DNA of 64,000 nt from Bacteroidota bacterium. GTDB lineage: Bacteria; Bacteroidota; JABWAT01. The position numbers were made by a program, and so were the translations under genes. The stretch is from assembly GCA_023151185.1 (NCBI GenBank), contig JAKLJL010000002.1, forward strand, positions 62,001 to 126,000. The letters are read 5' to 3'. The notes under the pieces are model-generated. The model was not told where the DNA came from and ran no database searches. It worked only from the letters and a program-made list of their open reading frames with translations. Shown one piece after another: positions 1 through 64,000 of this stretch (position 1 is its first letter; each line of letters opens with the position of its first letter).

Positions 1-783
1 AGAGCCGTTCAGGCGGGTTTCAGCCATACTTCAGGTGACTGGATTGCCCTTACCGATGCAGACTGCACTGTTCCTGAAACCTGGATATCAGCCTTTACGG
101 ATGCAATCCGCCCAGACTTAAACCTGATTGCCGGACCTGTTGAATTTAAAAGCAGAAATTCCTGGTTTTACAGGTGGCAGCATCTTGAATTTTCGGGATT
201 AATGCTGGTTTCTGCAGGTGCAATTGGTCACAAAAAACCAGCAACTGCAAACGGAGCCAATTTATGGGTCCGGAAAAGTGCCTTTCTGAATGTTGACGCC
301 TTTTCGGGGGTTTCTCATATTATCAGCGGAGATGATGAACTCCTGATGCATAAAATACACAGGAAATTTCCCGGATCAGTCGGGTATGTTTTCAGAAAAG
401 AGGCAACTGTTTTAACCGATCCGCCCAAAAACGCAGGCGAATTTTTCAATCAAAGGAAAAGATGGGCTTCGAAAGGGCTGAAGTATCAATCGGTTCCCTA
501 CCGGTTATACCTGTTTGCTTTTGTGCTTGTGCACCTCCTTTTTTTACTCTCCCCCGTTTTTGCACTTCTTAACTGGATCAGTTGGTTTTTTGCCCTTGGC
601 ATCCTGTTTTTAAAGTTTATCGGGGATTCCTGGTTTCTGAATTCTGCAAACCGGTTCCTGTCTGTGCCTGTCAACCCTGCTTTCTCCTTCCTTTTTGGGT
701 GGATCCAAATCCCCTATGTGGTAGTAACGGCCTTGCTTGGAACTTTCTCGGGGTTTGAATGGAAAGGAAAATATTACAGGTGA
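1..783 (+). CDS. Family 2 glycosyltransferase, 5' end cut by window
   Basis: Open from the first base in frame 1, so the start and the N-terminal half of the nucleotide-binding fold lie outside the window; about 260 residues are visible. A DAD (DxD-type, metal/nucleotide-sugar binding) motif is at visible residues 19-21, an acidic GDDEL (ED-type) motif near 110, and QRKRW at 151-155, the Q-x-x-R-W signature of processive GT-A enzymes. The last ~95 residues are hydrophobic, with two or three membrane segments, so this is an inner-membrane transferase working on a lipid-linked or extruded glycan. It overlaps the following deacetylase by 25 bases. A transferase plus a NodB deacetylase suggests synthesis and trimming of an N-acetylated polysaccharide; the actual sugar is unknown. 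Confidence 0.85.
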   Translation, partial: RAVQAGFSHTSGDWIALTDADCTVPETWISAFTDAIRPDLNLIAGPVEFKSRNSWFYRWQHLEFSGLMLVSAGAIGHKKPATANGANLWVRKSAFLNVDAFSGVSHIISGDDELLMHKIHRKFPGSVGYVFRKEATVLTDPPKNAGEFFNQRKRWASKGLKYQSVPYRLYLFAFVLVHLLFLLSPVFALLNWISWFFALGILFLKFIGDSWFLNSANRFLSVPVNPAFSFLFGWIQIPYVVVTALLGTFSGFEWKGKYYR

Positions 784-1403
784 TACCGAATTCCCTGACC
801 GGACTTTTTAATTCGATTGGTCTGAACGGGTTTGCAGTAAATCCCTGCCCGCAGGATACCCTTTTTCTGACATTGGATGACGGGCCAAACCCAGAAACTC
901 AGTCACTCCTGAACTGGATGGATGCTGAGGGGATATCTGCAACTCATTTCTGGGTGATGGAAAACCTTGAAAACTTCCCCGTTTCTTTTTCAGACCTTAC
1001 CTTACAGAACATCGGGACTCATGGATTCAGACACATCAGGTATTCATCACTCAACTGGCAGGCAATCGAAAAGGACCTGGAATTGTGCAAAAATTCCCCA
1101 TTTTCGGCTCATCCTTTAAAAACAAACTGGTTCCGGACTCCGTATGGTTCCTGGAAACCCGGGCTTATGAAAAGAATCAGACGGAATGGCTTCAGACCCG
1201 TTTGGTGGGGCTACTTATTTCAGGACTGGACGGACAGCTTTTCGCCGGCTGAAATTGGAAGAGCGCAGGAAAACTGGGCAATGCCGGGCCAAATTCTGGT
1301 CATGCATGACAAACTGATCTATCAGAACCGGTTAAAAACTGCTTTGCTCGAAGTAAAACATGTCTGTCAAAAAAAGGGGATCAGAATTTCATGTCTTCCC
1401 TGA
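759..1403 (+). CDS. NodB-type polysaccharide deacetylase
   Basis: A 214-residue protein with the carbohydrate esterase 4 motifs in order: TLDDGPNP at 38-45 (catalytic base Asp and metal Asp), THGFRH at 87-92 (two metal-binding His, H88 and H92), RTPYG at 126-130 and VMHD at 181-184 (His in the last motif). It should remove N-acetyl groups from an amino-sugar polymer or glycolipid. No obvious signal peptide is present, so it may be cytoplasmic or act on a lipid-linked precursor. The ATG lies inside the end of the upstream glycosyltransferase gene (25-base overlap) and the gene itself overlaps the next glycosyltransferase by 13 bases, so the three are translationally coupled. All key residues look intact. 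Confidence 0.88.
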   Translation: MERKILQVIPNSLTGLFNSIGLNGFAVNPCPQDTLFLTLDDGPNPETQSLLNWMDAEGISATHFWVMENLENFPVSFSDLTLQNIGTHGFRHIRYSSLNWQAIEKDLELCKNSPFSAHPLKTNWFRTPYGSWKPGLMKRIRRNGFRPVWWGYLFQDWTDSFSPAEIGRAQENWAMPGQILVMHDKLIYQNRLKTALLEVKHVCQKKGIRISCLP

Positions 1404-2500
1404 TAATCTGGATTGGGTTTTTAATTTCCTTCTTTTTCCTTTGGGAGGCAGTCCGGATTTTACGTGGTCTCAGATTATCTGCCTTGCCAGCCACAGACAA
1501 TAAATCCATTCAGTTTGGGATAACCCTGATAATACCGGTAAGAAATGAGGAAAAAAGGTTTCCGGCACTGGTTAATGCCCTCAGCACGCTGAAAAAACCC
1601 GGACCAGGCTTTGAAGTGATTCTGGTGGATGATCATTCGGACGTTTCTCCTGAAATCTGGTTCAGCAAAGCACCTTTGGTGGAATTTCCGTTAAAAATTA
1701 TACGTCTCCAGGATTATTTTCCGGGAAAAACCGGCAAAGCCATGGCCATTCATGCTGGAATCCTGAAGTCTTCCTACCCTATTGTCACTGTTACAGATGC
1801 AGATGCAGTTTTCCACCCGGACTGGCTGATTTTTCTGGCAGAGAAATTCAGCAGCAGGCTTCGGCCGGATATGATTTGCGGTCCGGCGGTTTGCGGAATA
1901 ACCGGATTTGGGAAATCTGCTCAAAAACTGGATTGGATGATGATTATGGCTGTGGCCAGCGGGAGTTTTAATTCCGGGCACCCGCTTTCTGCCATTGGGA
2001 ACAACATGGCTTTTCTGAAGGAATCCTATCTGCAAACAGGTGGGTATGAAAAATTACCGTTTTCAGTCACTGAGGACTTTCAGTTATTTTCTCACTTTAT
2101 CCGGTTGAAGAAGGTTGTTTTATGGGTTGCCACAGAATCTGGCAAAATCGAAACGGAGCCTGATGAGACCTTCCGGGAATTTGTGAATCAGAGGAAACGT
2201 TGGACATCAGGCGGACTTTCAAGTCCGTTCAGAAGCTACTGGATTGTTCTGATATCCAATCTGATGACTTTATTGCTGCTGTTTGGCTGGCTGGTTCATC
2301 CTGGTTTCTGGTTGGTCTGGTCCGGGACCAAATTTTTGGCAGACTGGCTGATTTTGACCCGGTTTTCTGTCATGATCCGGGAGACCATCAGGTTTTCCGA
2401 TTTTATCCGGTATGAACTCATTTTCCCGGCAATTAACGTTTATTTCCCATTGGAGCTGATGCTGAATCCTAAAATATCCTGGAAAGGCAGATCCTTTTGA
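1391..2500 (+). CDS. Membrane family 2 glycosyltransferase
   Basis: A 369-residue GT-A fold enzyme, full length. It has an N-terminal membrane segment (about residues 4-22), the transferase domain starting with IIPVRNEE near 47-54, a DAD motif at 136-138, SVTEDF at 225-230 and QRKRW at 267-271, then C-terminal hydrophobic segments from about 283. This layout resembles the glucosaminyltransferase/cellulose-synthase-like group. It shares architecture and motif wording (QRKRW followed by a small-residue pair and Gly) with the truncated transferase at the window start, so the two are likely paralogues. Its stop codon overlaps the TTG start of the radical SAM gene by four bases. Confidence 0.87.
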   Translation: MSSLIIWIGFLISFFFLWEAVRILRGLRLSALPATDNKSIQFGITLIIPVRNEEKRFPALVNALSTLKKPGPGFEVILVDDHSDVSPEIWFSKAPLVEFPLKIIRLQDYFPGKTGKAMAIHAGILKSSYPIVTVTDADAVFHPDWLIFLAEKFSSRLRPDMICGPAVCGITGFGKSAQKLDWMMIMAVASGSFNSGHPLSAIGNNMAFLKESYLQTGGYEKLPFSVTEDFQLFSHFIRLKKVVLWVATESGKIETEPDETFREFVNQRKRWTSGGLSSPFRSYWIVLISNLMTLLLLFGWLVHPGFWLVWSGTKFLADWLILTRFSVMIRETIRFSDFIRYELIFPAINVYFPLELMLNPKISWKGRSF

Positions 2501-3471
2501 AACCGGTACTGGCAAATTATTATGTTACCAACCGATGCAATGCAAGTTGTGATTTTTGTGATATCTGGGAGGATAAACACTCTCCGTTTATCCGGTTGGA
2601 AGACGCCCGGGCAAATCTGGCTGACTTAAAAAAGCTGGGAGTGAAAGTCATTGATTTTACCGGAGGTGAGCCTTTGCTTCATCCGGATATTGATGAACTT
2701 CTCAGAATGGCGAAAGGGCTCGGCTTTCTTACAACACTTACCAGCAACGGGCTGTTATATCCCAAAAAGGCTGAATCCATCCGCGGCCTGGTTGATCTTC
2801 TTCACTTTTCTCTGGATTCACCAATTAGAGAAGAACATGACCGGCACCGGGGGGTAAAGTGCTTTGACTCGGTGTTTCAAAGTCTTGAACTGGCCTTATC
2901 TCTCGGTGAAAAACCGGACCTGCATTTTACAGTCAGAAATGAGAACATTCACCATCTGCCTGAAATGGTCCGGCTTGCGGCACAATCAGGTGTCATTCTG
3001 ATTGTAAACCCATTGTTCAGTTATGGTGACCGTGGCGGACAGTTGTCCGGGGAAGTTCTCGATATTCTCAGCAGCTATTCGGGGAAATCAGGAATTTACC
3101 TGAATCCGGCGTTCATTGACCTCAGGAGAAACGGTGGAAACCAGATTTCTGATCCGGTCTGCAAAGCAGTTTCCACTACAGTTGTGATCAGTGCAAGAAA
3201 TGAACTGCTTTTACCCTGTTATCACTTTAATAATCAGAAATTGCAGTTAAACGGAGATTTGTTTGAAAAAAGGCAAAGCAGGCAGGTTCAGGATGCTGAA
3301 GGTATGCAGGGCCGGTATCCGTTTTGTCAGGGGTGTACGGTAAACTGTTATTTTGAACCTTCATTTGCAGTTTCGATGAATCAATATATGGTCAAGGCAC
3401 TTCCGTCAAAGCTCAAATATTCACTAACCAAATTTATTGTTCAGAAATTTACCAGACGGAAAAAGGGATAA
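2497..3471 (+). CDS. Radical SAM protein with SPASM-like C-terminal cysteines
   Basis: A 324-residue protein with the radical SAM cluster motif CNASCDFC (C14, C18, C21) and a GGEP motif near residue 52, so it binds a 4Fe-4S cluster and cleaves S-adenosylmethionine. Further cysteines in the C-terminal third (a VCKA and PCYHF pair, then CQGCTVNC) look like a SPASM/twitch-type auxiliary cluster site. The start is TTG at 2497, overlapping the upstream TGA as TTGA; no ATG fits the length of the family. Position at the end of a glycosyltransferase-deacetylase operon suggests modification of the same glycan or its lipid carrier, but the substrate cannot be read from sequence. Confidence 0.85.
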   Translation: MKPVLANYYVTNRCNASCDFCDIWEDKHSPFIRLEDARANLADLKKLGVKVIDFTGGEPLLHPDIDELLRMAKGLGFLTTLTSNGLLYPKKAESIRGLVDLLHFSLDSPIREEHDRHRGVKCFDSVFQSLELALSLGEKPDLHFTVRNENIHHLPEMVRLAAQSGVILIVNPLFSYGDRGGQLSGEVLDILSSYSGKSGIYLNPAFIDLRRNGGNQISDPVCKAVSTTVVISARNELLLPCYHFNNQKLQLNGDLFEKRQSRQVQDAEGMQGRYPFCQGCTVNCYFEPSFAVSMNQYMVKALPSKLKYSLTKFIVQKFTRRKKG

Positions 3472-3502
3472 AAAAAATCCGGCGTCTGGCCGGATTTTTT
3501 TT
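3471..3502. terminator. Bidirectional intrinsic terminator
   Basis: A 7-base-pair GC-rich stem (ATCCGGC at 3477-3483, GCCGGAT at 3489-3495) with loop GTCTG, flanked by seven A on the left (3471-3477) and eight T on the right (3495-3502). It sits between the stop codons of the plus-strand radical SAM gene and the minus-strand STAS gene, so it can end transcription from both sides. Confidence 0.85.
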
Positions 3503-3514
3503 CTATCAGATTGA

Positions 3515-3850
3515 TCAGAATGAATCGACTGCTGCTTCGACAGATTTGTGACATTCAAATACTTTGATCAGATGGGTTACCACCAAAAGGGATTCAATTT
3601 TCTGCTCAACACGTGCCAGTTTAAGTGCCCCCCCGGCTTCTTTCACCAGGTTATGGCAACTGACAATTGCCCCAAGCCCTGAACTGTTCATCCATTTGAT
3701 ATTACCAAGATCAAAGACAAACTGGGTTTTGCCTTCCTTAATCAGTTTCTCAACTTCATCACGGATCTCTTTGGTCTCACTTCCGCCCATTAGTTTTCCG
3801 TTCAGTTCCAGAACAGTTACATGCCCGACATGACTGGCTTTAATGCTCAT
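3515..3850 (-). CDS. STAS-domain anti-sigma factor antagonist-like protein
   Basis: A small single-domain STAS protein (111 residues). The MNSSGLG motif at residues 54-60 is the SpoIIAA/RsbV signature whose serine is phosphorylated by a partner kinase, so a partner-switching role is likely. I chose ATG at 3850 because GGAG lies six bases before it; a GTG at 3862 would add four residues. No anti-sigma kinase, PP2C phosphatase or sigma factor is next to it, and it stands alone between a terminator and an intergenic region. It could instead be an MlaB-type STAS subunit, but the mla genes here are 6 kb away and the switchable serine favours the regulatory reading. Confidence 0.82.
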   Translation of the reverse strand: MSIKASHVGHVTVLELNGKLMGGSETKEIRDEVEKLIKEGKTQFVFDLGNIKWMNSSGLGAIVSCHNLVKEAGGALKLARVEQKIESLLVVTHLIKVFECHKSVEAAVDSF

Positions 3851-4033
3851 CAGATGCTCCACTGGATTAATTCTATTTCAAAATTTGTCAAATATCGACT
3901 CTGACTGTTTGAATGTCAATTCGGATCGGGCTCCCGCAGCCCACATCTTCCAGTGCTGTTTCCTGAATTCTGAATTCTTTCTCAAATTCGTCGTTTTGAT
4001 CACAGAAAACGGGAGAATTTCAGGCCGGTTTTG

Positions 4034-4041
4034 TACTTTTG
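4034..4041 (+). promoter_or_regulatory. Possible -7 promoter element (TACTTTTG) for miaE
   Basis: Matches the Bacteroidota -7 consensus TAnnTTTG, but it ends only one base before the ATG at 4043 and I see no TTTG at the usual distance upstream. If real, the transcript would start at or inside the first codons (leaderless). It may be coincidental. Confidence 0.3.
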
Positions 4042-4042
4042 A

Positions 4043-4627
4043 ATGATGAAACCTTTACTTCACCTTAAATCCACAACCCCGCCTGAGTGGCTTGCTTTGG
4101 TACGGAATGAAGAAAGCAAATTGCTTTTGGATCATGCACATGCAGAACAAAAAGCAGCGGCAATGGCAATCTCACTTTTAAATTCCTTTCCGGATAAACC
4201 CGGGCTGGCGGAAACACTTCCTGCACTGGCTCTTGAAGAAATGGATCATTTCAATCAGGTAATGACTCTGATTATAAAACGGGGCTATCCCTTTGCCAAA
4301 CCGGAAAAAGATCTTTATGCCGGGTCCCTGAAAAAACTCATCAGAAACCCCAGAGATTCTTATTTTATGGACCTTTTATTGGTTTCTGCAATTATTGAAG
4401 CAAGAAGCTGCGAGCGGTTTGATATTTTACGCAGAGAATACCCCGATGAAGAACTGAGGCAATTTTATCAGTCACTTTTTCCTGTTGAAGCCCGGCATTA
4501 TTCCCTTTTTATTGGCCTGGCCCTGAAGTCTTTCAGCAAGGAACTGGTTTTTTCACGACTGGATGACCTGTTAACGGAAGAAAGTAAAATTCTGCAAGCC
4601 CTTCCGATAAGACCGGTAATGCATTAA
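4043..4627 (+). CDS. miaE: tRNA-(ms2io6A37)-hydroxylase, MiaE family
   Basis: A 194-residue four-helix diiron protein. All six expected ligands are visible with ferritin-like spacing: E35, E66-x-x-H69, E119 and E149-x-x-H152. MiaE uses this diiron site and O2 to hydroxylate the isopentenyl side chain of ms2i6A at position 37 of tRNAs that read codons starting with U. The length is normal. Two start codons are back to back (4043 and 4046). The gene stands alone on the plus strand and ends two bases short of the convergent VOC gene, with no terminator between them. Confidence 0.85.
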   Translation: MMKPLLHLKSTTPPEWLALVRNEESKLLLDHAHAEQKAAAMAISLLNSFPDKPGLAETLPALALEEMDHFNQVMTLIIKRGYPFAKPEKDLYAGSLKKLIRNPRDSYFMDLLLVSAIIEARSCERFDILRREYPDEELRQFYQSLFPVEARHYSLFIGLALKSFSKELVFSRLDDLLTEESKILQALPIRPVMH

Positions 4628-4629
4628 TT

Positions 4630-4995
4630 TCAGGGATTTGACGGGTCAAAAATGATTTCGAATAAATTGGAATCAGGATCCGAAAAATAGAAGGAATAGG
4701 ATCCATCGCGGTGAAGTTTAGGTTTGGTCTTCACCCGGATACCACTTTCGGCAAGTTCAGAATAGGCAGCATCCACTTCTGCATTTGACCTGACTCTGAT
4801 GCCGTTATGAGGGTGGTGGTTGCCGCCCGGAATCAGCAAAGCAAGGTCATCGCCGGTTTCCCGGTGCCGTAAAAGCCCCCAATCGTCATAAACATAAACA
4901 ATATCAAACGGAAATATGGATGAATAAAAGTCTGCCGCTTTCCGAATGTCTGAAACCTCAATGGCAATATGCCCCATTCTGACCGAGTTAACCAT
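4630..4995 (-). CDS. VOC-family (glyoxalase/bleomycin resistance) protein
   Basis: One vicinal-oxygen-chelate unit of about 121 residues, made of two beta-alpha-beta-beta-beta repeats: GHIAIEV near the start and a C-terminal half ending FSDPDSNLFEIIF, which holds the usual Glu ligand. Members are metal-dependent lyases, isomerases or dioxygenases and the substrate cannot be told from sequence. I prefer the ATG at 4995, which overlaps the lipB stop by eight bases; an ATG at 5052 lies deep within lipB and adds a non-family N-terminus. It is the last gene of the minus-strand run that begins with the gamma carbonic anhydrase-like gene. Confidence 0.75.
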   Translation of the reverse strand: MVNSVRMGHIAIEVSDIRKAADFYSSIFPFDIVYVYDDWGLLRHRETGDDLALLIPGGNHHPHNGIRVRSNAEVDAAYSELAESGIRVKTKPKLHRDGSYSFYFSDPDSNLFEIIFDPSNP

Positions 4996-5653
4996 TTTTT
5001 CCCAACTCCTCTGGATCTCCCAATCTGACCGGTCTTGAAAATTCAGTTTCAAATTCTTTCATCATATAGTATAAAACCTGACTGACAGGAATGTCACGGG
5101 TTGTAATCTCTTTCATTGAGGTCATCACGGCCGGGTTTAAACCACATGGATTAATCTTCCGGAAGAAACTCATATCAGTTGAGACATTCAGTGCCAGTCC
5201 GTGATAAGTTACCCACTTCCTGACTGAAATCCCGATACTGGCAATTTTCTTTTCTCCTACCCAAACCCCGGTATACTCTTTTACCTTGTGACCTTTTATT
5301 CCCCAGTTTTTCAATGCCCGGATGGTAATATCTTCGAGACTTCTGAGGTAAAAATCTAGATGAGTATTAATGTTTTCGAGATTGATAATCGGGTAAATGA
5401 CTAGTTGCCCCGGTCCATGATAAGTAACGTCGCCACCCCGCTCGATTTCAAATACTGGAACCTCACCTGGGTCCAGTATATTTTGCAAAGCATCCTTTTT
5501 TCTCCCTGCAGTGAAAACTGGCCGGTGCTCTGTCACGAGAACAAGATCGCCTATTGAACCTTCAATCCGTTTATCAACCAGTGACCGCTGAAGATTCAGG
5601 ATCTCCTCATAATTGGTGATTCCAAGGTTGATAAAGGTGAGATAGTGACTCAC
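4988..5653 (-). CDS. lipB: Octanoyltransferase LipB
   Basis: A 221-residue cofactor-transferase-fold enzyme that moves octanoyl groups from acyl carrier protein to lipoyl domains of 2-oxoacid dehydrogenases and the glycine cleavage H protein. It carries the LipB signature RGGDVTYHGPGQ at 72-83, the catalytic lysine in EKKIASIGI (K136) and the acyl-acceptor cysteine in NPCGLNP (C170). Length is typical. The lipoate synthase gene lipA is not in the window. It overlaps the SDR gene upstream by four bases and the VOC gene downstream by eight, so it is part of a tight operon. Confidence 0.93.
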   Translation of the reverse strand: MSHYLTFINLGITNYEEILNLQRSLVDKRIEGSIGDLVLVTEHRPVFTAGRKKDALQNILDPGEVPVFEIERGGDVTYHGPGQLVIYPIINLENINTHLDFYLRSLEDITIRALKNWGIKGHKVKEYTGVWVGEKKIASIGISVRKWVTYHGLALNVSTDMSFFRKINPCGLNPAVMTSMKEITTRDIPVSQVLYYMMKEFETEFSRPVRLGDPEELGKNG

Positions 5654-6375
5654 AATAATGCCCTTCCGCCATCCACAGTTAAAATTGAACCGGTCATGAA
5701 CCGGGTTTCCACGATCACTGAAATAAGTTTGGCAATTTCCTCAGGAGATCCGATTTCCTTCAGAACTGACCGGTCTTTTGCCTGTTCAATCCAGGTTTCA
5801 TCAGCCCCTTCGAAGGGAATGATGGTACCGGGAGCAATTGCATTTACCCGGATTCCGGGAGCCAGTTCCTTTGCCAGAAGGCGGGTAAGCTGACTGATAC
5901 TGGTTTTTGTCAGACTGTAAACCAGATATTTGGGCCAGGTCAAACCACCTGCTGTATCCGAAATCATAATGATATTTCCCGGAACCGAATTCCTGATCAT
6001 GGATTTTGCTACGGCCTGACTAAGAAAGAAAACCGATTTCAGATTGATGCCAAACAAACTTTCCCAGTCCTGCTGTGTTGTTGCCAGAAAGGGTGTTTCG
6101 AAAATTATTGCTGCATTATTGACAAGTAAACTGACGGGGCAGCCAAAATGGCGTTCAGTCTGGTCGATTTTTTCCTGTAAGTGTTCAGGAGAACAACCAG
6201 CAAGATCACAAGGGACAGATAAAAAATCCAGGTCACGGGTATTAATTTTAAACTCTTCCGGTACCGGTCCGGTATGAAATGCTGCCACCCGATATCCGTC
6301 GGCAAGGAGTTGCAGACTGATTGAGGCCCCCAATCGTCTAACCCCTCCGGTTACAATAGCCAGTTTTTTGCTCAT
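5650..6375 (-). CDS. SDR oxidoreductase, pteridine-reductase-like
   Basis: A classical short-chain dehydrogenase/reductase of 241 residues with Rossmann motif TGGVRRLG (9-16), NNAA near 86-89, Ser139, Tyr153 and Lys157 (Y-x-x-x-K), all intact. The nucleotide motif has the TGxxxRxG form typical of pteridine reductases (PTR1, FolM) rather than the usual TGxxxGxG, and the arginine suits NADPH. This suggests reduction of a dihydro- or monapterin, which fits the pterin genes at 57.5-59.3 kb, although another carbonyl substrate is possible. It overlaps lipB and the SpoU methyltransferase gene by four bases each. Confidence 0.78.
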   Translation of the reverse strand: MSKKLAIVTGGVRRLGASISLQLLADGYRVAAFHTGPVPEEFKINTRDLDFLSVPCDLAGCSPEHLQEKIDQTERHFGCPVSLLVNNAAIIFETPFLATTQQDWESLFGINLKSVFFLSQAVAKSMIRNSVPGNIIMISDTAGGLTWPKYLVYSLTKTSISQLTRLLAKELAPGIRVNAIAPGTIIPFEGADETWIEQAKDRSVLKEIGSPEEIAKLISVIVETRFMTGSILTVDGGRALL

Positions 6376-7148
6376 TGAGGCCTCAACTGAAACAAAGCAA
6401 TGGATCCGGCAATTCCGGCATTCAATGACTCAACACGGTCCGGGTGCCCGGGAATGTGAAGTTTTGACCAGGCAGAAAAATCCTGAGAAGGAATACCGTG
6501 CTGAAATCCGTTCGATTCATTTCCAACCACCAGGCAAACCGGATGCCGTGTTCCTGAAACGGACTGAACCGGAGTGCCCTCCATGTCCAGAAAGTACCCG
6601 GCCATTTGTTTTCCGGCCTCCCGTAAAAGAGCACCGTCAGGGGAATCTTCAAAAACCGGGCAGGAAACAAAAGCTCCCATTGTCGACCGGATAACCTTGG
6701 GGTTCGTCCAGTCTGCTGAATCGAATGAGAAAATCACCGAATCCCACCCAAACCAGGCGGCTGTCCGGATCAGAGTTCCTGCATTTCCGGGATCCTGAAT
6801 CTGGTGCAGGTATAAAATCCGGCGGGAATGAAAAAAATCAGGGCTTTTTCCTGCATACCGGTTAACAACGGTAAAGAGCACCGGTTGCGGAGAATCGGTA
6901 CCGGAAACCGATTGTAACTCCCTTGAGGAGGCAATTCTGATCTGTTGTGAAGGTATCCCCCTGAAAAGATCCTGCCGGTCTGAAAAAAATTCTCCGGTGG
7001 TCAGGATTTGGGAAATCCAGCCGGGATGCCGTTTGACTTCTTCAAATAAATGAACACCCTCGCAGGGAAATAGTCCGGTTTCACGCCTGAATTTTTTTTG
7101 GTAGAGTTTCCGGAAATTGCTCAGTTCACCTTTTGAAACCGGGTTCAT
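6372..7148 (-). CDS. SpoU/TrmH-family RNA 2'-O-methyltransferase
   Basis: A 258-residue SPOUT enzyme. The C-terminal domain has the three SpoU motifs: QDPGNAGTLIRTA (motif 1, Asn and Arg), VVGNESNG (motif 2) and VESLNAGIAGSIALF (motif 3), forming the knotted AdoMet site. An N-terminal substrate-binding domain of about 90 residues precedes it, as in RlmB and the TsnR-like 23S rRNA ribose methyltransferases. The exact nucleotide target cannot be assigned. It is coupled to its neighbours by four-base overlaps on both sides. Confidence 0.85.
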   Translation of the reverse strand: MNPVSKGELSNFRKLYQKKFRRETGLFPCEGVHLFEEVKRHPGWISQILTTGEFFSDRQDLFRGIPSQQIRIASSRELQSVSGTDSPQPVLFTVVNRYAGKSPDFFHSRRILYLHQIQDPGNAGTLIRTAAWFGWDSVIFSFDSADWTNPKVIRSTMGAFVSCPVFEDSPDGALLREAGKQMAGYFLDMEGTPVQSVSGTRHPVCLVVGNESNGFQHGIPSQDFSAWSKLHIPGHPDRVESLNAGIAGSIALFQLRPQ

Positions 7149-7690
7149 CCCTGAGTGACCGGCTTGGTTTCCAGGTAATTCCTGACGTAATTCTGATAAT
7201 TCACACTCGACTGGGTAAGACCCTTTATCTCATCGTCAGTCAGGTCCCGGATGATTTTGCCGGGAAGGCCTGCTACCAAAACCCCTTCGGGAACAACAAA
7301 CCGTTCCCGGATTAAAGTCCCTGCAGCAATCAGGGAATTTTTCCCGATTACTGCCTGATCCAGTATTGTGGCTCTCATCCCGATCAGTGCATTGTCATGA
7401 ATGGTGCATCCATGAAGCATAACACCGTGGCCCAACGTAACATCGTTGCCAACCAGGGTTGGGTAGGTATCATGAGTCACGTGGATAATGGTTCCATCCT
7501 GAACATTGGTGCGTTCTCCGATCCGGATGTAGTGAACATCCCCACGGATTACTGATCCAAACCAAACCGAAGAGCCTGCGCCAATTTCAACATCACCAAT
7601 GATATAACAGCCTTCGGTAACAAATACGGACGGATGAAGCCGGGGAAACTGATCTTTATAAGGCAGTAACTGCCCTTTCATATACGACAT
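7145..7690 (-). CDS. Gamma-carbonic-anhydrase-like hexapeptide-repeat protein
   Basis: A 181-residue left-handed beta-helix protein made of hexapeptide repeats with a C-terminal helix, the length and layout of YrdA/PaaY gamma-class carbonic anhydrases. Three histidines at the expected places, H70 (IIHVTHD), H88 (TLGHG) and H93 (MLHGC), would bind Zn or Fe between subunits of the trimer. Family members range from active carbonic anhydrases to proteins of unknown role. It is the first gene of the minus-strand run down to the VOC gene, with its start in a 94-base gap after carA where I see no convincing promoter. Confidence 0.85.
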   Translation of the reverse strand: MSYMKGQLLPYKDQFPRLHPSVFVTEGCYIIGDVEIGAGSSVWFGSVIRGDVHYIRIGERTNVQDGTIIHVTHDTYPTLVGNDVTLGHGVMLHGCTIHDNALIGMRATILDQAVIGKNSLIAAGTLIRERFVVPEGVLVAGLPGKIIRDLTDDEIKGLTQSSVNYQNYVRNYLETKPVTQG

Positions 7691-7784
7691 GTGAAATTTC
7701 CTTTTTAAATCAGACTATAAAGGAATTAACTTTCAACGAAATTGTCCAACTGAAATAAACAGAAGGAAAAAATCTCATTGAAAA

Positions 7785-8939
7785 TTAAGCAGAAACTGGA
7801 TTTTTGCGGGCAGCTTTCATCAACGAAACGAATTCGTCGAAGAGATAATGACTGTCATGCGGACCTGGTGAAGCTTCAGGGTGGTACTGAACAGAGAAAA
7901 ACGGAAGTTTTTTATGTCTGAAACCTTCGACTGTCTGATCATTGAGGTTCAGGTGGGTGAGTTCAAGTTCGGCAGGTAACGAGTCAATATCGACAGCGAA
8001 GCCATGATTTTGTGCAGTAATTTCAATTTTCGCCGTCCTAAGATCCTTTACCGGGTGGTTACCTCCCCGGTGGCCGAATTTTAATTTGTAAGTTTTTGCA
8101 CCCAAAGCCAGCGCACTGATCTGGTGCCCCAGACAGATTCCAAAAACCGGCAGCCCGCTGGAAATAAGGCGGGAAACTTCCGGGATGGTATAGGTTACCG
8201 CTTCAGGGTCCCCCGGGCCGTTGGAAAGGAAAACACCATCTGGGTTGAAGGAAAATAATTCATCTGCAGTCACGGTACAGGGAAAAACAGTTACCTCACA
8301 TCCCGATTGATGCAGGATTCTGAGAATATTCTGTTTGATTCCGTAATCTATTGCGGCCACTTTAAATTTGGGGGAAGGTTCATCAGCAGGTTCAAACCCG
8401 GTTTCAAGATGGGATGGTACATACTGATAGCTTTCCTTTGAAGAAACCACTTTTGCCAGATCGGCCCCTACCATACTGGGAGAGTTTTTAACCGCTTCAA
8501 TCAGGCTGGTCTCAGGGGATGTCATATCGTGGGTAATCAGGCACCTCATGGCTCCTTCTGTACGAAGGATCAGTGTCAATTTACGGGTGTCGACTCCTTC
8601 AATACCCGGTATTCCCTGCTTTTTTAAATAGTCGGGTAATGAAGCCGTTGCCCGCCAGTTTGAAACAACCCGGGATACTTCCCTGACTACCATCCCCGAA
8701 ACGTGGATGCGGGAACTCTCAGTATCCGTTTCATTCACTCCATAATTTCCGATTAACGGGTAGGTAAAAACCATGGTCTGCCCGCTGTAGCTGGGATCTG
8801 TCAGAATTTCCTGGTACCCCATCATAGATGTGTTAAAAACGAGTTCACCAAAGGAATCTGTTTCGGCACCAAAGGAACGTCCGGTCAGGCAAACACCATT
8901 TTCCAGAATCAGGCGGGCGGGAACAAAAGAAAAACTCAT
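7785..8939 (-). CDS. carA: Carbamoyl-phosphate synthase small subunit
   Basis: A full-length 384-residue CarA. The N-terminal half is the CarA-specific domain; the C-terminal half is a class I glutamine amidotransferase with the nucleophile in GICLGHQ (C269) and the His-Glu pair in HPEAS (H353, E355). It releases ammonia from glutamine and channels it to the large subunit for carbamoyl phosphate, feeding pyrimidines and arginine. No carB gene is in the window, so the two subunits are encoded apart. Flanking gaps are short (about 94 and 72 bases). Confidence 0.95.
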   Translation of the reverse strand: MSFSFVPARLILENGVCLTGRSFGAETDSFGELVFNTSMMGYQEILTDPSYSGQTMVFTYPLIGNYGVNETDTESSRIHVSGMVVREVSRVVSNWRATASLPDYLKKQGIPGIEGVDTRKLTLILRTEGAMRCLITHDMTSPETSLIEAVKNSPSMVGADLAKVVSSKESYQYVPSHLETGFEPADEPSPKFKVAAIDYGIKQNILRILHQSGCEVTVFPCTVTADELFSFNPDGVFLSNGPGDPEAVTYTIPEVSRLISSGLPVFGICLGHQISALALGAKTYKLKFGHRGGNHPVKDLRTAKIEITAQNHGFAVDIDSLPAELELTHLNLNDQTVEGFRHKKLPFFSVQYHPEASPGPHDSHYLFDEFVSLMKAARKNPVSA

Positions 8940-9011
8940 AGTGCTTTCAGAAATTATTCAGGCAAAGAAACAAATATTTCCGGACTTATTCAATATAACT
9001 GGTAATTGGCC

Positions 9012-9842
9012 TTAGATTTTAACCTTTTTCCGCCGCCCCGGTTGTCCTTTTAACGGATGAAGAACTGCGTTCAGTTCCCCGCCCGCAAGCAGCAAAAAGG
9101 CAGTACCCCAAACCCAGACAAGCAGCAGGATCCCGCTTCCGAGAAAATGAACCGTCTGTCTGAAATTTTCAAGAACGTCCAGACTTGAGGTCAGAGCATA
9201 AGATCCTGTAATCCAGCCGGCCGAAAACAATAAGGAACCGGGAAGTACAGCCTTAAGCGGAAGATTACCCGACGGACCAAAAAGATACAGGAAAAGGGCG
9301 GAGCTAAATGTCAGGAGAAAAGCAGAAAATGCAGATAAAACAGGTTGGATCCTGAAATTAAAAACAGTGCCAACTGCTGGGAAAACATAGGAAAAACTAC
9401 CGGAAATCAGGGAATAAATGACCACCAGCATTAACCCAAAACTTAACAGCAGGACAAGACCTCTGAATCTGAGGAGGATAAAATTCGGGATTGTTTTGAC
9501 TCTGTAGGCCATTAATAATCCGCGGATAATGGCACTGAAACCGGATGCACCTGACCATGCTGCAAGACCAAGTCCCGTAAATGCCCAGCCGGCAGGATTA
9601 CCGGAATTTTCCAGAAGAGAAAGAACTGAGGCTGTAAGCGGAATCAGTGAGTCAGGAATGAGTCCCTGCACCCAAACTCCGGTAAATGGAGTATCCGGAC
9701 GGATACCAACTTCAGCAAGAAACCAGGAAAAAAAGAGAATTCCGGGAATCAGCGACAAAATAAGCTGTAACGCAACTGCAGAAGATCGGATAACCAATTC
9801 ATCCTCTGCCAGTCTGCTGAAATACCGGATAAGGAATTTCAT
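9012..9842 (-). CDS. YihY/BrkB-family inner-membrane protein
   Basis: A 276-residue membrane protein with about six hydrophobic segments. The family pattern is clear at the C-terminus, where a VWVWGTAFLLLAGGELNAVL helix matches the conserved final membrane span of YihY proteins (formerly misnamed ribonuclease BN). The function is not established; some members affect envelope stress or transport. It lies six bases after mlaD and is the last gene of the mla operon, suggesting an envelope role. Confidence 0.8.
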   Translation of the reverse strand: MKFLIRYFSRLAEDELVIRSSAVALQLILSLIPGILFFSWFLAEVGIRPDTPFTGVWVQGLIPDSLIPLTASVLSLLENSGNPAGWAFTGLGLAAWSGASGFSAIIRGLLMAYRVKTIPNFILLRFRGLVLLLSFGLMLVVIYSLISGSFSYVFPAVGTVFNFRIQPVLSAFSAFLLTFSSALFLYLFGPSGNLPLKAVLPGSLLFSAGWITGSYALTSSLDVLENFRQTVHFLGSGILLLVWVWGTAFLLLAGGELNAVLHPLKGQPGRRKKVKI

Positions 9843-9848
9843 CCCGGG

Positions 9849-10877
9849 TTATTTTTCCTGCCCTTCAGCAGCTTTTTCCTTTTCCCGTAAGGCCTTTTCT
9901 CTTTGTTCGAGAATTTCAAGCTGTTTCTGAAGATCGGCCTGAAGCTGATCAAGCTCCATTTTCCGCTGGTTCAGGTATTGATCAATTTTTGTAAAATCTT
10001 CCCTGCTCCAATAGCCTCTGTCTTCGAAATACCCTTTAAAAAACCAGTTCCGCTTAAGTGCTTCCATATTTTCGGAGAAAGAATATACCCCATCTTCGAG
10101 TTTGGTCACCACTTTTACAAAATTGGTAGTACTAGACCGGATATCATTATAAAGGGAGTCACTGGTAACCAGTTTCCCAACAGTTCCCTCACCTTTATTG
10201 ATTTTATCCATAATCTGGCGTGAAGTTTCCGAAATCTGCCCAAAAACAAGCGAAATTTCCTTTGCCTGTTTACTGAAGCTTGAAAAAGCACTGTCGACCG
10301 AAATGGCTGCAGACGAAAAATTACGGTAAAGGGACTGATCGTAAATCAGCCGTCCGATAGTGCCTCTGCCCTGCTGAATGGAATCTGCAATGGCATCGAC
10401 ATTTCTGACAATGTTTGCAATATTTTCTGAGGCATTGGAAAACTTTTTGGTAATATCAGAAAGTTTTACCGGTTCCTGGCTCTGAATAAACTCATTTTCA
10501 ATAATTTGTTTGGATTTTGGCGAACCCGGTTCAATAATGATCAGTTTGTAACCGACGAGCCCTTCAGTTTCAATATGGGCAAGTGCATCCTGACGGAGCA
10601 GATTTCTGAACGTTTCCTGAACTTCCATTTTCAGGATTACCCGGTCGCCCAGTTTATATGGCGGACGGATGTTAGTGACTTTTCCGGCATTTATCCCTGA
10701 GATCCGGACCGGTGCCCCATTCTCCAAACCGTCAATATCGTCAAAGGCAACATAAACCACCATCGTTTTTTCGAACCAGCCTTTTCTTTCACCCAGACTT
10801 AAGATTCCGATAAAAAAAGCGGCGAAGGCCAGAAATACGAATAGTCCCAGCCGGTAAAGTGATTTTGAGGTTATCAT
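9849..10877 (-). CDS. mlaD: MlaD-like MCE-domain lipid transport protein
   Basis: A 342-residue protein with an N-terminal membrane anchor (about residues 7-26), one MCE domain (about 38-115, with the DGLENGAPVRISGI pattern) and a long helical tail. The last 45 residues are strongly charged and heptad-like, predicted coiled coil. MCE proteins form hexameric rings that pass phospholipids between the inner and outer membranes. It overlaps the ATPase gene mlaF by four bases, and mlaE lies upstream, so the transporter core is complete. The tail is much longer than in E. coli MlaD and may form a needle-like channel as in longer MCE proteins. Confidence 0.88.
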   Translation of the reverse strand: MITSKSLYRLGLFVFLAFAAFFIGILSLGERKGWFEKTMVVYVAFDDIDGLENGAPVRISGINAGKVTNIRPPYKLGDRVILKMEVQETFRNLLRQDALAHIETEGLVGYKLIIIEPGSPKSKQIIENEFIQSQEPVKLSDITKKFSNASENIANIVRNVDAIADSIQQGRGTIGRLIYDQSLYRNFSSAAISVDSAFSSFSKQAKEISLVFGQISETSRQIMDKINKGEGTVGKLVTSDSLYNDIRSSTTNFVKVVTKLEDGVYSFSENMEALKRNWFFKGYFEDRGYWSREDFTKIDQYLNQRKMELDQLQADLQKQLEILEQREKALREKEKAAEGQEK

Positions 10878-11623
10878 GAAAGTTGTTCCGGTCGTTTGGC
10901 GACAGATGTCTGATAAAAATGGTGAACCAATGGATCTACTGACTTTTCGAGCCCGGTGATTTCGCCATCGTAAAGAAGGTTCCCTTCCGAAAGCAGAACA
11001 GCCCGGTCGGCGACTTTGAAGGCACAGGGCATATCATGGGTAACAATTAAGCCGGTTGTGCCAAACTGTTTCTGAAGTTTCAGGATAAGATCACTTATTT
11101 CGTTACTGGTTATAGGGTCCAGCCCGGTAGTGGGCTCGTCATACAGCATTACGGCCGGATTCAAAATCAGACTTCTTGCCAAACCAACCCGTTTTCTCAT
11201 CCCTCCGGACAGTTCAGACGGCATTTTGGATCCGGCATCAGGCAGACTCACCCAGCTTAATGCTTCAGTGACCCGGTCGGTGATCTGGGTTTCGGTGAGT
11301 TTCAGGTGCCGCCTGAGTGGAAAGGCTACATTTTCAAAAACGGATAAGGAATCATAAAGTGCAGCACCCTGAAATAAAAAACCCAGTGTTTTTCTGTACT
11401 CCATCAGCTCTGAATCCGAAAATTGCGAAATGTCCCTGCCATCTGCCAGAACAGTACCGGAATCCGGCTCCAGAATCCGGACCACATGTTTTAACAGAAC
11501 AGACTTTCCTGTTCCTGATTTCCCTAAAATGACCGTGTTTTCCCCTTTCCTGAAAGTCAGGGAGACTCCGTTCAGAACCTGCAGGCTCCCGAACCGTTTG
11601 AATACACGTATCAGTTCAATCAT
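10874..11623 (-). CDS. mlaF: MlaF-like ABC transporter ATPase
   Basis: A 249-residue ATP-binding subunit with Walker A GKSGTGKS (34-41), signature LSGGM (138-142), Walker B plus catalytic Glu YDEPTTGLD (161-169) and a switch His in IVTHD. LSGGMRKRVGLAR is the form typical of Mla/Mce ATPases. It powers lipid movement through the MlaE permease and MlaD ring at the inner membrane. It overlaps mlaD by four bases and mlaE by one. Confidence 0.93.
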   Translation of the reverse strand: MIELIRVFKRFGSLQVLNGVSLTFRKGENTVILGKSGTGKSVLLKHVVRILEPDSGTVLADGRDISQFSDSELMEYRKTLGFLFQGAALYDSLSVFENVAFPLRRHLKLTETQITDRVTEALSWVSLPDAGSKMPSELSGGMRKRVGLARSLILNPAVMLYDEPTTGLDPITSNEISDLILKLQKQFGTTGLIVTHDMPCAFKVADRAVLLSEGNLLYDGEITGLEKSVDPLVHHFYQTSVAKRPEQLS

Positions 11624-12381
11624 CAGAAAAATAAAATTGAAATTTTAACAAGAAGCACTTCGGCAACAATTATCAGCAAGGAAGCAAGCACAACCGCATT
11701 GGTTGCAGAAAGACCTACACCCACAGTTCCGCCGGTTGTCTTATACCCGTTATAAGACCCGACAAAGCCAATAATAAATCCAAAAACCGTGGTCTTCAGA
11801 ACCCCGGGAAAAATATCATCCGGGCCGATAAACCGGATGGCGGCACTGATATATTCCTGAAAAGTTATGGTCCGTTCAATCAGAATTCCGATATATCCGC
11901 CGCCGATGGCAATAAAATCGCAATAAATGGTCAGGAGTGGAAGTGCCGCAATTCCGGCGACGATCCGAGGGACAACCAGAAAGTTAAAAGAATCAACCGC
12001 CGAAACATCCAAAGCATCAATCTGTTCGGTAACGCGCATACTGCCAAGTTCTGCGCCAATTCCTGAGGCAACCCGTCCCGCAACAACCAATGCGGTGATT
12101 ATCGGACCAATTTCCCGGATAACCGAAAGGGAGATCATAGAAGGCAGGAGAGACTCGGCACCAAAACGGGCAAGAGTAGCATTAAACTGCATGGAAAGCA
12201 CGACACCAATTGCCAAACCGGAAATGCCGACCAGAAGCAGCGACCCGGTTCCGATAACATCCAGTTGCCGTGCAAACTGCTTCCATTCGAATTTTTTCCT
12301 GAATAGCGAAACCAGAAAGTCCCGAAGAAACAGGAAGGCATCCCCGAACCAGATGAAAAAGGGACTCAGGTTACCGGTCAT
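11623..12381 (-). CDS. mlaE: MlaE-like lipid transporter permease
   Basis: A 252-residue permease with the MlaE/YrbE signature region (EIGPIITALVVAGRVASGI, then GSMRVTEQIDAL) in the middle and five or so membrane helices. It is the membrane subunit of the Mla-type phospholipid transporter. It starts one base after the small protein gene at 12383-12694, linking the transporter to the three small membrane proteins upstream. No mlaB, mlaC or mlaA homologue is adjacent. Confidence 0.92.
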   Translation of the reverse strand: MTGNLSPFFIWFGDAFLFLRDFLVSLFRKKFEWKQFARQLDVIGTGSLLLVGISGLAIGVVLSMQFNATLARFGAESLLPSMISLSVIREIGPIITALVVAGRVASGIGAELGSMRVTEQIDALDVSAVDSFNFLVVPRIVAGIAALPLLTIYCDFIAIGGGYIGILIERTITFQEYISAAIRFIGPDDIFPGVLKTTVFGFIIGFVGSYNGYKTTGGTVGVGLSATNAVVLASLLIIVAEVLLVKISILFF

Positions 12382-12382
12382 T

Positions 12383-12694
12383 CTATTTCATAAACTTCAA
12401 AATCATACCGACCAGATCATTCGTTCCCCCTTCACCACTTCCGTCACTGCCAGACAAGAACTTTTGGATCAGACCGGATGAAGCATTCATATTTCTGAGA
12501 AGGTATCCAACCGATACGCCGAGTGTAATAGCAATCGCCACCGCAAGAATTGGGTTTTTTCTGACAAATTCCTCGATTTCAACCATGGGCGGTAATTGAG
12601 GCTGCTGTTGACGGAGGGCTTCACGTGACCGGATTTCTTCCTCGAGCCTGAAAATTTCCTGTTCGAGTTCAGCTGCAGATTTCTGAACATTCAT
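12383..12694 (-). CDS. Small single-span membrane protein, YqjD/ElaB (DUF883)-like
   Basis: 103 residues. The N-terminal 40 are charged and helical, with a likely coiled coil rich in Glu and Gln; then comes RKNPILAVAIAITLGVSVGY, a C-proximal glycine-containing membrane span of the kind in YqjD/ElaB/YtxH proteins, and a 30-residue tail. YqjD and ElaB of E. coli bind ribosomes and tether them to the inner membrane, but I cannot claim that role here. The gene overlaps the one upstream by four bases and sits one base before mlaE. Confidence 0.65.
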   Translation of the reverse strand: MNVQKSAAELEQEIFRLEEEIRSREALRQQQPQLPPMVEIEEFVRKNPILAVAIAITLGVSVGYLLRNMNASSGLIQKFLSGSDGSGEGGTNDLVGMILKFMK

Positions 12695-13065
12695 AGTGGT
12701 TGATCTCCCTTGTATTGCCTGAACCAGTGGCTGATACTCTTGCTGAACCAGGCCGGTTTAAAAAACAGCAGATAAAGTCCGGTTAAAATAAAAAATGTCC
12801 CGTAAATGAAAAATCCGGCCATCAACCCGAAAAAGTGAAGTGCCAGAATAAAAACAAGTCCCGATAGCAGCACAAAAAAGCCTGCGAAATAGAAAATCAT
12901 TCCGGACATGAACTGAATGGATTCCCTGGTTTCAGTCTTGTTTTCTGCGAAATGCCGGGTAGATTCCAGTTCAATTCTGATCAGGTTTACGGCATCCTGA
13001 AGTTCTTTTTCGGATAGTTTGCCTGGCTCAGAAATCCGGCAGTCACGACTGTTTCTGATTTCCAT
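12691..13065 (-). CDS. Small two-span membrane protein, YqjE/holin-like
   Basis: 124 residues with a charged N-terminal half (about 1-50, Glu/Arg-rich) and two adjacent hydrophobic helices (about 53-77 and 82-101), followed by a basic tail. This layout matches the YqjE/actinobacterial-phage-holin superfamily often found beside YqjD-type proteins. Function unknown. It overlaps the upstream small gene by 23 bases and the downstream one by four, so the three are made together. Confidence 0.65.
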   Translation of the reverse strand: MEIRNSRDCRISEPGKLSEKELQDAVNLIRIELESTRHFAENKTETRESIQFMSGMIFYFAGFFVLLSGLVFILALHFFGLMAGFFIYGTFFILTGLYLLFFKPAWFSKSISHWFRQYKGDQPL

Positions 13066-13258
13066 CTGATTTCTTTCCGGAAGTCAGCAGGCCAACAAGC
13101 AAGCCGACACCAAAAGCAACTCCCAGAACCATTGCCGGGTTTTCCCTTACAATTTTTCTGAAGCCATCCATGCTTTTGTTAACTTTATCGTACATGCCAC
13201 CCTGTTCACCATAAGAGTGGTTTTTCCCGTTTCCAGGCTGATTATGTGAGTCAGTCAT
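13043..13258 (-). CDS. Very small membrane protein, YtxH/YqjD-like
   Basis: 71 residues: a polar N-terminus rich in Asn, Gly and Gln, then a RKIVRENPAMVLGVAFGVGL segment that is clearly related in pattern (basic helix, x-NP, small-residue membrane span) to the 103-residue protein two genes downstream. It ends in a Lys/Gly-rich tail. It is the first gene of the operon leading to mlaE, mlaF, mlaD and the YihY gene. No specific function can be assigned. Confidence 0.65.
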   Translation of the reverse strand: MTDSHNQPGNGKNHSYGEQGGMYDKVNKSMDGFRKIVRENPAMVLGVAFGVGLLVGLLTSGKKSDGNQKQS

Positions 13259-13323
13259 CGTTAACCTCGGATAAATTATAAATTTATGGAAATTGTGACC
13301 GATTCCAAAACCGGACTCTATGG

Positions 13324-13343
13324 CTGGCCTCAGTTAAGGCCAG
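13324..13343 (-). other. Hairpin in the uvrB/small-protein intergenic gap
   Basis: CTGGCCT (13324-13330) and AGGCCAG (13337-13343) form a 7-base-pair stem with a 6-base loop, 28 bases past the uvrB stop codon. No T-run follows on the minus strand, so it is not a standard intrinsic terminator; it may protect the uvrB 3' end. Confidence 0.3.
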
Positions 13344-13370
13344 TCAGTGTGCTTCAAGTCAACGGAATTT

Positions 13371-15392
13371 CTATTTTGTCAATTTTTGAAGGCGGTCTAT
13401 TTCGTCCCTTAATCCCGCAGCCCGTTCAAACTCCAGGTTTTTTGCAGCTGCCTTCATTTCATTTCTGAGCTGAAGGATCAGTTTTTCTGCTTTTTCCTTC
13501 GGAAGGTAAGATACCAGCGGATCAGCGGCCGAAATTGAAACCGTATCTTCAGTATAATATCTGGCTTCCTTTTTATTCCGGGCATCAGCAACAGCAGTTG
13601 ACTGTATAATTTGTTCTCTGGTCTTAAAAACAGTTGATGGTGTGATACCGTGTGCCAGATTGTAGTCCGTTTGCAGTGACCTGCGGCGTTTTGTTTCCGA
13701 AATCATTCTTTCCATCGATCCGGTTATCGTGTCTGCATAGAGAATAACCACACCATTCTGGTTCCTTGCTGCCCGGCCAGCCACCTGAATCAGTGCCGTT
13801 TCAGATCTCAGAAATCCCTCCTTATCAGCATCAAGAATGGCCACAAGTGACACCTCAGGAAGATCCAGCCCTTCCCGGAGCAGGTTAATTCCGACAAGAA
13901 CATCAAACTCTGCCAACCTGAGGCCTCTCAGAATTTCGACCCGTTCAAGGGAATCAATATCTGAATGGAGATACCTGACCCTGATGTTCAGGTTGCTCAG
14001 ATAATCAGTCAGGTCCTCAGACATCCGTTTGGTTAGGGTTGTAACCAGCACTCTTTCATTCCTGTTGACCCTTAGCCTGATTTCAGCAAGCAGATCATCA
14101 ATCTGGTTTTTCACCGGCCGGACATAAATTTCAGGATCCAGCAGTCCCGTTGGCCGGATGATCTGCTCGGTAATCAGGCCGCTGCACTTCTGAAGTTCCC
14201 AGGCGGCAGGAGTTGCAGAAACAAACAATGCCTGATTGATCATAGCTTCAAATTCTTCAAACCGGAGCGGGCGGTTATCCAGAGCAGAGGGCAACCGGAA
14301 CCCATATTCAACCAGATTGATTTTCCGGCTTCTGTCTCCGCCATACATTCCATGAATCTGGGGGATGGTTTGGTGTGATTCATCCAGAATCAGTAAAAAG
14401 TCTTTGGGAAAATAATCCAGCAGAACCGACGGGCGGTCTCCTTCCTTTCTCCTGGCCAAATGCCGGGAATAATTTTCAATGCCCGAACAATATCCGATTT
14501 CCCGGATCATTTCAATGTCGAACCGGGTTCTTTCTTCCAGGCGTTTTGCCTCAAGAAACCGGCCTTCCTCCCGTAAAATATTCAACCTCCAGACCAGTTC
14601 TGCTTCAATATCCTTTAAAGCTTCTTCGAGTGATTCTTTACTGGTCACAAAATGCTTGGCCGGGAAAATGGCAATTTCTTCTGCTTTTCCGATGATTTCA
14701 TTTGAAACCGGATCAACCAACGATATTTTTTCAACTTCCGAATCCCAGAACTGAATCCGGTAGGCAAATTCTTCATAGGCCGGGATCACGTCAATGACAT
14801 CTCCCCTGACTCTGAAAGTTCCTCTCTTGAAATCTATATCATTTCTGACATAATGAATAGAGACCAGACTATCCAGAAAGTCATTCCGTTTCAGTACCTG
14901 ACCTTTTTTTACCTCTACCATCTGGTCGAGATACTCGTCAGGAGCACCGATACCGTAGATGCACGACACTGAGGACACAATGATGACATCTTTCCGTCCG
15001 GAAAGAAGTGAACTTGTCGCCCTTAACCTAAGCCGGTCAATTTCATCATTGATCGACATATCTTTTTCAATATAGAGATCTGAGGAAGGAATGTAGGCTT
15101 CCGGCTGGTAGTAATCATAGTAAGAAATGAAAAACTCGACTGCATTTTCCGGAAAAAACTGCCTGATTTCCCCATAAAGCTGGGCGGCAAGTGTCTTATT
15201 ATGAGTTAAAATCAAGGCAGGTTTGCCAAGATTCTGGATAACATGAGACATGGTAAAGGTTTTTCCGGAGCCAGTCACACCGAGAAGGGTCTGGTATTTT
15301 TCTCCGGATAAAAAACCCTGGGTTAATTCTTCGATAGCTTTGGGCTGGTCGCCGGCTGGCTGGTATTCGGAGGTAATTTTATATGCTGACAT
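13371..15392 (-). CDS. uvrB: Excinuclease ABC subunit B
   Basis: A full-length 673-residue UvrB, the damage-verifying helicase-like subunit of nucleotide excision repair. Visible are Walker A GVTGSGKT (38-45), the tyrosine-rich beta-hairpin region ([12 protein letters not shown]), the DESH box, the helicase motif VI-type region QVAGRAARN and a C-terminal UVR domain (from about 632) that contacts UvrC. No uvrA or uvrC is nearby. The ATG at 15392 gives the usual MSAYK-type N-terminus. It is followed by a 112-base gap. Confidence 0.97.
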
Positions 15393-15579
15393 ACTTTTCC
15401 GGACAGACTGATAATCCGGAATTTAACAGAATTTTGCTGAATATCCGAACAGTACTTCCAAAAACTTTTTCAGGAACTTTAAAGATCAAAGTTGGGTTTA
15501 GGGAGCCTGTAAAGCCTTACAAATGACATTTTTAAACGAATAATTCTTTCGTTATGACATTTAAAAGACATTTTATGTT

Positions 15580-15587
15580 TATATTTG
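15580..15587 (+). promoter_or_regulatory. Possible -7 promoter element (TATATTTG)
   Basis: Fits the Bacteroidota TAnnTTTG element and lies 72 bases before the ATG of the secreted protein gene at 15659, inside the 266-base AT-rich divergent gap after uvrB. No clear TTTG is found 19-21 bases upstream, so support is moderate. Confidence 0.4.
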
Positions 15588-15658
15588 TAAGTGTTATTTG
15601 ATAAATAACTAATTATTACAAGTCTTTTTACATTTCTGATTACTTTATTGAGGTTTTT

Positions 15659-16057
15659 ATGAAAACCGGAATTTTCTCTGTCCTTTTTCTGACCCTGTTT
15701 GCCATCTGCAGCAATGCCCAGTCCAATTGGTCTGAATGGAAGTCTTATCCTGATCAGGAAGGGCTTCAATACCGGATGGCTTTTCACCAGAATGATATTG
15801 AGACCAACCGGTCGGGATATTTTATAGAAGTCAGAAATGAAACTCTGGATAAAGTGTGGTTTCAGTTTAAATTATATCCTTCAGATGAAAAGGAAAAAAG
15901 AGGACAAACTACCCTGAAACCAAATTCAAAGTCAGTGATCGGAATTTATTGGGTGGATGCTGAGGTTAAGCCTGAAGGTATTTTTCTGAATGTTAAATTT
16001 GAAAAGCAGGATCCAGTAGTGATAACAGCTAATGACCCAATGACTTCAGGTAAATAG
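15659..16057 (+). CDS. Small secreted protein of unknown function
   Basis: 132 residues. The first 20 form a clean signal peptide (Lys, hydrophobic core, cleavage after SNAQ-like residues), so the mature protein is periplasmic or outer-membrane associated. The mature part is about 110 residues rich in aromatic and charged residues, with alternating beta-type stretches (for example VWFQFKLYP and GIFLNVKF) that suggest an immunoglobulin-like or lipocalin-like beta fold. I recognise no family. It is a single plus-strand gene between minus-strand operons, with its own candidate promoter. Confidence 0.7.
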   Translation: MKTGIFSVLFLTLFAICSNAQSNWSEWKSYPDQEGLQYRMAFHQNDIETNRSGYFIEVRNETLDKVWFQFKLYPSDEKEKRGQTTLKPNSKSVIGIYWVDAEVKPEGIFLNVKFEKQDPVVITANDPMTSGK

Positions 16058-16065
16058 CCCGGGGA

Positions 16066-16551
16066 TTAATTCTTAATAAAGTCAGGAACAATGGATGCAT
16101 TCGGGTAGATTTCTGAAATCTTTTCGAGTGCCAGAACTGCATCTTCCCGGGTGACATAATTCCCGATCCGGATCAGATAATTTGGCGCATTGAATGTTGA
16201 ATACACCTGAAATCCATAGCTGTTCCTGGCTTCCGCTGCAACTTCATCTGCTTTATTTTTAACCGGTGTCAGATAGATCTGAATTCTGAATCCTCTGACT
16301 TCCCTGCCGGCAGGTTCTTTCACTGATTTCGTCAGTTGCTCTTTAACCGGTCTGAACCATCCGAAAGTAGTATCAAAACCAATAACTACCGGGCCTTCCC
16401 TGATTTCAACCGGTGTCCTACCTGCAGCCCAGTCGACCAGAAGTGTATCCTTCTCTGCTACTGAAACAGGTTTTTTTGCAGTGCCCACCTCGGCGGCAGG
16501 CCCGCAGGCAAAAAGAATCAGGAAAAAGCCGGGTAACAAAAAGATCTTCAT
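16066..16551 (-). CDS. SPOR-domain lipoprotein
   Basis: 161 residues. A lipoprotein signal peptide ends in LFAC (Cys16), so the protein is lipid-anchored. The C-terminal 75 residues, from GFRIQIYL to the end, show a SPOR fold pattern with the typical YLIRIGNYVTREDAVLAL segment; SPOR domains bind glycan strands lacking stem peptides at the division septum. A short Pro/Lys-rich linker joins the two. The start codon overlaps the deoC stop by one base, so it is in the same operon as deoC, the HAD protein and the HprK-like protein. Confidence 0.82.
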   Translation of the reverse strand: MKIFLLPGFFLILFACGPAAEVGTAKKPVSVAEKDTLLVDWAAGRTPVEIREGPVVIGFDTTFGWFRPVKEQLTKSVKEPAGREVRGFRIQIYLTPVKNKADEVAAEARNSYGFQVYSTFNAPNYLIRIGNYVTREDAVLALEKISEIYPNASIVPDFIKN

Positions 16552-17435
16552 CAGTAGGTTGATTTGGTTTCTTCGTGTTTAACTATGGCAACCGAGGCAC
16601 TTGCACCGATCCGTGTGGCACCGTGCGCAATCATCTTTTCCGCATCATCGAACGAACGGACTCCGCCGGAAGCTTTCACCCCCATTAACGGACCGACAAC
16701 CTTTCTCATCAGGGCGATGTCCTGAACGGTAGCACCGCCTTTTGAAAAACCAGTTGAAGTTTTAACAAAATTTGCCCCTGCATTTTTCGAAAGAATACAG
16801 GCGATCACCTTTTCTTCATCCGTCAGAAGGCAGGTTTCAAGAATAACTTTGGTCAGAACATTGGCGCAGCTTGCTGCCTCGACCACCGCACGGATATCGG
16901 CCTCAACTTCCTCATACAATTTGGATTTCAATTTTCCGATGTTGATAACCATATCCACTTCAGTTGCACCATCTTCAATTGCAAAATGGGTTTCCATTGC
17001 CTTCAGACGTGAAGAATTGGCACCTAACGGAAATCCGATAACCGTGCAGACATCCACTTTCGACTCTTTCAATTCCCGTGCGCAAAGAGCAACCCAACCC
17101 GGATTGACACAAACCGAAGCGAATTGATAGTCTTTGGCTTCACGGCATAATTGCAGAATTTCGTTTTGGGTTCCTTCAGGCTTCAGCAAAGTATGATCAA
17201 TCAGCCGGGCAACATGGGGTGTGACGTCACAGGACCCGAGGGCATTTCCGACCCGGCAGGCCCCGGCATTGATGATCTGACTGACCGCATCCGATTTATG
17301 GCTTGGACAGTCCCAGCCATGGGTGCACGTGCCGTATAATTTATCATTGCATTTTACCGGTGCAGAGGCAGCTTTGGTCTGATCCTGCATCACAGAAAAA
17401 ATGATTTTTTCGACGAGAGAATGATCCGGATTCAT
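16551..17435 (-). CDS. deoC: Deoxyribose-phosphate aldolase with N-terminal extension
   Basis: 294 residues, about 70 longer at the N-terminus than ordinary DeoC. The TIM-barrel core starts near residue 75 and keeps the catalytic residues: Asp161 (VDMVIN), Schiff-base Lys225 (VKTSTGF) and Lys254 (VKASGG). It cleaves 2-deoxyribose 5-phosphate to glyceraldehyde 3-phosphate and acetaldehyde. The extension begins with a short amphipathic stretch (residues 5-18, [10 protein letters not shown] core) resembling bacterial microcompartment encapsulation peptides, then a Cys/His-rich part (C29, C37, C43, C60, C69). No shell genes or other nucleoside-catabolism genes are in the window. It lies five bases after the HAD gene. 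Confidence 0.93.
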
Positions 17436-17440
17436 ATAGA

Positions 17441-18166
17441 TTAGTTTGATGGTAAATAATGCAGGATATCAGATAATTTGTGAACCAGTGGTACATTCGG
17501 AGGAAGTTCAGGAATTCGGGTATACCGGTTAACCAAAACAGTCGGGATACCAGCTTTTACTGCACCAATAACATCCGTTTCCAGGTTATCGGCAACGAAG
17601 AGGATATCATGCAGGGTCAGTCCCATTGCATCCTGTGCCATGAAAAAAAACTCAGGATTCGGTTTAGCCACGCCAAAATCGGAACTGCAAAGCACGGTAT
17701 CAAAATATTGCCCCACCCCCAGATCTCTGAGTTTTTGGCCATAAACCCTTGAGGGGATTATAGAATTTGAAATAATCGCCTGAACGTAATTCCTGTCGTA
17801 GACGGATCTGATAACTCCAATATTTTCATCAGAAAGTTTAAAGTCAGTCAGGCGGTTAAATATCGTCACAATTTCTTCGACCAGATCGTCAGAAGGATCC
17901 TGACTAACCTGCTCAGCTAAAACACGCCGGGTAATTTTCCAGAGATCCGGGTAAGACTGATCAGCTTTGGATGCGGCAATTTCATCTGAAATCCGTTTTC
18001 TGATCAGGCCAAGAATTCTGGATCTCCATTTTCTGGGTCCAAGCAGGGTTCTGAGATCTTTCAGGTCCTTCTTTTCAAGGACAAGCGTATTATCCAGAAT
18101 TTCTTCATCCTCAAAACTTTCTCCCATCAGCGAAGACATGCTGTATAAAACCGCACGGTAGGCCAT
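17441..18166 (-). CDS. HAD-superfamily protein lacking the catalytic aspartates
   Basis: 241 residues with an overall HAD phosphatase layout: helical cap after motif I, motif II ISNS (S133), motif III Lys168 (VAKPNPEFF) and motif IV ADNLETD (D193, D198). Motif I, normally DxDxT, reads LYSMSSLM: both the nucleophile Asp (position 9) and the acid/base Asp (position 11) are Ser. The fold and Mg-binding motif IV are otherwise conserved, so this is probably a non-hydrolytic, ligand-binding or regulatory HAD protein. The ATG has AAGGA five bases upstream. It sits between the HprK-like gene and deoC. Confidence 0.8.
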
Positions 18167-18173
18167 AGTTTCC

Positions 18174-18764
18174 TTATGCTTTTGCTTTGTTTAGGTCAAG
18201 AATTCTTGTTTTGTGAAACCCAAGTTCAGAAGTCAACTTATTCAGACGGTCCAGAATGGCAGTCCGGGCCTGATAGTCAGCACCCGAAATAAATTTCCAT
18301 CCCTTAACTCTGGCGTCTTCCTCCTGAATTCCGGTCTGCTTCACTAGGGTCCACAGTTCACTCGACGGAACCGGATACAGACTGGAATGATTTTGACCTG
18401 TTCTTTCTGTCCAGATTATGATATCGGGATGAACCGGTTCAGTTACCCGGGTTTGAAGCGGAAAAAGCCGGCTCAGATCTGGACGGATAACGAGTTGGTT
18501 GTCTTCCTTCCTGACTTCACTTTCCTGGCTTTTGGAATTGACCACCTGAAAAATAGTAGGGTATCTCAGAGTGAAATCCACAGGGTGCGGTCCTGAAACC
18601 GCCATCCGGTTTGAACTGAACGAACAGTCAACTGACCCATCTGCAATCCAGTCTGCGCCGAAGGAAATTAACTGAAATGCCAGCGAACTCTTTCCTGAGC
18701 CGGAGTTACCTAAAATTAAAATTCCGACTGAATTTAGCCGGACTGCCGACCCGTTCACTTTCAT
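18174..18764 (-). CDS. HprK-like P-loop kinase/phosphorylase domain protein
   Basis: 196 residues. A Walker A motif GNSGSGKS at 19-26 is followed by a GADWIADG segment (35-42), the order seen in the C-terminal domain of HPr kinase/phosphorylase (P-loop, then ADD-type motif). The N-terminal HprK domain is missing and no HPr gene is present, so it is one of the stand-alone HprK-like proteins whose targets are unknown; some phosphorylate sugars or proteins. The rest of the protein is poorly conserved. It is the first gene of the minus-strand cluster with the HAD protein, deoC and the SPOR lipoprotein. Confidence 0.72.
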   Translation of the reverse strand: MKVNGSAVRLNSVGILILGNSGSGKSSLAFQLISFGADWIADGSVDCSFSSNRMAVSGPHPVDFTLRYPTIFQVVNSKSQESEVRKEDNQLVIRPDLSRLFPLQTRVTEPVHPDIIIWTERTGQNHSSLYPVPSSELWTLVKQTGIQEEDARVKGWKFISGADYQARTAILDRLNKLTSELGFHKTRILDLNKAKA

Positions 18765-18851
18765 TTTGTCACCGGAACAACCCTGTAAAATGGAGTTTAG
18801 TCCTTTAATTACATAAATTTATCATTAAATTCATCTGATTCCAAATAGTTC

Positions 18852-20315
18852 ATGAAAGCAATTATGCCCGAAATCGATTTTTCACCTCAGGAAAAGCCAG
18901 TAAAAAAAGGAGATATCCTTCGTCTGATTATAGAATCGACGGGATTTGAAGGTAAAAGTATAGCCAGATACCGCGATTTTGTCATTTTCCTTCCCTTTGC
19001 AGCACCCGGTGATGAAGCTGAAGCCGAGATTACCCGTGTCAGATCCTCCTGGGCAGAAGGAAAAATACTCGCCCTGATTAAAAAGGGACCCGACCGGGTT
19101 GACCCGGTTTGCAGGCATTTCGGTGACTGTGGCGGGTGTAAATGGCAGGGATTATCCTATCCAGCCCAGCTCAGTGCCAAACATCAGCAGGTAACAGACG
19201 CCATTCAGCGTACCGGTGGATTTGAAAACCCGAATGTCCTCCCCATTCTTGGAACCCAGAATCCCTTTCATTACCGGAACAAAATGGATTTCACCTTTTC
19301 AGATTCTCCCTGGCTGACGAAAGAAGAACTTGCCTCCGGAGCACCGGATAGAAACACCTTTGCACTTGGATTGCATGTACCCGGCCGGTTCGATAAAGTG
19401 GTGGATTTGACGGAATGTCACATCCAGCAACCGGTTGGGAACACCATTTTAAATTTGGTCAGAAGGTTTTCTATTCAGCATCAGTATTTGCCATACAGCT
19501 CAAAAACCCACAGCGGTTTTTTACGAAACCTGATTATCCGTCATGGGGTTAATACCGGTGATTTAATGGTTATTCTGGTGACATTCAAAAAGGACGATCA
19601 ATTCAATCATGACCTGACCCAGGCATTTAAAAACCAGATTCCTGCCATAAAATCATTCATCAATGTACTGCATTCCGGAAAAGGTCCGGTTCCAAAAGGA
19701 GAAGGTGAATTTGTACTTTTCGGCTCATCCGTTTTAACAGAACAGTTGCTGGGAATTCAGTTTACAGTGCATCCTAACTCTTTTTTCCAGACGAATACGA
19801 AACAGGCTGAACGGTTATTTGAATCAGCCTTTTCGGCTGCGGGGCTATCTGATACAGATGTCCTGTATGACCTTTTCTGCGGACCTGGAACTATCGGACT
19901 TCTTGCGGCCAGGCGGGTGAAGCAGGTTGTGGGAATTGAACTGGTGCCCGAAGCAGTTGAAAATGCCCGGGAAAATGCCCGAAAGAACGGAATACAGAAT
20001 GCCGTTTTTTTTCAGGGGGATATGGGATCTGATCACGGACAGATCAAAACCTGGGAATTGACCTATGGAAAGCCGGATATTATTGTCGTGGATCCGCCAC
20101 GGGCCGGAATGACAGAGGAAACCTGCCGGTTCCTTCCTACCTTCGGAGCACCCAAAATTCTTTACATCTCCTGTAACCCGATGACCCTGGCCAGAGATTT
20201 AAAGATTCTTGCATCTTTTAATTATGAACTTTCGTATATTCAGCCGGTGGATATGTTCCCGCATACTTTCCATATTGAATGTATTGTTCTCCTTACCAAA
20301 AGGACCGGTTTATGA
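18852..20315 (+). CDS. rlmD: 23S rRNA (uracil-C5)-methyltransferase, RlmD/RumA family
   Basis: 487 residues. An N-terminal TRAM RNA-binding domain (about 15-80) is followed by the 4Fe-4S cysteines of RlmD: C87, C93, C96 and C189. The C-terminal AdoMet methyltransferase domain has DLFCGPGTIGL, a DPPRAGM motif and the catalytic cysteine in ISCNPMT. It methylates a conserved uracil in 23S rRNA (U1939 in E. coli; RlmCD-type enzymes also U747). The ATG at 18852 is used, with a second at 18864. Its stop overlaps the start of the barrel protein gene by four bases, an odd coupling of rRNA modification to envelope genes. Confidence 0.9.
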   Translation: MKAIMPEIDFSPQEKPVKKGDILRLIIESTGFEGKSIARYRDFVIFLPFAAPGDEAEAEITRVRSSWAEGKILALIKKGPDRVDPVCRHFGDCGGCKWQGLSYPAQLSAKHQQVTDAIQRTGGFENPNVLPILGTQNPFHYRNKMDFTFSDSPWLTKEELASGAPDRNTFALGLHVPGRFDKVVDLTECHIQQPVGNTILNLVRRFSIQHQYLPYSSKTHSGFLRNLIIRHGVNTGDLMVILVTFKKDDQFNHDLTQAFKNQIPAIKSFINVLHSGKGPVPKGEGEFVLFGSSVLTEQLLGIQFTVHPNSFFQTNTKQAERLFESAFSAAGLSDTDVLYDLFCGPGTIGLLAARRVKQVVGIELVPEAVENARENARKNGIQNAVFFQGDMGSDHGQIKTWELTYGKPDIIVVDPPRAGMTEETCRFLPTFGAPKILYISCNPMTLARDLKILASFNYELSYIQPVDMFPHTFHIECIVLLTKRTGL

Positions 20316-21091
20316 AAAAAAAATTGAACCTGTTTTCAGGCCTCGTTTTCTCGCTTGTTATTGTGCTGCCGCACCTTCTTACTGCCCAGTCTAAGGAAAA
20401 ACAAATGGGGTTGACCAAAGATAAACCTGTTTCAATGATCCTTTTTACCGGAATGGGGTATACCTTTTACAACATGAAATCTGAAACCAATCTGATTTCA
20501 AAGCTATCCGATACAGGCAAACTGGCGGATCTTGAAAAGCCGGGCGGAGGCATATCTACCAAAATCGGGTTGGGAGTTTTGGTGAGAGATCCGTTTCTGA
20601 GAGTTTATTCGGATATCCGGTGGGATAATTACGGCAACAGCGGCATAAAAATACCTTTGCTTTTTATTGATATTTTAGGGGATATCTTCGGCCGTAATGA
20701 GTATGATTTTAATCATGACATAATGACCATCGGGATACATGCCGACAAACTTTGGTGGCACGATGATGCCAGCCGTGATTTGTACTATGGCATCGGCGGA
20801 AATTACAGCTGGGTTCTGGACGAGCGGGAAGAAACAGTTTACCTGAGAAAAAACGGAGACGATTTTGAACTGAATGAGAAAACGGACATTTCGGCAACTA
20901 TCGCCGGGGTTCAGGCCATTATCGGCCGGTTTTACCCAAACGGCGTCACCTTTACAGAATTCACTCTGGGATATCAGTTTGATCTGGGGCATTCCATCGA
21001 GAAAAGCAAAAAACCCGGGCGCAGCACTGAAAGTCTGGATCCCGCTTATCAAAGCATCAAGCTTTCTGTACATATAGGATTAGCATTATGA
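20312..21091 (+). CDS. Secreted beta-barrel-like protein, copy 1 of a duplicated unit
   Basis: 259 residues from ATG 20312 (an upstream ATG at 20279 lies inside rlmD and would spoil the signal peptide). Residues 1-25 are a signal peptide with cleavage near LLTAQS. The mature part has alternating hydrophobic beta-strands, Gly/aromatic-rich turns and ends in a strand finishing IGLAL, as in outer-membrane beta-barrels whose last residue is hydrophobic. No family is recognised. It resembles the protein at 21394-22173 in size, N-terminal pattern (GxGxxxxNMK, then IS) and C-terminal strand, and is followed by a small lipoprotein with a four-base overlap. Confidence 0.75.
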   Translation: MKKKLNLFSGLVFSLVIVLPHLLTAQSKEKQMGLTKDKPVSMILFTGMGYTFYNMKSETNLISKLSDTGKLADLEKPGGGISTKIGLGVLVRDPFLRVYSDIRWDNYGNSGIKIPLLFIDILGDIFGRNEYDFNHDIMTIGIHADKLWWHDDASRDLYYGIGGNYSWVLDEREETVYLRKNGDDFELNEKTDISATIAGVQAIIGRFYPNGVTFTEFTLGYQFDLGHSIEKSKKPGRSTESLDPAYQSIKLSVHIGLAL

Positions 21092-21390
21092 AAACACTGA
21101 AACTCTGGATTGCCTTTTTCTTTTTGATTGGCTGTGATTCTGCCGAAACTTTTTCAGGTTCAGAGGAGGTCACCTTTTCGCCGGTTCCTTCAGGAAAACA
21201 CGCCATTGCTGAGGTAGAAAACACCTATGGCAGCATGGTCCGGTCAGATACACTATTTCCCGGAACAACCCGTTATACCTGGGACGGAAAAGATGAGTCC
21301 GGAATTGAGGTATCCAACGGACTATACATTTTGACCATTTCCCTGGATGGGAAAGAATTGGCAAGTACAGCCGCCATCATTAAAAGGTAA
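21088..21390 (+). CDS. Small lipoprotein with FlgD-like Ig fold, copy 1
   Basis: 100 residues. The signal peptide ends in LIGC (Cys16), giving a lipid-anchored protein. The mature part ends with a WDGKDESGIEVSNGLY-type pattern, the hallmark of FlgD-like immunoglobulin domains (W-D/N-G-x-D-x-x-G-x-x-x-x-x-G-x-Y). It overlaps the preceding barrel gene by four bases. It is clearly related to the lipoprotein at 22170-22487: both have an E-N-x-Y motif, then RSDTL, then the FlgD-like end. It probably partners the barrel protein at the outer membrane. Confidence 0.78.
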   Translation: MKTLKLWIAFFFLIGCDSAETFSGSEEVTFSPVPSGKHAIAEVENTYGSMVRSDTLFPGTTRYTWDGKDESGIEVSNGLYILTISLDGKELASTAAIIKR

Positions 21391-21393
21391 GCA

Positions 21394-22173
21394 ATGAAAT
21401 TTTATTGCCTATTAGCCTTTTTCATTCTTCAACCCCTTTGTTCAGGATATGCTCAGGAAACAGAAGCGGACACAGTCACTTCCACATCGACTGTTTTTTA
21501 CCGGCCAGCCAAAATACCAAGAGAATGGATTTTTACTCCTTACTTTGGAGTTGGAATAAACGGATTTAATATGAAAAAGGAGGAAGACCGGATTTCCCGT
21601 GTCGAGAGTTTCAATTCCGACAAAAAAATTGATGGTTTTGGACCCTCCTGGGCAATCAAGGGTGGAATTGGAATTTTTAATCCCAACACTTCCATGCGAA
21701 TCCTCTTTGATTTTGATTACAGTGAATACACAAACAAAAGACTCGACTACAAGGAAACATCGCCTCCGTATGAAATAACACATGAATTATATCTTTATCA
21801 GATCAGTACTGAAAAGATTTTTGAAAACCCTGCACACAGATTGACAGACTGGGGTACCTACTTTGGGCTTGGTGGTGGATTTATACTTGCAAAAGATAAC
21901 CGGCTGTCCCAACTGAATTTCAAATTCAACTCGGGGCCAATTCAATATTTAACAAATCGTTTTTCTTCTACAGCCTATCTGGGGGTTGTTACGGTTAGTT
22001 TCGGTAGTTTTTCCAGAAAGGAAAGTCCGATGTTTGCGGAAATAAGGGGTTCCTGGCAATATACGTTCAGTTCTGATGTTCAGGCCCATGCAAAACCGGG
22101 ATTCGATCCGTCTGATTATTCACCGGAACTGAATGCATTAAGGTTATCAATTCTTTTTGGGTTAGTATTATGA
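21394..22173 (+). CDS. Secreted beta-barrel-like protein, copy 2 of a duplicated unit
   Basis: 259 residues, the same length as the protein at 20312. Residues 1-20 are a signal peptide (cleavage after SGYAQ-like residues). The mature protein has repeated beta-strand patterns with Gly and aromatics and ends in a strand finishing FGLVL. A GFNMKKEEDRIS stretch near residue 60 matches YNMKSETNLIS in copy 1, showing common descent although overall identity looks low. It starts three bases after the first lipoprotein and overlaps the second by four bases. Confidence 0.75.
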   Translation: MKFYCLLAFFILQPLCSGYAQETEADTVTSTSTVFYRPAKIPREWIFTPYFGVGINGFNMKKEEDRISRVESFNSDKKIDGFGPSWAIKGGIGIFNPNTSMRILFDFDYSEYTNKRLDYKETSPPYEITHELYLYQISTEKIFENPAHRLTDWGTYFGLGGGFILAKDNRLSQLNFKFNSGPIQYLTNRFSSTAYLGVVTVSFGSFSRKESPMFAEIRGSWQYTFSSDVQAHAKPGFDPSDYSPELNALRLSILFGLVL

Positions 22174-22487
22174 AACGGATTTTCATTCTGGTTCAGATTC
22201 TTTTTCTGTCTGGCTGCTATACCGAAGATTTTGTTGTCCTGGATGAAAGTATTCCCCTTCTGGCTACCCAGTCTACTGAAACGGTTATTGCCAGAATTGA
22301 AAATGAATACCTAACCGTTATCCGGTCAGATACTCTTTCTGAAGGTGCAAAATACAATCAGAGTTATGTCTGGGATTTCAAGGATAATGATGGTGTCACG
22401 GCAGTCAATGGAATGTACTACATAACGATCAATGCATTTCCCGGTGGCCGTGAAATCGGCAGAGGTATGGTTGTGATCAACAGGTAA
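22170..22487 (+). CDS. Small lipoprotein with FlgD-like Ig fold, copy 2
   Basis: 105 residues with a signal peptide ending LSGC (Cys16). It shares with the lipoprotein at 21088 the sequence order IENEY, RSDTL and a FlgD-like end (YVWDFKDNDGVTAVNGMYY). It ends the four-gene unit barrel-lipoprotein-barrel-lipoprotein, and its stop is one base from the convergent glgX stop, with no visible terminator. Confidence 0.78.
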   Translation: MKRIFILVQILFLSGCYTEDFVVLDESIPLLATQSTETVIARIENEYLTVIRSDTLSEGAKYNQSYVWDFKDNDGVTAVNGMYYITINAFPGGREIGRGMVVINR

Positions 22488-22488
22488 C

Positions 22489-24582
22489 TTACTTCCCGAT
22501 CAGAATGACACAGGAACGGGCCTTAGCCTCATAATTTTCCTGGTTATACAGCAGAATTTCCTTTCCCTCATCCGAAATATCAAACGGCGATGGCAGATGA
22601 GTATCCAGAAACAGGTACCACTCCTTCCCAACCAGCCTGGGCAATTCAAAAGAGTGATTTTCCCAGTGGGCATTCAGAATGACCTGAAGGTGCTTTACAC
22701 CCGTCATTTCAGGAAATCTGGAGGAAGAAATATGAACAGAAATCCATCTTGCAGAGTCTGACCAGTCCGGTTCAAAAAGCTTAAAACCATGCCAGGTCAG
22801 GTCAAACTCACTGAATTTTTCTCTTTTTAAAATCGGATTGGCTTTTCTGAACGCAATGAGGCGTTTGAAAAACCGGAAAATTTCTGAATTCCGGTTTAAA
22901 AGCTGCCAGTTTAACCAGGAGATTTCATTGTCATGGCAATAAGCATTGTTATTTCCCTGCTGGGTCCTGCCCATTTCATCACCCGAAAGAATCATCGGGA
23001 CGCCAAATGAAGACAGAAGAATGGCTGCGAAATTCTTTACCTGCCTGATCCTGAGCTGAGTGATTTCTTCTGAATCAGTCGGGCCTTCTGCACCGCAATT
23101 CCAGCTAAAGTTATCATTTGAGCCGTCTGCCTGGTTTTCTCCGTTTGCTTCATTATGCTTTTCATTGAATGAAACCAGGTCCATCAGCGTAAATCCGTCA
23201 TGACAGGTCACAAAATTGATGCTGTCGTAGGGGGCCCTGCCAGAATGTTCATACAGATCAGCACTGCCGGTTATTCTTCTGGAAATGATACCAGCCATAC
23301 CGGGATCCCCTTTGACGAATTTTCTGACATCATCCCGGAACTTCCCGTTCCATTCAGCCCAGCGTTGCCAATGCGGAAAGGATCCAACCTGATACAGTCC
23401 GGCTGCATCCCAGGCTTCAGCAATGATTTTTGTTTTCGAAAGTACCGGGTCTGCTGCGATACGTTCAAGCAAAGGTGGGTTATTGAGTACCGTTCCATCC
23501 TGATCACGCCCCAAAATACTGGCCAGGTCAAACCGGAATCCGTCAACCCGCATTTCGGTTACCCAGTATTTAAGGCAGTCTATGATAAAATCACGGACAA
23601 ACGGATGGTTGCAGTTTAATGTATTGCCGCAACCGGAATAATTGTGATATTTGCCGGTGACCTGGTCTATTATATAATAAGTCTGGTTATCAATCCCTCT
23701 GAAGCTGAGGGACTCGCCGTATTCATTTCCTTCGGCTGTGTGATTAAAGACAACATCCAGAATGACTTCAATTCCAGCCTTATGAAATGCTTTAACCATT
23801 TCCTTGAATTCAGTTACCTGCCCGCCGTTTGCTCCTGAGGCGGCATAAGAAGCCTTGGGTGCAAAAAAGGAAATCGGGTTATATCCCCAAAAATTCATCA
23901 GCGGTTGTCCGGTAACCGGGTTGCGGCGATCTGATCCTTCCATTTCCTCAAATTCATTCACGGGTAAAAGCTCAACAGCCGTGATTCCGAGGTCTTTCAG
24001 GTAGGGGATTTTTTGAATCATACCCTTAAATGTACCCCGGTTGGTTACCCTGGATGACGGATGTGCAGTAAACCCCCGGAGGTGAACTTCATAAATAACT
24101 GAATCAACAAGCGGAATATTCAGCGGTTTGTCGTTTTTCCAGTCAAATTCATCATCCACAATTAACGAATACCTGTCTTTGTGGGGATACCGGTTCCAGA
24201 CATGTCCGCCAGACAAAGCCTTTGCATAAGGATCAATCAGAATATTTTCGGGGTCATACCGGTGAATATGGGGTCTGATATTTGGATTTCTGTCAATCCT
24301 CCAGCCGTAACAAACAGAGGGGTCCAGATCTTTTAAAAAGCAATGCCAGACGTCGCCGGTTTTATTGTCATCAGGTTCCAGCCTGAATTCATAAACTTCC
24401 ACGTTGGTAACCGGGTTGATTAAAACCAGACTGACATCTGTTGCATGGCGGGCATAAACCGAAAAATTAACGCCATCTCTGAATAAACTGGCACCAAACG
24501 GCAAGGGATGCCCACGGGTAAATTCATAGTCATCTCCAATAAAAGGCGGCGGAGATGAGGTTCTGGCGTTTCGTTTGCTCAT
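22489..24582 (-). CDS. glgX: Glycogen debranching enzyme (isoamylase type)
   Basis: 697 residues, GH13 subfamily of GlgX/TreX. An N-terminal CBM48-type beta-sandwich (about 25-130) precedes the (beta/alpha)8 barrel with the catalytic nucleophile in DGFRFDLAS, acid/base Glu in IIAEAWDAAG and the third acid in TCHDGFTL. The C-terminal beta domain completes it. It hydrolyses alpha-1,6 branches of glycogen. No other glycogen gene is nearby. Its start lies 86 bases from the divergent protease start. Confidence 0.93.
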   Translation of the reverse strand: MSKRNARTSSPPPFIGDDYEFTRGHPLPFGASLFRDGVNFSVYARHATDVSLVLINPVTNVEVYEFRLEPDDNKTGDVWHCFLKDLDPSVCYGWRIDRNPNIRPHIHRYDPENILIDPYAKALSGGHVWNRYPHKDRYSLIVDDEFDWKNDKPLNIPLVDSVIYEVHLRGFTAHPSSRVTNRGTFKGMIQKIPYLKDLGITAVELLPVNEFEEMEGSDRRNPVTGQPLMNFWGYNPISFFAPKASYAASGANGGQVTEFKEMVKAFHKAGIEVILDVVFNHTAEGNEYGESLSFRGIDNQTYYIIDQVTGKYHNYSGCGNTLNCNHPFVRDFIIDCLKYWVTEMRVDGFRFDLASILGRDQDGTVLNNPPLLERIAADPVLSKTKIIAEAWDAAGLYQVGSFPHWQRWAEWNGKFRDDVRKFVKGDPGMAGIISRRITGSADLYEHSGRAPYDSINFVTCHDGFTLMDLVSFNEKHNEANGENQADGSNDNFSWNCGAEGPTDSEEITQLRIRQVKNFAAILLSSFGVPMILSGDEMGRTQQGNNNAYCHDNEISWLNWQLLNRNSEIFRFFKRLIAFRKANPILKREKFSEFDLTWHGFKLFEPDWSDSARWISVHISSSRFPEMTGVKHLQVILNAHWENHSFELPRLVGKEWYLFLDTHLPSPFDISDEGKEILLYNQENYEAKARSCVILIGK

Positions 24583-24668
24583 GAGTTCAATTTAAGGAAT
24601 CATGTGTCCTTTGGCAATTGAATCCGGCAGACTCTGGGAAAATTCATTCGTTTTTCTCATATTCCGCC

Positions 24669-27008
24669 ATGAAAAAAACACTTTTTCTGCTGATGTCTTC
24701 CCTGTTCATTTCGGAGTGCCTGTCACAGGTTATGCTCAGCCCGGATCTGAAAAAATTTCTTTTTCTCAACCGGCCCCGTTTTTTAAAGATGCAGGAACCT
24801 GAAAAGGTCCAGGTTGTTCTGCATCCCGGAACACCAGACTGGAATACTGAAAGTCTTTCCGCCGAACTAAACTCACTTGATGGTTTTGTTGAAACTGTAA
24901 TCGGGGATCTGATCACCATTTCAGTTCCGTTTGACCGGTTACCCCAGCTTGAGACACTTTCATTTAAAGGTTCTGCTTTCACCGGTCCGTCTGATGACCC
25001 GCTGCTTTCAACCAGTGTTTCCCAAAAGAAATCAGGCAGTACTTTTCTTGGAACCTGGGCAGATTCCCTTCATCAGGCTGGAATTACCGGAAAAGGGGTA
25101 ATTGTTGGGGTAATTGATGACGGCTTTACCGTTAACCACGGCGACTATAAACAGCCGGACGGCAAAACCAGGATTTTGGCAATCTGGAATCAGGGAACAA
25201 GCACGCCGTCAAGGTACCCGGTTTTTCCAACCTATTCCTATGGGACAGAGTGGTTTGCATCAGATCTGAATTCCGGACTGGTCACGGGAATACCGGCTTC
25301 ATCGCATGGAAGTTCCTGTCTTTCTATCGCCTGCGGAGATGGATCCCAGTCGGGGTTAAAAGGAATGGCCCCAGAGTCTGATATCATTCTTGTAATCAGA
25401 AAACCAGGGGCAACCATGGCCAATACCATCGATGCCTTTAACTATATCTGTAAAAAGGCAAAAGCTGTCGGGAAACCTGTCGTTGTCAGCTACAGTTTTG
25501 GAAGTCAGTTCGGTCCGCATGACGGAAGCAGGGCGAATGAAAAAGCAATTGATACTTTGTCAGGACCGGGAAGTCTTTTCAGTCTTGCAGCGGGAAACAG
25601 CGGCGGGCAGATGATTTACGTTTCCGGCCAACTTCCTGCCCAGAATGCTGCCGATACCATTCGGTTTTCGATAACCTCCAACCCGGGATCCGCCAACCAA
25701 AGTTTTTCAAATAATCTTTGGTATCCGGTTCAGGACAGTCTGGATCTGAAGCTGATTGGCCCTTCGGGAACTGTTTATGGTCCTTTTAAACTCAGAACCG
25801 GGTTTGATACCCTGTCAACCTCTGAAGGATTTCTTTATGCAGGAAATAACACTGATCCTGTCAGTCAGAGGAATGTAATCGATTGGGAACTGATCAATTA
25901 CAACAACCGGAAAGTTAAAACCGGTAACTGGAAGGCAGTTCTGATTTCCAGGTACCAGGTTTCGGGCAGTAAATTTGATAACTGGGTTTATGCCTCCACC
26001 GTATCCGGAACGTACTCTGATCATGTTTCCTCCCAAAAAGTGATCACACTTCCGGGGACGTCCATTCAGGCTGTTACCTCGGGTGCTTATGACAAGTCAT
26101 CCGGAAGCAGGCTTTCCAATTCCAGCACAGGACCAACCCGGGACGGGCGGATTAAACCAGAAATTTGTGCTCCATCCAATGTTTCAACAGCGGGCGGATC
26201 CCTTACCGGAACATCCGCGGCAGCCCCACACACTGCCGGAGCCCTTGCTTTACTGCTTCAGCTTGCTCCTGACCTGACACCGTCTCAGGCAAAAACCAGA
26301 CTTCAGCAGGGTGCCTCAACAGATTCTCAGACCGGGATTGTGCCTGGAAATTCCTGGGGATACGGAAAGTTAAATGCCTTCAGGGCTGCGGAGCCCTTTT
26401 TGCAGCCTGATGTTCCGCTTCCGGTTAAAATTACGTCCTTCTCAGGAAAAACAACCGGCGGTCAGTTACTGCTTTCCTGGACAACCCTGGATGAAACGGG
26501 TTTGTCCGGGTACATTTTGTTGGCCCAACAGGAGACGGGCACCTGGAGTCCGGTTGCAGACTGGAAATGGAATGAAGGCCTTCGGGCCAAAGGCGGGCAA
26601 AAAAACAGTTACTCCTGGCTGGTTTCACTCCCTGTTAAAAAAACATTTTTCAGGCTGGATTCCCAAACCCCCGACGGGAAGATTTTACCCGGGCCTTCGA
26701 CCTTTTTCACACCCGGACCAGAAACAGTCTGGGAGGCACCTGAAGCTTTTTCTGTCTCTCCCTGTTATCCCAATCCTGCCAATCCCGGCACCTCCATACG
26801 GGTTCACCTTCCGGCTCCAGGGCCCGTCCGGGTATCAGTTGTGACTCTTACCGGCCAGGTTCTTTCGGAAATTCTGTTTCCCGGCGTCCAAACCGGCGAT
26901 GAACTTTTTCTGAAACCGGAAATCTTGCATGCAGCTTCAGGACTCTATTTACTTCGGGTTTTCTTTGGTGGGAGAGCCATCACTCAAAAACTGGTTATCC
27001 TGAACTGA
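24669..27008 (+). CDS. Secreted subtilisin-family (S8) protease with T9SS-like sorting domain
   Basis: 779 residues from ATG 24669, which begins a normal signal peptide (MKKTLFLLM...); an ATG at 24618 would put 17 polar residues before it. The S8 catalytic triad is complete: D150 (VIDDG), H213 (SSHGSS) and S516 (GTSAAAP), with oxyanion Asn310. After the catalytic domain comes a fibronectin-like segment, then a C-terminal ~80-residue domain (YPNPANPGTSI start, GLYLL, ending KLVILN) of the type A sorting family that directs proteins through the type IX secretion system. The protein is probably released or attached at the cell surface, degrading external protein. Confidence 0.92.
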   Translation: MKKTLFLLMSSLFISECLSQVMLSPDLKKFLFLNRPRFLKMQEPEKVQVVLHPGTPDWNTESLSAELNSLDGFVETVIGDLITISVPFDRLPQLETLSFKGSAFTGPSDDPLLSTSVSQKKSGSTFLGTWADSLHQAGITGKGVIVGVIDDGFTVNHGDYKQPDGKTRILAIWNQGTSTPSRYPVFPTYSYGTEWFASDLNSGLVTGIPASSHGSSCLSIACGDGSQSGLKGMAPESDIILVIRKPGATMANTIDAFNYICKKAKAVGKPVVVSYSFGSQFGPHDGSRANEKAIDTLSGPGSLFSLAAGNSGGQMIYVSGQLPAQNAADTIRFSITSNPGSANQSFSNNLWYPVQDSLDLKLIGPSGTVYGPFKLRTGFDTLSTSEGFLYAGNNTDPVSQRNVIDWELINYNNRKVKTGNWKAVLISRYQVSGSKFDNWVYASTVSGTYSDHVSSQKVITLPGTSIQAVTSGAYDKSSGSRLSNSSTGPTRDGRIKPEICAPSNVSTAGGSLTGTSAAAPHTAGALALLLQLAPDLTPSQAKTRLQQGASTDSQTGIVPGNSWGYGKLNAFRAAEPFLQPDVPLPVKITSFSGKTTGGQLLLSWTTLDETGLSGYILLAQQETGTWSPVADWKWNEGLRAKGGQKNSYSWLVSLPVKKTFFRLDSQTPDGKILPGPSTFFTPGPETVWEAPEAFSVSPCYPNPANPGTSIRVHLPAPGPVRVSVVTLTGQVLSEILFPGVQTGDELFLKPEILHAASGLYLLRVFFGGRAITQKLVILN

Positions 27009-27013
27009 CCGTC

Positions 27014-27044
27014 TTTGGAATTCATTGGCACTTTTGTACTTTTG
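27014..27044 (+). promoter_or_regulatory. Bacteroidota-type promoter for tnaA
   Basis: TTTG at 27014-27017, then 19 bases, then TACTTTTG at 27037-27044, matching the TTTG-N19-TAnnTTTG layout. The tnaA start codon is 34 bases further on, preceded by AAAGGA. Confidence 0.6.
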
Positions 27045-27077
27045 AGTGACCGACCATGACCAGAAAAGGACCAACCT

Positions 27078-28454
27078 ATGCAATTCCCTGCCGAACCCTT
27101 TAAAATTAAAGTGGTTGAATCCATCCGGATGACCACAATTGAAGAAAGAACCGAACTGCTCAAAGAAGCCGGAAACAACCTGTTTTCTATCCCGGCAGAA
27201 ACCATTTTTATTGATTTGCTCACCGATTCGGGTACCAGTGCCATGAGTGACCGTCAATGGGCAGGTATGATGACCGGTGATGAAGCCTATGCCGGTAGCC
27301 GCAGTTTTTTTAAATTTGAGAAAACAGTCAGGGACATAACCGGGTTTAAACACGTAATTCCCACCCACCAGGGACGGGTTGCAGAAAACCTGCTGTTCAG
27401 TCTGATAGCCAATGAAAACACCGTGATCCCGTCTAACAGCCATTTTGATACGACACGGGCCAATATTGAATTCCACAAAGGAACTGCACTTGATCTTGTT
27501 GTTGATGAAGCCTACCAGCCGGAACTTGAACTTCCGTTCAAAGGCAATATTGATCTGAATAAACTTAAGAAAGTTATTGGGGAATATGGTAAAAACCGGA
27601 TTCCGGTTTGTATGCTGACCATCACCAATAATTCGGGTGGCGGGCAGCCGGTTTCCATGGAAAACATCCGGGAAGTCAGTAAACTGCTCAAGGAAGCCGG
27701 AATTCCGCTTTTTCTGGATGCCTGCCGGTTTGCAGAAAACGCCTGGTTCATTAAAACCCGTGAGAAAGGATATGAATCGGTACCGGTCACCCAAATTGCC
27801 CGGGAACTATTTTCGTATGCTGATGGCTGCACCATGAGTGCCAAGAAAGATGGGTTGGTCAACATTGGCGGTTTTCTGGCTTTAAATGATACCGAACTGG
27901 CCAGACAAATTACCAATTACCTGATTTTGATTGAGGGATTTCCGACCTATGGCGGGCTTGCCGGCCGGGATCTCGAAGCTATTTCCATTGGTCTCATGGA
28001 AGCACAGGATGAGAATTATCTATCTTACCGCACCAGCCAGGTCAGATATCTGGCTGATCTTCTTACCGAGGCCGGTATTTCGGTTATCCGGCCTGCCGGC
28101 GGGCATGCGGTTTACCTTGATGCACGGAAATTTTATCCCCATCTCAAGCCAGAACAGTTTCCCGGACAGGTTTTGGTAACAGAACTCTACCGCCACTTCG
28201 GGATCCGTTCGGTAGAAGTCGGCAGTCTGATGTTTGGAAAAACGAATCCTGAAACCGGAGAAATGATCCTTCCAAGGCTTGATCTGGTAAGGTTGGCAAT
28301 ACCCCGCCGGGTGTACACAACCATGCACATGAATTATGTTGCAGAGGGCTTAAAAGAACTGTTTAAAAACCGGGCGAAGGCGAAGGGATTACGGATCAGT
28401 TATGAAGCACCGGTTTTGAGGCACTTCACAGCACGCCTCGAAGAAATAGTCTGA
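27078..28454 (+). CDS. tnaA: Tryptophanase
   Basis: 458 residues, a PLP-dependent beta-eliminating lyase that splits tryptophan into indole, pyruvate and ammonia. The PLP lysine is K257 in SAKKD. Family members are tryptophanases or tyrosine phenol-lyases. At two sites that separate them, this protein has Val381 (VEVG, where tyrosine phenol-lyase has Arg381) and His449 (LRHFT, where the lyase has Phe), both tryptophanase-like. Other stretches (FKHVIPTHQGR, YADGCTMS, YGGLAGRD) read like tyrosine phenol-lyase. A cation-binding role for nearby residues is expected. It has its own promoter and a SD (AAAGGA), and no tnaB permease or tnaC leader peptide is visible. Confidence 0.88.
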   Translation: MQFPAEPFKIKVVESIRMTTIEERTELLKEAGNNLFSIPAETIFIDLLTDSGTSAMSDRQWAGMMTGDEAYAGSRSFFKFEKTVRDITGFKHVIPTHQGRVAENLLFSLIANENTVIPSNSHFDTTRANIEFHKGTALDLVVDEAYQPELELPFKGNIDLNKLKKVIGEYGKNRIPVCMLTITNNSGGGQPVSMENIREVSKLLKEAGIPLFLDACRFAENAWFIKTREKGYESVPVTQIARELFSYADGCTMSAKKDGLVNIGGFLALNDTELARQITNYLILIEGFPTYGGLAGRDLEAISIGLMEAQDENYLSYRTSQVRYLADLLTEAGISVIRPAGGHAVYLDARKFYPHLKPEQFPGQVLVTELYRHFGIRSVEVGSLMFGKTNPETGEMILPRLDLVRLAIPRRVYTTMHMNYVAEGLKELFKNRAKAKGLRISYEAPVLRHFTARLEEIV

Positions 28455-28460
28455 GGGTAA

Positions 28461-29075
28461 CTATAACGGAAGTCCGATGCCAAAAGCAAAATCCTGAAAT
28501 CCGATACTGGGCTGGGAAACCCAGAAGTTGAACCGGTACCGGGCATATAAACGGGTAAACTGAATGACTTCGTACCAGGCAGCATATTCGAGTGAAAGTC
28601 CGTAATCTTTAAAATCCGAATACAGACCAATTCCCGGAGTGAAACCGTACCGGTAGTTAAATATCAGACCCTGATCAACATACGTAACAATATCAAGCAA
28701 AACACCGGTATGGAATATGTGGGGAATAAACCGGTCGGGGACATAGGTGTACTCTGCAAACAGTTTGGTATTTCCGGTTTTGCCCACCATATATCCCCAC
28801 TGGCTGGTATACCCCTGCTGATATACCCCGCCTTCATTAATCAGTGCAAAGCCCGGATTGGCTGCACGGATAAACGTCCAGGTAAACGCAGCAACTTTAT
28901 TGCTTTTAAGCTGCAGAATGACTGCCGGAGGTTTATTGGTTACCGTATCCGGATAGGGAAACTGAGCCAAAACCGAACCAGAATTCAAAACTGAAAGGAA
29001 CACCGGAATCAGGAAAAACCGGAATTTTTGACTTAGATTGGGCAATATTTCCCCAAATATCTTCATCTTCATCAT
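28461..29075 (-). CDS. Secreted beta-barrel-like protein of unknown function
   Basis: 204 residues with a signal peptide (basic N-terminus, hydrophobic stretch, cleavage after SVLAQ). The mature part is rich in aromatic, Gly and alternating beta-strand segments (for example YARYRFNFWV and GFQDFAFGIG) and ends in GLPL, consistent with a small outer-membrane barrel. No family recognised. It overlaps the HD hydrolase gene by four bases (ATGA) and is therefore the last gene of the addB-addA-HD operon, though its function is probably separate. Confidence 0.68.
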   Translation of the reverse strand: MMKMKIFGEILPNLSQKFRFFLIPVFLSVLNSGSVLAQFPYPDTVTNKPPAVILQLKSNKVAAFTWTFIRAANPGFALINEGGVYQQGYTSQWGYMVGKTGNTKLFAEYTYVPDRFIPHIFHTGVLLDIVTYVDQGLIFNYRYGFTPGIGLYSDFKDYGLSLEYAAWYEVIQFTRLYARYRFNFWVSQPSIGFQDFAFGIGLPL

Positions 29076-30535
29076 CCGATAAAGTCAGGCAGTGCCAAAT
29101 TCAGTTCACCGGAAAGATGACTGAGCCTGGGGTGGACAAGAATCTGCAATTCTTTGGAAAAGGCTTCAAAGCCAGAAATAAATTCAGGCTGAAACAGGGT
29201 CAGGTGGTTGTGATACAGGGGCCGGAAGGTATGATCCCTGACGGAATAGACCTGCAGTTCCATCAGATCGGCATATTCAAAGACTGAATGGAACCCCGGC
29301 GAGTCAATCAATACTTCATGTGGCCGGATCCGGTACCGGTGGTTGGTTTTTCTGTTCAGTTTTTCAGCCAGATCAATTTCCGTTTCCTTCCGGAAAATCG
29401 GATCATGAAACAGACGATTCACGGCCAGAATGACCGGATCCTGGGTTTTAAGGTCTTTTCCGAACCGGCTCGCAAGATGATCCATCACCCCTTTTGGAAC
29501 CTGAATCAGCCGATCGGGATCCGGATTGGGAGTTTCCCGGGTAAAGCCAAACACAGCCAGCTTTTTATAGGGCTTTCTGTCAATAATCCCATCCAGCAAC
29601 TCCAGAGATGGAAATCCGGTTTTTTCAGTTTCGGCCCTAAGTCTGAAAAGCAGCTGTTCATCACCTGACTGATAAAAGAGATTTTTAAGAGTAACCGGAT
29701 CCAGAATATGGTCATCCATCAGGTCCTGAACCAATCGTTTCATCATGGCACCAAATGTTTTAACCGTATGGTGCCAGTAAATATGCCGGGTCATCATGTA
29801 TTTCGAAAAAACAAGAGACTCAAAACTGGCAATTCCTTTGTTGGTAATGGCCAGGCGGGACCGTTCTTTATCAAACACAAAAGACTCAATCAGCCGGGCG
29901 GTATCCACACTGGCATACGGAACTGCACAGTGATGGGCATCCCTGACAAGATAATCCATTTTATCCGGATCCAGATTTCCTGAGAGGATTTTCCCCAGGG
30001 GCTCCATCTTTTTATCACCCCGGATAACTGAAAGAACCCGTTTGGGGTCGACCTGCCATTCAGTTTCGAGTACATCAGCCAAAGAAACGCCGTCCCTTTT
30101 TTCGAAGAGTAAATCTTCGGCCATTTCCTGGTGATGGATAAAGCCATCTCCGTCCTGGCTGCTGAGTTTCAGATTCTCGAGAAGATGGGCATGGGGATAG
30201 TGCCCCATGTCGTGAAGTAAAGCTCCGGCAAGCAGCATCCGGATGGTTTCATCGGTCAGCAAATCACGCCCGGATTCACTGGCCGGATTTTGAACCAGGG
30301 TTTGCATGACCTGACGGGTCAGGTGAAAAACGCCGATCGAGTGTTCCAGCCGGGTGTGAGTTGCACCAGGAAAGATGTATTCAACAAAACTCAGTTGCCG
30401 GATTCCCCTGAGTCTGAAAAAAAGAGGGTGACTGATCACCGAACGCAGTCTTGAATCCAGCGGAATATGCCCCCAAACGGGTAACCGGAGGTAACCTTCA
30501 GAAAAATGAAATAAAGAGGGGTATTCAGAACTCAT
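29072..30535 (-). CDS. HD-domain phosphohydrolase (dGTPase/YwfO-like)
   Basis: 487 residues from ATG 30535; the longer frame from 30655 lies inside addA. The HD metal site is visible as H65 (LEHSIGV), H108-D109 (LLHDMGH) and a later Asp in LDPDKMDYL, all in the arrangement of deoxynucleotide triphosphohydrolase-like HD proteins (YwfO, EF1143). Such enzymes hydrolyse dNTPs to deoxynucleosides and triphosphate. It overlaps the addA stop by 11 bases. Control of dNTPs next to a recombination nuclease is a plausible link but is inference. Confidence 0.85.
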   Translation of the reverse strand: MSSEYPSLFHFSEGYLRLPVWGHIPLDSRLRSVISHPLFFRLRGIRQLSFVEYIFPGATHTRLEHSIGVFHLTRQVMQTLVQNPASESGRDLLTDETIRMLLAGALLHDMGHYPHAHLLENLKLSSQDGDGFIHHQEMAEDLLFEKRDGVSLADVLETEWQVDPKRVLSVIRGDKKMEPLGKILSGNLDPDKMDYLVRDAHHCAVPYASVDTARLIESFVFDKERSRLAITNKGIASFESLVFSKYMMTRHIYWHHTVKTFGAMMKRLVQDLMDDHILDPVTLKNLFYQSGDEQLLFRLRAETEKTGFPSLELLDGIIDRKPYKKLAVFGFTRETPNPDPDRLIQVPKGVMDHLASRFGKDLKTQDPVILAVNRLFHDPIFRKETEIDLAEKLNRKTNHRYRIRPHEVLIDSPGFHSVFEYADLMELQVYSVRDHTFRPLYHNHLTLFQPEFISGFEAFSKELQILVHPRLSHLSGELNLALPDFIG

Positions 30536-33500
30536 GAATTGAAACAGAATCCTTTTCTTCAGAAACAGATGAATGACAAAATGAGTAGAAACTGCATTCT
30601 TCACAAAGATACGGTGCAATTGTCTGGTAATCCCGGTCATATTCCCGGTTTTCAACCAACCTTAATACCGGCAGAATTTCTTCAGAGAAAGAGCTAACCG
30701 CTTCGGGTGTAAAAGTCCGGACCGATTCCCTGCCGGCTTCAGTTGAAAAAAGGACCGCATGTATCTTCCCGATTTCAGGAAAAAGCAACCGGACTGCATA
30801 AGAATAAATCTGAAGCTGAAGGAAATAGTCGTCCCACAAAACGTCGGGTGACCGGCCATTCAGCCGGTTGGTTTTGAAATCTATGATCCAGGCTTCGTTA
30901 TCTAAAAGAACCAGACGGTCAATGCTCCCCTGCAAATGCCGACCCTCGAGGACCGCAATAAAGGGCACTTCCGAAAAGGACACACCTTGCTGCAGGTTCT
31001 GAAACAGGGGGTGACCATGAACCTGTCCTGCCGTTTCTTTAAGAGATTCTGCCAGTGCTGCCGGAATAAGTTGCAGTTCCGGTAATTCTTTCCATTCGGA
31101 CTCTGGTTTGGAAAGAAGTAAATGAACCAGGCTTCCCTTTTCCGCCGGACTCAAATCAGGCTGGGATGCAGGTGTCCGTTTCCGGTTAATCTGAATTTTT
31201 TTCAGACGGTTCGAGGTGCCGCATTTCCTGGCCGCCAGCAGCCCTGTGGCAGTGAAATTGGTAAAGTAGGCTTCAGATTCCGGAATTATTGGGCGGTTTT
31301 TAGCCAAAATCTGAAGCCAATCGCCGGCTTCATCCGGTTTCAGTGATGGTTCCGTTTCCTGCCATGGCGTTGTTTTATACTCTGAGTCCTCAATCTGCCC
31401 CTGCCTGAAACCAACTCCGTCCAGGCTCAGGAAATACGGGAGGTTTTTTCCTATTCTGCTTCCCCAGTTTCTTAGTTTTCCGGATTCAGAAATCTGTCCG
31501 TTTTCATCCAACCCAAAATCTGAAACGAACGTAAGTTTATGGGTTGCCCGTGTCAGTGCCACATAAACCTGCCGGTTATCCTCTGCCTGAATTTCTTCCT
31601 TCATTTTAGTAACAACTGCACCCCAAAAAGTATCTTTCTGGGAACCATCTGCACCGGCAGAAAGTGTTTTGACTGCGGTACCCCAAACTGCATCCCTGCA
31701 GAAAATTTCGGAGGGAGCCTTCACCATCGTTCTGAAATCATCCAGAACAAAAACATATTTATAGGTCAGGCCTTTAGCCTTATGTACTGTGAGCAAGTCA
31801 ATCCGGACGGAAGAATTTCCTGCAAACAAAGGAATTTCTGCAAGGCCTTCTTCTTCAAATCTGAGCAGTTTCAGGTCATCTGCGAGATCACGGGCTGTTT
31901 TTCCGCCGGTTTTTTCAAGCCGGATAATTTCCTCCATAATCTGACTCAGATTACTTAAAACCTGATCCCGGCTAACCAAAGAGGAATAGCAGGCCCAGGC
32001 ACCGGTTTCTGAAAGGGCCTGCCAGATAACCGGCGAAACCGGGCCCGTCATGATTGCCGAAAGCCAGGTGTCTGCCAGGGTTCTGAAAATAACCAGTTTT
32101 GACTTTTCACCCGGCTCAAGTGAATCAAATCCTGCACCGGATGAAATGAGTTTCCAGAAAGACTTCCGGCCTTCAAGTTTGAGTTGAAATAAGGTTTCAT
32201 CCGCCAAAAGCAGAAACGGTGATTTTGATACGCCTGTGAAGGCATGGTCATCCTCAGGATCTGCCAGAAAACGGACAAAATTCAGGATATCTGTTCCTTC
32301 GGCTGTCTGCAGGAGGTTTAGGCCTCTGCTCCTGCGGTGCGGGATATTTCTTTGCCTTAAAAATCTCGATATCTCATCGAGGCTGGCATTTTTTGAAGCA
32401 ATTACTGCAATTTTGTCTTTATCCAGCCTGAAAAGGGGATCCTTCCCCAGATTTATCTGAGTGATGTGGGCAGCCAAATCAGCAACCAATGCCGGAATGA
32501 GCTCCTTTTTAGTCTGGTTGACCAGCGTCACTTCACCGTCAAAAAATGGATCATCCTGCGAAAACGTTTTTGCCGGGGTCATCGGAAAGTAGTCTACCTG
32601 CTTTCTGATTTGCCTTCCATCGGGTGAAAGGCAGAATTCGGCATCAAATATCAGATTTACCCAATTCAGAACAGATTTACAGGACCTGTAATTATCCGTA
32701 AGATTCAGATGACCTGTTTTTTCACCTTCCGATAAATCTTCCCGGGCCGGACATCCGGCAAGCTGATTGTCACGGCTGATCTGAATCCCGGCTTCATGAA
32801 AAACAGAAACCTGGGCATTCCTGAACCTGAAAATGGATTGTTTGGGATCGCCAACAATGAAAAGTTTTCCCTGCTGAAGGCGGTCGGATTGATAATCCCA
32901 AACGAATGGCTTCAGCATTTCCCATTGAATTTGGTTGGTATCCTGAAACTCATCGATCATAACCTGCCGGTAACGGCCGGATAGCAGCTGCGCAAGTGCT
33001 TGCTCTGGAGACTGATGGATTAACTGATAGACCACCGCCTGAATGTCCTGGAACCCTGCCTGGGATCTGGCAGTTTTTAATGCCCCAAAGCCTGAAATAA
33101 AGGAAGACGCCAATCTTGAAAAGTGAAGTCTGAACCGGGCTACCAGCAGTGCAGACTCTTCATCCTGTAAGGAAAAACCAGGAACTGTCACCAGACTAAG
33201 CTGTTTATCTGTTAAATTCCGGATAGATTCCCGGTCGGTTGTCAGGTTTTTGATTTGTTCCCACTGGCTTAAAAGCAACCGGATGGATTTCAGCCAAAAA
33301 CTGCTGTCAGCTTCTCCGGTTTCTGGTTTCAGAGCCCAGCCAGAAAGCTTGCCGGTAAAATCAGTCAGATGGGAAACAGCCTTTTCAAAGTCAGGGCCAT
33401 CACCGGAAAGTAAAGCCGAGGTGATTCGGGAATAAGCCAGACAAAGTGGAATTCCGCAGGAGGCAAAAGAGTTCAGAAAAAAAAGCTCATCCGGATCGGA

Positions 33501-34076
33501 ATGAGACTTTGCAAAGGCTAAAACCTGATCAATTACCTGTAAAAGCTGGTCGGTCTCAGCCAAAAATTCACCGGTTTCCTGCAAGTCTGCGTGGGTTTGG
33601 CCGTACCAGAATCCGGTTTGAGTGCCTGTATTTAAAATCCGGAGAAAATCTGACCGGAGTTCATTCAGATACCGGCTGATATCTGCTGATTCAGGAACAG
33701 ATACTGCCGGCGGAAATCCGGCAGCAGGGCCAAATTCTGAATACAAAGCAAGAAACAACGCATCAAAGGTCAGAATATCTGCACGGGCAACACCCGTTAA
33801 AAGCTCAAACCGTTTCGTATCCCCAATTTCCGGACAGGTCCTTAGTTCAGCTAAAATCCGGTTCCGCATTTCTTCAGCCCCGTTCCGGGTAAAGGTAACG
33901 GCAAGAATTTCGGATGGATTCAGATCCAGGTTTAAAATCAGATGCAGATATCTTGCGGTGAGGACACTCGTTTTCCCTGCACCGGCACCTGCTGACACTA
34001 TCCAGTTCCGGTCGGTCAGAAGTCCCTTCTTTTGCTGGTCTGAAAGAGACCGGAGCAGGTCAGGTTCAATCCTCAA
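30525..34076 (-). CDS. addA: AddA-like UvrD-family helicase with PD-(D/E)XK nuclease
   Basis: 1183 residues. N-terminal superfamily 1A helicase: Walker A SAGAGAGKTS near 28-37, DEFQDT (motif II), GDPKQSIFRF (motif III) and TVHKAKGLTYK (motif V-like). A C-terminal RecB-type nuclease has GSIDR (D1053) and IIDFK (D1066, K1068). Unusually for AddA, it also has four cysteines placed like an Fe-S nuclease cluster: C952 before the domain and C1158, C1161, C1167 after it. With AddB it should process double-strand breaks to 3' tails for RecA. It overlaps addB by 11 bases and the HD gene by 11. Confidence 0.87.
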   Translation of the reverse strand: MRIEPDLLRSLSDQQKKGLLTDRNWIVSAGAGAGKTSVLTARYLHLILNLDLNPSEILAVTFTRNGAEEMRNRILAELRTCPEIGDTKRFELLTGVARADILTFDALFLALYSEFGPAAGFPPAVSVPESADISRYLNELRSDFLRILNTGTQTGFWYGQTHADLQETGEFLAETDQLLQVIDQVLAFAKSHSDPDELFFLNSFASCGIPLCLAYSRITSALLSGDGPDFEKAVSHLTDFTGKLSGWALKPETGEADSSFWLKSIRLLLSQWEQIKNLTTDRESIRNLTDKQLSLVTVPGFSLQDEESALLVARFRLHFSRLASSFISGFGALKTARSQAGFQDIQAVVYQLIHQSPEQALAQLLSGRYRQVMIDEFQDTNQIQWEMLKPFVWDYQSDRLQQGKLFIVGDPKQSIFRFRNAQVSVFHEAGIQISRDNQLAGCPAREDLSEGEKTGHLNLTDNYRSCKSVLNWVNLIFDAEFCLSPDGRQIRKQVDYFPMTPAKTFSQDDPFFDGEVTLVNQTKKELIPALVADLAAHITQINLGKDPLFRLDKDKIAVIASKNASLDEISRFLRQRNIPHRRSRGLNLLQTAEGTDILNFVRFLADPEDDHAFTGVSKSPFLLLADETLFQLKLEGRKSFWKLISSGAGFDSLEPGEKSKLVIFRTLADTWLSAIMTGPVSPVIWQALSETGAWACYSSLVSRDQVLSNLSQIMEEIIRLEKTGGKTARDLADDLKLLRFEEEGLAEIPLFAGNSSVRIDLLTVHKAKGLTYKYVFVLDDFRTMVKAPSEIFCRDAVWGTAVKTLSAGADGSQKDTFWGAVVTKMKEEIQAEDNRQVYVALTRATHKLTFVSDFGLDENGQISESGKLRNWGSRIGKNLPYFLSLDGVGFRQGQIEDSEYKTTPWQETEPSLKPDEAGDWLQILAKNRPIIPESEAYFTNFTATGLLAARKCGTSNRLKKIQINRKRTPASQPDLSPAEKGSLVHLLLSKPESEWKELPELQLIPAALAESLKETAGQVHGHPLFQNLQQGVSFSEVPFIAVLEGRHLQGSIDRLVLLDNEAWIIDFKTNRLNGRSPDVLWDDYFLQLQIYSYAVRLLFPEIGKIHAVLFSTEAGRESVRTFTPEAVSSFSEEILPVLRLVENREYDRDYQTIAPYLCEECSFYSFCHSSVSEEKDSVSIHEF

Positions 34077-37038
34077 TTAAAATCTCCTGTTTTCCCGACC
34101 ATCCCTTTAATCTCGATTCATCCTTTCTGCAAATGGAGGAAAAGGCACAATAGGCCGGACACTCAAATCCGGATCTTTCGGGCATCCAGTCTGTTAAATT
34201 GTGGAATAATTCCCCATTTTCGAGACTTTTTATCTTCTTTTTCATTTCAGAAGATACTTCTGCGAAAAAGTCATCCCGTTCCAGATCAGATTTAAACAGA
34301 TCTTTCTGCCTTCTGTTTTTTGGAAATAGCTGCTGTAAAACATCCCGGGTTCCTAAAAACGGCTTCAGACGTTCATGAGGTTGCCCGCCCGGTCCTGCAA
34401 GGGTGAAATAAGTCAGGTATGCCAGGGAACCGGGGCCAGGGAAAAGACGTTCGGCAATTTCTTTGTAAATCAGCATCTGGAAGGAAATTCCGGATCTGGC
34501 TTTTTCAATCTGGTTACTCTGCTGACTTAGTTTATAGTCAATAACCGCAACGGTTCCATCCCTGAGTTTATCGATCCGGTCAATTTTACCTTTAAACAGA
34601 AATTCACGTCCGGTATCCGTTTTTACCCTGAACTCTGGTGTTTCAGAATTGCCGGAACCGAAAGTCCATTCTGCTGCAAACGGAGACTGAATCTGATTCA
34701 GGTTTTCCTGAGTTTCAAGAAAACCGGCCAGAGGAGATACTTTTCGGTTTAACAGTTTCCTGAGGTAACTTCTGTGCAGAAATTTATCGGTCTTTAAATG
34801 ATCTACAGCATAGTTTTCGGCTGCCTGGCACAGCAGATCCCAATCATTAGCCCGGTTTCCATTCAGTTTCTCATTGGCCCAGTGCTGCAAAACTGCATGC
34901 AGAAGATTTCCTCTGTCACGGGCATCTGTCTCTTCCTGAAATTCTTCTTCTTCGGCAAGATGAAGGAACCGTTCGTAAAAAAACTTCTGTCCGCAATGTG
35001 CGAAGGAATCAAGACTCGTAGCACTGAGTTCATGGAAATGTGAATCCAGAAAAGCCAGATAGTCCTGCTTTGCCCGGGCAGATGTAATTAGGCCGTCGAA
35101 TCGGGTTGGGCCGTTCAGTTGGTCTGCATGACGGCTGTACCGGACTTTCTCGGCCAGAAACTGAGGAAGAAAGGAGTCTGCGCCCTGGCTGAGCAGTTTG
35201 AATCTGAGGCTGGTTTCGGGGATTCCGGAAAGAGTTTGAACCGGAAAAAGTCCTCTGGAAAGAACAAACGGAGAAGGTTCAGGCGAATCAGCTCCTGGTT
35301 CAAAAGTCCAGGTCAGAAAAATGGAATCTGCTGGATTCGAAAAAATAGTTTCAAACTCGGCATACTCCCGGTTCTGAACCATCCTGAAAAAAAAGAGATC
35401 CAGGTTTCGCATCATCCTGGAAGAAAACAGCATTCCCTCCTTTGGTGGCGACGGATAAACCCGGGAATGAAGTCCGCAAAAGAAAAGACTTTTAAACTCA
35501 GTGCCTTTGACCTCAAGCGGACCAAGTACCTGGACACCATTTCTAACCGGTTCGTTCCAGGTCAGATGATCCATAAGATGGTTCAGAATAAACCGGAAAT
35601 CTGCCGGCGATAAGGACAATTCGGGCATGGGAGTCCGTGCCAGGTCGTGAAAGGCCGTAACCAGTTTTTGCCAGACGGTCCAGGAAGCAAAATCGACTTT
35701 AAGACGGTCAATAACCGAATCAGCAGTCAGCAGGGACTTGATCCAGGATTCGGCAAAATCAAGCCAGGATTTGAAATCGGGTGAGGAATTCCAGCTTAAA
35801 ATCTGGCGGTTCAGGCTGGTTAACGTTTGGATGGCAGCGTGATTTAAAAGTCCGGCATCCCCGAAAGATTCAGCTTCTGAGATTACTATCCAGTCATTAA
35901 GTGATTGATGGTCACCTGTTTGAGCAAAGACCATTTCAACATGACGAAATGTCAGGTTATCCTTAACCAGGGGATGAAGCAGAAATTGGCGCAGGTTTCT
36001 GAAATCTGCCCTTCCCGAACTGAGTTCCAGAATTGTGTTCAGCAGACGAAACAATGAAGTATGCCCCGAAGGAAATCCTGATGAGACATTATAGGGAATT
36101 CCGGCTTCGCTGAAAATCAATCTGATCCACGGAAGATATTTTTCCCGGTCTCTGACCACGACACAGAGTTCATGCAGGGGATGGGGTTGTTTCCTTATTC
36201 CGGAGGCAATAAATTCTACTTCTTCACGGATTGATGAAAAACCGGAAACCTGCCGGTGCCGGGGTTCAGGCGGACCAGCCACCCGGATTTTCTCCCACTC
36301 TGAAGAGAAACACTGGTCCACAATTCCATTAACAGGCGAATCGGGCTCATTTTCGGGTCCGGTATCCAGTGAAAAAACAGCCGCCACGGATGGCAGACAG
36401 TTTTTCACCAGATAGGCCCAATGGTCTTCAATCCATTCATCAGGTGATAAAAACAGGACGGAGTCGACTGACCTGAAAAAGTCGGTTGAATCGGGAAACC
36501 AAAACCTGATCCGCTCTCTGGAAACCGAAGAGTTGGCTTCAGCCTGTGCTAAATAAGCCGAATAAAATTTAAAAAATCCGCTGGCCTGTTCCCGGTTTCC
36601 TTCCCAGTTTTCGAGAAGCAGATCAGGGAAATCGGAAACACTTCCGGTGACTGATTCAAACGCACGAACAGAGTGATCAAAATAGGAAAGCCACGGATCC
36701 GGGTTTTCATTCCGGATCAGATCAGAAAAAGGGCCAGTGAGCAGTTTTCTGAAAATCAGGAGCCGTTGCCACCGGGTTTCATACCTGAGATCCGGATGAT
36801 TTTCCCTCAGTATAGAAAGCCACATTTCGTCAATGGTCATCAATCTGGGATGAATAAGGGCCTTTTTGCCGGTAAAACCGAGTAAGGCCCTTTCCATGAG
36901 GGTAATCATCCGGCGATTGGGGAGAATAATCAGAAAGCGGTCAGGATTAAAGGCAGTAAGTCCGCCCAAACCAGCCAGGTCGAAAGCAAGCCGTTGTTTT
37001 TTTAAAGAAAAGGGACCCGTCAGAAGGTATTTTTTCAT
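34066..37038 (-). CDS. addB: AddB-like PD-(D/E)XK nuclease subunit
   Basis: 990 residues. A degenerate UvrD-like N-terminal region without a Walker A motif (the usual GxxGxGK[ST] place reads TGPFSLKKQR) is followed by a C-terminal RecB-type nuclease with GKIDR (D820) and VIDYK (D834, K836). Four cysteines, C682 upstream and C960, C964, C970 at the end, match the 4Fe-4S cage of AddB nucleases. So it is expected to be a nuclease/scaffold partner, with AddA as the only motor. It is the first gene of the operon, 16 bases after the mscS gene. Confidence 0.82.
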   Translation of the reverse strand: MKKYLLTGPFSLKKQRLAFDLAGLGGLTAFNPDRFLIILPNRRMITLMERALLGFTGKKALIHPRLMTIDEMWLSILRENHPDLRYETRWQRLLIFRKLLTGPFSDLIRNENPDPWLSYFDHSVRAFESVTGSVSDFPDLLLENWEGNREQASGFFKFYSAYLAQAEANSSVSRERIRFWFPDSTDFFRSVDSVLFLSPDEWIEDHWAYLVKNCLPSVAAVFSLDTGPENEPDSPVNGIVDQCFSSEWEKIRVAGPPEPRHRQVSGFSSIREEVEFIASGIRKQPHPLHELCVVVRDREKYLPWIRLIFSEAGIPYNVSSGFPSGHTSLFRLLNTILELSSGRADFRNLRQFLLHPLVKDNLTFRHVEMVFAQTGDHQSLNDWIVISEAESFGDAGLLNHAAIQTLTSLNRQILSWNSSPDFKSWLDFAESWIKSLLTADSVIDRLKVDFASWTVWQKLVTAFHDLARTPMPELSLSPADFRFILNHLMDHLTWNEPVRNGVQVLGPLEVKGTEFKSLFFCGLHSRVYPSPPKEGMLFSSRMMRNLDLFFFRMVQNREYAEFETIFSNPADSIFLTWTFEPGADSPEPSPFVLSRGLFPVQTLSGIPETSLRFKLLSQGADSFLPQFLAEKVRYSRHADQLNGPTRFDGLITSARAKQDYLAFLDSHFHELSATSLDSFAHCGQKFFYERFLHLAEEEEFQEETDARDRGNLLHAVLQHWANEKLNGNRANDWDLLCQAAENYAVDHLKTDKFLHRSYLRKLLNRKVSPLAGFLETQENLNQIQSPFAAEWTFGSGNSETPEFRVKTDTGREFLFKGKIDRIDKLRDGTVAVIDYKLSQQSNQIEKARSGISFQMLIYKEIAERLFPGPGSLAYLTYFTLAGPGGQPHERLKPFLGTRDVLQQLFPKNRRQKDLFKSDLERDDFFAEVSSEMKKKIKSLENGELFHNLTDWMPERSGFECPAYCAFSSICRKDESRLKGWSGKQEILIED

Positions 37039-37054
37039 CCGCCAGCGGTACCCG

Positions 37055-38011
37055 TCAATTTCCAGCAGTATTTTTCAGATAAACAACCTGTCGCTGGAAC
37101 GGAATGTCGATTCCGGCTGTATCAAACTGCTTTTTCAAAATCAATCTGAAATCTCTTTCCATCTGATACTGCAAACCGGGTTTGGTCTTAAACAGAATCC
37201 GGATATCAATCCCCGATTGCCCGAATTGTGTAATTCCCTGAACAACCGGTTCATCGAGCATGAGGTCTGCCTGTTCGGTGTAAAACTCACCGGCCAGTTT
37301 TGAGACGAGTGTCATTGCCTTTTCAGGATCCTGTTCATAGGCCAGACTGACCTGAATAACTGCTTTCATGTACCCCCGGTTCAGGTTGCCGAAATTGGAA
37401 AGTTCGCCATTGGGAACAATGCGCAATTCGCCATTAAACTGCCTGACTTTGGTAACCCGTACACCGATATATTCAACCACCCCAACCTGCCCGTTAACTG
37501 AAATTTCATCACCAACTGCAATATCACCTTCAAAAAGAAGAAAAAACCCTGCAATCACATCTCTGACCAGAGTTTGTGCACCAAAACCTAAAATTAACCC
37601 GGCCACACCTGCACCCGCCAAAATCGCAGTCAGATTTACATCAAATCCTTTCAGGGTTAATAACACGGCAAGGATGATGATTCCATATTTTGACAAATTC
37701 AGAATTACGGTCCCGATGGTTCTGATTCTCTGACTTCTGTGACCCTCACCGGCAGCAGAATCTCCGCGCAGCATCCATCTTTTTACCGAAAACCGGATAA
37801 CAATGAGAATCAGCTTTGCCAGAGTCCAGATAATCAGAGCAATGACCAACCCTTTTATAAACTGAGCAACATTCCGGGTTGAAAAGACCTGATCCAGTGT
37901 TTCAAGAAAAGAGAAATAAGCCTGGCGGATATACCGGAGGGTGGTAGTGTAAATTTTGGAGGAGGCAGCAAAGGAAAGCAATACCACCTGAAACTGAATC
38001 AAGTAGACCAT
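37055..38011 (-). CDS. MscS-family mechanosensitive channel
   Basis: 318 residues. Two or three membrane helices, the last being the Gly/Ala-rich pore helix (ILAGAGVAGLILGFGAQTLV at about 129-148), followed by the beta domain with GDEISVNGQVGVVE and the cytoplasmic cage. It should open under membrane tension to release solutes at osmotic downshock. The start is ATG 38011. The next gene on this strand, addB, starts 16 bases after it. Confidence 0.9.
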   Translation of the reverse strand: MVYLIQFQVVLLSFAASSKIYTTTLRYIRQAYFSFLETLDQVFSTRNVAQFIKGLVIALIIWTLAKLILIVIRFSVKRWMLRGDSAAGEGHRSQRIRTIGTVILNLSKYGIIILAVLLTLKGFDVNLTAILAGAGVAGLILGFGAQTLVRDVIAGFFLLFEGDIAVGDEISVNGQVGVVEYIGVRVTKVRQFNGELRIVPNGELSNFGNLNRGYMKAVIQVSLAYEQDPEKAMTLVSKLAGEFYTEQADLMLDEPVVQGITQFGQSGIDIRILFKTKPGLQYQMERDFRLILKKQFDTAGIDIPFQRQVVYLKNTAGN

Positions 38012-38025
38012 TTTAACGGGATTTA

Positions 38026-38895
38026 TTAGGTTAGAGACTGTTGGTGAATCCGGTAAGTGACTACAGGAACCGGCGATTTATGAATGATTTCGTCAGCTTT
38101 GCTTCCCAGAAGCGCCTTTGACAGTTTTCCTGCTCCATGAGAGGTTTGCATAATGCAATCTACCTTCTCACTGATTGCAAACCGGAGTATTTCCTCCGGA
38201 ATTTTTTCGCTGTCCAGGATGATTTTCTCATGAGCCACCCGGTGCAATTCAGGATACCGGTCGGTTGCATCCGGTAAAAATTCTTTTTCAGCATTCATGT
38301 ACTCGCCTAAAACATCAACATGGAGGAATAAAATCCGGCTTTTAAAATGCTGCGCCCAGGTGATGGCTGCAGGAACTACTTTTTCGCTGTCTGACGATAA
38401 ATCCAGCGGAACGAGAATGGTTTTCAAAGTTAGGGGCAGAATCATGCTGCCGGTGTGGATACTCATAACCGGTCTGTTCGCCAAACGCAGCAGGCGTTCG
38501 GTGGTACTGCCAAGCATAAAATTGTGAAACCGGGTGTGTCCGGTAGTCCCCACCAGAATCAGCCCGCAGTTAGTATCCTCTGCGTACTCCGAAATTTTGA
38601 GGTGTGCCCGGCCCGAGGCAACCGATGAAACTGCCCGGAATCCTTCCCGGCGCAGTGTTTCTGCTAAACCCTCTACTTTTTCTGCAAGACCTTTTTCTAT
38701 CTGATCCAGCAGAGACTGATAGGCCATTTGTTCAAACCCGAACGACTCTGCCGAAACGGGTGCCATTAAGGCTTCATTGGCATGAAAGAGATGAATTTCT
38801 GAATTAAACTGACCGGCAAGTACTTTGGCATAAGAAACCTGGACCCCGGTCGCATCCGAAAAGTCAACCGGAACCAGAAGTTTATCCAGTTTCAT
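38026..38895 (-). CDS. Tandem universal stress protein (two Usp domains)
   Basis: 289 residues forming two UspA domains in one chain (about 1-147 and 150-289). Domain 1 has the ATP-binding motif G-x2-G-x9-G-S (G116, G119, G129), while domain 2 has HGAGKLSKALLGS. Such tandem proteins act in stress survival. GGAGG lies seven bases before the ATG, a good Shine-Dalgarno sequence. It precedes the MscS gene by 14 bases, so both may be expressed with the extended SDR upstream. Confidence 0.88.
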   Translation of the reverse strand: MKLDKLLVPVDFSDATGVQVSYAKVLAGQFNSEIHLFHANEALMAPVSAESFGFEQMAYQSLLDQIEKGLAEKVEGLAETLRREGFRAVSSVASGRAHLKISEYAEDTNCGLILVGTTGHTRFHNFMLGSTTERLLRLANRPVMSIHTGSMILPLTLKTILVPLDLSSDSEKVVPAAITWAQHFKSRILFLHVDVLGEYMNAEKEFLPDATDRYPELHRVAHEKIILDSEKIPEEILRFAISEKVDCIMQTSHGAGKLSKALLGSKADEIIHKSPVPVVTYRIHQQSLT

Positions 38896-38910
38896 AGAAC
38901 CTCCAAAAGG

Positions 38911-40005
38911 TTAAAACATGGCCTGTTTTTTTGCAAACTCTGCTTTTTTCTGATGGTAGAAGGCAATCAGGTTATCTGAATAGGTGTTAAACCGCGGAAC
39001 CTGAATTCCCGAACCGGCCAAATCTGCAAGCGTGTTACTGCAGTCAAATTTTTGCGGATGGTCAAAGTATTTGATCGTTTCAGCCGGGAGGCCCAGAATT
39101 CCGGCAATGAACGGAATTTTCATAACCCCGTTTACGATAAATTCAGGAAGCGGAATCAGGACAAATTTCTTATTGAGTTTTTTGATAAACAGATTCAGGA
39201 TTTCCTTCTGGGTTAACGGGTACGGATCGGTCAGGTGATAGACCTTCCCTTCCGAATTCCCTTTGACCGCCAAAAAGGCCATTGCAGCAACTAAAAAGTC
39301 TACCGGAACCAGATTGATTGTTTCTTTTCCGGAACCAACCTGAACCATTGCAAACCAGGTGGGCAGTTTATCAATCGTGCGAAGCGGATAGTAAGGTCCG
39401 TCGAATTTCTGAGTGAGGCCGGTTACAGAATCCCCAACAGTTATACCCGGTCTGAAAATGGTGGTTGGATACTGTCTGGCGGTTCTTTTTACTTCAATTT
39501 CGGCGAGGAATTTGGTTTCTTCATAATGGTTTTTAAATTTTTGACCGGCATCCAGTTCTTCCTCATAGATTGTTCCCGTGCGCAGGCCGGCAACATAGGC
39601 CGTCGAAATGTAAAAGTGCCTTCTGAATGCCTTCATTCTGGAAATCAGATCCAGAATAGTTCTGGTTCCAACTACATTAACCCGGTATGCCGGTTCCCGG
39701 GCAATGGTAAGGTCGTAAATGGCAGCCAGATGCCAGACATCCTCAACTTTGTTTAAAACCGTGTCAAGGTCGGCTCCGGACAACCCGCAGGAGGTTTCTG
39801 TAATATCCCCTTTCAGAAGACTGATTCTTCCTGTCAGTCCGGGGATTTCCTGTTCAATTTCCTTCCTTGAAGAAACTGCAAGTTCATAAAATTTGGGCTG
39901 AACCAGACAAAGGAACTCAAATTCAGCGTAATTTTCATGGAGTTTTTTTATAAGCCGGGAAGCAATGAAACCGGGAAAACCGGTCATAAATACAGAAACG
40001 GACAT
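38911..40005 (-). CDS. Extended SDR / thioester-reductase-like NAD(P)-dependent enzyme
   Basis: 364 residues from ATG 40005 (preceded by AAGG; GTG at 40020 would add five residues). Rossmann motif TGFPGFIA at 8-15, a Ser-x-Tyr segment ISTAYVAG and an active-site Tyr-Lys in YEETK, as in male-sterility/NAD_binding_4 and carbohydrate-epimerase-like extended SDRs. The C-terminal ~110 residues are more variable and set the substrate, which I cannot name. The product lies upstream of the tandem Usp gene with a 15-base gap. Confidence 0.8.
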   Translation of the reverse strand: MSVSVFMTGFPGFIASRLIKKLHENYAEFEFLCLVQPKFYELAVSSRKEIEQEIPGLTGRISLLKGDITETSCGLSGADLDTVLNKVEDVWHLAAIYDLTIAREPAYRVNVVGTRTILDLISRMKAFRRHFYISTAYVAGLRTGTIYEEELDAGQKFKNHYEETKFLAEIEVKRTARQYPTTIFRPGITVGDSVTGLTQKFDGPYYPLRTIDKLPTWFAMVQVGSGKETINLVPVDFLVAAMAFLAVKGNSEGKVYHLTDPYPLTQKEILNLFIKKLNKKFVLIPLPEFIVNGVMKIPFIAGILGLPAETIKYFDHPQKFDCSNTLADLAGSGIQVPRFNTYSDNLIAFYHQKKAEFAKKQAMF

Positions 40006-40099
40006 GACAATAACCTTCACTTTGCGATTGGTTCAAAATACGGGATTTAAAAGTGAACCGCAAAGGGTTTTTCTGCGAAACCGGTAAGACTGAACCCGT

Positions 40100-41182
40100 T
40101 TATTTAAGCACGATTTTCAGTTTCTGGCCGGTCATCAGCATTTCTGTTTTTAAATTATTCCACTTTTTAATCTCATCGGTCTCAACATCATATTGAAGAG
40201 CAATACTCAGCAGGGTTTCCCCCTCTTTGACCTCATGGGAGACAGTTCCGGCAGCCAGATTATCAACTGCTTTCAGTTTGGTGTAGGAATATCCGTTCAG
40301 CGAGAATGTTTTATCCTTTCTGACTGAAGGGACTGAAATGAGGTAAGTTCCATCAGGAAGTCCCCGGCGTTTCATCCACGGGTTGGCCAGCCTAAGATCC
40401 CGGTAAGAAACTCCCCTCTCAAGTGCAAATGCAGCAAGGTTCTGCACGGGACCTTTAACCGTTTCGGTTCCACCTTCCGGTTCCCTGAAGTCCCAGGCAG
40501 GAAGTCCCCATTTTCCGGGAGATTCAAATATGGCCTTGGCAGCATAAACCCTGAAAATATACCGGCTGGTTTCTTCATTCAGGTACAGATCAAAAAAGGA
40601 AGTAACGTTCTGAAATTTCAGATTATCATCAATATTCCCTTCACCAACATTATAGGCAGCAAATACTAGGTTCCAGTCCTGATATTTCCTTTTTAATTTT
40701 TTGATCAGGGAAAGGGCAGCCCGGGTCGATTTTTCGGTATGATTCCGTTCATCTACCCAATAGTTGATTCTGAGATCCTCGCCTCGGGCTACGAATTCCA
40801 TTAACTGCCAAAGCCCCGTTGCACCGGCAGGACTGGAAACAAACCTCAAATTGGATTCTGCAATCGCCAGGTAGACAAGATCTTCGGGCAGGCCTTCCTC
40901 CCGGATCAGTTTTTTCAGCACTGGAAGCAGTTTATTTCCTGCCATCACGGTCTGCAGGTTCAGGTTTTCATTGTGGAGCGTGGTGTAAAATTCCCGTTCA
41001 AACCGTTCTCTGATTTCCTGGTCTTCGACCGGCAACCGGATTCCGCAGACGACCAATGACTCCGGCCAGGCGGGAAGCACTGAAATCCGGTTTGGGATCT
41101 GGGTAACAGGTGACGACGAAGTATCCGGACTTGCCTGACATCCGAACAGAACAAAAAAAAGAATAAACACGGGATTCCTCAT
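40100..41182 (-). CDS. mltD: MltD-like lytic transglycosylase lipoprotein with LysM
   Basis: 360 residues from ATG 41182 (longer frame to 41251 lies inside the LOG gene). A lipoprotein signal ends in LFGC (Cys15). The SLT domain has the catalytic Glu109 in AIAES and the GATGLWQLM motif, so it cleaves peptidoglycan glycan strands non-hydrolytically. A LysM domain at the C-terminus (about 316-360, HEVKEGETLLSIA) binds the glycan; E. coli MltD has two LysM copies and I see one clear copy here, with a weaker region before it. It begins one base after the LOG stop. Confidence 0.87.
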   Translation of the reverse strand: MRNPVFILFFVLFGCQASPDTSSSPVTQIPNRISVLPAWPESLVVCGIRLPVEDQEIRERFEREFYTTLHNENLNLQTVMAGNKLLPVLKKLIREEGLPEDLVYLAIAESNLRFVSSPAGATGLWQLMEFVARGEDLRINYWVDERNHTEKSTRAALSLIKKLKRKYQDWNLVFAAYNVGEGNIDDNLKFQNVTSFFDLYLNEETSRYIFRVYAAKAIFESPGKWGLPAWDFREPEGGTETVKGPVQNLAAFALERGVSYRDLRLANPWMKRRGLPDGTYLISVPSVRKDKTFSLNGYSYTKLKAVDNLAAGTVSHEVKEGETLLSIALQYDVETDEIKKWNNLKTEMLMTGQKLKIVLK

Positions 41183-41183
41183 A

Positions 41184-41876
41184 TCAGAAGTTCGGAGAAA
41201 AATGCTGTTCTTTGTAAAAGTTTTCCATAATCCGGCAAACTTCCTCTTCATCGTCGGTTATCTGAAAAATGGCCAGGTCCTCAGCATTGATTTTGCCGTC
41301 CTCAAGCATGGTCTGGCGTATCCAGGATAACAGTCCGGCCCAATACTCTGAACCGAACAAAATGATGGGAACGGGTTTTATTTTCCGGGTCTGGATCAGG
41401 GTGATGGCTTCAAACATTTCATCCATAGTTCCAAAACCGCCCGGCATCATGACAAAGCCCTGGGCATACTTTACAAACATGACTTTCCGGACGAAAAAAT
41501 AATCAAACTCGATCAGGTAATTCCGGTTGATGTAAGGGTTATGATGCTGTTCATGAGGCAAATCAATATTCAGTCCGACAGAAATTCCACCGGCTTCATG
41601 GGCACCTTTATTTGCTGCTTCCATGATTCCAGGTCCCCCGCCGGTTATAATTGCAAACCCTCTTTCAGCGAGCATTCTGGAAATCCGGACTGTTTTTTCA
41701 TAGTAGAAGGACCCCGGTTTGGTTCTGGCAGATCCAAAAACAGAGACGGCCGGACCCAAAGGTCCCAACTTTTCGAACCCTTCAGTAAACTCTGCCATTA
41801 TTTTAAATATCCGCCAGACATCCTGCGAAATATTCTCAATGGTTCTTGGATGGGTATCCCCGTTTGGTTTCGTCAT
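41184..41876 (-). CDS. LOG-family protein
   Basis: 230 residues with the LOG motifs [14 protein letters not shown] and [12 protein letters not shown] proteins are phosphoribohydrolases that release bases or cytokinins from nucleoside 5'-monophosphates; in bacteria they may also act on other nucleotides. The fold and both motifs are complete. It overlaps trpG by four bases, and mltD follows one base later, so it lies in the trpE-trpG operon although its role in it is unclear. Confidence 0.85.
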
Positions 41877-42439
41877 ACATGCTCCAGAAAATTCTTCAGA
41901 AGAGGTTTCCCATGCTCGGTTAAAATTGACTCCGGATGAAACTGAACGCCTTCAATCCGGAGTGTCCTGTGCCTGAGACCCATGATGAGCCCATCTTCAG
42001 TTGATGCTGTAATTTCCAGTTCGTCAGGCAGAGATTCCTTTCTGACGATCAGGGAATGGTACCGGGTAGCCCTGAACGGAGAAGGCAGACCCGAAAAAAC
42101 TCCACGGCCCTGATGGAAAATCTGGCTGGTTTTCCCGTGCATCAGTACAGGAGCATGAACAACTTCTCCTCCAAAGGCTTCCCCGATTGCCTGATGGCCC
42201 AGGCAGACACCAAAGATCGGGTAGTTGTTTTTCAGCCTCCGCAGCACGTCGAGTGTAACCCCAGCTTCAGACGGTGTTCCCGGACCTGGTGAGAGAATCA
42301 GATGGGTGGCCCCGAGCCGGTCAATTTCTTCGACAGTCAGTTCATCATTCCGGATGACTTTGACTTCATACCCCAGTTCGGCCACATACTGGTAAATATT
42401 GTAGGTAAAACTGTCATAATTATCAATCAGCAGGATCAT
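41873..42439 (-). CDS. trpG: Anthranilate synthase glutamine amidotransferase subunit
   Basis: 188 residues, class I amidotransferase with nucleophile C79 (GVCLGHQ) and H168/E170 (HPES). It supplies ammonia from glutamine to the large subunit for anthranilate (and possibly, as in PabA, for aminodeoxychorismate). It overlaps trpE by four bases. The amphibolic use of the same subunit for folate is possible because no pabB or pabA is visible. Confidence 0.9.
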
Positions 42440-43887
42440 GGGAGTAATTCCTTTACAATACCCAGACTGGTCAGAACTGCATTCAGCTTTTCTGTGGTTT
42501 CCTGAAACTCACGGTCTGGTTTCGAATCGGCAACAATACCTGCACCTGCCTGAAGAAATAAATCGTCTTTGTGTCTGACCAGGGTTCTGATGGCAATACA
42601 GGTATCCATTCCGCCGTTGAAATCGATGTACCCGATCGCACCGCCATAAATTCCCCGTCTGACCGGTTCAAGATTTTCAATGATCTGAATGGCTTTGATT
42701 TTGGGTGCTCCGGTTAAAGTTCCGGCAGGAAAACAGCTAAAAAAGGCATCAACAGCCGTCAGACCGGGCTTTAATTTCCCCCGCACACCGCTTACAATGT
42801 GCATCACATGGCTGTACCGTTCTATCATCATCTGGTCGTAAACCTCGACAGTTCCCGGTTCAGAAACCCGCCCGACATCATTCCGGCCCAAATCGATCAG
42901 CATCAGGTGTTCTGCAAGTTCCTTCTCATCAGTTTTAAGTTCGGTTTCGATTGCAAGATCCTCAGCTTCGGTAAGTCCCCTTCGACGGGTTCCGGCAATC
43001 GGTCTGACTTCAACCTGTTTATTTTTCATCCGGACCATCACCTCAGGGCTTGACCCGATCACAGAAAGGTCATTCCCCATATCCAGGTAAAACAGATATG
43101 GACTCGGATTTATTACCCGCAGGGCTCTGAACAGTTCAAAACTGTCACCGGTAAAGTGGCTGTGAAGCCGACGGCTTAAAACCAGTTGAAAAACATCGCC
43201 TTCAGTGATGTGATGCTGAGTCCTGGTGACACCTTCTGTAAAAACCGAGGCCGGCACATTAAAGGATGGCTCAGAAGGTTGTGTCTTGGGCGGGAAGGAT
43301 TCCCTGAGGTCAATGATCAGGTTCCGGATCATGGTCAGCCGTGCCCGGACACTGCCCTCTGACCGGTAGTCGTCGGGAACTGCGAGAGTTTCAGAACTCC
43401 ATGTATTGCCAACAAGAAAAACTTTCCGGCTGGCATTATCAAATATTATCAGACTGTCAAAGCCATATAAACTGACCAGGTCGGCTGGGTAATCTGCCGG
43501 ATTGTTAAAGGCCAGAGCAGGTTCGGTTAACTGGATGGATTCATAGGAAAAGTAACCGACCAGACCGGAAGTAAAGGATGGAAGTCCCTCAACCGGCGAG
43601 GTGGAAAAGGCGTTATGTAATTCTTTAAGGTGATCAACAGCCGTACCGCTTCTGAACGAAAACCGGAACCAGGGCTGAAGCGGTTCCAGAACAGACCTGT
43701 CGCCTGTTATTCTGAATTTGAAAATTGGATTCAGGCCGATAAACGAGTACCTGCCGATCCGGTTTCCAGATTCAACCGATTCGAAAAGAAAAGGCAGCGG
43801 ATAGTAATTTCTCAGTTTCAGGAAAACAGAAACCGGTGTATCTGTATCGGCAATAAAGGAAACAACAACTGGCTTTAATGAGATCAT
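42436..43887 (-). CDS. trpE: Anthranilate synthase component I
   Basis: 483 residues of the chorismate-binding family. Features include [10 protein letters not shown], the YGGAIGYID segment and CIAIRT, all of which fit TrpE rather than PabB, plus [10 protein letters not shown]. It turns chorismate and ammonia into anthranilate. Only trpE and trpG are here; the other trp genes are elsewhere. It overlaps trpG by four bases, and the 34-base gap before it shows no clear promoter or attenuator, so expression may continue from the DUF5683 gene. Confidence 0.9.
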
Positions 43888-43921
43888 GGTATCACCCGGA
43901 AAATGGGAAGTGAAAACAGGT

Positions 43922-44482
43922 TCAGAATGTCACTTGAAGGGAAAGTACCGGCGTGGCGTCACGCCAGAGAAACCCGGGAGAAACAGAGGCATGAACAGAT
44001 GGTACACCCAGTGGCCCATCCACATCAAAATCAAATAAATGGGCATCCACGTAGGCATCTGCAATATTCAGCAGATAGGCAATTCCCATATAAAAAACCA
44101 GGCGGTCACGTTCATCGCGGTAAAATTCACGGTACAACCGGTACAATCTCAGATTCCGTTCATAGGTACCGGTCGTTGTTTTACCATCGGGTCCATAAAC
44201 AGGATTTGCAACTGCCGATTTATACCGGTCACGGTAATCTGAATATTGGGTATGCCGGTAAATAACCCCGCCGGCAAGTCCGGCAAAGGTCCCGAAAATT
44301 ACAGGTGCTTTCAGATAAGATTCGTTATAAATCTGGCCCCAACCTGGCAGAACGGCACTTCTGAGCATGGCACCTGATGGAGATTTCTGTTCTTTAACCG
44401 GAGCTGAAACCGAATCCTGCTGGCCGTAAACTGACCCGGCAAGAAGCAGAAACAGGCAGACAAATTTACTTATGTGCTGCAC
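43922..44482 (-). CDS. DUF5683-family membrane protein
   Basis: About 186 residues from GTG 44482; an ATG at 44518 would lie 53 bases inside parB and give a less typical signal. The start yields a signal peptide (QHISKFVCLFLLLAGSVYGQ). The next part has SAVLPGWGQIYNESYLK, the DUF5683 motif, then a hydrophobic segment (PVIFGTFAGLAGGVIY) and further helices. It is found downstream of parA-parB in many Bacteroidota; the function is unknown. It overlaps parB by 17 bases with this start. Confidence 0.78.
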   Translation of the reverse strand: MQHISKFVCLFLLLAGSVYGQQDSVSAPVKEQKSPSGAMLRSAVLPGWGQIYNESYLKAPVIFGTFAGLAGGVIYRHTQYSDYRDRYKSAVANPVYGPDGKTTTGTYERNLRLYRLYREFYRDERDRLVFYMGIAYLLNIADAYVDAHLFDFDVDGPLGVPSVHASVSPGFLWRDATPVLSLQVTF

Positions 44483-45386
44483 TTTCGATAAGATCAAGGA
44501 TCCGTTCCAATTCTTCAAGACTGTAATATTCGATATGAATGGTACCCTGGTCTTTCGATTTTTCCTTTACCAGTACTTTGGTCGAAAATGCGGTTCTGAG
44601 ACGCTGCTCCACATCGGCAACGGCCGGCGCCACTTTTCTTTGAGGGGACGGGTCCTTGTCGCTTTTCTTTTTGGGTCCGGCTTTAACGGCTTTTTCAACT
44701 TCCCTGACACTCAATCCGTCTTTAACAATCCGGTCATAAATTTCCTTCAGAAAACCGGAGTCGTCAATGGTGACCAGTGCACGCGCATGACCCATTGAAA
44801 CCTCATTCCTGACAATACCGGACTGAACGTAATCCGGAAGTTTAAGCAGGCGAAGGAAATTGGTTACGGTAGTTCTGTCTTTTCCTACCCGGATTGCCAC
44901 TTCTTCCTGGGTCAGTTTACACTCTTCCATCAGGCGTTTATAGCCATTGGCTACTTCAATCGCATTCAGGTCTTTCCGCTGAATATTTTCAATGATAGCC
45001 AGTTCAAGCATTTCTGCATCGGTTTTAACATCGAGCAGATAAACAGTCACTTTTTTAAGACCTGCAAGTTTGGAAGCCCGCATCCGGCGTTCACCGGCAA
45101 TCAGTTCAAAACGGCCACCAGCTTTTTTGCGGACGGTCAGTGGCTGAATGATGCCGTGTTCCTGAATGGACCGTTTCAGTTCATCAAGTGCTTCTTCCGA
45201 AAATTCAGTTCTGGGCTGAAACGGATTCGGATCAATCAGAGAAAGATCCACTTCCAGAGCCAGATTTTTAAGATCGGCATCATTCAGATTGTTTTTTTCT
45301 TTCAATGCCTGCTGAACCTGTTTTTCCCCGGCATCCTGTGCAGGTAAGAGGGCCCCAAGTCCGCGGCCCAAAGCCATTTTTGCCAC
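44466..45386 (-). CDS. parB: Chromosome partitioning protein ParB
   Basis: 306 residues. The ParB N-terminal CTP-binding domain has GERRMRA, and the IENIQRKDLNAIE segment leads into a helix-turn-helix (TQEEVAIRVGKDRTTVTNFL) that binds parS. A basic, Pro/Lys-rich linker and a C-terminal dimer domain follow. ParB clamps load at parS and spread to direct origin segregation with ParA. It overlaps parA by one base. No parS site with the usual CACGTG core is obvious within the parAB genes. Confidence 0.94.
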   Translation of the reverse strand: MAKMALGRGLGALLPAQDAGEKQVQQALKEKNNLNDADLKNLALEVDLSLIDPNPFQPRTEFSEEALDELKRSIQEHGIIQPLTVRKKAGGRFELIAGERRMRASKLAGLKKVTVYLLDVKTDAEMLELAIIENIQRKDLNAIEVANGYKRLMEECKLTQEEVAIRVGKDRTTVTNFLRLLKLPDYVQSGIVRNEVSMGHARALVTIDDSGFLKEIYDRIVKDGLSVREVEKAVKAGPKKKSDKDPSPQRKVAPAVADVEQRLRTAFSTKVLVKEKSKDQGTIHIEYYSLEELERILDLIESAAHK

Positions 45387-46267
45387 TAAGCTCGTTCTCC
45401 TGAAACGGTTTCAAGATTTTGCTTCATCTGAAGCATCTGCTTGTAAAAAAGTTTGTCCTGGTCTTTTTCTGAGAGTGACCTCAGTTTTTTTGTAAAAATT
45501 TTGTCCTTGTTGCGGAACATGACTTCCTGAGCAAGGGTAATATAATTTTCGGTCCCTGCACTGGTTGCATCATATAAAATCAGTGGTTTCCCGAAACTGG
45601 GTGATTCACTGATCCGGATGTTTCTGAAGATGACCGAGTCATACACTTTTTCTCCGAAGTATTTTCTGACTTCTGCTGCAACCTGACGGCTTAAATTGGT
45701 CCGTCCGTCAAACATGGTCAGCAAAACACCTTCAATCTCCAAACCGGGATTCAGTCCCTGCCTGACCAGTTCGATGGTGTTATTCAGCATGCTTAGCCCT
45801 TCAAGAGCAAAATATTCACACTGAACGGGAATCAGAACAGAATCGGCAGCAGTCAAAGCATTTAAAGTAAGCAGTCCGAGGCTTGGCGGGGCATCAATAA
45901 TAATATAACTGTATTTTTGACGGATGGAAGTCAGAGCCTTCAGCATAACTTTGTGATGGTCTTCCATTCCAACCATTTCAACTTCGGCACCAACCAGATT
46001 GATGGTCGACGGAATCAGATCCAGAAAAGGCATTTGAGTATTTAAAACGGCTTTTTTGGGATCCACACCATCGATCAGAACTTCGTAAATCGAGGGGTGA
46101 TCAGCAGATTTATCAAAACCAAGCCCGCTGGTTGCATTGGCCTGCGGATCGATATCAATCAACAAAACCGGTATTTCGGCTGCTGCAATGGAAGAAGCCA
46201 GATTGATTGAGGTTGTCGTTTTCCCGACACCACCTTTTTGATTTGCGATCGCAATTACTTTACCCAT
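45386..46267 (-). CDS. parA: Chromosome partitioning ATPase ParA
   Basis: 293 residues of the Soj/ParA type with the deviant Walker A KGGVGKTT at 11-18 and a DAPPS motif (Walker A' / B). It forms ATP-dependent dimers on DNA that are released by ParB. A 91-base gap separates it from ribF upstream, where I see neither a clear TAnnTTTG promoter nor a ribF terminator. Length is slightly long for a chromosomal ParA, owing to a lysine-rich C-terminal tail. Confidence 0.94.
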
Positions 46268-46358
46268 TCGTTCCTCAGGTCTGAAAGATCCGGAAATTAG
46301 AAAATAGATCCCTGATTAACAAGTTCCGGCAGGTGACTTCACCGGTTCCTGTCATTTT

Positions 46359-47303
46359 TCATTTTAATTTTTGTTTTGCAAGCCAGGCTCTGGCAGTTGT
46401 TTCATCCAGTTTTATCTGGCTTCTGAGTTCGTCTGATCCGGAAAACTTTTTTTCATCCCGAAGCCGTTCCAGAAACCGGACACAAACCGGAAGGCCATAG
46501 ATGTCTTCTGAATAATCCAGAATATGAACTTCGGTTTTTAATTCCCTTCCATTGTAGGTGGGCCGGAAACCGATATTGCAGATACCGTCATACAGGATTC
46601 CCCGAATGACTATTCCCACGATGTAAACCCCGTTAGAGGGGAGTAATTTCCGGGGATTTTCGGGGAATATATTGGCAGTCGGGAACCCAATTGTTCTGCC
46701 GATCCTGTCCCCCCGGCTCACAATCCCGGAAAGGGAATACTCATATCCCAAAAGCTGGTTGGCTTCTCTGATTCTGCCTTCCCGGATCAGGTTCCGGATT
46801 CCGGTTGATGAAACCACAACTCCGTCTTTTTCCTGAGGCTGAACAGTTTCAACTGAAAATCCGAGGCGGGTCCCGAATTCTTCCAGCAACCGGGCACTTC
46901 CCTGCCGGTTTCGACCGAAACCGTGGTCATACCCCAGCCATATTTTTTTCACACCGATTTTACCCGCCAGCACCTTTTCAATAAAGTCTTCGGGAGACAA
47001 TTCCGAAAAATCACGGGTAAAAGGCAGAACCAGAATCCGGTCAATTCCGGTCTGTTTCAAAACGGATAGTTTTTCGGTGAGTGTGGTTAATAACCTGAAT
47101 TCAGCCGGGCCTTTTTGAATCACTTCCTGGGGATGAGGATTAAAGGTAATAAGAACAGAAACCCCGCCGTTTGTTTTCGCTTCCGAAATCAGTCTGCTGA
47201 TGATTTGCCGGTGACCGAAATGAATTCCGTCAAAAGCTCCAAGGGTAACAAAAGAATTCTGTGTAAACGGGTACTCTTCAAGGGCAAGATAAACTTCAGA
47301 CAT
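46359..47303 (-). CDS. ribF: Bifunctional riboflavin kinase / FAD synthetase
   Basis: 314 residues from ATG 47303 (overlapping the truB stop by eight bases). The N-terminal FAD synthetase domain has LGAFDGIHFGHR and STGIRNLI; the C-terminal kinase domain has GDRIGRTIGFPTANI. It converts riboflavin to FMN and FAD. It follows rbfA and truB, the usual order of this group in many bacteria. Confidence 0.93.
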   Translation of the reverse strand: MSEVYLALEEYPFTQNSFVTLGAFDGIHFGHRQIISRLISEAKTNGGVSVLITFNPHPQEVIQKGPAEFRLLTTLTEKLSVLKQTGIDRILVLPFTRDFSELSPEDFIEKVLAGKIGVKKIWLGYDHGFGRNRQGSARLLEEFGTRLGFSVETVQPQEKDGVVVSSTGIRNLIREGRIREANQLLGYEYSLSGIVSRGDRIGRTIGFPTANIFPENPRKLLPSNGVYIVGIVIRGILYDGICNIGFRPTYNGRELKTEVHILDYSEDIYGLPVCVRFLERLRDEKKFSGSDELRSQIKLDETTARAWLAKQKLK

Positions 47304-48027
47304 GACTGACAGGCTCCTTTTCCCCAGAAGCTGCAGTCTGCCAGGCTTTGAATTTTTCTTCAAACCGGAGTATATCCCAGGCATCTGCTACCGAATACTG
47401 ACCAATGGCTTCGCGCCGAAGTGACGATAAATAAGCCCCGGTTCCAAGAACCTGACCAAGATCATGTGCCAGACTCCGGATGTAAGTTCCCTTTGAACAG
47501 GATACCCGGAAGGTTGCCGTTCCATTTTCAAATTCTGAAATCTGAAAGGTCTCAACGGTTACCTCCCGGGGTTCGAGTTTAATTTCCTTCCCTTTTCTGG
47601 CCAGTTCATATAACTTTTTCCCGTCCCGTTTCAAAGCACTGAACATTGGCGGAATTTGCAATATAGTGCCCGTAAACCCGGATTGGGCAGCTTCCCGGAT
47701 TTGCTCAGGAGTTAGATGAGAGGGATCTGAACCGGCCGTTTTCTCAGTTTCAGAATCATAACTCGGTGTTGTCCAGCCAAAGGTGATGGTACCTGAGTAA
47801 ACTTTTTTCTGTGCCTGGAATCCTTCAAGCAGTTTGGTTCTTTTTCCGGTACAGATAATTAACAGTCCGGTAGCTGCCGGATCAAGGGTTCCGGCATGAC
47901 CGACTTTTTTAATCCGGGAAATGCGCCTGATTTTATTAACCGCATCAAAAGACGTCCAACCTGTTGGTTTATCAATCAGGAACGTTCCGTCAGGAAACAG
48001 ATCAAACGAGTTGATTTCAGAACTCAT
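47296..48027 (-). CDS. truB: tRNA pseudouridine(55) synthase
   Basis: 243 residues with the catalytic Asp49 in GHAGTLDPAATG. It makes pseudouridine 55 in the T arm of tRNAs. It is the short form without a clear C-terminal PUA domain, as in many Bacteroidota. It overlaps rbfA by four bases and ribF by eight. Confidence 0.94.
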   Translation of the reverse strand: MSSEINSFDLFPDGTFLIDKPTGWTSFDAVNKIRRISRIKKVGHAGTLDPAATGLLIICTGKRTKLLEGFQAQKKVYSGTITFGWTTPSYDSETEKTAGSDPSHLTPEQIREAAQSGFTGTILQIPPMFSALKRDGKKLYELARKGKEIKLEPREVTVETFQISEFENGTATFRVSCSKGTYIRSLAHDLGQVLGTGAYLSSLRREAIGQYSVADAWDILRFEEKFKAWQTAASGEKEPVSHV

Positions 48028-48389
48028 TCTTTCTTTCCGCCATCCTGTTCACGGATTTTCTTGAAAATTCCCTCGATTTTTTCAACATAATCCATTGAGT
48101 CATCTCTCAGAAAAACCAATTCGGGCATGATTTTGAAGTGGTTTTTGATGGATTTGGATAGTTCAAACCGGATATCCCGTTTACGGTCCTCGATACGGGA
48201 AAAAGTGGAATCAACATCTTCAACCCGTCCCCAGATACTTAAATGGATCTTGGCAACCGACAAATCATCCGACATTTTCACATGGGTGACGGTAATCATG
48301 TTTGGCGATAAATCTGAAAACTGGTTGGTGAACAGCCGGCTGATTTCCTGCCGGATCAAACTGGATACTTTTTCGGTTCGGATTGACAT
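48024..48389 (-). CDS. rbfA: Ribosome-binding factor A
   Basis: 121 residues, a KH-like 30S maturation factor; typical length, with VSSLIRQEISRLF near the start and AKIHLSIWG in the core. It is the first gene of the rbfA-truB-ribF operon, separated from infB upstream by a terminator. GGAG seven bases before the ATG is a fair Shine-Dalgarno sequence. Confidence 0.88.
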   Translation of the reverse strand: MSIRTEKVSSLIRQEISRLFTNQFSDLSPNMITVTHVKMSDDLSVAKIHLSIWGRVEDVDSTFSRIEDRKRDIRFELSKSIKNHFKIMPELVFLRDDSMDYVEKIEGIFKKIREQDGGKKE

Positions 48390-48461
48390 AACAGCTCCGG
48401 TAAAATGTGTGACGGTTTTCCGTTATCTAACAGACAGTCAGAAAAAATGAATCCGTTCAGA

Positions 48462-48497
48462 GAAAAAAAAGCCGGTTTCCCCGAAAGAAAACCGGCT
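48462..48497 (-). terminator. Intrinsic terminator after infB
   Basis: On the minus strand a 9-base-pair stem (AGCCGGTTT at 48470-48478 with AAACCGGCT at 48489-48497) is followed by about eight T (48470-48463). It lies 20 bases past the infB stop and separates rimP-nusA-infB from rbfA-truB-ribF. Confidence 0.88.
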
Positions 48498-48516
48498 GAA
48501 GTGCAGGTCCGGCAGA

Positions 48517-51500
48517 TTAAGCCAGAGTACGTTTGGTTTCCACCATTTTAAAGCCCTCGATCAGATCCCCAACTTTGATATCGTTGAAGTTCTTCACGTT
48601 AAGACCGCATTCGAAGCCTTTTTCGACTTCCTTAACATCGTCTTTAAACCGTTTCAGAGAATCCAGTTCACCGGTGAATACCACGATTCCATCTCTCACA
48701 ACTCTGATCTTGCTGTTCCGGTGCATCTTTCCATCCAGAACGTAGCAGCCTGCAATGGTTCCGATTTTGGAAATCTTAAAGGTTTCCCTGATTTCAAGGG
48801 TTGCTGTTACTTCTTCAGTTATTTCAGGAGACAGCATACCTTCGAGAGCCAGTTTCACCTCGTTGATGGCGTCATAAATGATCGAATACAGACGGATGTC
48901 AATTTCTTCGGTCTGAGCCAGTTTCTTGGCATTCAGATTCGGACGAACCTGGAAGCCGATAATGATGGCATCTGATGCAGAAGCAAGCAACACATCCGAT
49001 TCGGAAATTGGTCCAACAGCTTTGTGGATTACCTTCACCCGGACCTCAGCATTCGACAGTTTCATCAGGCTGTCAGAAAGAGCTTCAACAGACCCATCCA
49101 CGTCACCTTTCACGATAATGTTCAGATCACGGATGGAGCCCTCACTCATTCTCTGGCTGATCATATCGAGAGACATGTGTTTCTGTGCTCTTCGTTGTTC
49201 CTGTTCTCTTTTCAGAATCTGGCGTTTTTGAGCAATATCACGGGCCTCTTTTTCAGAATCCATTACCACGAGAATATCCCCGGCCTGCGGTACTTCTGCA
49301 AAACCAAGAACCTGAGCCGGCATGGACGGACCAGCCTGTTTCATTTTCTTGCCCCGTTCATCCAGAAGTGCCCTTACTCTTCCGTAAGTTGCACCGCTGA
49401 GGAAAATATCCCCAACTTTTAGGGTTCCGGTCTGAACCAGAATGGTTGCAACAGTTCCTTTTCCTTTGTCAATTTCAGCCTCGATCACCGCACCCTGGGC
49501 ATTCCGGTCAGGATTTGCCTTCAGATCCAGAATTTCGGCTTCAAGAAGAACTTTTTCGAGAAGTTCAGGAACCCCGACCCCCGATTTGGCGGAAACCTTA
49601 GCCACCTGATATTTACCGCCCCATTCTTCAACGAGAATATTTTTCTCTGAAAGCTGCTGGTAAATACGGTCAATATTGGCGTTGGTCTTATCAATTTTAT
49701 TGATTGCAAAAACCATTGGTACACCGCCGGCCTGGGCGTGGTTGATAGCCTCAAGTGTCTGGGGCATCACACTATCATCGGCAGCAATTACAATAATTAC
49801 AACGTCAGTAACCTTGGCACCCCGTGCCCGCATGGCCGTAAAGGCTTCGTGACCCGGTGTATCCAGGAACGTAATGGTCCGTTCATCGGCCAGCTTCACT
49901 GAATAAGCACCGATGTGCTGGGTAATTCCGCCTGCTTCACCGGCAACCACATTGGCCTTCCGGATATAGTCAAGCAGAGATGTCTTTCCGTGATCGACGT
50001 GACCCATGATCGTAACAACCGGTGGTCTTGGTTTCAGGTCTTCAGGAGCATCATCATCCTTGGTTGCATAGATATCTTCAGCAAATTCATCCTGAAACTC
50101 AACACCGAATCCAAAGTCAGAGGCAATGAGTTCAATATTATCTCTCTCAAGCCGCTGATTAATGGATACGAAGAGTCCCATTGCCAGACATTTTGACAAA
50201 ACCTGATTAACCGGAACACTCATCAGCCCGGCCAGTTCGTTAGCACTGGCGAAGTCGGTAACTTTAATGATGGTGGATTGACGGATCATTTCCTGCTGCT
50301 TTTCAGCTTCGGCCATTTCTCTCTGGGCCTTTTTCCGTTTTTTGGCAGCATGACGTCCGGTGAATCCGCTTTCATCCATGGTGGCAAGTGTGGTCCTGAT
50401 GGACTGCATGACCTCTTCATTGGTCAGCTCAACCACCTTGCCCTTTTTAATTTTCCGTTTTTTGCCAAGGGCCTTTGCGCCTTCTTCACCTTCTTTTTTA
50501 ACCGCAGTTACCGGCTTATCCTTGTGTCCGGGTTTCCCGGCCGAACCGGGCTGAGGGGCTGCAGGAGCCGGCTGGTTGGCAAGTTTCGGACGTGAGGCAC
50601 CCTGTTGCTGGGGTCTCTGTCCATCTTGCGGACGACGGTCTCCGGGCCGCTGTGGATTGTCTCTTCTGGGTTGATTCGGATCCCTTGGCGCCTGACGATC
50701 GGCGGGACCGCCGGGCTTCTCATCCTTGCCTTTCCGGCGTGGACGTTTCGTATACTCATTAAACTTATCAAGATCTACTTTCCCGACTTCTTTAACCTTC
50801 AGTTCAATTCTCTGATGGCCTTCGTGGGATTTAAATCCGGATTCACTTTTTTCTTCCTTATCCTGAGAACCGGTCTCAGTTTCGGGGGTAACCTCTGCCG
50901 GTGTCTGTTTTTCAGGTTCCTGGATTACCGGATCAGGTTCAGCCGTAACAGCAGCCGGTGCGGCTGGAATTTCGGGTTCTGGAACTGGTACCGGTTCCTT
51001 TTGCGGTTCAGGTACAGGAACAGGTTCTGTTTTTTCCTTTTTAGGACCGAATCCAGACTTTTTCAAATCAATTTTACCGATTACTGTCAGACCCTTTTTG
51101 GGAGCAGAAACTGGCGGAACAGAAACTTCTTCAGCTTTTTCAGGTTCTGCCTGAAGTTCAGCAACAGGCGCAGCCGGAACTGGTTCAGGTTCCGGTACCG
51201 GAGCAGGCTCAGGAACAAGCGCCTTTACAGGTTCTGCAATTTCTGCCGATGCCGGGATGGGCGCTGCAACAGGAACTGGAGCAGGGGCTGCAGGTTTTGC
51301 AGGAACGGGAACTGGCGGGTGCGGTGCCGGCTGTTCTTTCTGGCGGCTGGTGGAAAGCTGCTGAATTTTCTGATTAATCCGTTCAGCTGCTGCTTTATCC
51401 TTCTGGAAATGGGCCTGGCATTCAGAATATTCTGCGTCAGAAAGGTTCGATGTCATATTCACAACATCTTTGAAGCCTTTCTTCTTCAGCAACTCGATGA

Positions 51501-51549
51501 TTGCATCGGTTGATACATTAAATTCCTTGGCCGCTTGAAATACTTTCAT
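48517..51549 (-). CDS. infB: Translation initiation factor IF-2
   Basis: 1010 residues. An N-terminal IF-2N domain (about 1-55) is followed by a long Pro/Ala/Val/Glu-rich disordered linker (about 70-330, many PVP and PEP repeats) and a Lys/Arg/Gly-rich patch. The GTPase domain has [16 protein letters not shown] and NKIDK; domains II, III and IV follow. It brings initiator tRNA to the 30S subunit. The linker is longer and more repetitive than in E. coli IF-2. It is the last gene of the rimP-nusA-infB operon. Confidence 0.96.
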
Positions 51550-51606
51550 AAATTCCTATCTCTATTTTGACTACAGGGAAGACCTTTCAGTGTTCAGTCA
51601 AAGCAC

Positions 51607-52929
51607 TTAATTTTCGTCATCCTCCCTGAACTCATACTCAATTTCGGATATGAGATCATTAATCTGGTCAATGGGTGCACCTGTTTCTGCTGCAATATCA
51701 TCCGGCGAAACCTGCATCACTTTCCGGGCAGTATCATATCCGGCATCGACAAGGAGCTGCAGGAATTTCTGATCAAACTCGGTAAATTCCATGATATCCA
51801 CATCATCATCACCGGTCGGTTTGAACTCACGGATGATGTCAATTTCATATCCGGTCAGGTTTGAAGCCAGCTTAATATTCTGTCCTTCACGACCGATCGC
51901 CAGTTTCACCTGGTCGGTCTGAACGTACACCTTGGCATATTTATTCTTCTCATCAACTTCCACCTTCATAACACGGGCAGGGGCCAGGGCTTTTGAAATA
52001 AAAACTCTCGGATCGGAAGAATACAGGACTACATCAATATTTTCATTGCTGAGTTCTTTTACAATCGAGTGAATCCGGGTTCCCTTCATCCCCACACAGG
52101 CGCCAACAGCATCAACGCGGTCATCGGTACTTTCAACTGCAATTTTTGCTCTTTCACCCGGCAACCGGGCAATTGATCTGATCTGAACAATTCCGTCATA
52201 AATTTCAGGAACTTCAATCTCAAATAATCTTTCGAGGAATTTGTTGTCTCCGCGCGAAATAATAATAACCGGGTCGTTATTATAGTTTTCTTTCCGGATG
52301 CGGTCATTGCTGCGTCCGTTGCGATCTTCCCGTTTTTTACGAAGTTCTTCTTCTTTAAAATCGGCCAGGCGTTTAACATCCTTGATAACTGCCCGGATGG
52401 TTTCGCCTTTCTTCGGATTTTCTTTCAGGATCTGCTCATCTTTGGGCATAAACAGTTCAACCTTGTTATGGTTGACAAGCATCCAGGATTTACCTTTCTG
52501 GTAGACATCCCCAACCACAATTTCACCGATCTGGGCAGTATATTCATTGAAAATATGATCTTTTTCCAGCTCTCTGATTTTTTGATTCAGGCTTTGCTTT
52601 GCCTGCATAATCAGACGGCGGCCAAATTCTGCGAGCGGAATAATTTTAACCGTTATATCCCCGAGCTGAGCATCTGAATCCAGCTTTCTGGCATCCTCAA
52701 GCGAAATCTCATCCACATCGCTGAATACGTCTTCAACAACTTCCACTTCCTGAATGATCTGAATATCGCCTTTGTCCATATTCACAATCACGCTGAAATT
52801 TTCATCTGTAAAATACCGTTTCCGGATCATTCCCATAAAAATTTCACGGATAATACCGGAGAGAACGTCTTTATCGATATTCTTGTCCCGGGCTATCTGG
52901 GCAAAACTTTCTACGATTTCAGAATTCAT
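51607..52929 (-). CDS. nusA: Transcription termination/antitermination factor NusA
   Basis: 440 residues: N-terminal RNA-polymerase-binding domain (1-~125), S1 domain, two KH domains (with VGMKGTRI and IGREGQN) and a C-terminal helix-hairpin-helix-like acidic region (from about 390). It is shorter than E. coli NusA, which has two acidic repeats. It affects pausing and termination and in several bacteria controls its own operon through leader RNA. It starts 14 bases after rimP and precedes infB by 57 bases. Confidence 0.95.
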   Translation of the reverse strand: MNSEIVESFAQIARDKNIDKDVLSGIIREIFMGMIRKRYFTDENFSVIVNMDKGDIQIIQEVEVVEDVFSDVDEISLEDARKLDSDAQLGDITVKIIPLAEFGRRLIMQAKQSLNQKIRELEKDHIFNEYTAQIGEIVVGDVYQKGKSWMLVNHNKVELFMPKDEQILKENPKKGETIRAVIKDVKRLADFKEEELRKKREDRNGRSNDRIRKENYNNDPVIIISRGDNKFLERLFEIEVPEIYDGIVQIRSIARLPGERAKIAVESTDDRVDAVGACVGMKGTRIHSIVKELSNENIDVVLYSSDPRVFISKALAPARVMKVEVDEKNKYAKVYVQTDQVKLAIGREGQNIKLASNLTGYEIDIIREFKPTGDDDVDIMEFTEFDQKFLQLLVDAGYDTARKVMQVSPDDIAAETGAPIDQINDLISEIEYEFREDDEN

Positions 52930-52943
52930 ATGCGGTCCTTTTT

Positions 52944-53420
52944 TTACCAGTCTACCTGAACGGTGACGAATTCAATCTCACCGGTTTTCAAAGCATGACG
53001 GGGTGGTTCTTCTTTTTTATGTTTATTTTTTTCTTCAATAATCAATTCGGCATCAGAGACGGACCGAAGATAACCCGTTACGGGTTTTTTGCCAGTATCT
53101 GCCCGGAAGGTCACTTCTACCAGCCTGGAAATCTGCGATTCAAGTGCTCTGAAATCTCTCAGCGGCTCCCCGATTCCAGGGCTGCCGACAACTAAATCCC
53201 AGGGTCCGTCGAACAGGTCAACCGATTCGAGCAGGTCGTTCAGACTTCTGGAAATTCCGGTTGCCTCACCGGAAGTCAGCCCTGTTCTGGTTTGGACTGA
53301 AACTTCGACTTCAGTCTGGCTTCCTTTTTTTACAGAGACCGAAACTTTAAACGCCTGAAAGGGTTCACATGCCTTTTCAACCAGGGGTTCCAGAATCGAA
53401 ATAATCTGCTGTTCGGTCAT
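52944..53420 (-). CDS. rimP: Ribosome maturation factor RimP
   Basis: 158 residues from ATG 53420 (MTEQQ), the usual length. A longer frame from 53513 would run through the promoter and leader hairpin described below and add 31 unlike residues, so I reject it. The protein has the RimP DUF150 pattern with LFDGPWDLVVGSPG. It is needed for 30S maturation. No Shine-Dalgarno sequence is seen, only AT-rich bases before the start. Confidence 0.9.
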   Translation of the reverse strand: MTEQQIISILEPLVEKACEPFQAFKVSVSVKKGSQTEVEVSVQTRTGLTSGEATGISRSLNDLLESVDLFDGPWDLVVGSPGIGEPLRDFRALESQISRLVEVTFRADTGKKPVTGYLRSVSDAELIIEEKNKHKKEEPPRHALKTGEIEFVTVQVDW

Positions 53421-53439
53421 AATCAAGTGGGTATAAAAT

Positions 53440-53472
53440 AAAAAAAGTGGTCTCCGACTGGGGGCCACTTTT
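53440..53472 (-). terminator. Terminator-like leader hairpin upstream of rimP
   Basis: On the minus strand AAAAGTGG (53472-53465) pairs with CCACTTTT (53450-53443), with extra pairing inside the 14-base loop (for example 53454-53455 with 53460-53461), and the stem runs into a seven-T tract (53446-53440). It is placed between the -7 element (53484-53491) and the rimP start (53420), that is in the 5' leader. This is the shape of an intrinsic terminator and could attenuate rimP-nusA-infB. Confidence 0.72.
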
Positions 53473-53483
53473 CCAAAGACCTG

Positions 53484-53514
53484 CAAATATAGGTCGTTTC
53501 CGGGTAAAATCAAA
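53484..53514 (-). promoter_or_regulatory. Bacteroidota-type promoter of rimP-nusA-infB
   Basis: On the minus strand TTTG (53514-53511), 19 bases, then TATATTTG (53491-53484), an exact match to the TTTG-N19-TAnnTTTG layout. It lies 64-70 bases before the rimP ATG and just ahead of the leader hairpin. Confidence 0.65.
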
Positions 53515-53545
53515 TAAATTTCCCCAAAGTCTGCTCTTTAAACGA

Positions 53546-53947
53546 CTATCTGACAGTAAACCCGGTACTCAGGCGGGAAATCCAGATTTGTCTGACTTCA
53601 TCAGGCCAGGCATCAGATTCAGTCAGGATGATTTCAAACTCGTTGGAACGCCTGCAGATTTCGTTGGCTGCCTGCAGGATCCGGTCAGAAAGAGTCAGGA
53701 TAAACCGGGCATTCCAGTCCGGATCTTCCCGTTCTGCCTCCGTCCAGTCCAGCCAGACAGACTCCCCGTCACCCGGGCGGAACTGAAGGTTAAACGGGAT
53801 CAGAAAAATACTATCCCCCGGAATCTGGTAGTTTCGGGAATATAATCCGGGTAAGACCCCAAAAACATCCCTGAAATTCCCTTCCAGACTGATGGTGAAA
53901 CCGGTTTTTTCGGAACGGAGAACAAGCCTGTCCAGATCCAGAATCAT
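53546..53947 (-). CDS. Hypothetical protein between hisG and rimP
   Basis: 133 residues with alternating hydrophobic and acidic stretches and many Trp/Arg (for example SVWLDWTEAERED). No signal peptide or membrane segment. No family is recognised. The ATG lies one base after the hisG stop, so it is made with hisG; it ends before the rimP promoter. It may be a Bacteroidota-restricted protein. Confidence 0.6.
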   Translation of the reverse strand: MILDLDRLVLRSEKTGFTISLEGNFRDVFGVLPGLYSRNYQIPGDSIFLIPFNLQFRPGDGESVWLDWTEAEREDPDWNARFILTLSDRILQAANEICRRSNEFEIILTESDAWPDEVRQIWISRLSTGFTVR

Positions 53948-53948
53948 G

Positions 53949-54815
53949 TCAGAACCGGGTATTGTTCAACAGAACAGAAAAGATACCGACAGCGCCGGCC
54001 TGTTTCAGTTGGTCCATAATTTCGTTTTCTCTGTTCCGGGGTTCCACAATTCTGACTGCAAAATACCGGTCGTCACCATAAATCGGAGCAACTGTCGGTG
54101 ATTTTTGTCCACCGGCCACTTTAATGGCATCCTGCAGCTTTTCTTTCGGGATCATATACTCAATCATGATACTTTCCCTTGCCAGCATCACCCCGGTTAA
54201 CCGGGTTTTGATCAGTTCGATCCGGGGATCCTCTGCAAGTGCTTTTTGTGCGGCAAATACAGTCTCAGTTTCAAGCAGGATGTCCCTGATTTTAAGTCCG
54301 TTTGCCTCGAGGGTAGTTCCGGTTTCGGTCAGATCCACAATGGCATCCGCTTCTTCGGTGGCCACTTTTCCTTCTACACCACCGGTGACTTCTTTCAGAT
54401 GGACGGTAATTCCGTTTCTTTTGAAAAACTCACCTGCAAGCCGGGTAAAACTGGTTGCAATGGTCTTCCCTTCCCAATACCCGATTGGTTCTGAAGCCTT
54501 ATCCTGTGGCACAGCAAAAACAAGGGAACATTTTCCGATTCCCAGCGGCATAATCTCGGTTACCTGATCATTTCCGTTTTCCAGAATCAGATCCCGCCCT
54601 GTAAATCCGCAGGACAGAGTTCCATCAGAGAGGGAAAGGGCAATCTCACTTGCACGTCCAAAAATCAGGGACAGGTTGTGCTTGTCCAGGTCAACGAACA
54701 ATCTGCGTCGGCTGGGATCCCGCCAGATAGAAGCCTGGTTAAGGAGACTGGCAATTTCGGGGTATAAACGGTCGTTTTTAGGGATTCCAACCCGGAATTT
54801 ATAAACTGGTTTCAT
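53949..54815 (-). CDS. hisG: ATP phosphoribosyltransferase (long form)
   Basis: 288 residues, the HisG_L type. The catalytic core has the VDLTETGTTL phosphate-binding motif and the C-terminal ~75 residues form the ACT-like domain of long forms that bind histidine. It joins ATP and PRPP in the first histidine step. It begins 12 bases after the HisE-like gene, but no other his genes are present here. Confidence 0.92.
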   Translation of the reverse strand: MKPVYKFRVGIPKNDRLYPEIASLLNQASIWRDPSRRRLFVDLDKHNLSLIFGRASEIALSLSDGTLSCGFTGRDLILENGNDQVTEIMPLGIGKCSLVFAVPQDKASEPIGYWEGKTIATSFTRLAGEFFKRNGITVHLKEVTGGVEGKVATEEADAIVDLTETGTTLEANGLKIRDILLETETVFAAQKALAEDPRIELIKTRLTGVMLARESIMIEYMIPKEKLQDAIKVAGGQKSPTVAPIYGDDRYFAVRIVEPRNRENEIMDQLKQAGAVGIFSVLLNNTRF

Positions 54816-54827
54816 GTGGATCCAAAC

Positions 54828-55307
54828 TTAAAGGTGGGAAAAAATATCCGTTAACTGAATCCGTTTTGAACCGGCCAGTTTCAGGGAATGACGTAAAATT
54901 TCAGACAGGGCTGCAGGAAATGCTTTTGCACCGCAAACCAGATCTGAACAGGCATGAATCAGCGATTTTGCCGGCTGCTCAGAGTCGGCTTCCTCAAGCA
55001 AACCGGATTCAAGTTTCCGGAACAGACCCTCAGCTTCGGTGTTGTCTTCGGGAGAATAAAAAGAAAGAAGGATCAGATAATACCATAACTGGCTGATTTC
55101 AAGTGCCAGATCCTCGCCGGACTCAAACCGCCAGGCCATCCAGACCTCGGCAGCTTCTTCCGTGAGTTTTCTGTAAACGGCTGGTTTACCTTTCCGGAAA
55201 AGGTTCTGACTGCCCGAATTTCCGTCTGCAGAGGCTAATTTCAGCTTGAGTTCGCCGAGCAAAGTCAGAGGAGTTTTCCCCTGACCTGCAGCTTGATTTT
55301 CATTCAA
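54828..55307 (-). CDS. hisE: HisE-like phosphoribosyl-ATP pyrophosphohydrolase with C-terminal tail
   Basis: About 159 residues if the start is TTG 55307, which has AGGAA six bases upstream. The open frame extends to 55454, overlapping the proline dehydrogenase gene by more than 100 bases; that start looks wrong. Residues ~30-95 resemble HisE/MazG-type helices with KLTEEAAEVWMAW and LALEISQLWYYLILL (the E-E-x-x-E metal motif). A ~65-residue tail follows that is not in ordinary HisE. It would hydrolyse phosphoribosyl-ATP, the second histidine step, and it sits next to hisG, which supports this. A MazG-like nucleotide pyrophosphatase is the alternative. Confidence 0.6.
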   Translation of the reverse strand: MNENQAAGQGKTPLTLLGELKLKLASADGNSGSQNLFRKGKPAVYRKLTEEAAEVWMAWRFESGEDLALEISQLWYYLILLSFYSPEDNTEAEGLFRKLESGLLEEADSEQPAKSLIHACSDLVCGAKAFPAALSEILRHSLKLAGSKRIQLTDIFSHL

Positions 55308-55350
55308 ATCAGATTCCTGTCTGTACCGGAGGATAAAAATCCCCGGTGGT

Positions 55351-56253
55351 TTATTTAAGTCCGAAAAGGGCTTTAAAGACGTATCCGGCAACTTCAGGGT
55401 TTTCCTTAAACCGCCGGGTCGAATATCCGTACCATTGCTCACCATAGGGCACATAAACCCGCAGCCGGTATCCTTGTTTCAGAATAGAATCCCGTAATCT
55501 GGGCAAAACACCGAGTAACATCTGGAATTCAAAATTGTCCTTTTTAACCTGGTGTTTTCTGACCAGTTTAATGGTTTCGGTAACCAGATATTCATCGTGT
55601 GTTGCCACTCCGACATAACACCCAGAAACAAACATTTTTTCAATCTGTTTCAGAAAATTATCCCGTATTTCCTGCTTGTCTTTAAAGGCGATGGCCTCTG
55701 GTTCAACATAAATACCTTTGCAGATCCGCAGATTGGCACGGTTTTGAATTAACAGGTCCACATCCTGATCGGTTCGTTTAAGGTAAGCCTGAATTACCAG
55801 CCCGACATTATCAAATTCCTTCCTGAGGCGGAGGTAAAGGTCGATTTCCTTTTGAGTACAGGCCGAATCTTCCATATCAATCCGGATGAACATATTCTGG
55901 CTTTTTGCAAGTTCTACCAGGCTCCTGATGTTTTGGTATGCAAATTCTTCATCCAGTAAAAGCCCCATCTGGGTGGGTTTGATGGAAACATTCGAATCCA
56001 GTTTTTCTCTGCTGATAGCCATTATCAGGCTTTTTAATTCTTCAACATCCCGGGTTGCCCGTTCCTTATGGTGAATAAATTCTCCCAGCAGGTCACAGGT
56101 AGCCATTGCGCCCAAAGCGTTGATTTTTCGGATGGTGGTCAAGGCATCTTCCAGTTTTTCACCGGCAATATAAGGCGTAGCGAACCGCCGGACGATAACT
56201 TTCGGAATTAACGGAATGGAGGCTACAATGAATTTATTAAACAATGATGGCAT
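55351..56253 (-). CDS. Proline dehydrogenase
   Basis: 300 residues, a stand-alone FAD-dependent PRODH domain with the conserved RICKGIYVEPE region, EFQMLLG and the C-terminal YVPYGEQWYGYSTRR segment that grips proline and the flavin. It oxidises proline to pyrroline-5-carboxylate, passing electrons to quinone. No pyrroline-5-carboxylate dehydrogenase is nearby. It has its own promoter (below) and GAGGA before its ATG. Confidence 0.9.
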   Translation of the reverse strand: MPSLFNKFIVASIPLIPKVIVRRFATPYIAGEKLEDALTTIRKINALGAMATCDLLGEFIHHKERATRDVEELKSLIMAISREKLDSNVSIKPTQMGLLLDEEFAYQNIRSLVELAKSQNMFIRIDMEDSACTQKEIDLYLRLRKEFDNVGLVIQAYLKRTDQDVDLLIQNRANLRICKGIYVEPEAIAFKDKQEIRDNFLKQIEKMFVSGCYVGVATHDEYLVTETIKLVRKHQVKKDNFEFQMLLGVLPRLRDSILKQGYRLRVYVPYGEQWYGYSTRRFKENPEVAGYVFKALFGLK

Positions 56254-56276
56254 GGTCGTTCCTCATGGTTGGTCTG

Positions 56277-56307
56277 CAAAAATACCCCGGAATTGACCGG
56301 TATTCAA
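56277..56307 (-). promoter_or_regulatory. Promoter of the proline dehydrogenase gene
   Basis: On the minus strand TTG (56307-56305), 20 bases, then TATTTTTG (56284-56277), fitting the Bacteroidota pattern. It ends 23 bases before the ATG at 56253. Confidence 0.5.
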
Positions 56308-56491
56308 CTTCCTGAGACTTTATAACACCGGTCTGATTCCTGCCTGTTTCAGATTTGAAACACAAATTAATTTTGCAGGAAGAAACCGCTTCCACCTCAA
56401 TTTACTCAATTTATTCCGGGTTTTTATTAATTTACGATTATAAATTGTTTTGATATGGACAGCTTTTTTAGTAAAATTGGGTTTAATTTGT

Positions 56492-56501
56492 GATTTAAAT
56501 C
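56492..56501. repeat. Palindrome GATTTAAATC, copy 1
   Basis: A perfect 10-base palindrome, repeated at 56711-56720, 219 bases apart. The neighbouring ATTTG stretch is also shared. Such a pair may be operators of an unknown regulator, though another copy occurs in infB coding DNA at about 50828, so the motif is not unique. Confidence 0.4.
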
Positions 56502-56710
56502 AAAAAATCAGTCTGCAAGTTGCAAAATATCCTAAAAAAACGGGTATCAATTCAGAAACGTCAGTTCATGCTGGTTGCACACAAAATTGAGTCCATAAAC
56601 AAACACAGGATATCCAGTCTCCTGAACTCATAATTTAAGGCATATATTTCATTTCACCTTATTATTTAATGGTTTATTTGATTTTATTTCTTTATTTTGC
56701 AAATGGATTT

Positions 56711-56720
56711 GATTTAAATC
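56711..56720. repeat. Palindrome GATTTAAATC, copy 2
   Basis: The same palindrome, ending four bases before AGGAGG of the TonB-C-domain gene. A protein bound here would block transcription or translation initiation of that gene. Confidence 0.4.
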
Positions 56721-56733
56721 CCCAGGAGGATTT

Positions 56734-57564
56734 ATGAAATTGAGTGTGTTCATTTTAACTGCAGTTCTGGGCACAGTCCTTTTTTCGGACAGCAGGGCAG
56801 CAGTTACAGAGGATGAGTCCGGAAGGATCGTCGGAAAAGTGGCCAGTACGGCTGGTGGAAGTGTAGCCGGAGCTACTATAATTCTGTTCGAAAATGGTGC
56901 GGTTAAATTTTCAACCCGGACGGATAAAAACGGGAACTTCAGCTTTGTGAACATTCCACCCGGAATGTATCAGATATCAGCCAAGAAACCGGGCTTTGCC
57001 GATTTTGCAAAATCAATCAAGATCAATCCAAGGTTTACACTCAAAATCAAATTTGATATGCAGAGCAAAGATCAGCCAGTTGCTCCCGCCCCTGCAGTTG
57101 TAAAAGCTGACCTTCCGGCCAATCCGCAGATGACGGTCAAAGCTACACCTGCTACAGAAGAAAAGCCCGCTGAACGGCAGGAAACACTGGCTCTGCAGGA
57201 AGATACACCTGTCGGTGACTCTGAAATACTGGTTGAAAGTGAGGCAACCACCGGTGAAGTACCCGAATTCGTCGCAAACCCTGAAGTTTTACCTGAACCG
57301 GAAGGCGGAATTGTTGCGCTTTACAAGAATATCAAATATCCGGAACTGGCGATAAAAAGAGGGGCTGAAGGAACGGTACTAGTCAATGTTACCGTCGACA
57401 AAACAGGAACAGTACTTCAGGTTGATATTGTGAAATCAGTAGATCCGATTCTGGATGAGGCTGCGATCAATACAATTTATGTTACCAAGTTCATCCCGGC
57501 CAGCCACCAGGGAAAAACTGTTACCAGTACCGTTGGGTTACCGGTAAGGTTTAAGCTAAAATAA
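56734..57564 (+). CDS. Secreted protein with carboxypeptidase-regulatory-like and TonB C-terminal domains
   Basis: 276 residues. A signal peptide (1-22) is followed by a carboxypeptidase-regulatory-like beta domain (about 30-105: GKVASTAGGSVAGATI ... GNFSFVNIPPGMYQI), a Pro/Ala/Glu-rich spacer (106-195), and a TonB C-terminal domain (about 200-276, YPELAIKRGAEGTVLVNV ... VRFKLK). TonB-C domains contact outer-membrane receptors' TonB boxes. It has a cleavable signal rather than a long anchor helix, so it may be a soluble periplasmic variant. AGGAGG lies three bases before the ATG. Confidence 0.82.
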   Translation: MKLSVFILTAVLGTVLFSDSRAAVTEDESGRIVGKVASTAGGSVAGATIILFENGAVKFSTRTDKNGNFSFVNIPPGMYQISAKKPGFADFAKSIKINPRFTLKIKFDMQSKDQPVAPAPAVVKADLPANPQMTVKATPATEEKPAERQETLALQEDTPVGDSEILVESEATTGEVPEFVANPEVLPEPEGGIVALYKNIKYPELAIKRGAEGTVLVNVTVDKTGTVLQVDIVKSVDPILDEAAINTIYVTKFIPASHQGKTVTSTVGLPVRFKLK

Positions 57565-57568
57565 CCAC

Positions 57569-58282
57569 TTACAGGTCTCCGGCTACAGGCCGGAGCACCA
57601 CGTCCTCAATCGTCATATTTTCATCAAGACAAACAACGTTGAAGATCACACCCGCCACATCAGAGGCTTTCATGAGCCTGGCTTCTTCAACCCCGGTTCC
57701 CTTCCAGGAAGTTGTAAATGCAGCGCCGGGAAACAGATTGGTAACCCTGACGTTGAAGGGCTTCAGTTCTTCCCTCATCACCCTTGCAAGCCCTTCCTGA
57801 GCCGACTTCGCCGAACAGTAACCGGCTGATCCTTCAAAGGGACGTTTTGCAGCAACCGAAATAATATTGATAATCTGGCCAGATTTTCGTTGGACCATAT
57901 CACCGGCAAATTTTCTTGAAACCAGAAATGTGCTGAGGGTGTTGGCCTGCCACTGATCCTCGAAGAAAGCCTGAGTCATTTCCAGAAAGGGAACACTTTT
58001 AAAGACACCGGCATTGTTGATGACGACATCTGCATGACCGAAAACCTTGTGACACTCAGAAAATAACCGGCTAACATCCGAAGCAATTGAAGCATCCCCG
58101 GTTACTTTTAGCAAGGAACCTTTAAATTTTCCGGTCTCAGCGGCAAGTAGGTCCAGATCGGCGGCTGTTCGGGAAAAGGCAACTGTATTCCAGCCGTTTT
58201 TCAAAAATAAAAGTGCTGTTTCCCGCCCGATCCCCTTCCCGGCACCCGTGATTACGACCGTTTTTTTGGATTGACCGGCCAT
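57569..58282 (-). CDS. SDR oxidoreductase, sepiapterin-reductase-like
   Basis: 237 residues, classical SDR: TGAGKGIG at 12-19, NNAG, catalytic Ser in ISVAA and Tyr-Lys in YCSAK. The C-terminal VVLRPVAGDL matches the ending of the sepiapterin reductase from Chlorobium tepidum (an LRPxxGDx tail, from memory). With the PTPS-like and folE genes upstream, reduction of 6-pyruvoyl-tetrahydropterin to a biopterin-type cofactor is a plausible role. The start overlaps the folE stop by one base. A different SDR substrate is not excluded. Confidence 0.78.
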   Translation of the reverse strand: MAGQSKKTVVITGAGKGIGRETALLFLKNGWNTVAFSRTAADLDLLAAETGKFKGSLLKVTGDASIASDVSRLFSECHKVFGHADVVINNAGVFKSVPFLEMTQAFFEDQWQANTLSTFLVSRKFAGDMVQRKSGQIINIISVAAKRPFEGSAGYCSAKSAQEGLARVMREELKPFNVRVTNLFPGAAFTTSWKGTGVEEARLMKASDVAGVIFNVVCLDENMTIEDVVLRPVAGDL

Positions 58283-58926
58283 TATAGTGAAGATCCTCTG
58301 ACCAGCCGCATGAATTCAGACCGGGTGGCATTGTCATTCAGAAAAACGCCGGACATTGCCGAAGTGATGGTCACTGAATTTTGTTTCTGAACTCCCCGCA
58401 TCATCATACACATATGAGCCCCTTCAATCACAACGGCAACTCCCTGTGGCTCAAGAACGGATTGAATGGTGTTTTTAATCTGCTGGGTCATTCTTTCCTG
58501 AACCTGCATTCTTCTGGCAAAAACATCAACCAGCCGGGGCAGTTTCGAAAGCCCGACAATTTTTCCGTTCGGAATGTAAGCAATGTGTGCCTTGCCAAAA
58601 AAAGGCAGCATATGATGCTCGCACATCGAATAAAAATCAATATCCTTGACCAGAACCATTTCATCGTACCGCTCCCGGAACAAGGCGCTTGTCAGGATTT
58701 TTTCAGGATCCATCGAATATCCGGAAGTCAGGTAAGACAGGGCCTTGGCTACCCGAAGCGGGGTTTTGACCAGGCCTTCTCTGGAAGGATCTTCACCCAG
58801 CAACCCAATAACAGACTGCATGTGATCTCTGATCGCCAGAACTGAAGGAGAAACCCCTTCAGTTGAGTCTTCATTCTCCAAAGTAGTCGACAAAATTTCG
58901 TTCTGTTTCATAGAGTCTGATGGCAT
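58282..58926 (-). CDS. folE: GTP cyclohydrolase I
   Basis: 214 residues from ATG 58926, with AAGGGA seven bases upstream; longer frames run into the PTPS gene. The Zn site is C102 (MCEHHMLPF), H105 and C173 ([10 protein letters not shown]). It converts GTP to 7,8-dihydroneopterin triphosphate, the first step of folate and tetrahydropterins. It overlaps the PTPS/QueD gene by 56 bases. Folate needs folB/folK, which are not here. Confidence 0.93.
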
Positions 58927-59290
58927 GTAATTTCCCTTGGATAATTTTGGGTTGAAGCCGGTTCCAGAATGCAACGACCAGATTTTCCGCAGTCGGAATG
59001 ATTCCGGTGAGCCAGGGTACATCAAAATTCAGATGTTTATGATCGCAATCATCCACGATCAGTTCGTCAACTACCGACTTAAGCACTTTCAGATCAATAA
59101 CATAACCGGTCTCTGGGTCAACTGGCCCACGGACAGTTACCTCAATGGTATAATTGTGCCCGTGTCCATTTTCGTTATTGCACTTCCCGAATATTTCAGA
59201 ATTTTTACCGGCAGAAAATGCCTGATTAAAAAGCCGGTGTGCAGAACTGAAATGTAGTTGCCGGGTAACGCAGACAATGGGTGTTTTCAT
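58871..59290 (-). CDS. queD: 6-pyruvoyl-tetrahydropterin synthase / QueD family
   Basis: 139 residues from ATG 59290 (MKTPIV); an ATG-type start at 59317 would add nine residues. The T-fold has the Zn histidines H18 (SSAHRL), H43 and H45 (GHGHNY), the catalytic Cys37 ([11 protein letters not shown]) and a terminal Glu in RLYETE. The family includes PTPS (pyruvoyl-tetrahydropterin, tetrahydrobiopterin synthesis) and QueD (6-carboxy-tetrahydropterin, queuosine synthesis); the sequence alone does not separate them, and I use queD as the family symbol. The folE and sepiapterin-reductase-like neighbours favour the PTPS reading. Confidence 0.8.
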
Positions 59291-59338
59291 AATCTTAATT
59301 TTTCTGTAAGAACACAAAGAGATCGGTAATCGGTTCCT

Positions 59339-60697
59339 TTAGTGAAGTTTTTGTGCTTCCCTTGCTGCCAGAATTACCGGATCCCAGAGAGGTGAAAGGT
59401 CAGGAGTGTACAGAAAGGAGGCGTTTTCAAGATCTGAAAGTGTCATTTTTTTCTGAATTGCCAGGGAAAGAACATTGAGCCGGAGCCCGGATCCTGCCGG
59501 GCCGATCAAACTTGCGCCATAAATCCGCCGGGTCTTTTTATGGAAATTAAGTCTAAGGGCAAGAGTCTCTGTACCCGGAAGCAATTTAACACGGGATGGG
59601 GCATCAACCCGGATGGTGCCGGCATCTGCCCCCCATTTCGCAGCAAGCTGATGGTATGTCAACCCGGTTTGTACTATATCCTGATGGAAAATCTGAATTC
59701 CCCAGATCAGATTTTCAGGGAGAAATTCACCTTTTTTTCCTGCCAAGGTTAAAGCTGCCTGACGGCCCATTTTGGAAGACCTGGAAGCAAGCGGAGTCCA
59801 GTGATCTTCCCGCCCGCCAGAAAAGGAAACAAAAGCACAATCTCCGGCTGCGAGTACATCTTTACCTGTTGTTTCCATCCGGGAATTGACAATCCAGGCC
59901 CCGGAGGAATGCTTTTTTAATTTTTCAAGTCCGGGAAGGTCAGTATTTGGATGAAATCCTGTTGCCGAAATAACCAGATCAGTTTCAATCTGGCCGGATC
60001 CGGTAATCAGGCGGGTAATCCGTCCCTCACTGTTTTTTTCAGGAAAGACCGATTGAACGCCTGTCAGGACAGAAATTCCATTTTTGAAAAGTAAATCGGA
60101 GACTGCAGAACTGTCTTCACAACAGAGTTTATCGGGCAAAATCTGGGGTGATTTTTCTATAAGGGTTACATTTATTCCCCGCATTGCAAGGGCTGCTGAA
60201 ATCTCGATCCCCGCAGGGCCTGCGCCAATAACCGATGCATTCCGGACAACTGAACCGGAAAGAAAGGAGAGCAAAGAGTGCAGCGACCTGAATGTTTTAA
60301 GGGCAAATACATTTTCTGCCTGAAGATTTTCCGGGATTTTTGCAGAAGAACCGGTAGCAAGTACAAGCTTGGACCAGGTTACACTCCGGACATGCCCGAA
60401 GTCGGGAAAGGTAAGACAGGCTGTTTTTTCGGATAAATTTACCGAAGTTACTTTTGCACCGGTAAAAACCTTAACCCCTTTTTCAGTTTCAAACCGGTTT
60501 CCCGGAAAAAAAAGAAGATCATCCGGCTGCCCGATCTGTCCGGAAAGAACATGGGGAATTTCACACACCCCCCAGCCAATCACTGAGGCCTGATCGGCCA
60601 GGATAACGTCCATTTCCGGTTTCAGGCGTTTCAGATAAGCTGCTGCGGAAGTTCCTGCTGCAACGCCGCCAATAATCAGAACCGGGTCTTTTTTCAT
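59339..60697 (-). CDS. CoA-disulfide-reductase-like flavoprotein
   Basis: 452 residues, pyridine nucleotide-disulfide oxidoreductase family with FAD motif GGVAAGTSAA (10-19), second Rossmann motif GAGPAGIEIS (about 157-166), a third GDCAF motif and a dimer domain. The Cys45 in GWGVCEIP matches the single-cysteine active site of CoA-disulfide reductase and NADH oxidase/peroxidase. The substrate (CoA disulfide, peroxide or O2) cannot be decided. The start overlaps the der stop by one base. Confidence 0.85.
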   Translation of the reverse strand: MKKDPVLIIGGVAAGTSAAAYLKRLKPEMDVILADQASVIGWGVCEIPHVLSGQIGQPDDLLFFPGNRFETEKGVKVFTGAKVTSVNLSEKTACLTFPDFGHVRSVTWSKLVLATGSSAKIPENLQAENVFALKTFRSLHSLLSFLSGSVVRNASVIGAGPAGIEISAALAMRGINVTLIEKSPQILPDKLCCEDSSAVSDLLFKNGISVLTGVQSVFPEKNSEGRITRLITGSGQIETDLVISATGFHPNTDLPGLEKLKKHSSGAWIVNSRMETTGKDVLAAGDCAFVSFSGGREDHWTPLASRSSKMGRQAALTLAGKKGEFLPENLIWGIQIFHQDIVQTGLTYHQLAAKWGADAGTIRVDAPSRVKLLPGTETLALRLNFHKKTRRIYGASLIGPAGSGLRLNVLSLAIQKKMTLSDLENASFLYTPDLSPLWDPVILAAREAQKLH

Positions 60698-62016
60698 CAG
60701 GATGATTTTTTGTTTTTTTCCTTGAATACAAACCGGATCGGGACGCCGTCATACCCAAATTCCGTACGGAAAGTCCGTTCAAGAAACCGGCGGTAAGAAT
60801 CAGGAATCAGCTTGGAATGATTGCAGAAGAAGGCGATAACCGGCGGATTGACACTGACCTGGGTAATATATTTAATCTTGATTTCCTTAGCCTGAATTGC
60901 CGGCGGCGGAGTTTTTTGGATAACCGGAAGAAAAAAATCATTCAGTTTTGAGGTTGATATTTTCCGTTCCCTGTCAAGCTTTACCTGCCGTGCAAGATCA
61001 ATCACCTTGAATATCCGCTGTTTGGTGAGTGCACTGATGAACATTACCGGTGCAAAGCCGTTTGAACCCAGCTTTTTGTAAATCTCATCCTCAAATTCCC
61101 GGTAGGTTTTGTTATCCTTCTCGATCAGGTCCCATTTATTAACGCCAATAATTAACCCCTTGCCCAACTTAACGCACTCGACAATTATCCGCATATCCTG
61201 ATCCAGCAGTCCCTCGCGGGAATCAATAAGCAGAAGGACAACATCAGCCCGTTCCATCGCCCGCTGGGTTCTGACGTTCGAGAAAAACTCGACGGATTCT
61301 TTCACTTTCGCTTTTTTCCGGAGTCCTGCCGTATCAATCAGAACAATTTCCTCACCGTAATATTTGAGAATCGTATCAATTGAGTCACGGGTCGTACCCG
61401 AAACAGGTGAAACAATTTGTCTGTCTTCGCCAAGAATGGCATTTACAAAACTCGATTTCCCAACATTTGGACGGCCAACAACTGCAAGTTTAAGCCTGAT
61501 GTCCTCTTCAGCCTCTCCGGTACCCTGTCCTTCAGTAATGAGATCAAGAAAATCTCCGATCCTGAAGCCCAGAACTGCTGAAAGTCCGTAAGGATCCCCC
61601 AAACCCAGCCGGTGAAACACATGTACATCGTTCAGTTTGGTTTGACCATCGACCTTATTGACACACAGAAAAACTTTTTTATCCGTTTTTCTGAGTTCAT
61701 CTGCAATAGACTCGTCATGTTTGGTAATGCCGGTTTGCACGTCAACCACAAAAACAATGGTATCTGCCTGCCGGATTGCCAACCTGGACTGCTCCCGGAT
61801 AGCAGTTTCCATTTCGTCCCTGCTTTCTGGAACAAATCCGCCGGTATCGATTAAAGTAAATGACTTCCCGCTCCATTCGCCGGCAGCCACATGCCGGTCA
61901 CGGGTAACACCAGGTTCATTATGAACAATGGCCTCCCGGCGCCCGAGCAACCGGTTAAAAAGAGTTGACTTCCCGACATTCGGTCGTCCGACAATTGCAA
62001 TTACTGGTAAGCCCAT
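60697..62016 (-). CDS. der: Ribosome biogenesis GTPase Der (EngA)
   Basis: 439 residues with two GTPase domains (G1 GRPNVGKS at 10-17 and 181-188; NKVD at 120-123) and a C-terminal KH-like domain. It is required for 50S assembly. Both G domains look intact and length is typical. It starts 12 bases after the AI-2E gene. Confidence 0.96.
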   Translation of the reverse strand: MGLPVIAIVGRPNVGKSTLFNRLLGRREAIVHNEPGVTRDRHVAAGEWSGKSFTLIDTGGFVPESRDEMETAIREQSRLAIRQADTIVFVVDVQTGITKHDESIADELRKTDKKVFLCVNKVDGQTKLNDVHVFHRLGLGDPYGLSAVLGFRIGDFLDLITEGQGTGEAEEDIRLKLAVVGRPNVGKSSFVNAILGEDRQIVSPVSGTTRDSIDTILKYYGEEIVLIDTAGLRKKAKVKESVEFFSNVRTQRAMERADVVLLLIDSREGLLDQDMRIIVECVKLGKGLIIGVNKWDLIEKDNKTYREFEDEIYKKLGSNGFAPVMFISALTKQRIFKVIDLARQVKLDRERKISTSKLNDFFLPVIQKTPPPAIQAKEIKIKYITQVSVNPPVIAFFCNHSKLIPDSYRRFLERTFRTEFGYDGVPIRFVFKEKNKKSS

Positions 62017-62028
62017 AGATAGAATAAA

Positions 62029-63282
62029 TTAAAGGGTTGGTGATACTGGTTTTGAATGAGTCCGTTCGGCGAACTGGCGGTTTTTCAGTTCAAGCCAGTC
62101 CTTAAAGTAAACGTTGATTGCAGCAGTTAACGGAATCGCAATCAGCATTCCAAGTGCCCCCAGAAAATAACCAAATACCGAAATAGATAAGATAAGAAAA
62201 ACGGGATGCAACCCGACCTGATCACCCAGGATCTGAGGTGTCAGAACAAAATTCTGGATGCCGGTAACAGTGAGAAAGGTAATGACGATCACGGCAGCAT
62301 GAAAACCAAAATCCGGCGAGGTAGAACTGAACAGGATCCCAAGAACCAGAATCAGAATAACTCCAACGTAAGGCACCAGACTCAGCACCAGAAAGCCAAT
62401 AGATAAAACCACCGGGTACGGAACTGAAAAAAGCCAGAACGGAATCAGGCACAACACTGCACCAATCAAAGCAATCAGCAATTGGCCTCTGACGTAAGTT
62501 GCAATAATTCTCTGCAGCTTTCTGGCATGAAATACTGCAAATTCCTGTTTCTCATCCGGAATAAGACCTCTGAAACGGCTCACCAGTTCTTCATAATCCC
62601 TCATAAAGTAAAACAGAAGAAAGGGCAGAAAAACAAGGGAAATAACGGTATTTACGAGGATGTTGGCCATCATGGGTACACTTGACACGAGACCATCTGA
62701 ATTAAAAAGTGCCTCCTGAAGCCCGGGAAGAAGGATATAGGTATACTTATAAATCAGGACATTGGGATCAAGTCCAAAGTTCAGAAGAATCCGGCGGATC
62801 TCAGGTTCACTCAAAAGCTTGGGGATGAAATCGTGAATTGCAGTCCATTGGGAGACAATTGCTTTTGCCTGTTCACCAACAACGGGGCCGACAAGCAGAA
62901 CAGAAAACACCAGAATGCCAATAAAAATCAGGGTAACGAGAAGTGCAGCAACTGCAGGCGGAACTCTGAATTTTCTGAAGTATTCCATGATCGGGGCCAT
63001 CAGATAGGCAATCATAAACGAAATGACGAACGGGATGAGAACAACTCTTAGCTCTGAAATAATATAAAACACCAGAAGAAACCCGAAAGCATACATGAGA
63101 CTTTTAGCAATCGGTTCCTGTCTGACCGGCCAGATCAGGATCATTGCGAGGGCTGTCAGCATAAAGGGACCGGCTGAAATCGGTTCAGAAAGGGCAATAA
63201 AAAACAAAAGTCCGGCTGCCGCAAGCAGGAGCACAACCGGAAGAAAACCGGCGTCCCTTTTCAGTGGATTGTCTGTATTCAT
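62029..63282 (-). CDS. AI-2E family membrane transporter
   Basis: 417 residues with about eight membrane segments, including an N-terminal pair, a central soluble region (about 160-205) and C-terminal helices with the PYVGVILILVLGILF segment. The PF01594 family includes YdiK, PerM and TqsA, which export signal molecules, sodium or unknown solutes. Substrate unknown. It overlaps the deacetylase gene by four bases. Confidence 0.85.
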   Translation of the reverse strand: MNTDNPLKRDAGFLPVVLLLAAAGLLFFIALSEPISAGPFMLTALAMILIWPVRQEPIAKSLMYAFGFLLVFYIISELRVVLIPFVISFMIAYLMAPIMEYFRKFRVPPAVAALLVTLIFIGILVFSVLLVGPVVGEQAKAIVSQWTAIHDFIPKLLSEPEIRRILLNFGLDPNVLIYKYTYILLPGLQEALFNSDGLVSSVPMMANILVNTVISLVFLPFLLFYFMRDYEELVSRFRGLIPDEKQEFAVFHARKLQRIIATYVRGQLLIALIGAVLCLIPFWLFSVPYPVVLSIGFLVLSLVPYVGVILILVLGILFSSTSPDFGFHAAVIVITFLTVTGIQNFVLTPQILGDQVGLHPVFLILSISVFGYFLGALGMLIAIPLTAAINVYFKDWLELKNRQFAERTHSKPVSPTL

Positions 63283-64000
63283 GGAGTTTTATTTTTATTC
63301 TGGTGACGGTAATAACCGGCACCCTTTTGTGCTAAAACCGTTAGTCCGGAAAAACAGGAAATGAAATTCAGCCTTGTTTCCTCCCATTTTGACCTGGAAA
63401 GCTTTGCAAGCACCTGGGCGTCAGAATCCCACCGGTAAACGGTCCAGACACGCCTAATGCGGTCAGAATGAGTTTTGTTTGAATAAAACCGGCTGTAACC
63501 TGCATCCTGTGCTGCTTCTAAAACCCTTGGAGTCACCCTTCCGAACGGGAATGAAAGAGAATCAACCGGTTTTCCTGTAAGATGTTCAATCCGGCTTTTG
63601 GATTCTGCCAATTCCGATTTAAGTGCTTTCGCACCAAGCTGATCCAGTGCCAGATGCAGATGGGAGTGGGAAATAACTTCCCATCCTAAGGTTGATAAAA
63701 ACTGTAACTCCTTTTCGGAACAGTGAAGTTTTCCGCTGCTGCCGGGTCTGATATCCCACGACCCGGTTTCCCCGATTTGGGAAGTAATCACACTGATTTT
63801 AGGTATGAAGGACCGAAACAGATCCGGATTTTCTTCTGCAGCCTGAAAAACGGACCGGTAGGCATCATCAAATAAAAGTTCCGGACGAAAATCCCGGGCT
63901 GATTTTAACCAGTTAAGTAATTCCAAAAGCCGGTTTGGGCGGATGGAATTCAGAGACCAGTCGAACCGGCTGCCGATGTCGTGAAAGCCCAGAACCGGAT
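63279..64000 (-). CDS. NodB-type polysaccharide deacetylase, 5' end cut by window
   Basis: The frame is open to the window edge (first full codon ends at 63998), so the start lies outside; about 239 residues are visible. Near the visible start LGFHDIG and, after NSIRPNRLLELL, LLFDDAYRSV (metal/catalytic Asp pair) and ISHSHLHL (His motif) mark the catalytic domain; SFPFGRVTP is the RxPY-like motif. The TTG at 63926 is not a plausible start because in-frame homology continues upstream. It removes acetyl groups from a glycan. It overlaps the AI-2E gene by four bases. Confidence 0.75.
   Translation of the reverse strand, partial: PVLGFHDIGSRFDWSLNSIRPNRLLELLNWLKSARDFRPELLFDDAYRSVFQAAEENPDLFRSFIPKISVITSQIGETGSWDIRPGSSGKLHCSEKELQFLSTLGWEVISHSHLHLALDQLGAKALKSELAESKSRIEHLTGKPVDSLSFPFGRVTPRVLEAAQDAGYSRFYSNKTHSDRIRRVWTVYRWDSDAQVLAKLSRSKWEETRLNFISCFSGLTVLAQKGAGYYRHQNKNKTP

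Follow-up and report, generated by a model that had tools for sequence, protein, structure and literature searches.

According to the accessible part of one report, Bt1926, a predicted eight-stranded barrel, and the S-layer lipoprotein Bt1927 form a surface-lipoprotein/barrel complex of Bacteroidota; such complexes are described there as ubiquitous in the phylum, with the barrel acting as a putative anchor or secretion partner, and the step that matches lipoproteins to barrels is called completely unclear (PMC12578637). Type B C-terminal signal domain (CTD) proteins of the T9SS are described, in the available portions of two other reports, as pairing with cognate PorP/SprF barrels (PMC12618676; PMC9143113), PorP being 14-stranded and its partner a secreted cargo protein (PMC9143113). 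The CTD protein PorA has, in the excerpted text of a further report, been described as reaching the surface without use of the translocation machinery (PMC7712824).

The window analyzed here, a stretch of 64,000 nucleotides from a Bacteroidota genome, carries at positions 20312-22487 two consecutive barrel-plus-lipoprotein units in the order B1-l1-B2-l2 (Table 1). We propose, with a probability of roughly 0.6, that these paralogous units each form a self-contained pair of outer-membrane proteins, with a domain retired from service as a secretion signal docking on the barrel encoded beside it. The four open reading frames have the sizes given in the original prediction and the junctions it listed: B1 and l1 overlap by 4 bases, l1 and B2 are separated by 3, and B2 and l2 again overlap by 4. 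The motifs it named (EN-x-Y, RSDTL and an NMK stretch) are likewise present. A further overlap of 4 bases lies between B1 and the stop of the methyltransferase gene that precedes it.

Table 1. Features of the two-unit locus and its flanking genes (positions in the window).
Feature	Positions	Strand	Evidence
RNA (uracil-5-)-methyltransferase, rlmD/TrmA-like; upstream flank, outside the unit	18852..20315	+	Flank common to 4/4 genomes
B1, predicted 259-aa outer-membrane barrel with signal peptide; unit 1	20312..21091	+	AF2 eight-strand barrel; structural matches NspA and OmpA; orthologues in 3 other genomes
l1, 100-aa lipoprotein with one CTD/FlgD-type Ig domain; unit 1	21088..21390	+	FlgD_ig match; CTD profile; AF2 mean pLDDT 85
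l1 lipobox cysteine codon (Cys16, lipobox LIGC)	21133..21135	+	Sequence; lipobox listing
l1 signature N-x-[YF]-x-[TS] (NTYGS)	21220..21234	+	Signature in 0/26 T9SS C-terminal domains of this genome
B2, predicted 259-aa barrel with signal peptide, diverged paralogue of B1; unit 2	21394..22173	+	Homology to B1; orthologue in G002 (32% identity)
l2, 105-aa lipoprotein with CTD-like Ig domain; unit 2	22170..22487	+	Homology to l1; CTD profile
l2 lipobox cysteine codon (Cys16, lipobox LSGC)	22215..22217	+	Sequence; lipobox listing
l2 signature N-x-[YF]-x-[TS] (NEYLT)	22302..22316	+	Sequence
Glycogen-debranching/isoamylase, glgX-like; downstream flank, tail to tail, outside the unit	22489..24582	-	Flank common to 4/4 genomes

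Homology between the two copies lies far above chance in both partners. Sequence comparison gave 21% identity for B1 and B2 (E 1e-11) and 32% for l1 and l2 (E 9e-19), and profiles built from B1-type (n = 4) and B2-type (n = 2) barrels matched at 99.2% (E 1.9e-19, 212 columns). The unit lies between rlmD and glgX in all four genomes analyzed from the window's class, twice in two of them and once in the other two, and the 4-base overlap of barrel and lipoprotein recurs in 6/6 units. The proposal that both genes were duplicated long ago as one unit was borne out: the duplication is older than the genus crown, and unit 2 was probably lost in one species.

The AF2 model of B1 has eight strands (mean pLDDT 75.6, pTM 0.71), and its structural matches include NspA (Z 16.4 over 154 residues, 2.9 Å) and OmpA (Z 15.6-16.3). 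B1 is therefore predicted to be an eight-stranded barrel of OmpA/NspA type, in agreement with the barrel fold originally assigned. Of the two outcomes that the original prediction named as refuting it, absence of homology between the copies by profile comparison and a fold other than a barrel, neither was observed; the fold check was made on B1, and the barrel nature of B2 would follow from its full-length profile homology to B1. Neither OMP_b-brl (PF13505) nor PorP_SprF of Pfam matched any of the six barrels of the window family; a barrel from another class (P0015, see below) reached 28.0 bits for OMP_b-brl against a cut-off of 28.7. Neither B2 nor the barrel profile found anything meaningful among the sequences of solved structures, and a genome scan of the whole collection with B2 alone gave 106 pattern matches and zero relatives. 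Four partial matches to the barrel profile elsewhere in the phylum (E 0.005-0.01) were judged to be chance, because they covered 62-83 residues and three of the four lay in frames of 442-916 aa.

T9SS C-terminal domains and FlgD have an Ig fold in common, and the FlgD-like Ig label first given to the lipoproteins held at the family level: Pfam FlgD_ig matches l1 at 27.8 bits (cut-off 27) and l2 at 23.1 bits, under the cut-off. What changed is the closer assignment, the domain being best placed with the T9SS C-terminal domains. The AF2 model of the lipoprotein (mean pLDDT 85) matched the C-terminal region of PorU (Z 7.9), FlgD (Z 7.9) and the C-terminal region of PorZ (Z 6.8) best; many Ig/FN3 domains reach similar values (50 matches listed, Z 6.2-7.9), and the T9SS link therefore rests on sequence profiles. 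A profile of 26 CTDs from the same genome found 6/6 lipoproteins at E 7e-9 to 1.5e-3, with 0.99 as the best value from 300 shuffles, and profile-profile comparison of CTDs with lipoproteins gave 97.1% (E 7e-11) against 0.1% for a reversed control. A flagellar origin was rejected, since a search for the FlgD N-terminal domain (PF03963) with an E limit of 0.001 drew a blank in this genome but matched in 4/14 control genomes. Some short proteins (154-169 aa) whose ends resemble CTDs, from G131, G262 and G115, carry an ordinary NPFN-type CTD, and those from G033 and G050 likewise seem to have ordinary T9SS ends; all were left out of the lipoprotein count.

Several features set the lipoprotein domains apart from the CTDs of their own genome. 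A basic residue near the C terminus, which we take to correspond to the near-invariant lysine of type A CTDs (PMC10994853), occurs in 23/26 CTDs and in 0/6 lipoproteins, and an NPF/PNP start in 20/26 and 0/6, respectively. Conversely, the signature N-x-[YF]-x-[TS] is found in all 20 intact lipoproteins (6/6 from the window's class and 14/14 from another class) but in none of the 26 CTDs. With E values up to 1 admitted, the TIGR04183 matches in the genome do not include l1 or l2. All six lipoproteins of the window's class have a lipobox and no plain Sec signal peptide, and in l1 and l2 the Ig-type domain begins only about ten residues after the lipid-bearing cysteine, leaving no cargo domain. 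The surface export signal, taken as at least two acidic residues among the six after the cysteine, is present in 4/6 lipoproteins of the window's class and in 2/14 of the other; SusD-like lipoproteins (PF07980), sought for its calibration, had no match in the genome.

These features bear directly on whether the lipoprotein could be a working T9SS client or decoy that enters the translocon or binds the shuttle PorV, with the barrel as a dedicated shuttle or anchor of the PorP/SprF kind. The CTD fold at the C-terminal end of the lipoprotein would fit such a role, as would a genome that encodes SprA and about 130 T9SS C-terminal domains over the cut-off, and the partly available reports on type B CTDs with PorP/SprF (PMC12618676; PMC9143113) and on PorA, described as surface-located independently of the translocation machinery (PMC7712824), offer precedents. 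However, there is no cargo to deliver and removal of the domain would leave some ten residues, the protein has a lipobox rather than a plain signal peptide, the basic residue near the end is lost in 6/6 lipoproteins, and the barrel is predicted to have eight strands instead of the 14 that the accessible text gives for PorP. We consider a role as client or decoy unlikely.

A similar barrel was found in 14/391 genomes of another class of Bacteroidota. There, a lipoprotein adjoins the barrel at 15/15 loci, 14 of them intact and one (G600) with both genes broken, and the lipoprotein comes first in 13/14 intact pairs, whereas the barrel comes first in the window. Profile-profile comparison of the window barrels with those of the other class gave 69% (E 4.4e-5) when 14 sequences were used, while a two-sequence profile of the other class gave 4.7% with the window barrels and 0.8% with the four B1-type barrels, and plain HMM searches between the two sets did no better than shuffles. 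Barrel homology between the two classes is thus probable, not proven. Across the 14 intact pairs, distances between barrels correlate with those between lipoproteins (r 0.66, reached by 0/2000 permutations), a correlation that may reflect shared descent only.

Two unrelated small envelope proteins, an ordinary OmpA-like barrel and an ordinary Ig lipoprotein, could also come to share an operon, and behind rlmD, where the unit has a fixed place in 4/4 genomes, co-transcription alone could explain the adjacency. This becomes quite unlikely in view of the other class, in which the two genes stay together at all loci although the flanking open reading frames differ in look from one locus to the next, and in view of their joint breakage in G600 and their joint duplication in the window genus. 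A further suggestion, compatible with docking, concerns purpose: the pair could be an accessory device of surface recognition or immunity, serving as target or shield in bacterial contact or against phages. Patchy presence (the 14/391 genomes above), second copies in G262, G000 and G002, and fast change (barrel identities of 52% and 32% for G000 against G002, compared with 79% for six concatenated flanking proteins) would agree with this. On the other hand, visual inspection of the 1.5-kb flanks showed no weapon or defense gene next to the pair, and the unit is present in 4/4 genomes of the window's class and so is not patchy there. We regard this purpose as very unlikely.

In the module that we propose, each copy would provide an eight-stranded barrel exported by Sec, together with a lipoprotein that, once mature, consists wholly of a single Ig-type domain folded like a T9SS type A CTD. 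The domain likely originated as a CTD captured by a lipoprotein signal peptide, after which it would have lost its secretion-signal features and gained N-x-[YF]-x-[TS]. The lipid would anchor the domain to the outer membrane, where it likely docks on the cognate barrel. By analogy with the PorV loops that grip a CTD, the most plausible docking site would be the outer loops of the barrel; conservation is high in L3 (2 residues), similar to that of the strands in L1 and L4, and lowest of all in L2, so that the outer loops are not singled out, which counts against docking there. The pair would be active as one unit that needs neither its neighboring genes nor the T9SS, and the tandem copy seen in the genus of the window would represent another such pair, whose partners diverged together. 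The broader statement, that a T9SS signal domain has become the resident, lipid-anchored partner of a small barrel in a T9SS-independent two-part device, spread patchily over at least two Bacteroidota classes, is one we make tentatively and rate slightly short of even.

Pfam and NCBIfam hold no family for this pair, and among the literature titles and abstracts consulted we met no CTD-like lipoprotein paired with a barrel, which is not a claim of absence from print. Should the pairing prove real, a domain known for addressing proteins for export would also serve for docking between proteins, a small unnamed barrel would gain a defined partner, and the pair would offer a minimal system for how Bacteroidota match lipoproteins to barrels. 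Its small size, only two short genes, and its clear signature make the pair easy to recognize in sequence and open to direct testing.

Among known systems, the small OmpA-like barrels (OMP_b-brl; NspA, OmpA and OmpW folds) have the eight-strand meander of the B1 model (Z 14-16), but the barrels of the window have no match in Pfam and are accompanied by a dedicated lipoprotein. The Ig domain of the hook-capping protein FlgD belongs to the same domain family as the lipoproteins and gave their best PDB sequence matches, whereas the N-terminal FlgD domain is nowhere in the genome. With type A CTDs (TIGR04183/Por_Secre_tail) the lipoproteins have in common, by profile, an Ig-type domain at the very C-terminal end in a CTD-rich genome; they differ in being lipid-anchored, cargo-free and TIGR04183-negative, in lacking the basic residue and NPF/PNP, and in having their own N-x-[YF]-x-[TS]. 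The type B CTD and PorP/SprF pairs also link a CTD-like domain genetically with its own barrel, although, in the available description, a 14-stranded barrel is combined there with secreted cargo, in place of a predicted eight-stranded barrel with a cargo-free lipoprotein. Compared with Bt1926/Bt1927, as far as the accessible text describes them, the window likewise encodes a small barrel and a lipoprotein together; this likeness is one of description, Bt1927 being a 100-kDa S-layer protein and the window lipoprotein a single Ig domain of about 85 residues, with an export signal that is inconsistent among lipoproteins of the window type.

The two barrel proteins (B1, B2) and their lipoproteins (l1, l2) are encoded by four adjacent ORFs, with junctions B1/l1, l1/B2 and B2/l2 of -4, +3 and -4 bases. 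A further 4-base overlap joins B1 to the stop of the methyltransferase gene before it. Pairwise comparison identifies B1 and B2 (E 1e-11) and l1 and l2 (E 9e-19) as homologous, and a profile of four B1-type barrels matches that of two B2-type barrels at 99.2% (E 1.9e-19). The tandem two-gene unit of the original prediction is thus confirmed, on stronger grounds than first stated, and its reading as a duplicated barrel-plus-lipoprotein pair was right.

Genes of the two units in the window
Gene	Position	Strand	Feature
B1	20312-21091	+	ORF with Sec-type signal peptide (by eye)
l1	21088-21390	+	ORF with lipobox LIGC
B2	21394-22173	+	ORF with Sec-type signal peptide (by eye)
l2	22170-22487	+	ORF with lipobox LSGC

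The AlphaFold2 model of B1 (six-sequence alignment) has eight strands (mean pLDDT 75.6, pTM 0.71). Foldseek ranks OmpA first (E 1.7e-7); with VIA-align, NspA scores Z 16.4 (154 residues, 2.9 A), OmpA 15.6-16.3 and OmpW about 14. The N terminus of outer-membrane barrels is periplasmic; with B1 oriented in this way, L1, L2 and L4 form long external loops, whereas the turns are short. Residues invariant in all six barrels are mainly strand glycines and polar residues, and include G182, G236 and P244 in external loops; conservation by barrel region across the six sequences did not single out the outer loops. A glutamine occupies the likely signal cleavage site in all six (by eye), as predicted by the Bacteroidetes Q-rule (PMC5837995, excerpt).

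Full barrel matches were detected in only four of 394 sampled genomes of the phylum, namely all four examined from the window's class, JABWAT01; partial matches in 4 further genomes of this sample (E 0.005-0.01) were discounted. The class set includes JAIUNL010000008.1 (Bacteroidetes bacterium isolate BAC1) and JAFLBE010000003.1 (UWPOB_BACT1), the latter originating in a photosynthetic bioreactor for nutrient removal and assigned to Bacteroidota with no class given (PMC8103865, excerpt). All four genomes encode the unit(s) between rlmD-like and glgX-like genes, with two units in the window's genome (G000) and G002 and one in G001 and G003. The flanking-protein tree is ((G001,G002),G000), with G003 outside (100% support), and the unit tree separates unit-1 from unit-2 sequences (100% support for the unit-2 clade); because of this topology and separation, we place the duplication before the genus split. 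On the same grounds unit 2 was most likely lost in G001, where only 27 bases lie between the lipoprotein stop and the glgX stop. The single G003 barrel is closer to unit 1 by identity and its lipoprotein slightly closer to unit 2, and neither tree can be rooted; this unit may never have been duplicated, or may be orthologous to one of the two copies. The G003 lipoprotein has a longer, charged C end, and its gene overlaps the end of the glgX-like gene, on the opposite strand, by 27 bases (locus L005, 1163-1189). Between G000 and G002, identity is 52% for B1 and 51% for l1 versus 32% for B2 and 38% for l2 (flanking proteins, 79%); unit 2 changes faster, barrel and lipoprotein alike.

Nearby, a 196-aa P-loop protein (window 18174-18764, -) matches the HPr serine kinase C-terminal domain at positions 8-60 of 171 only and changes fast (23% to 48% identity among relatives). 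Immediately downstream of glgX is a subtilisin-like S8 peptidase (window 24618-27008, +) with a C-terminal signal domain (CTD) of the type IX secretion system (T9SS) at window 26766-26999 (contig 88766-88999; TIGR04183, 40.8 bits, over cut-off); it is also present in G001 and G002 and was not found in the searched stretch of G003.

The mature lipoprotein is one domain (model mean pLDDT 85). The FlgD-like end originally predicted stands as a Pfam assignment (FlgD_ig), but by profile the domain is related to T9SS CTDs (profile-profile 97.1%, E 7e-11; reversed control 0.1%), and the FlgD N-terminal domain was not found anywhere in the window's genome. That genome has 41 FlgD_ig matches; among the 30 retrieved, each of the 29 besides l1 leaves 10-21 residues between the end of the match and the stop, as T9SS CTDs do. 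It also encodes SprA, a T9SS component, and about 130 matches to TIGR04183 over cut-off. A profile of 26 own-genome CTDs, which was made from FlgD_ig-detected domains and may lean that way, finds all six lipoproteins (E 6.8e-9, 9e-8, 5.2e-7, 2.7e-5, 5.6e-4 and 1.5e-3; best of 300 shuffles 0.99, best unrelated window frame 1.6). In structural comparison the domain matches, among others, PorU (Z 7.9) and PorZ (Z 6.8) in their C-terminal regions; with FN3 domains reaching 7.5, the fold by itself proves little. The lipoproteins have lost a basic residue close to the C end (23/26 CTDs versus 0/6 lipoproteins) and an NPF/PNP start (20/26 versus 0/6). We infer that the missing basic residue is the lysine that, according to an excerpt of PMC10994853, is functionally important in type A CTDs and almost invariant near their C terminus. 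Given these losses and the lack of cargo, the domain is unlikely to be a secretion signal in use; by profile, the lipoprotein appears to be a retired T9SS signal domain. Elsewhere in the genome, contig C26 carries identical T9SS C-terminal ends 152 kb apart (307-501 and 152757-152951), possibly a repeat or the overlap of a circular contig.

Scanning 394 genomes of the phylum with the lipoprotein profile (up to 12 candidates scored per genome, E up to 3e-6) gave at least 53 matches; among these, the frames below 130 aa were the 6 known lipoproteins plus one new lipoprotein each in G262 and G115, genomes of another Bacteroidota class. Both new genes overlap a signal-peptide barrel gene (217-223 aa), and the two barrels are homologous (E 5e-21). 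Used as query, this barrel pair matched in 14 of 391 genomes of that class, where an intact lipobox lipoprotein adjoins the barrel at 14 of 15 loci; since two lipoproteins were in the search profile, independent adjacency is 12/13 intact, or 13/13 with the broken one. The lipoprotein comes first at 13 intact loci, with 1- or 4-base overlaps readable (depending on the chosen start at L083 and L088), and the barrel first in G652. At the fifteenth locus (L082 in G600, about 1150-2300) both genes are broken, which may reflect joint decay or an assembly or sequencing error. Flanking ORFs differ between loci (by eye), except in two genomes of one genus. G262 carries a second, diverged pair (L091, contig C121) besides L078, and two pairs per genome are therefore not unique to the window's genus.

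The motif N-x-[YF]-x-[TS] is present in 14/14 lipoproteins of G262's class and 6/6 of the window's class; its pattern occurs in 0/26 CTDs of the window's genome. Lipoprotein profiles of the two classes agree (97.9%, E 4.6e-13), and both also match CTDs. For the barrels, profile comparison gives 69% (E 4.4e-5), with 185 aligned columns that run from the first strand almost to the end, and 0.3-0.4% for reversed controls; smaller profiles gave 0.8-4.7%, and plain HMM searches between the barrels of the two classes found no link. Sequence comparison makes a common origin, with a change in gene order, probable; alternatively, the same two protein kinds were paired independently in two classes, which would in itself speak for a functional link.

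Several features support the pairing of barrel and lipoprotein: the two genes are constantly adjacent, were duplicated together and, in G600, are broken together, and the distances of the two proteins correlate (r 0.66, reached by 0/2000 permutations, with shared descent not removed). An acidic export signal, first described in PMC5080379 (excerpt) and counted as in PMC12578637 (excerpt), occurs in 4/6 lipoproteins of the window's class and 2/14 of G262's. Most likely, the lipid would tether the CTD-like domain to the outer membrane and the domain would dock on its own barrel, by analogy with the PorV loops that wrap round a CTD (PMC10994853, excerpt). Our first guess at the role is structural anchoring at the surface, with a T9SS client or sensor, or an accessory recognition device, as rival readings. 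A second analogy for docking is offered by the barrel-lipoprotein complexes that an excerpt of PMC12578637 calls ubiquitous in the phylum, among them Bt1926 (a predicted eight-stranded barrel) with Bt1927 (a lipoprotein). The window units appear to be a barrel-lipoprotein pair of known kind, in which the new element, by profile, is the CTD-derived lipoprotein.

Follow-up and report, generated by a model that had tools for sequence, protein, structure and literature searches.

The DNA analysed here (the window, 64,000 nt from a Bacteroidota bacterium) carries on its minus strand the genes rimP, nusA and infB, ahead of which lies a short leader composed of a predicted promoter and a terminator-like hairpin (Table 1). 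The promoter has both elements of the Bacteroidota sigma-A type (TTTG near -33, TAnnTTTG near -7): TTTG is separated by 19 nt from TATATTTG, and the stem begins 11 nt further on. The TAnnTTTG consensus has been given in PMC7366714, and PMC9723704 also contains the promoter consensus and the -7 position.

A preliminary description of this locus had pointed to an exact minus-strand TTTG-N19-TATATTTG promoter, an 8-bp stem within about 12 bases of it that runs into seven T, a rimP start about 20 bases after the T run and a NusA gene within the operon. These features are indeed present: the promoter spans 53514-53484, the gap to the stem is the 11 nt given above, the seven T occupy 53446-53440 and are followed by ATTTT, the rimP ATG (53420) lies 19 nt past the T run, and nusA is recognised by its Pfam domains. 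Four of the seven T also take part in the stem, as its outer A-U pairs. Transcription is expected to start about 3-5 nt 3' of the -7 box (53481-53479), and the terminated RNA is predicted to be ~40-45 nt long.

Table 1. Features of the rimP-nusA-infB locus in the window (positions are those of the window)
Feature	Position	Strand	Basis or remark
-33 element TTTG	53511-53514	-	exact match; Bacteroidota-type sigma-A promoter; TTGA-like in relatives
-7 element TATATTTG	53484-53491	-	same in the four species aligned from the class
5' arm AAAAGTGG of terminator-like stem	53465-53472	-	sequence and folding
Loop CCCCCAGTCGGAGA, 14 nt, weak inner pairing	53451-53464	-	folding
3' arm CCACTTTT	53443-53450	-	CCACTTTTTTTATTT without change in the four species
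T tract TTTTTTTATTTT, expected release point	53435-53446	-	conserved in the class
rimP, first gene of the operon	52944-53420	-	Pfam RimP_N
nusA, presumed regulator and regulated gene	51607-52929	-	Pfam NusA_N, KH_5
infB (IF2)	48517-51549	-	Pfam IF-2
Strong terminator-like hairpin AGCCGGTTTTCTTTCGGGGAAACCGGCT in the infB/rbfA gap	48470-48497 (48462-48497 with T8)	-	closes the rimP-nusA-infB unit
133-aa ORF between hisG and rimP	53546-53947	-	no Pfam match
208-aa ORF upstream of hisG	54828-55454	-	no Pfam match at E<=0.001

Distinctiveness of the leader and its gene neighbourhood

The arrangement found in the leader is rare in its surroundings. The promoter TTTG-N19-TATATTTG occurs a single time in the 3.74-Mb genome, and its more general form, TTTG-N19-TAnnTTTG, twice in the window (0.32 expected). 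Requiring a stem of 6 bp or more with a T tract no further than 30 nt downstream of TAnnTTTG left one site in the window; the mean over 200 dinucleotide shuffles was 0.04. The pattern AAGTGG-N6-18-CCACTTTT is likewise confined to the leader site genome-wide, where it gives one match per strand because it is nearly palindromic. Generic scans for promoters and terminators of the E. coli type performed no better than on shuffled sequences and were excluded as evidence.

Folding of the 5' leader, recommended in the preliminary description, did produce the stem (-12.6 kcal/mol, with three G-C pairs among its 8 bp), but the free energy is ordinary and single-sequence folding was not significant (z -1.24). 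The significance of the leader rests on its position and conservation and not on its folding energy. Searches of the leaders against Rfam (release 15) returned no family at the gathering score, and only chance matches at a relaxed threshold; a covariance model of the element is therefore justified.

The hairpin that ends the operon is more stable than that of the leader (-17.5 vs -12.6 kcal/mol) and, given this hairpin and the T8 run after infB, rbfA-truB-ribF must be either a separate unit or one fed by readthrough. On the other side of the leader, hisG and the 133-aa ORF lie on the same strand as rimP and end ~32 nt before the promoter, and no terminator was found in the window between these genes and the promoter. 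Because the upstream genes are co-directional, the leader hairpin might simply be their ordinary 3' terminator, which makes this a real rival to attenuation; its position downstream of the promoter argues against it, as do the loci described below.

ORFs similar in size and N-termini to the 133-aa frame, and also co-directional, precede rimP in two other loci (L082 and L083), and a 138-aa ORF occupies this place in a third (L084). The 208-aa ORF resembles, as judged by eye, phosphoribosyl-ATP pyrophosphatase (HisE).

Conservation of the leader within the class and between phyla

The preliminary description had named the lack of a conserved stem in close relatives as one result that would refute its reading, and the reading withstood this check. 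In an alignment of four species of the class (that of the window, two congeneric species and one from a sister genus), the stem, the T tract and the promoter are kept in all four. Between the -7 box and the T tract, the window is identical to the two congeneric species at 59/62 and 58/62 positions, while the flank (100 bases upstream) is identical at only 39/93 and 37/91 (~42%); at the start of rimP, 64 of 120 bases (53%) match in the congeneric comparison. The corresponding values for the sister genus are 43/61 for the leader, 34/85 for the flank and 42/120 for rimP. The leader changes more slowly than the rimP gene behind it. In the sister genus (L084), GUGG/CCAC and the T tract are kept, and the inner loop is replaced by a perfect CUUC/GAAG inner stem (CTTC/GAAG in DNA).

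The same form recurs far beyond the class. The region upstream of rimP was examined in 192 loci, mostly from Bacteroidota (including Ignavibacteria), together with KSB1, Calditrichota, Deltaproteobacteria, Nitrospira and others. A hairpin followed by a T tract, under a strict criterion, was found on the sense strand in 145 of these 192 loci; the antisense strand gave 12 matches and shuffled sequences 10/960. The loci are not an independent sample, since Pedobacter and certain other genera contribute more than their share, and truncated upstream regions account for part of those without a match. A looser criterion recovered 184 of 193 loci, a figure that has no shuffle baseline and is not counted as evidence. 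In 97 loci TAnnTTTG preceded the hairpin by no more than 60 nt.

Stems at the same position vary by lineage (GUGG/CCAC, GAGGGGAC/GUCCCCUC, CGCCC/GGGCG, GGGAAC/GUUCCC, AGUCCCG/CGGGACU, AGGGAG/CUCCCU): the bases differ, and the pairing and T tract are preserved. Bacteroidota, KSB1, Calditrichota, Deltaproteobacteria and Nitrospira share the position and form of the leader, perhaps by common descent, with strongly diverged stem sequences, which are too different between lineages for covariation to be scored in one alignment.

The gene upstream of the leader is not constant. According to a rough ORF call, the nearest upstream ORF is divergent in 38 of 101 loci, and the hairpin is still present; clear cases are L014, L017 and L051-L055, the Spirosoma group being among them. 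The hairpin is independent of the upstream gene, and these divergent neighbours exclude termination of that gene as a general explanation. Together with the hairpin of the RimP-less family described below, they leave it very improbable that the element in the window is no more than the terminator of hisG and the 133-aa ORF. As a side effect, the leader hairpin may also stop incoming upstream transcripts.

The leader in a family in which RimP was not detected

Genes rimP and nusA, read from coordinates, are adjacent in nearly all of the 158 genomes sampled from the phylum. An exception is the genome G108, whose family (here f30: G108 and G158-G210, 54 genomes of 27 genera) was examined as a whole. 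The Pfam domain RimP_N was not detected in 53/54 genomes of f30, and a more sensitive profile built from 28 RimP sequences revealed no RimP beyond the single positive at E<=0.01; two weak matches (E 0.06-0.08) belonged to long frames (623 and 458 aa). Most genomes in the other families of the same order have RimP, and NusA was detected in 47 of the 54 f30 genomes. The family is apparently devoid of the 30S maturation factor RimP, a loss which may itself be of interest.

The single RimP match in f30 (locus L208, on contig C71 of G164) was set aside as probable contamination or misassembly, as judged by reading the protein sequences: a purD-like sequence is attached to the RimP frame, ung-like and hisS-like genes lie beside it, and nusA of G164 is on another contig. 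A GGAGTGAGATTTATTCTCACTCC hairpin also precedes rimP in L208.

In f30 the leader is retained, directly before nusA, after the loss of rimP. A GGGC...GCCC hairpin with a T tract occupies this position in 26 of 29 readable loci (shuffles, 2/2900; antisense, 6), and in two further loci the hairpin is imperfect or longer-looped. TAnnTTTG lies at most 45 nt upstream in 21 loci, the gene beside the leader is usually divergent, and infB follows nusA in all seven loci examined. Where rimP is kept in other families of the order, the core before it is the same (for example ATGGGCGGGTTGCCCATTTTTTG in L185, compared with ATGGGCTGTATGCCCATTTTTTG before nusA in L227). In one RimP-less genome (G178, locus L221), there is no hairpin before nusA, and a near-perfect tandem repeat with about four copies of GTAAGCGAATTTTATTAACA was observed.

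This family constitutes a natural deletion experiment. Since the hairpin stands before nusA where RimP is undetected, the leader tracks nusA-infB rather than rimP and cannot need RimP. The comparison argues against RimP as the reader of the leader, a role for RimP, or for the state of 30S assembly sensed through it, that was hypothesised in PMC2965389 and that would fit a protein which contacts rRNA and is encoded by the first gene of the operon; we regard this role as extremely improbable. An unpublished expectation of our own, that under feedback by NusA the leader should stay with nusA when a neighbouring gene is lost, agrees with what was found in f30. As infB still lies behind nusA there, the comparison does not tell NusA from IF2 and, with the two genes remaining linked in the RimP-less genomes, control of the leader related to IF2 is possible.

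Proposed control of the operon and known leaders

We propose, with a probability of about 0.72, that the leader serves the nusA operon as a minimal transcription attenuator, with NusA as its most likely controller. The attenuator reading, already contained in the preliminary description, which put autoregulation forward as inference, gains support from the conservation in the class, from the same arrangement across the phylum and from the tie to nusA-infB in the RimP-less family. Termination at the leader and its dependence on NusA are suggested by analogy with Bacillus subtilis where, according to PMC12288461, NusA represses its own synthesis through NusA-stimulated termination in the leader and stimulates intrinsic termination throughout the genome.

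RNA polymerase would start at the TTTG/TATATTTG promoter and make ~10 nt of RNA before reaching a modest hairpin and T tract, at which a share of the polymerases would stop after ~40-45 nt, the remainder reading into rimP-nusA-infB. Abundant free NusA would increase termination at this suboptimal hairpin and lower transcription of the operon, and scarce NusA would permit more readthrough. NusA has been proposed to aid the formation of suboptimal hairpins (PMC8060035), and in E. coli the transcripts of the operon go up when termination by NusA is reduced (PMC6511841). The ~10 nt before the stem leave little room for a sensor domain, and the best fit is a protein that acts on the elongation complex, with NusA the candidate.

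The same economy of structure would also suit a leader that lacks feedback, that is, one terminating a fixed fraction of transcripts to set the level of expression, or serving as a pause site: there is neither an antiterminator nor a separate sensor domain in a leader that begins so close to its stem. A weaker promoter could be a simpler substitute for such a fixed device, which accounts poorly for near-universal retention in one operon and for lineage-specific sequence conservation above that of the coding region. With feedback demonstrated in B. subtilis (PMC12288461), we find this explanation unlikely.

A switch formed by RNA alone was considered for the genus of the window, in which the 5' end of the leader, GGUCUUUG, could pair with CGGAGACC (loop and 3' arm) and so exclude the terminator; the alternative hairpin would form first, and folding would set the outcome. 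Its predicted stability (-11.5 kcal/mol in G000 and -12.4 kcal/mol in G001) approaches that of the terminator (-12.6). Against shuffled 5' segments, however, p was just 0.06-0.09; the terminal pairs are broken in G002 and are uncompensated, the alternative is weak in the sister genus (-4.7 vs -15.1 in L084), and a transcription start 5 nt past the -7 box would leave both leading G's outside the RNA. Such a switch is improbable, and no general antiterminator was found: when pairing of the 5' segment with the loop and 3' arm was assessed in 97 loci, 5% reached p<0.05, which is the rate expected by chance.

Attenuation in front of rimP has a precedent. Naville and Gautheret (2010; PMC2965389) described the rimP-leader, characterised by a GGGc...gCCC stem and no antiterminator, as the most ubiquitous attenuator and put it first in their ranking of gene families by frequency of attenuation; NusA was proposed as its controller and RimP as the alternative, and the question was left undecided. 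Bacteroidota are not mentioned in the main text of that paper. The leader of the window resembles the rimP-leader in that its hairpin and T tract lie in the 5' leader of rimP-nusA-infB, in its distance from the ATG (19 nt, inside the published range of 4-130 nt), and in lacking a general antiterminator and having NusA as the proposed controller. It differs in its stem, GUGG/CCAC (GTGGC...A-CCAC) with a 14-nt loop, and in its Bacteroidota kind of promoter (TTTG/TAnnTTTG), which leaves only ~10 nt of RNA ahead of the stem. As the GGGc...gCCC signature is absent, we report the leader as a divergent variant rather than a strict member of the rimP-leader family. A GGGC...GCCC stem is present in f30 and related lineages.

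The present work shows how densely the element occurs in Bacteroidota, where promoter and hairpin lie close together, and adds the comparison based on RimP loss, no earlier instance of which was found in the open-licence literature (supplementary tables aside). We are inclined, with some reserve, to view the "rimP-leader" as really a nusA leader: a self-contained ~45-nt sensor of NusA level that works without an antiterminator, is strongly selected throughout the phylum and was retained by the family that lost rimP. It offers a compact and testable terminator that may report the level of NusA in a phylum where the control of termination has received little study.

Three further leaders invite comparison. 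That of B. subtilis nusA (Mondal et al. 2016, cited by PMC12288461) also places an intrinsic terminator before the same operon; feedback there arises from NusA-stimulated termination, a role that NusA would play here by analogy, and the leader is longer (~180 nt, PMC2965389, vs ~60 nt in the window). An element before rimP in Flavobacterium psychrophilum, of the same phylum, is transcribed, has a conserved structure and gave no Rfam hit; the accessible part of its report (PMC9723704) proposes no mechanism and does not name the rimP-leader, and the likeness is one of description and not of compared sequences. In the E. coli metY-rimP-nusA-infB leader, the terminators t1/t2 stand ahead of rimP and repression depends on NusA (PMC6511841), but the leader is long and contains a tRNA gene and several promoters. 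A tRNA gene was also seen upstream of rimP in four loci of Deltaproteobacteria/Proteobacteria (L071, L072, L073 and L075), an order that recalls metY before rimP of E. coli.
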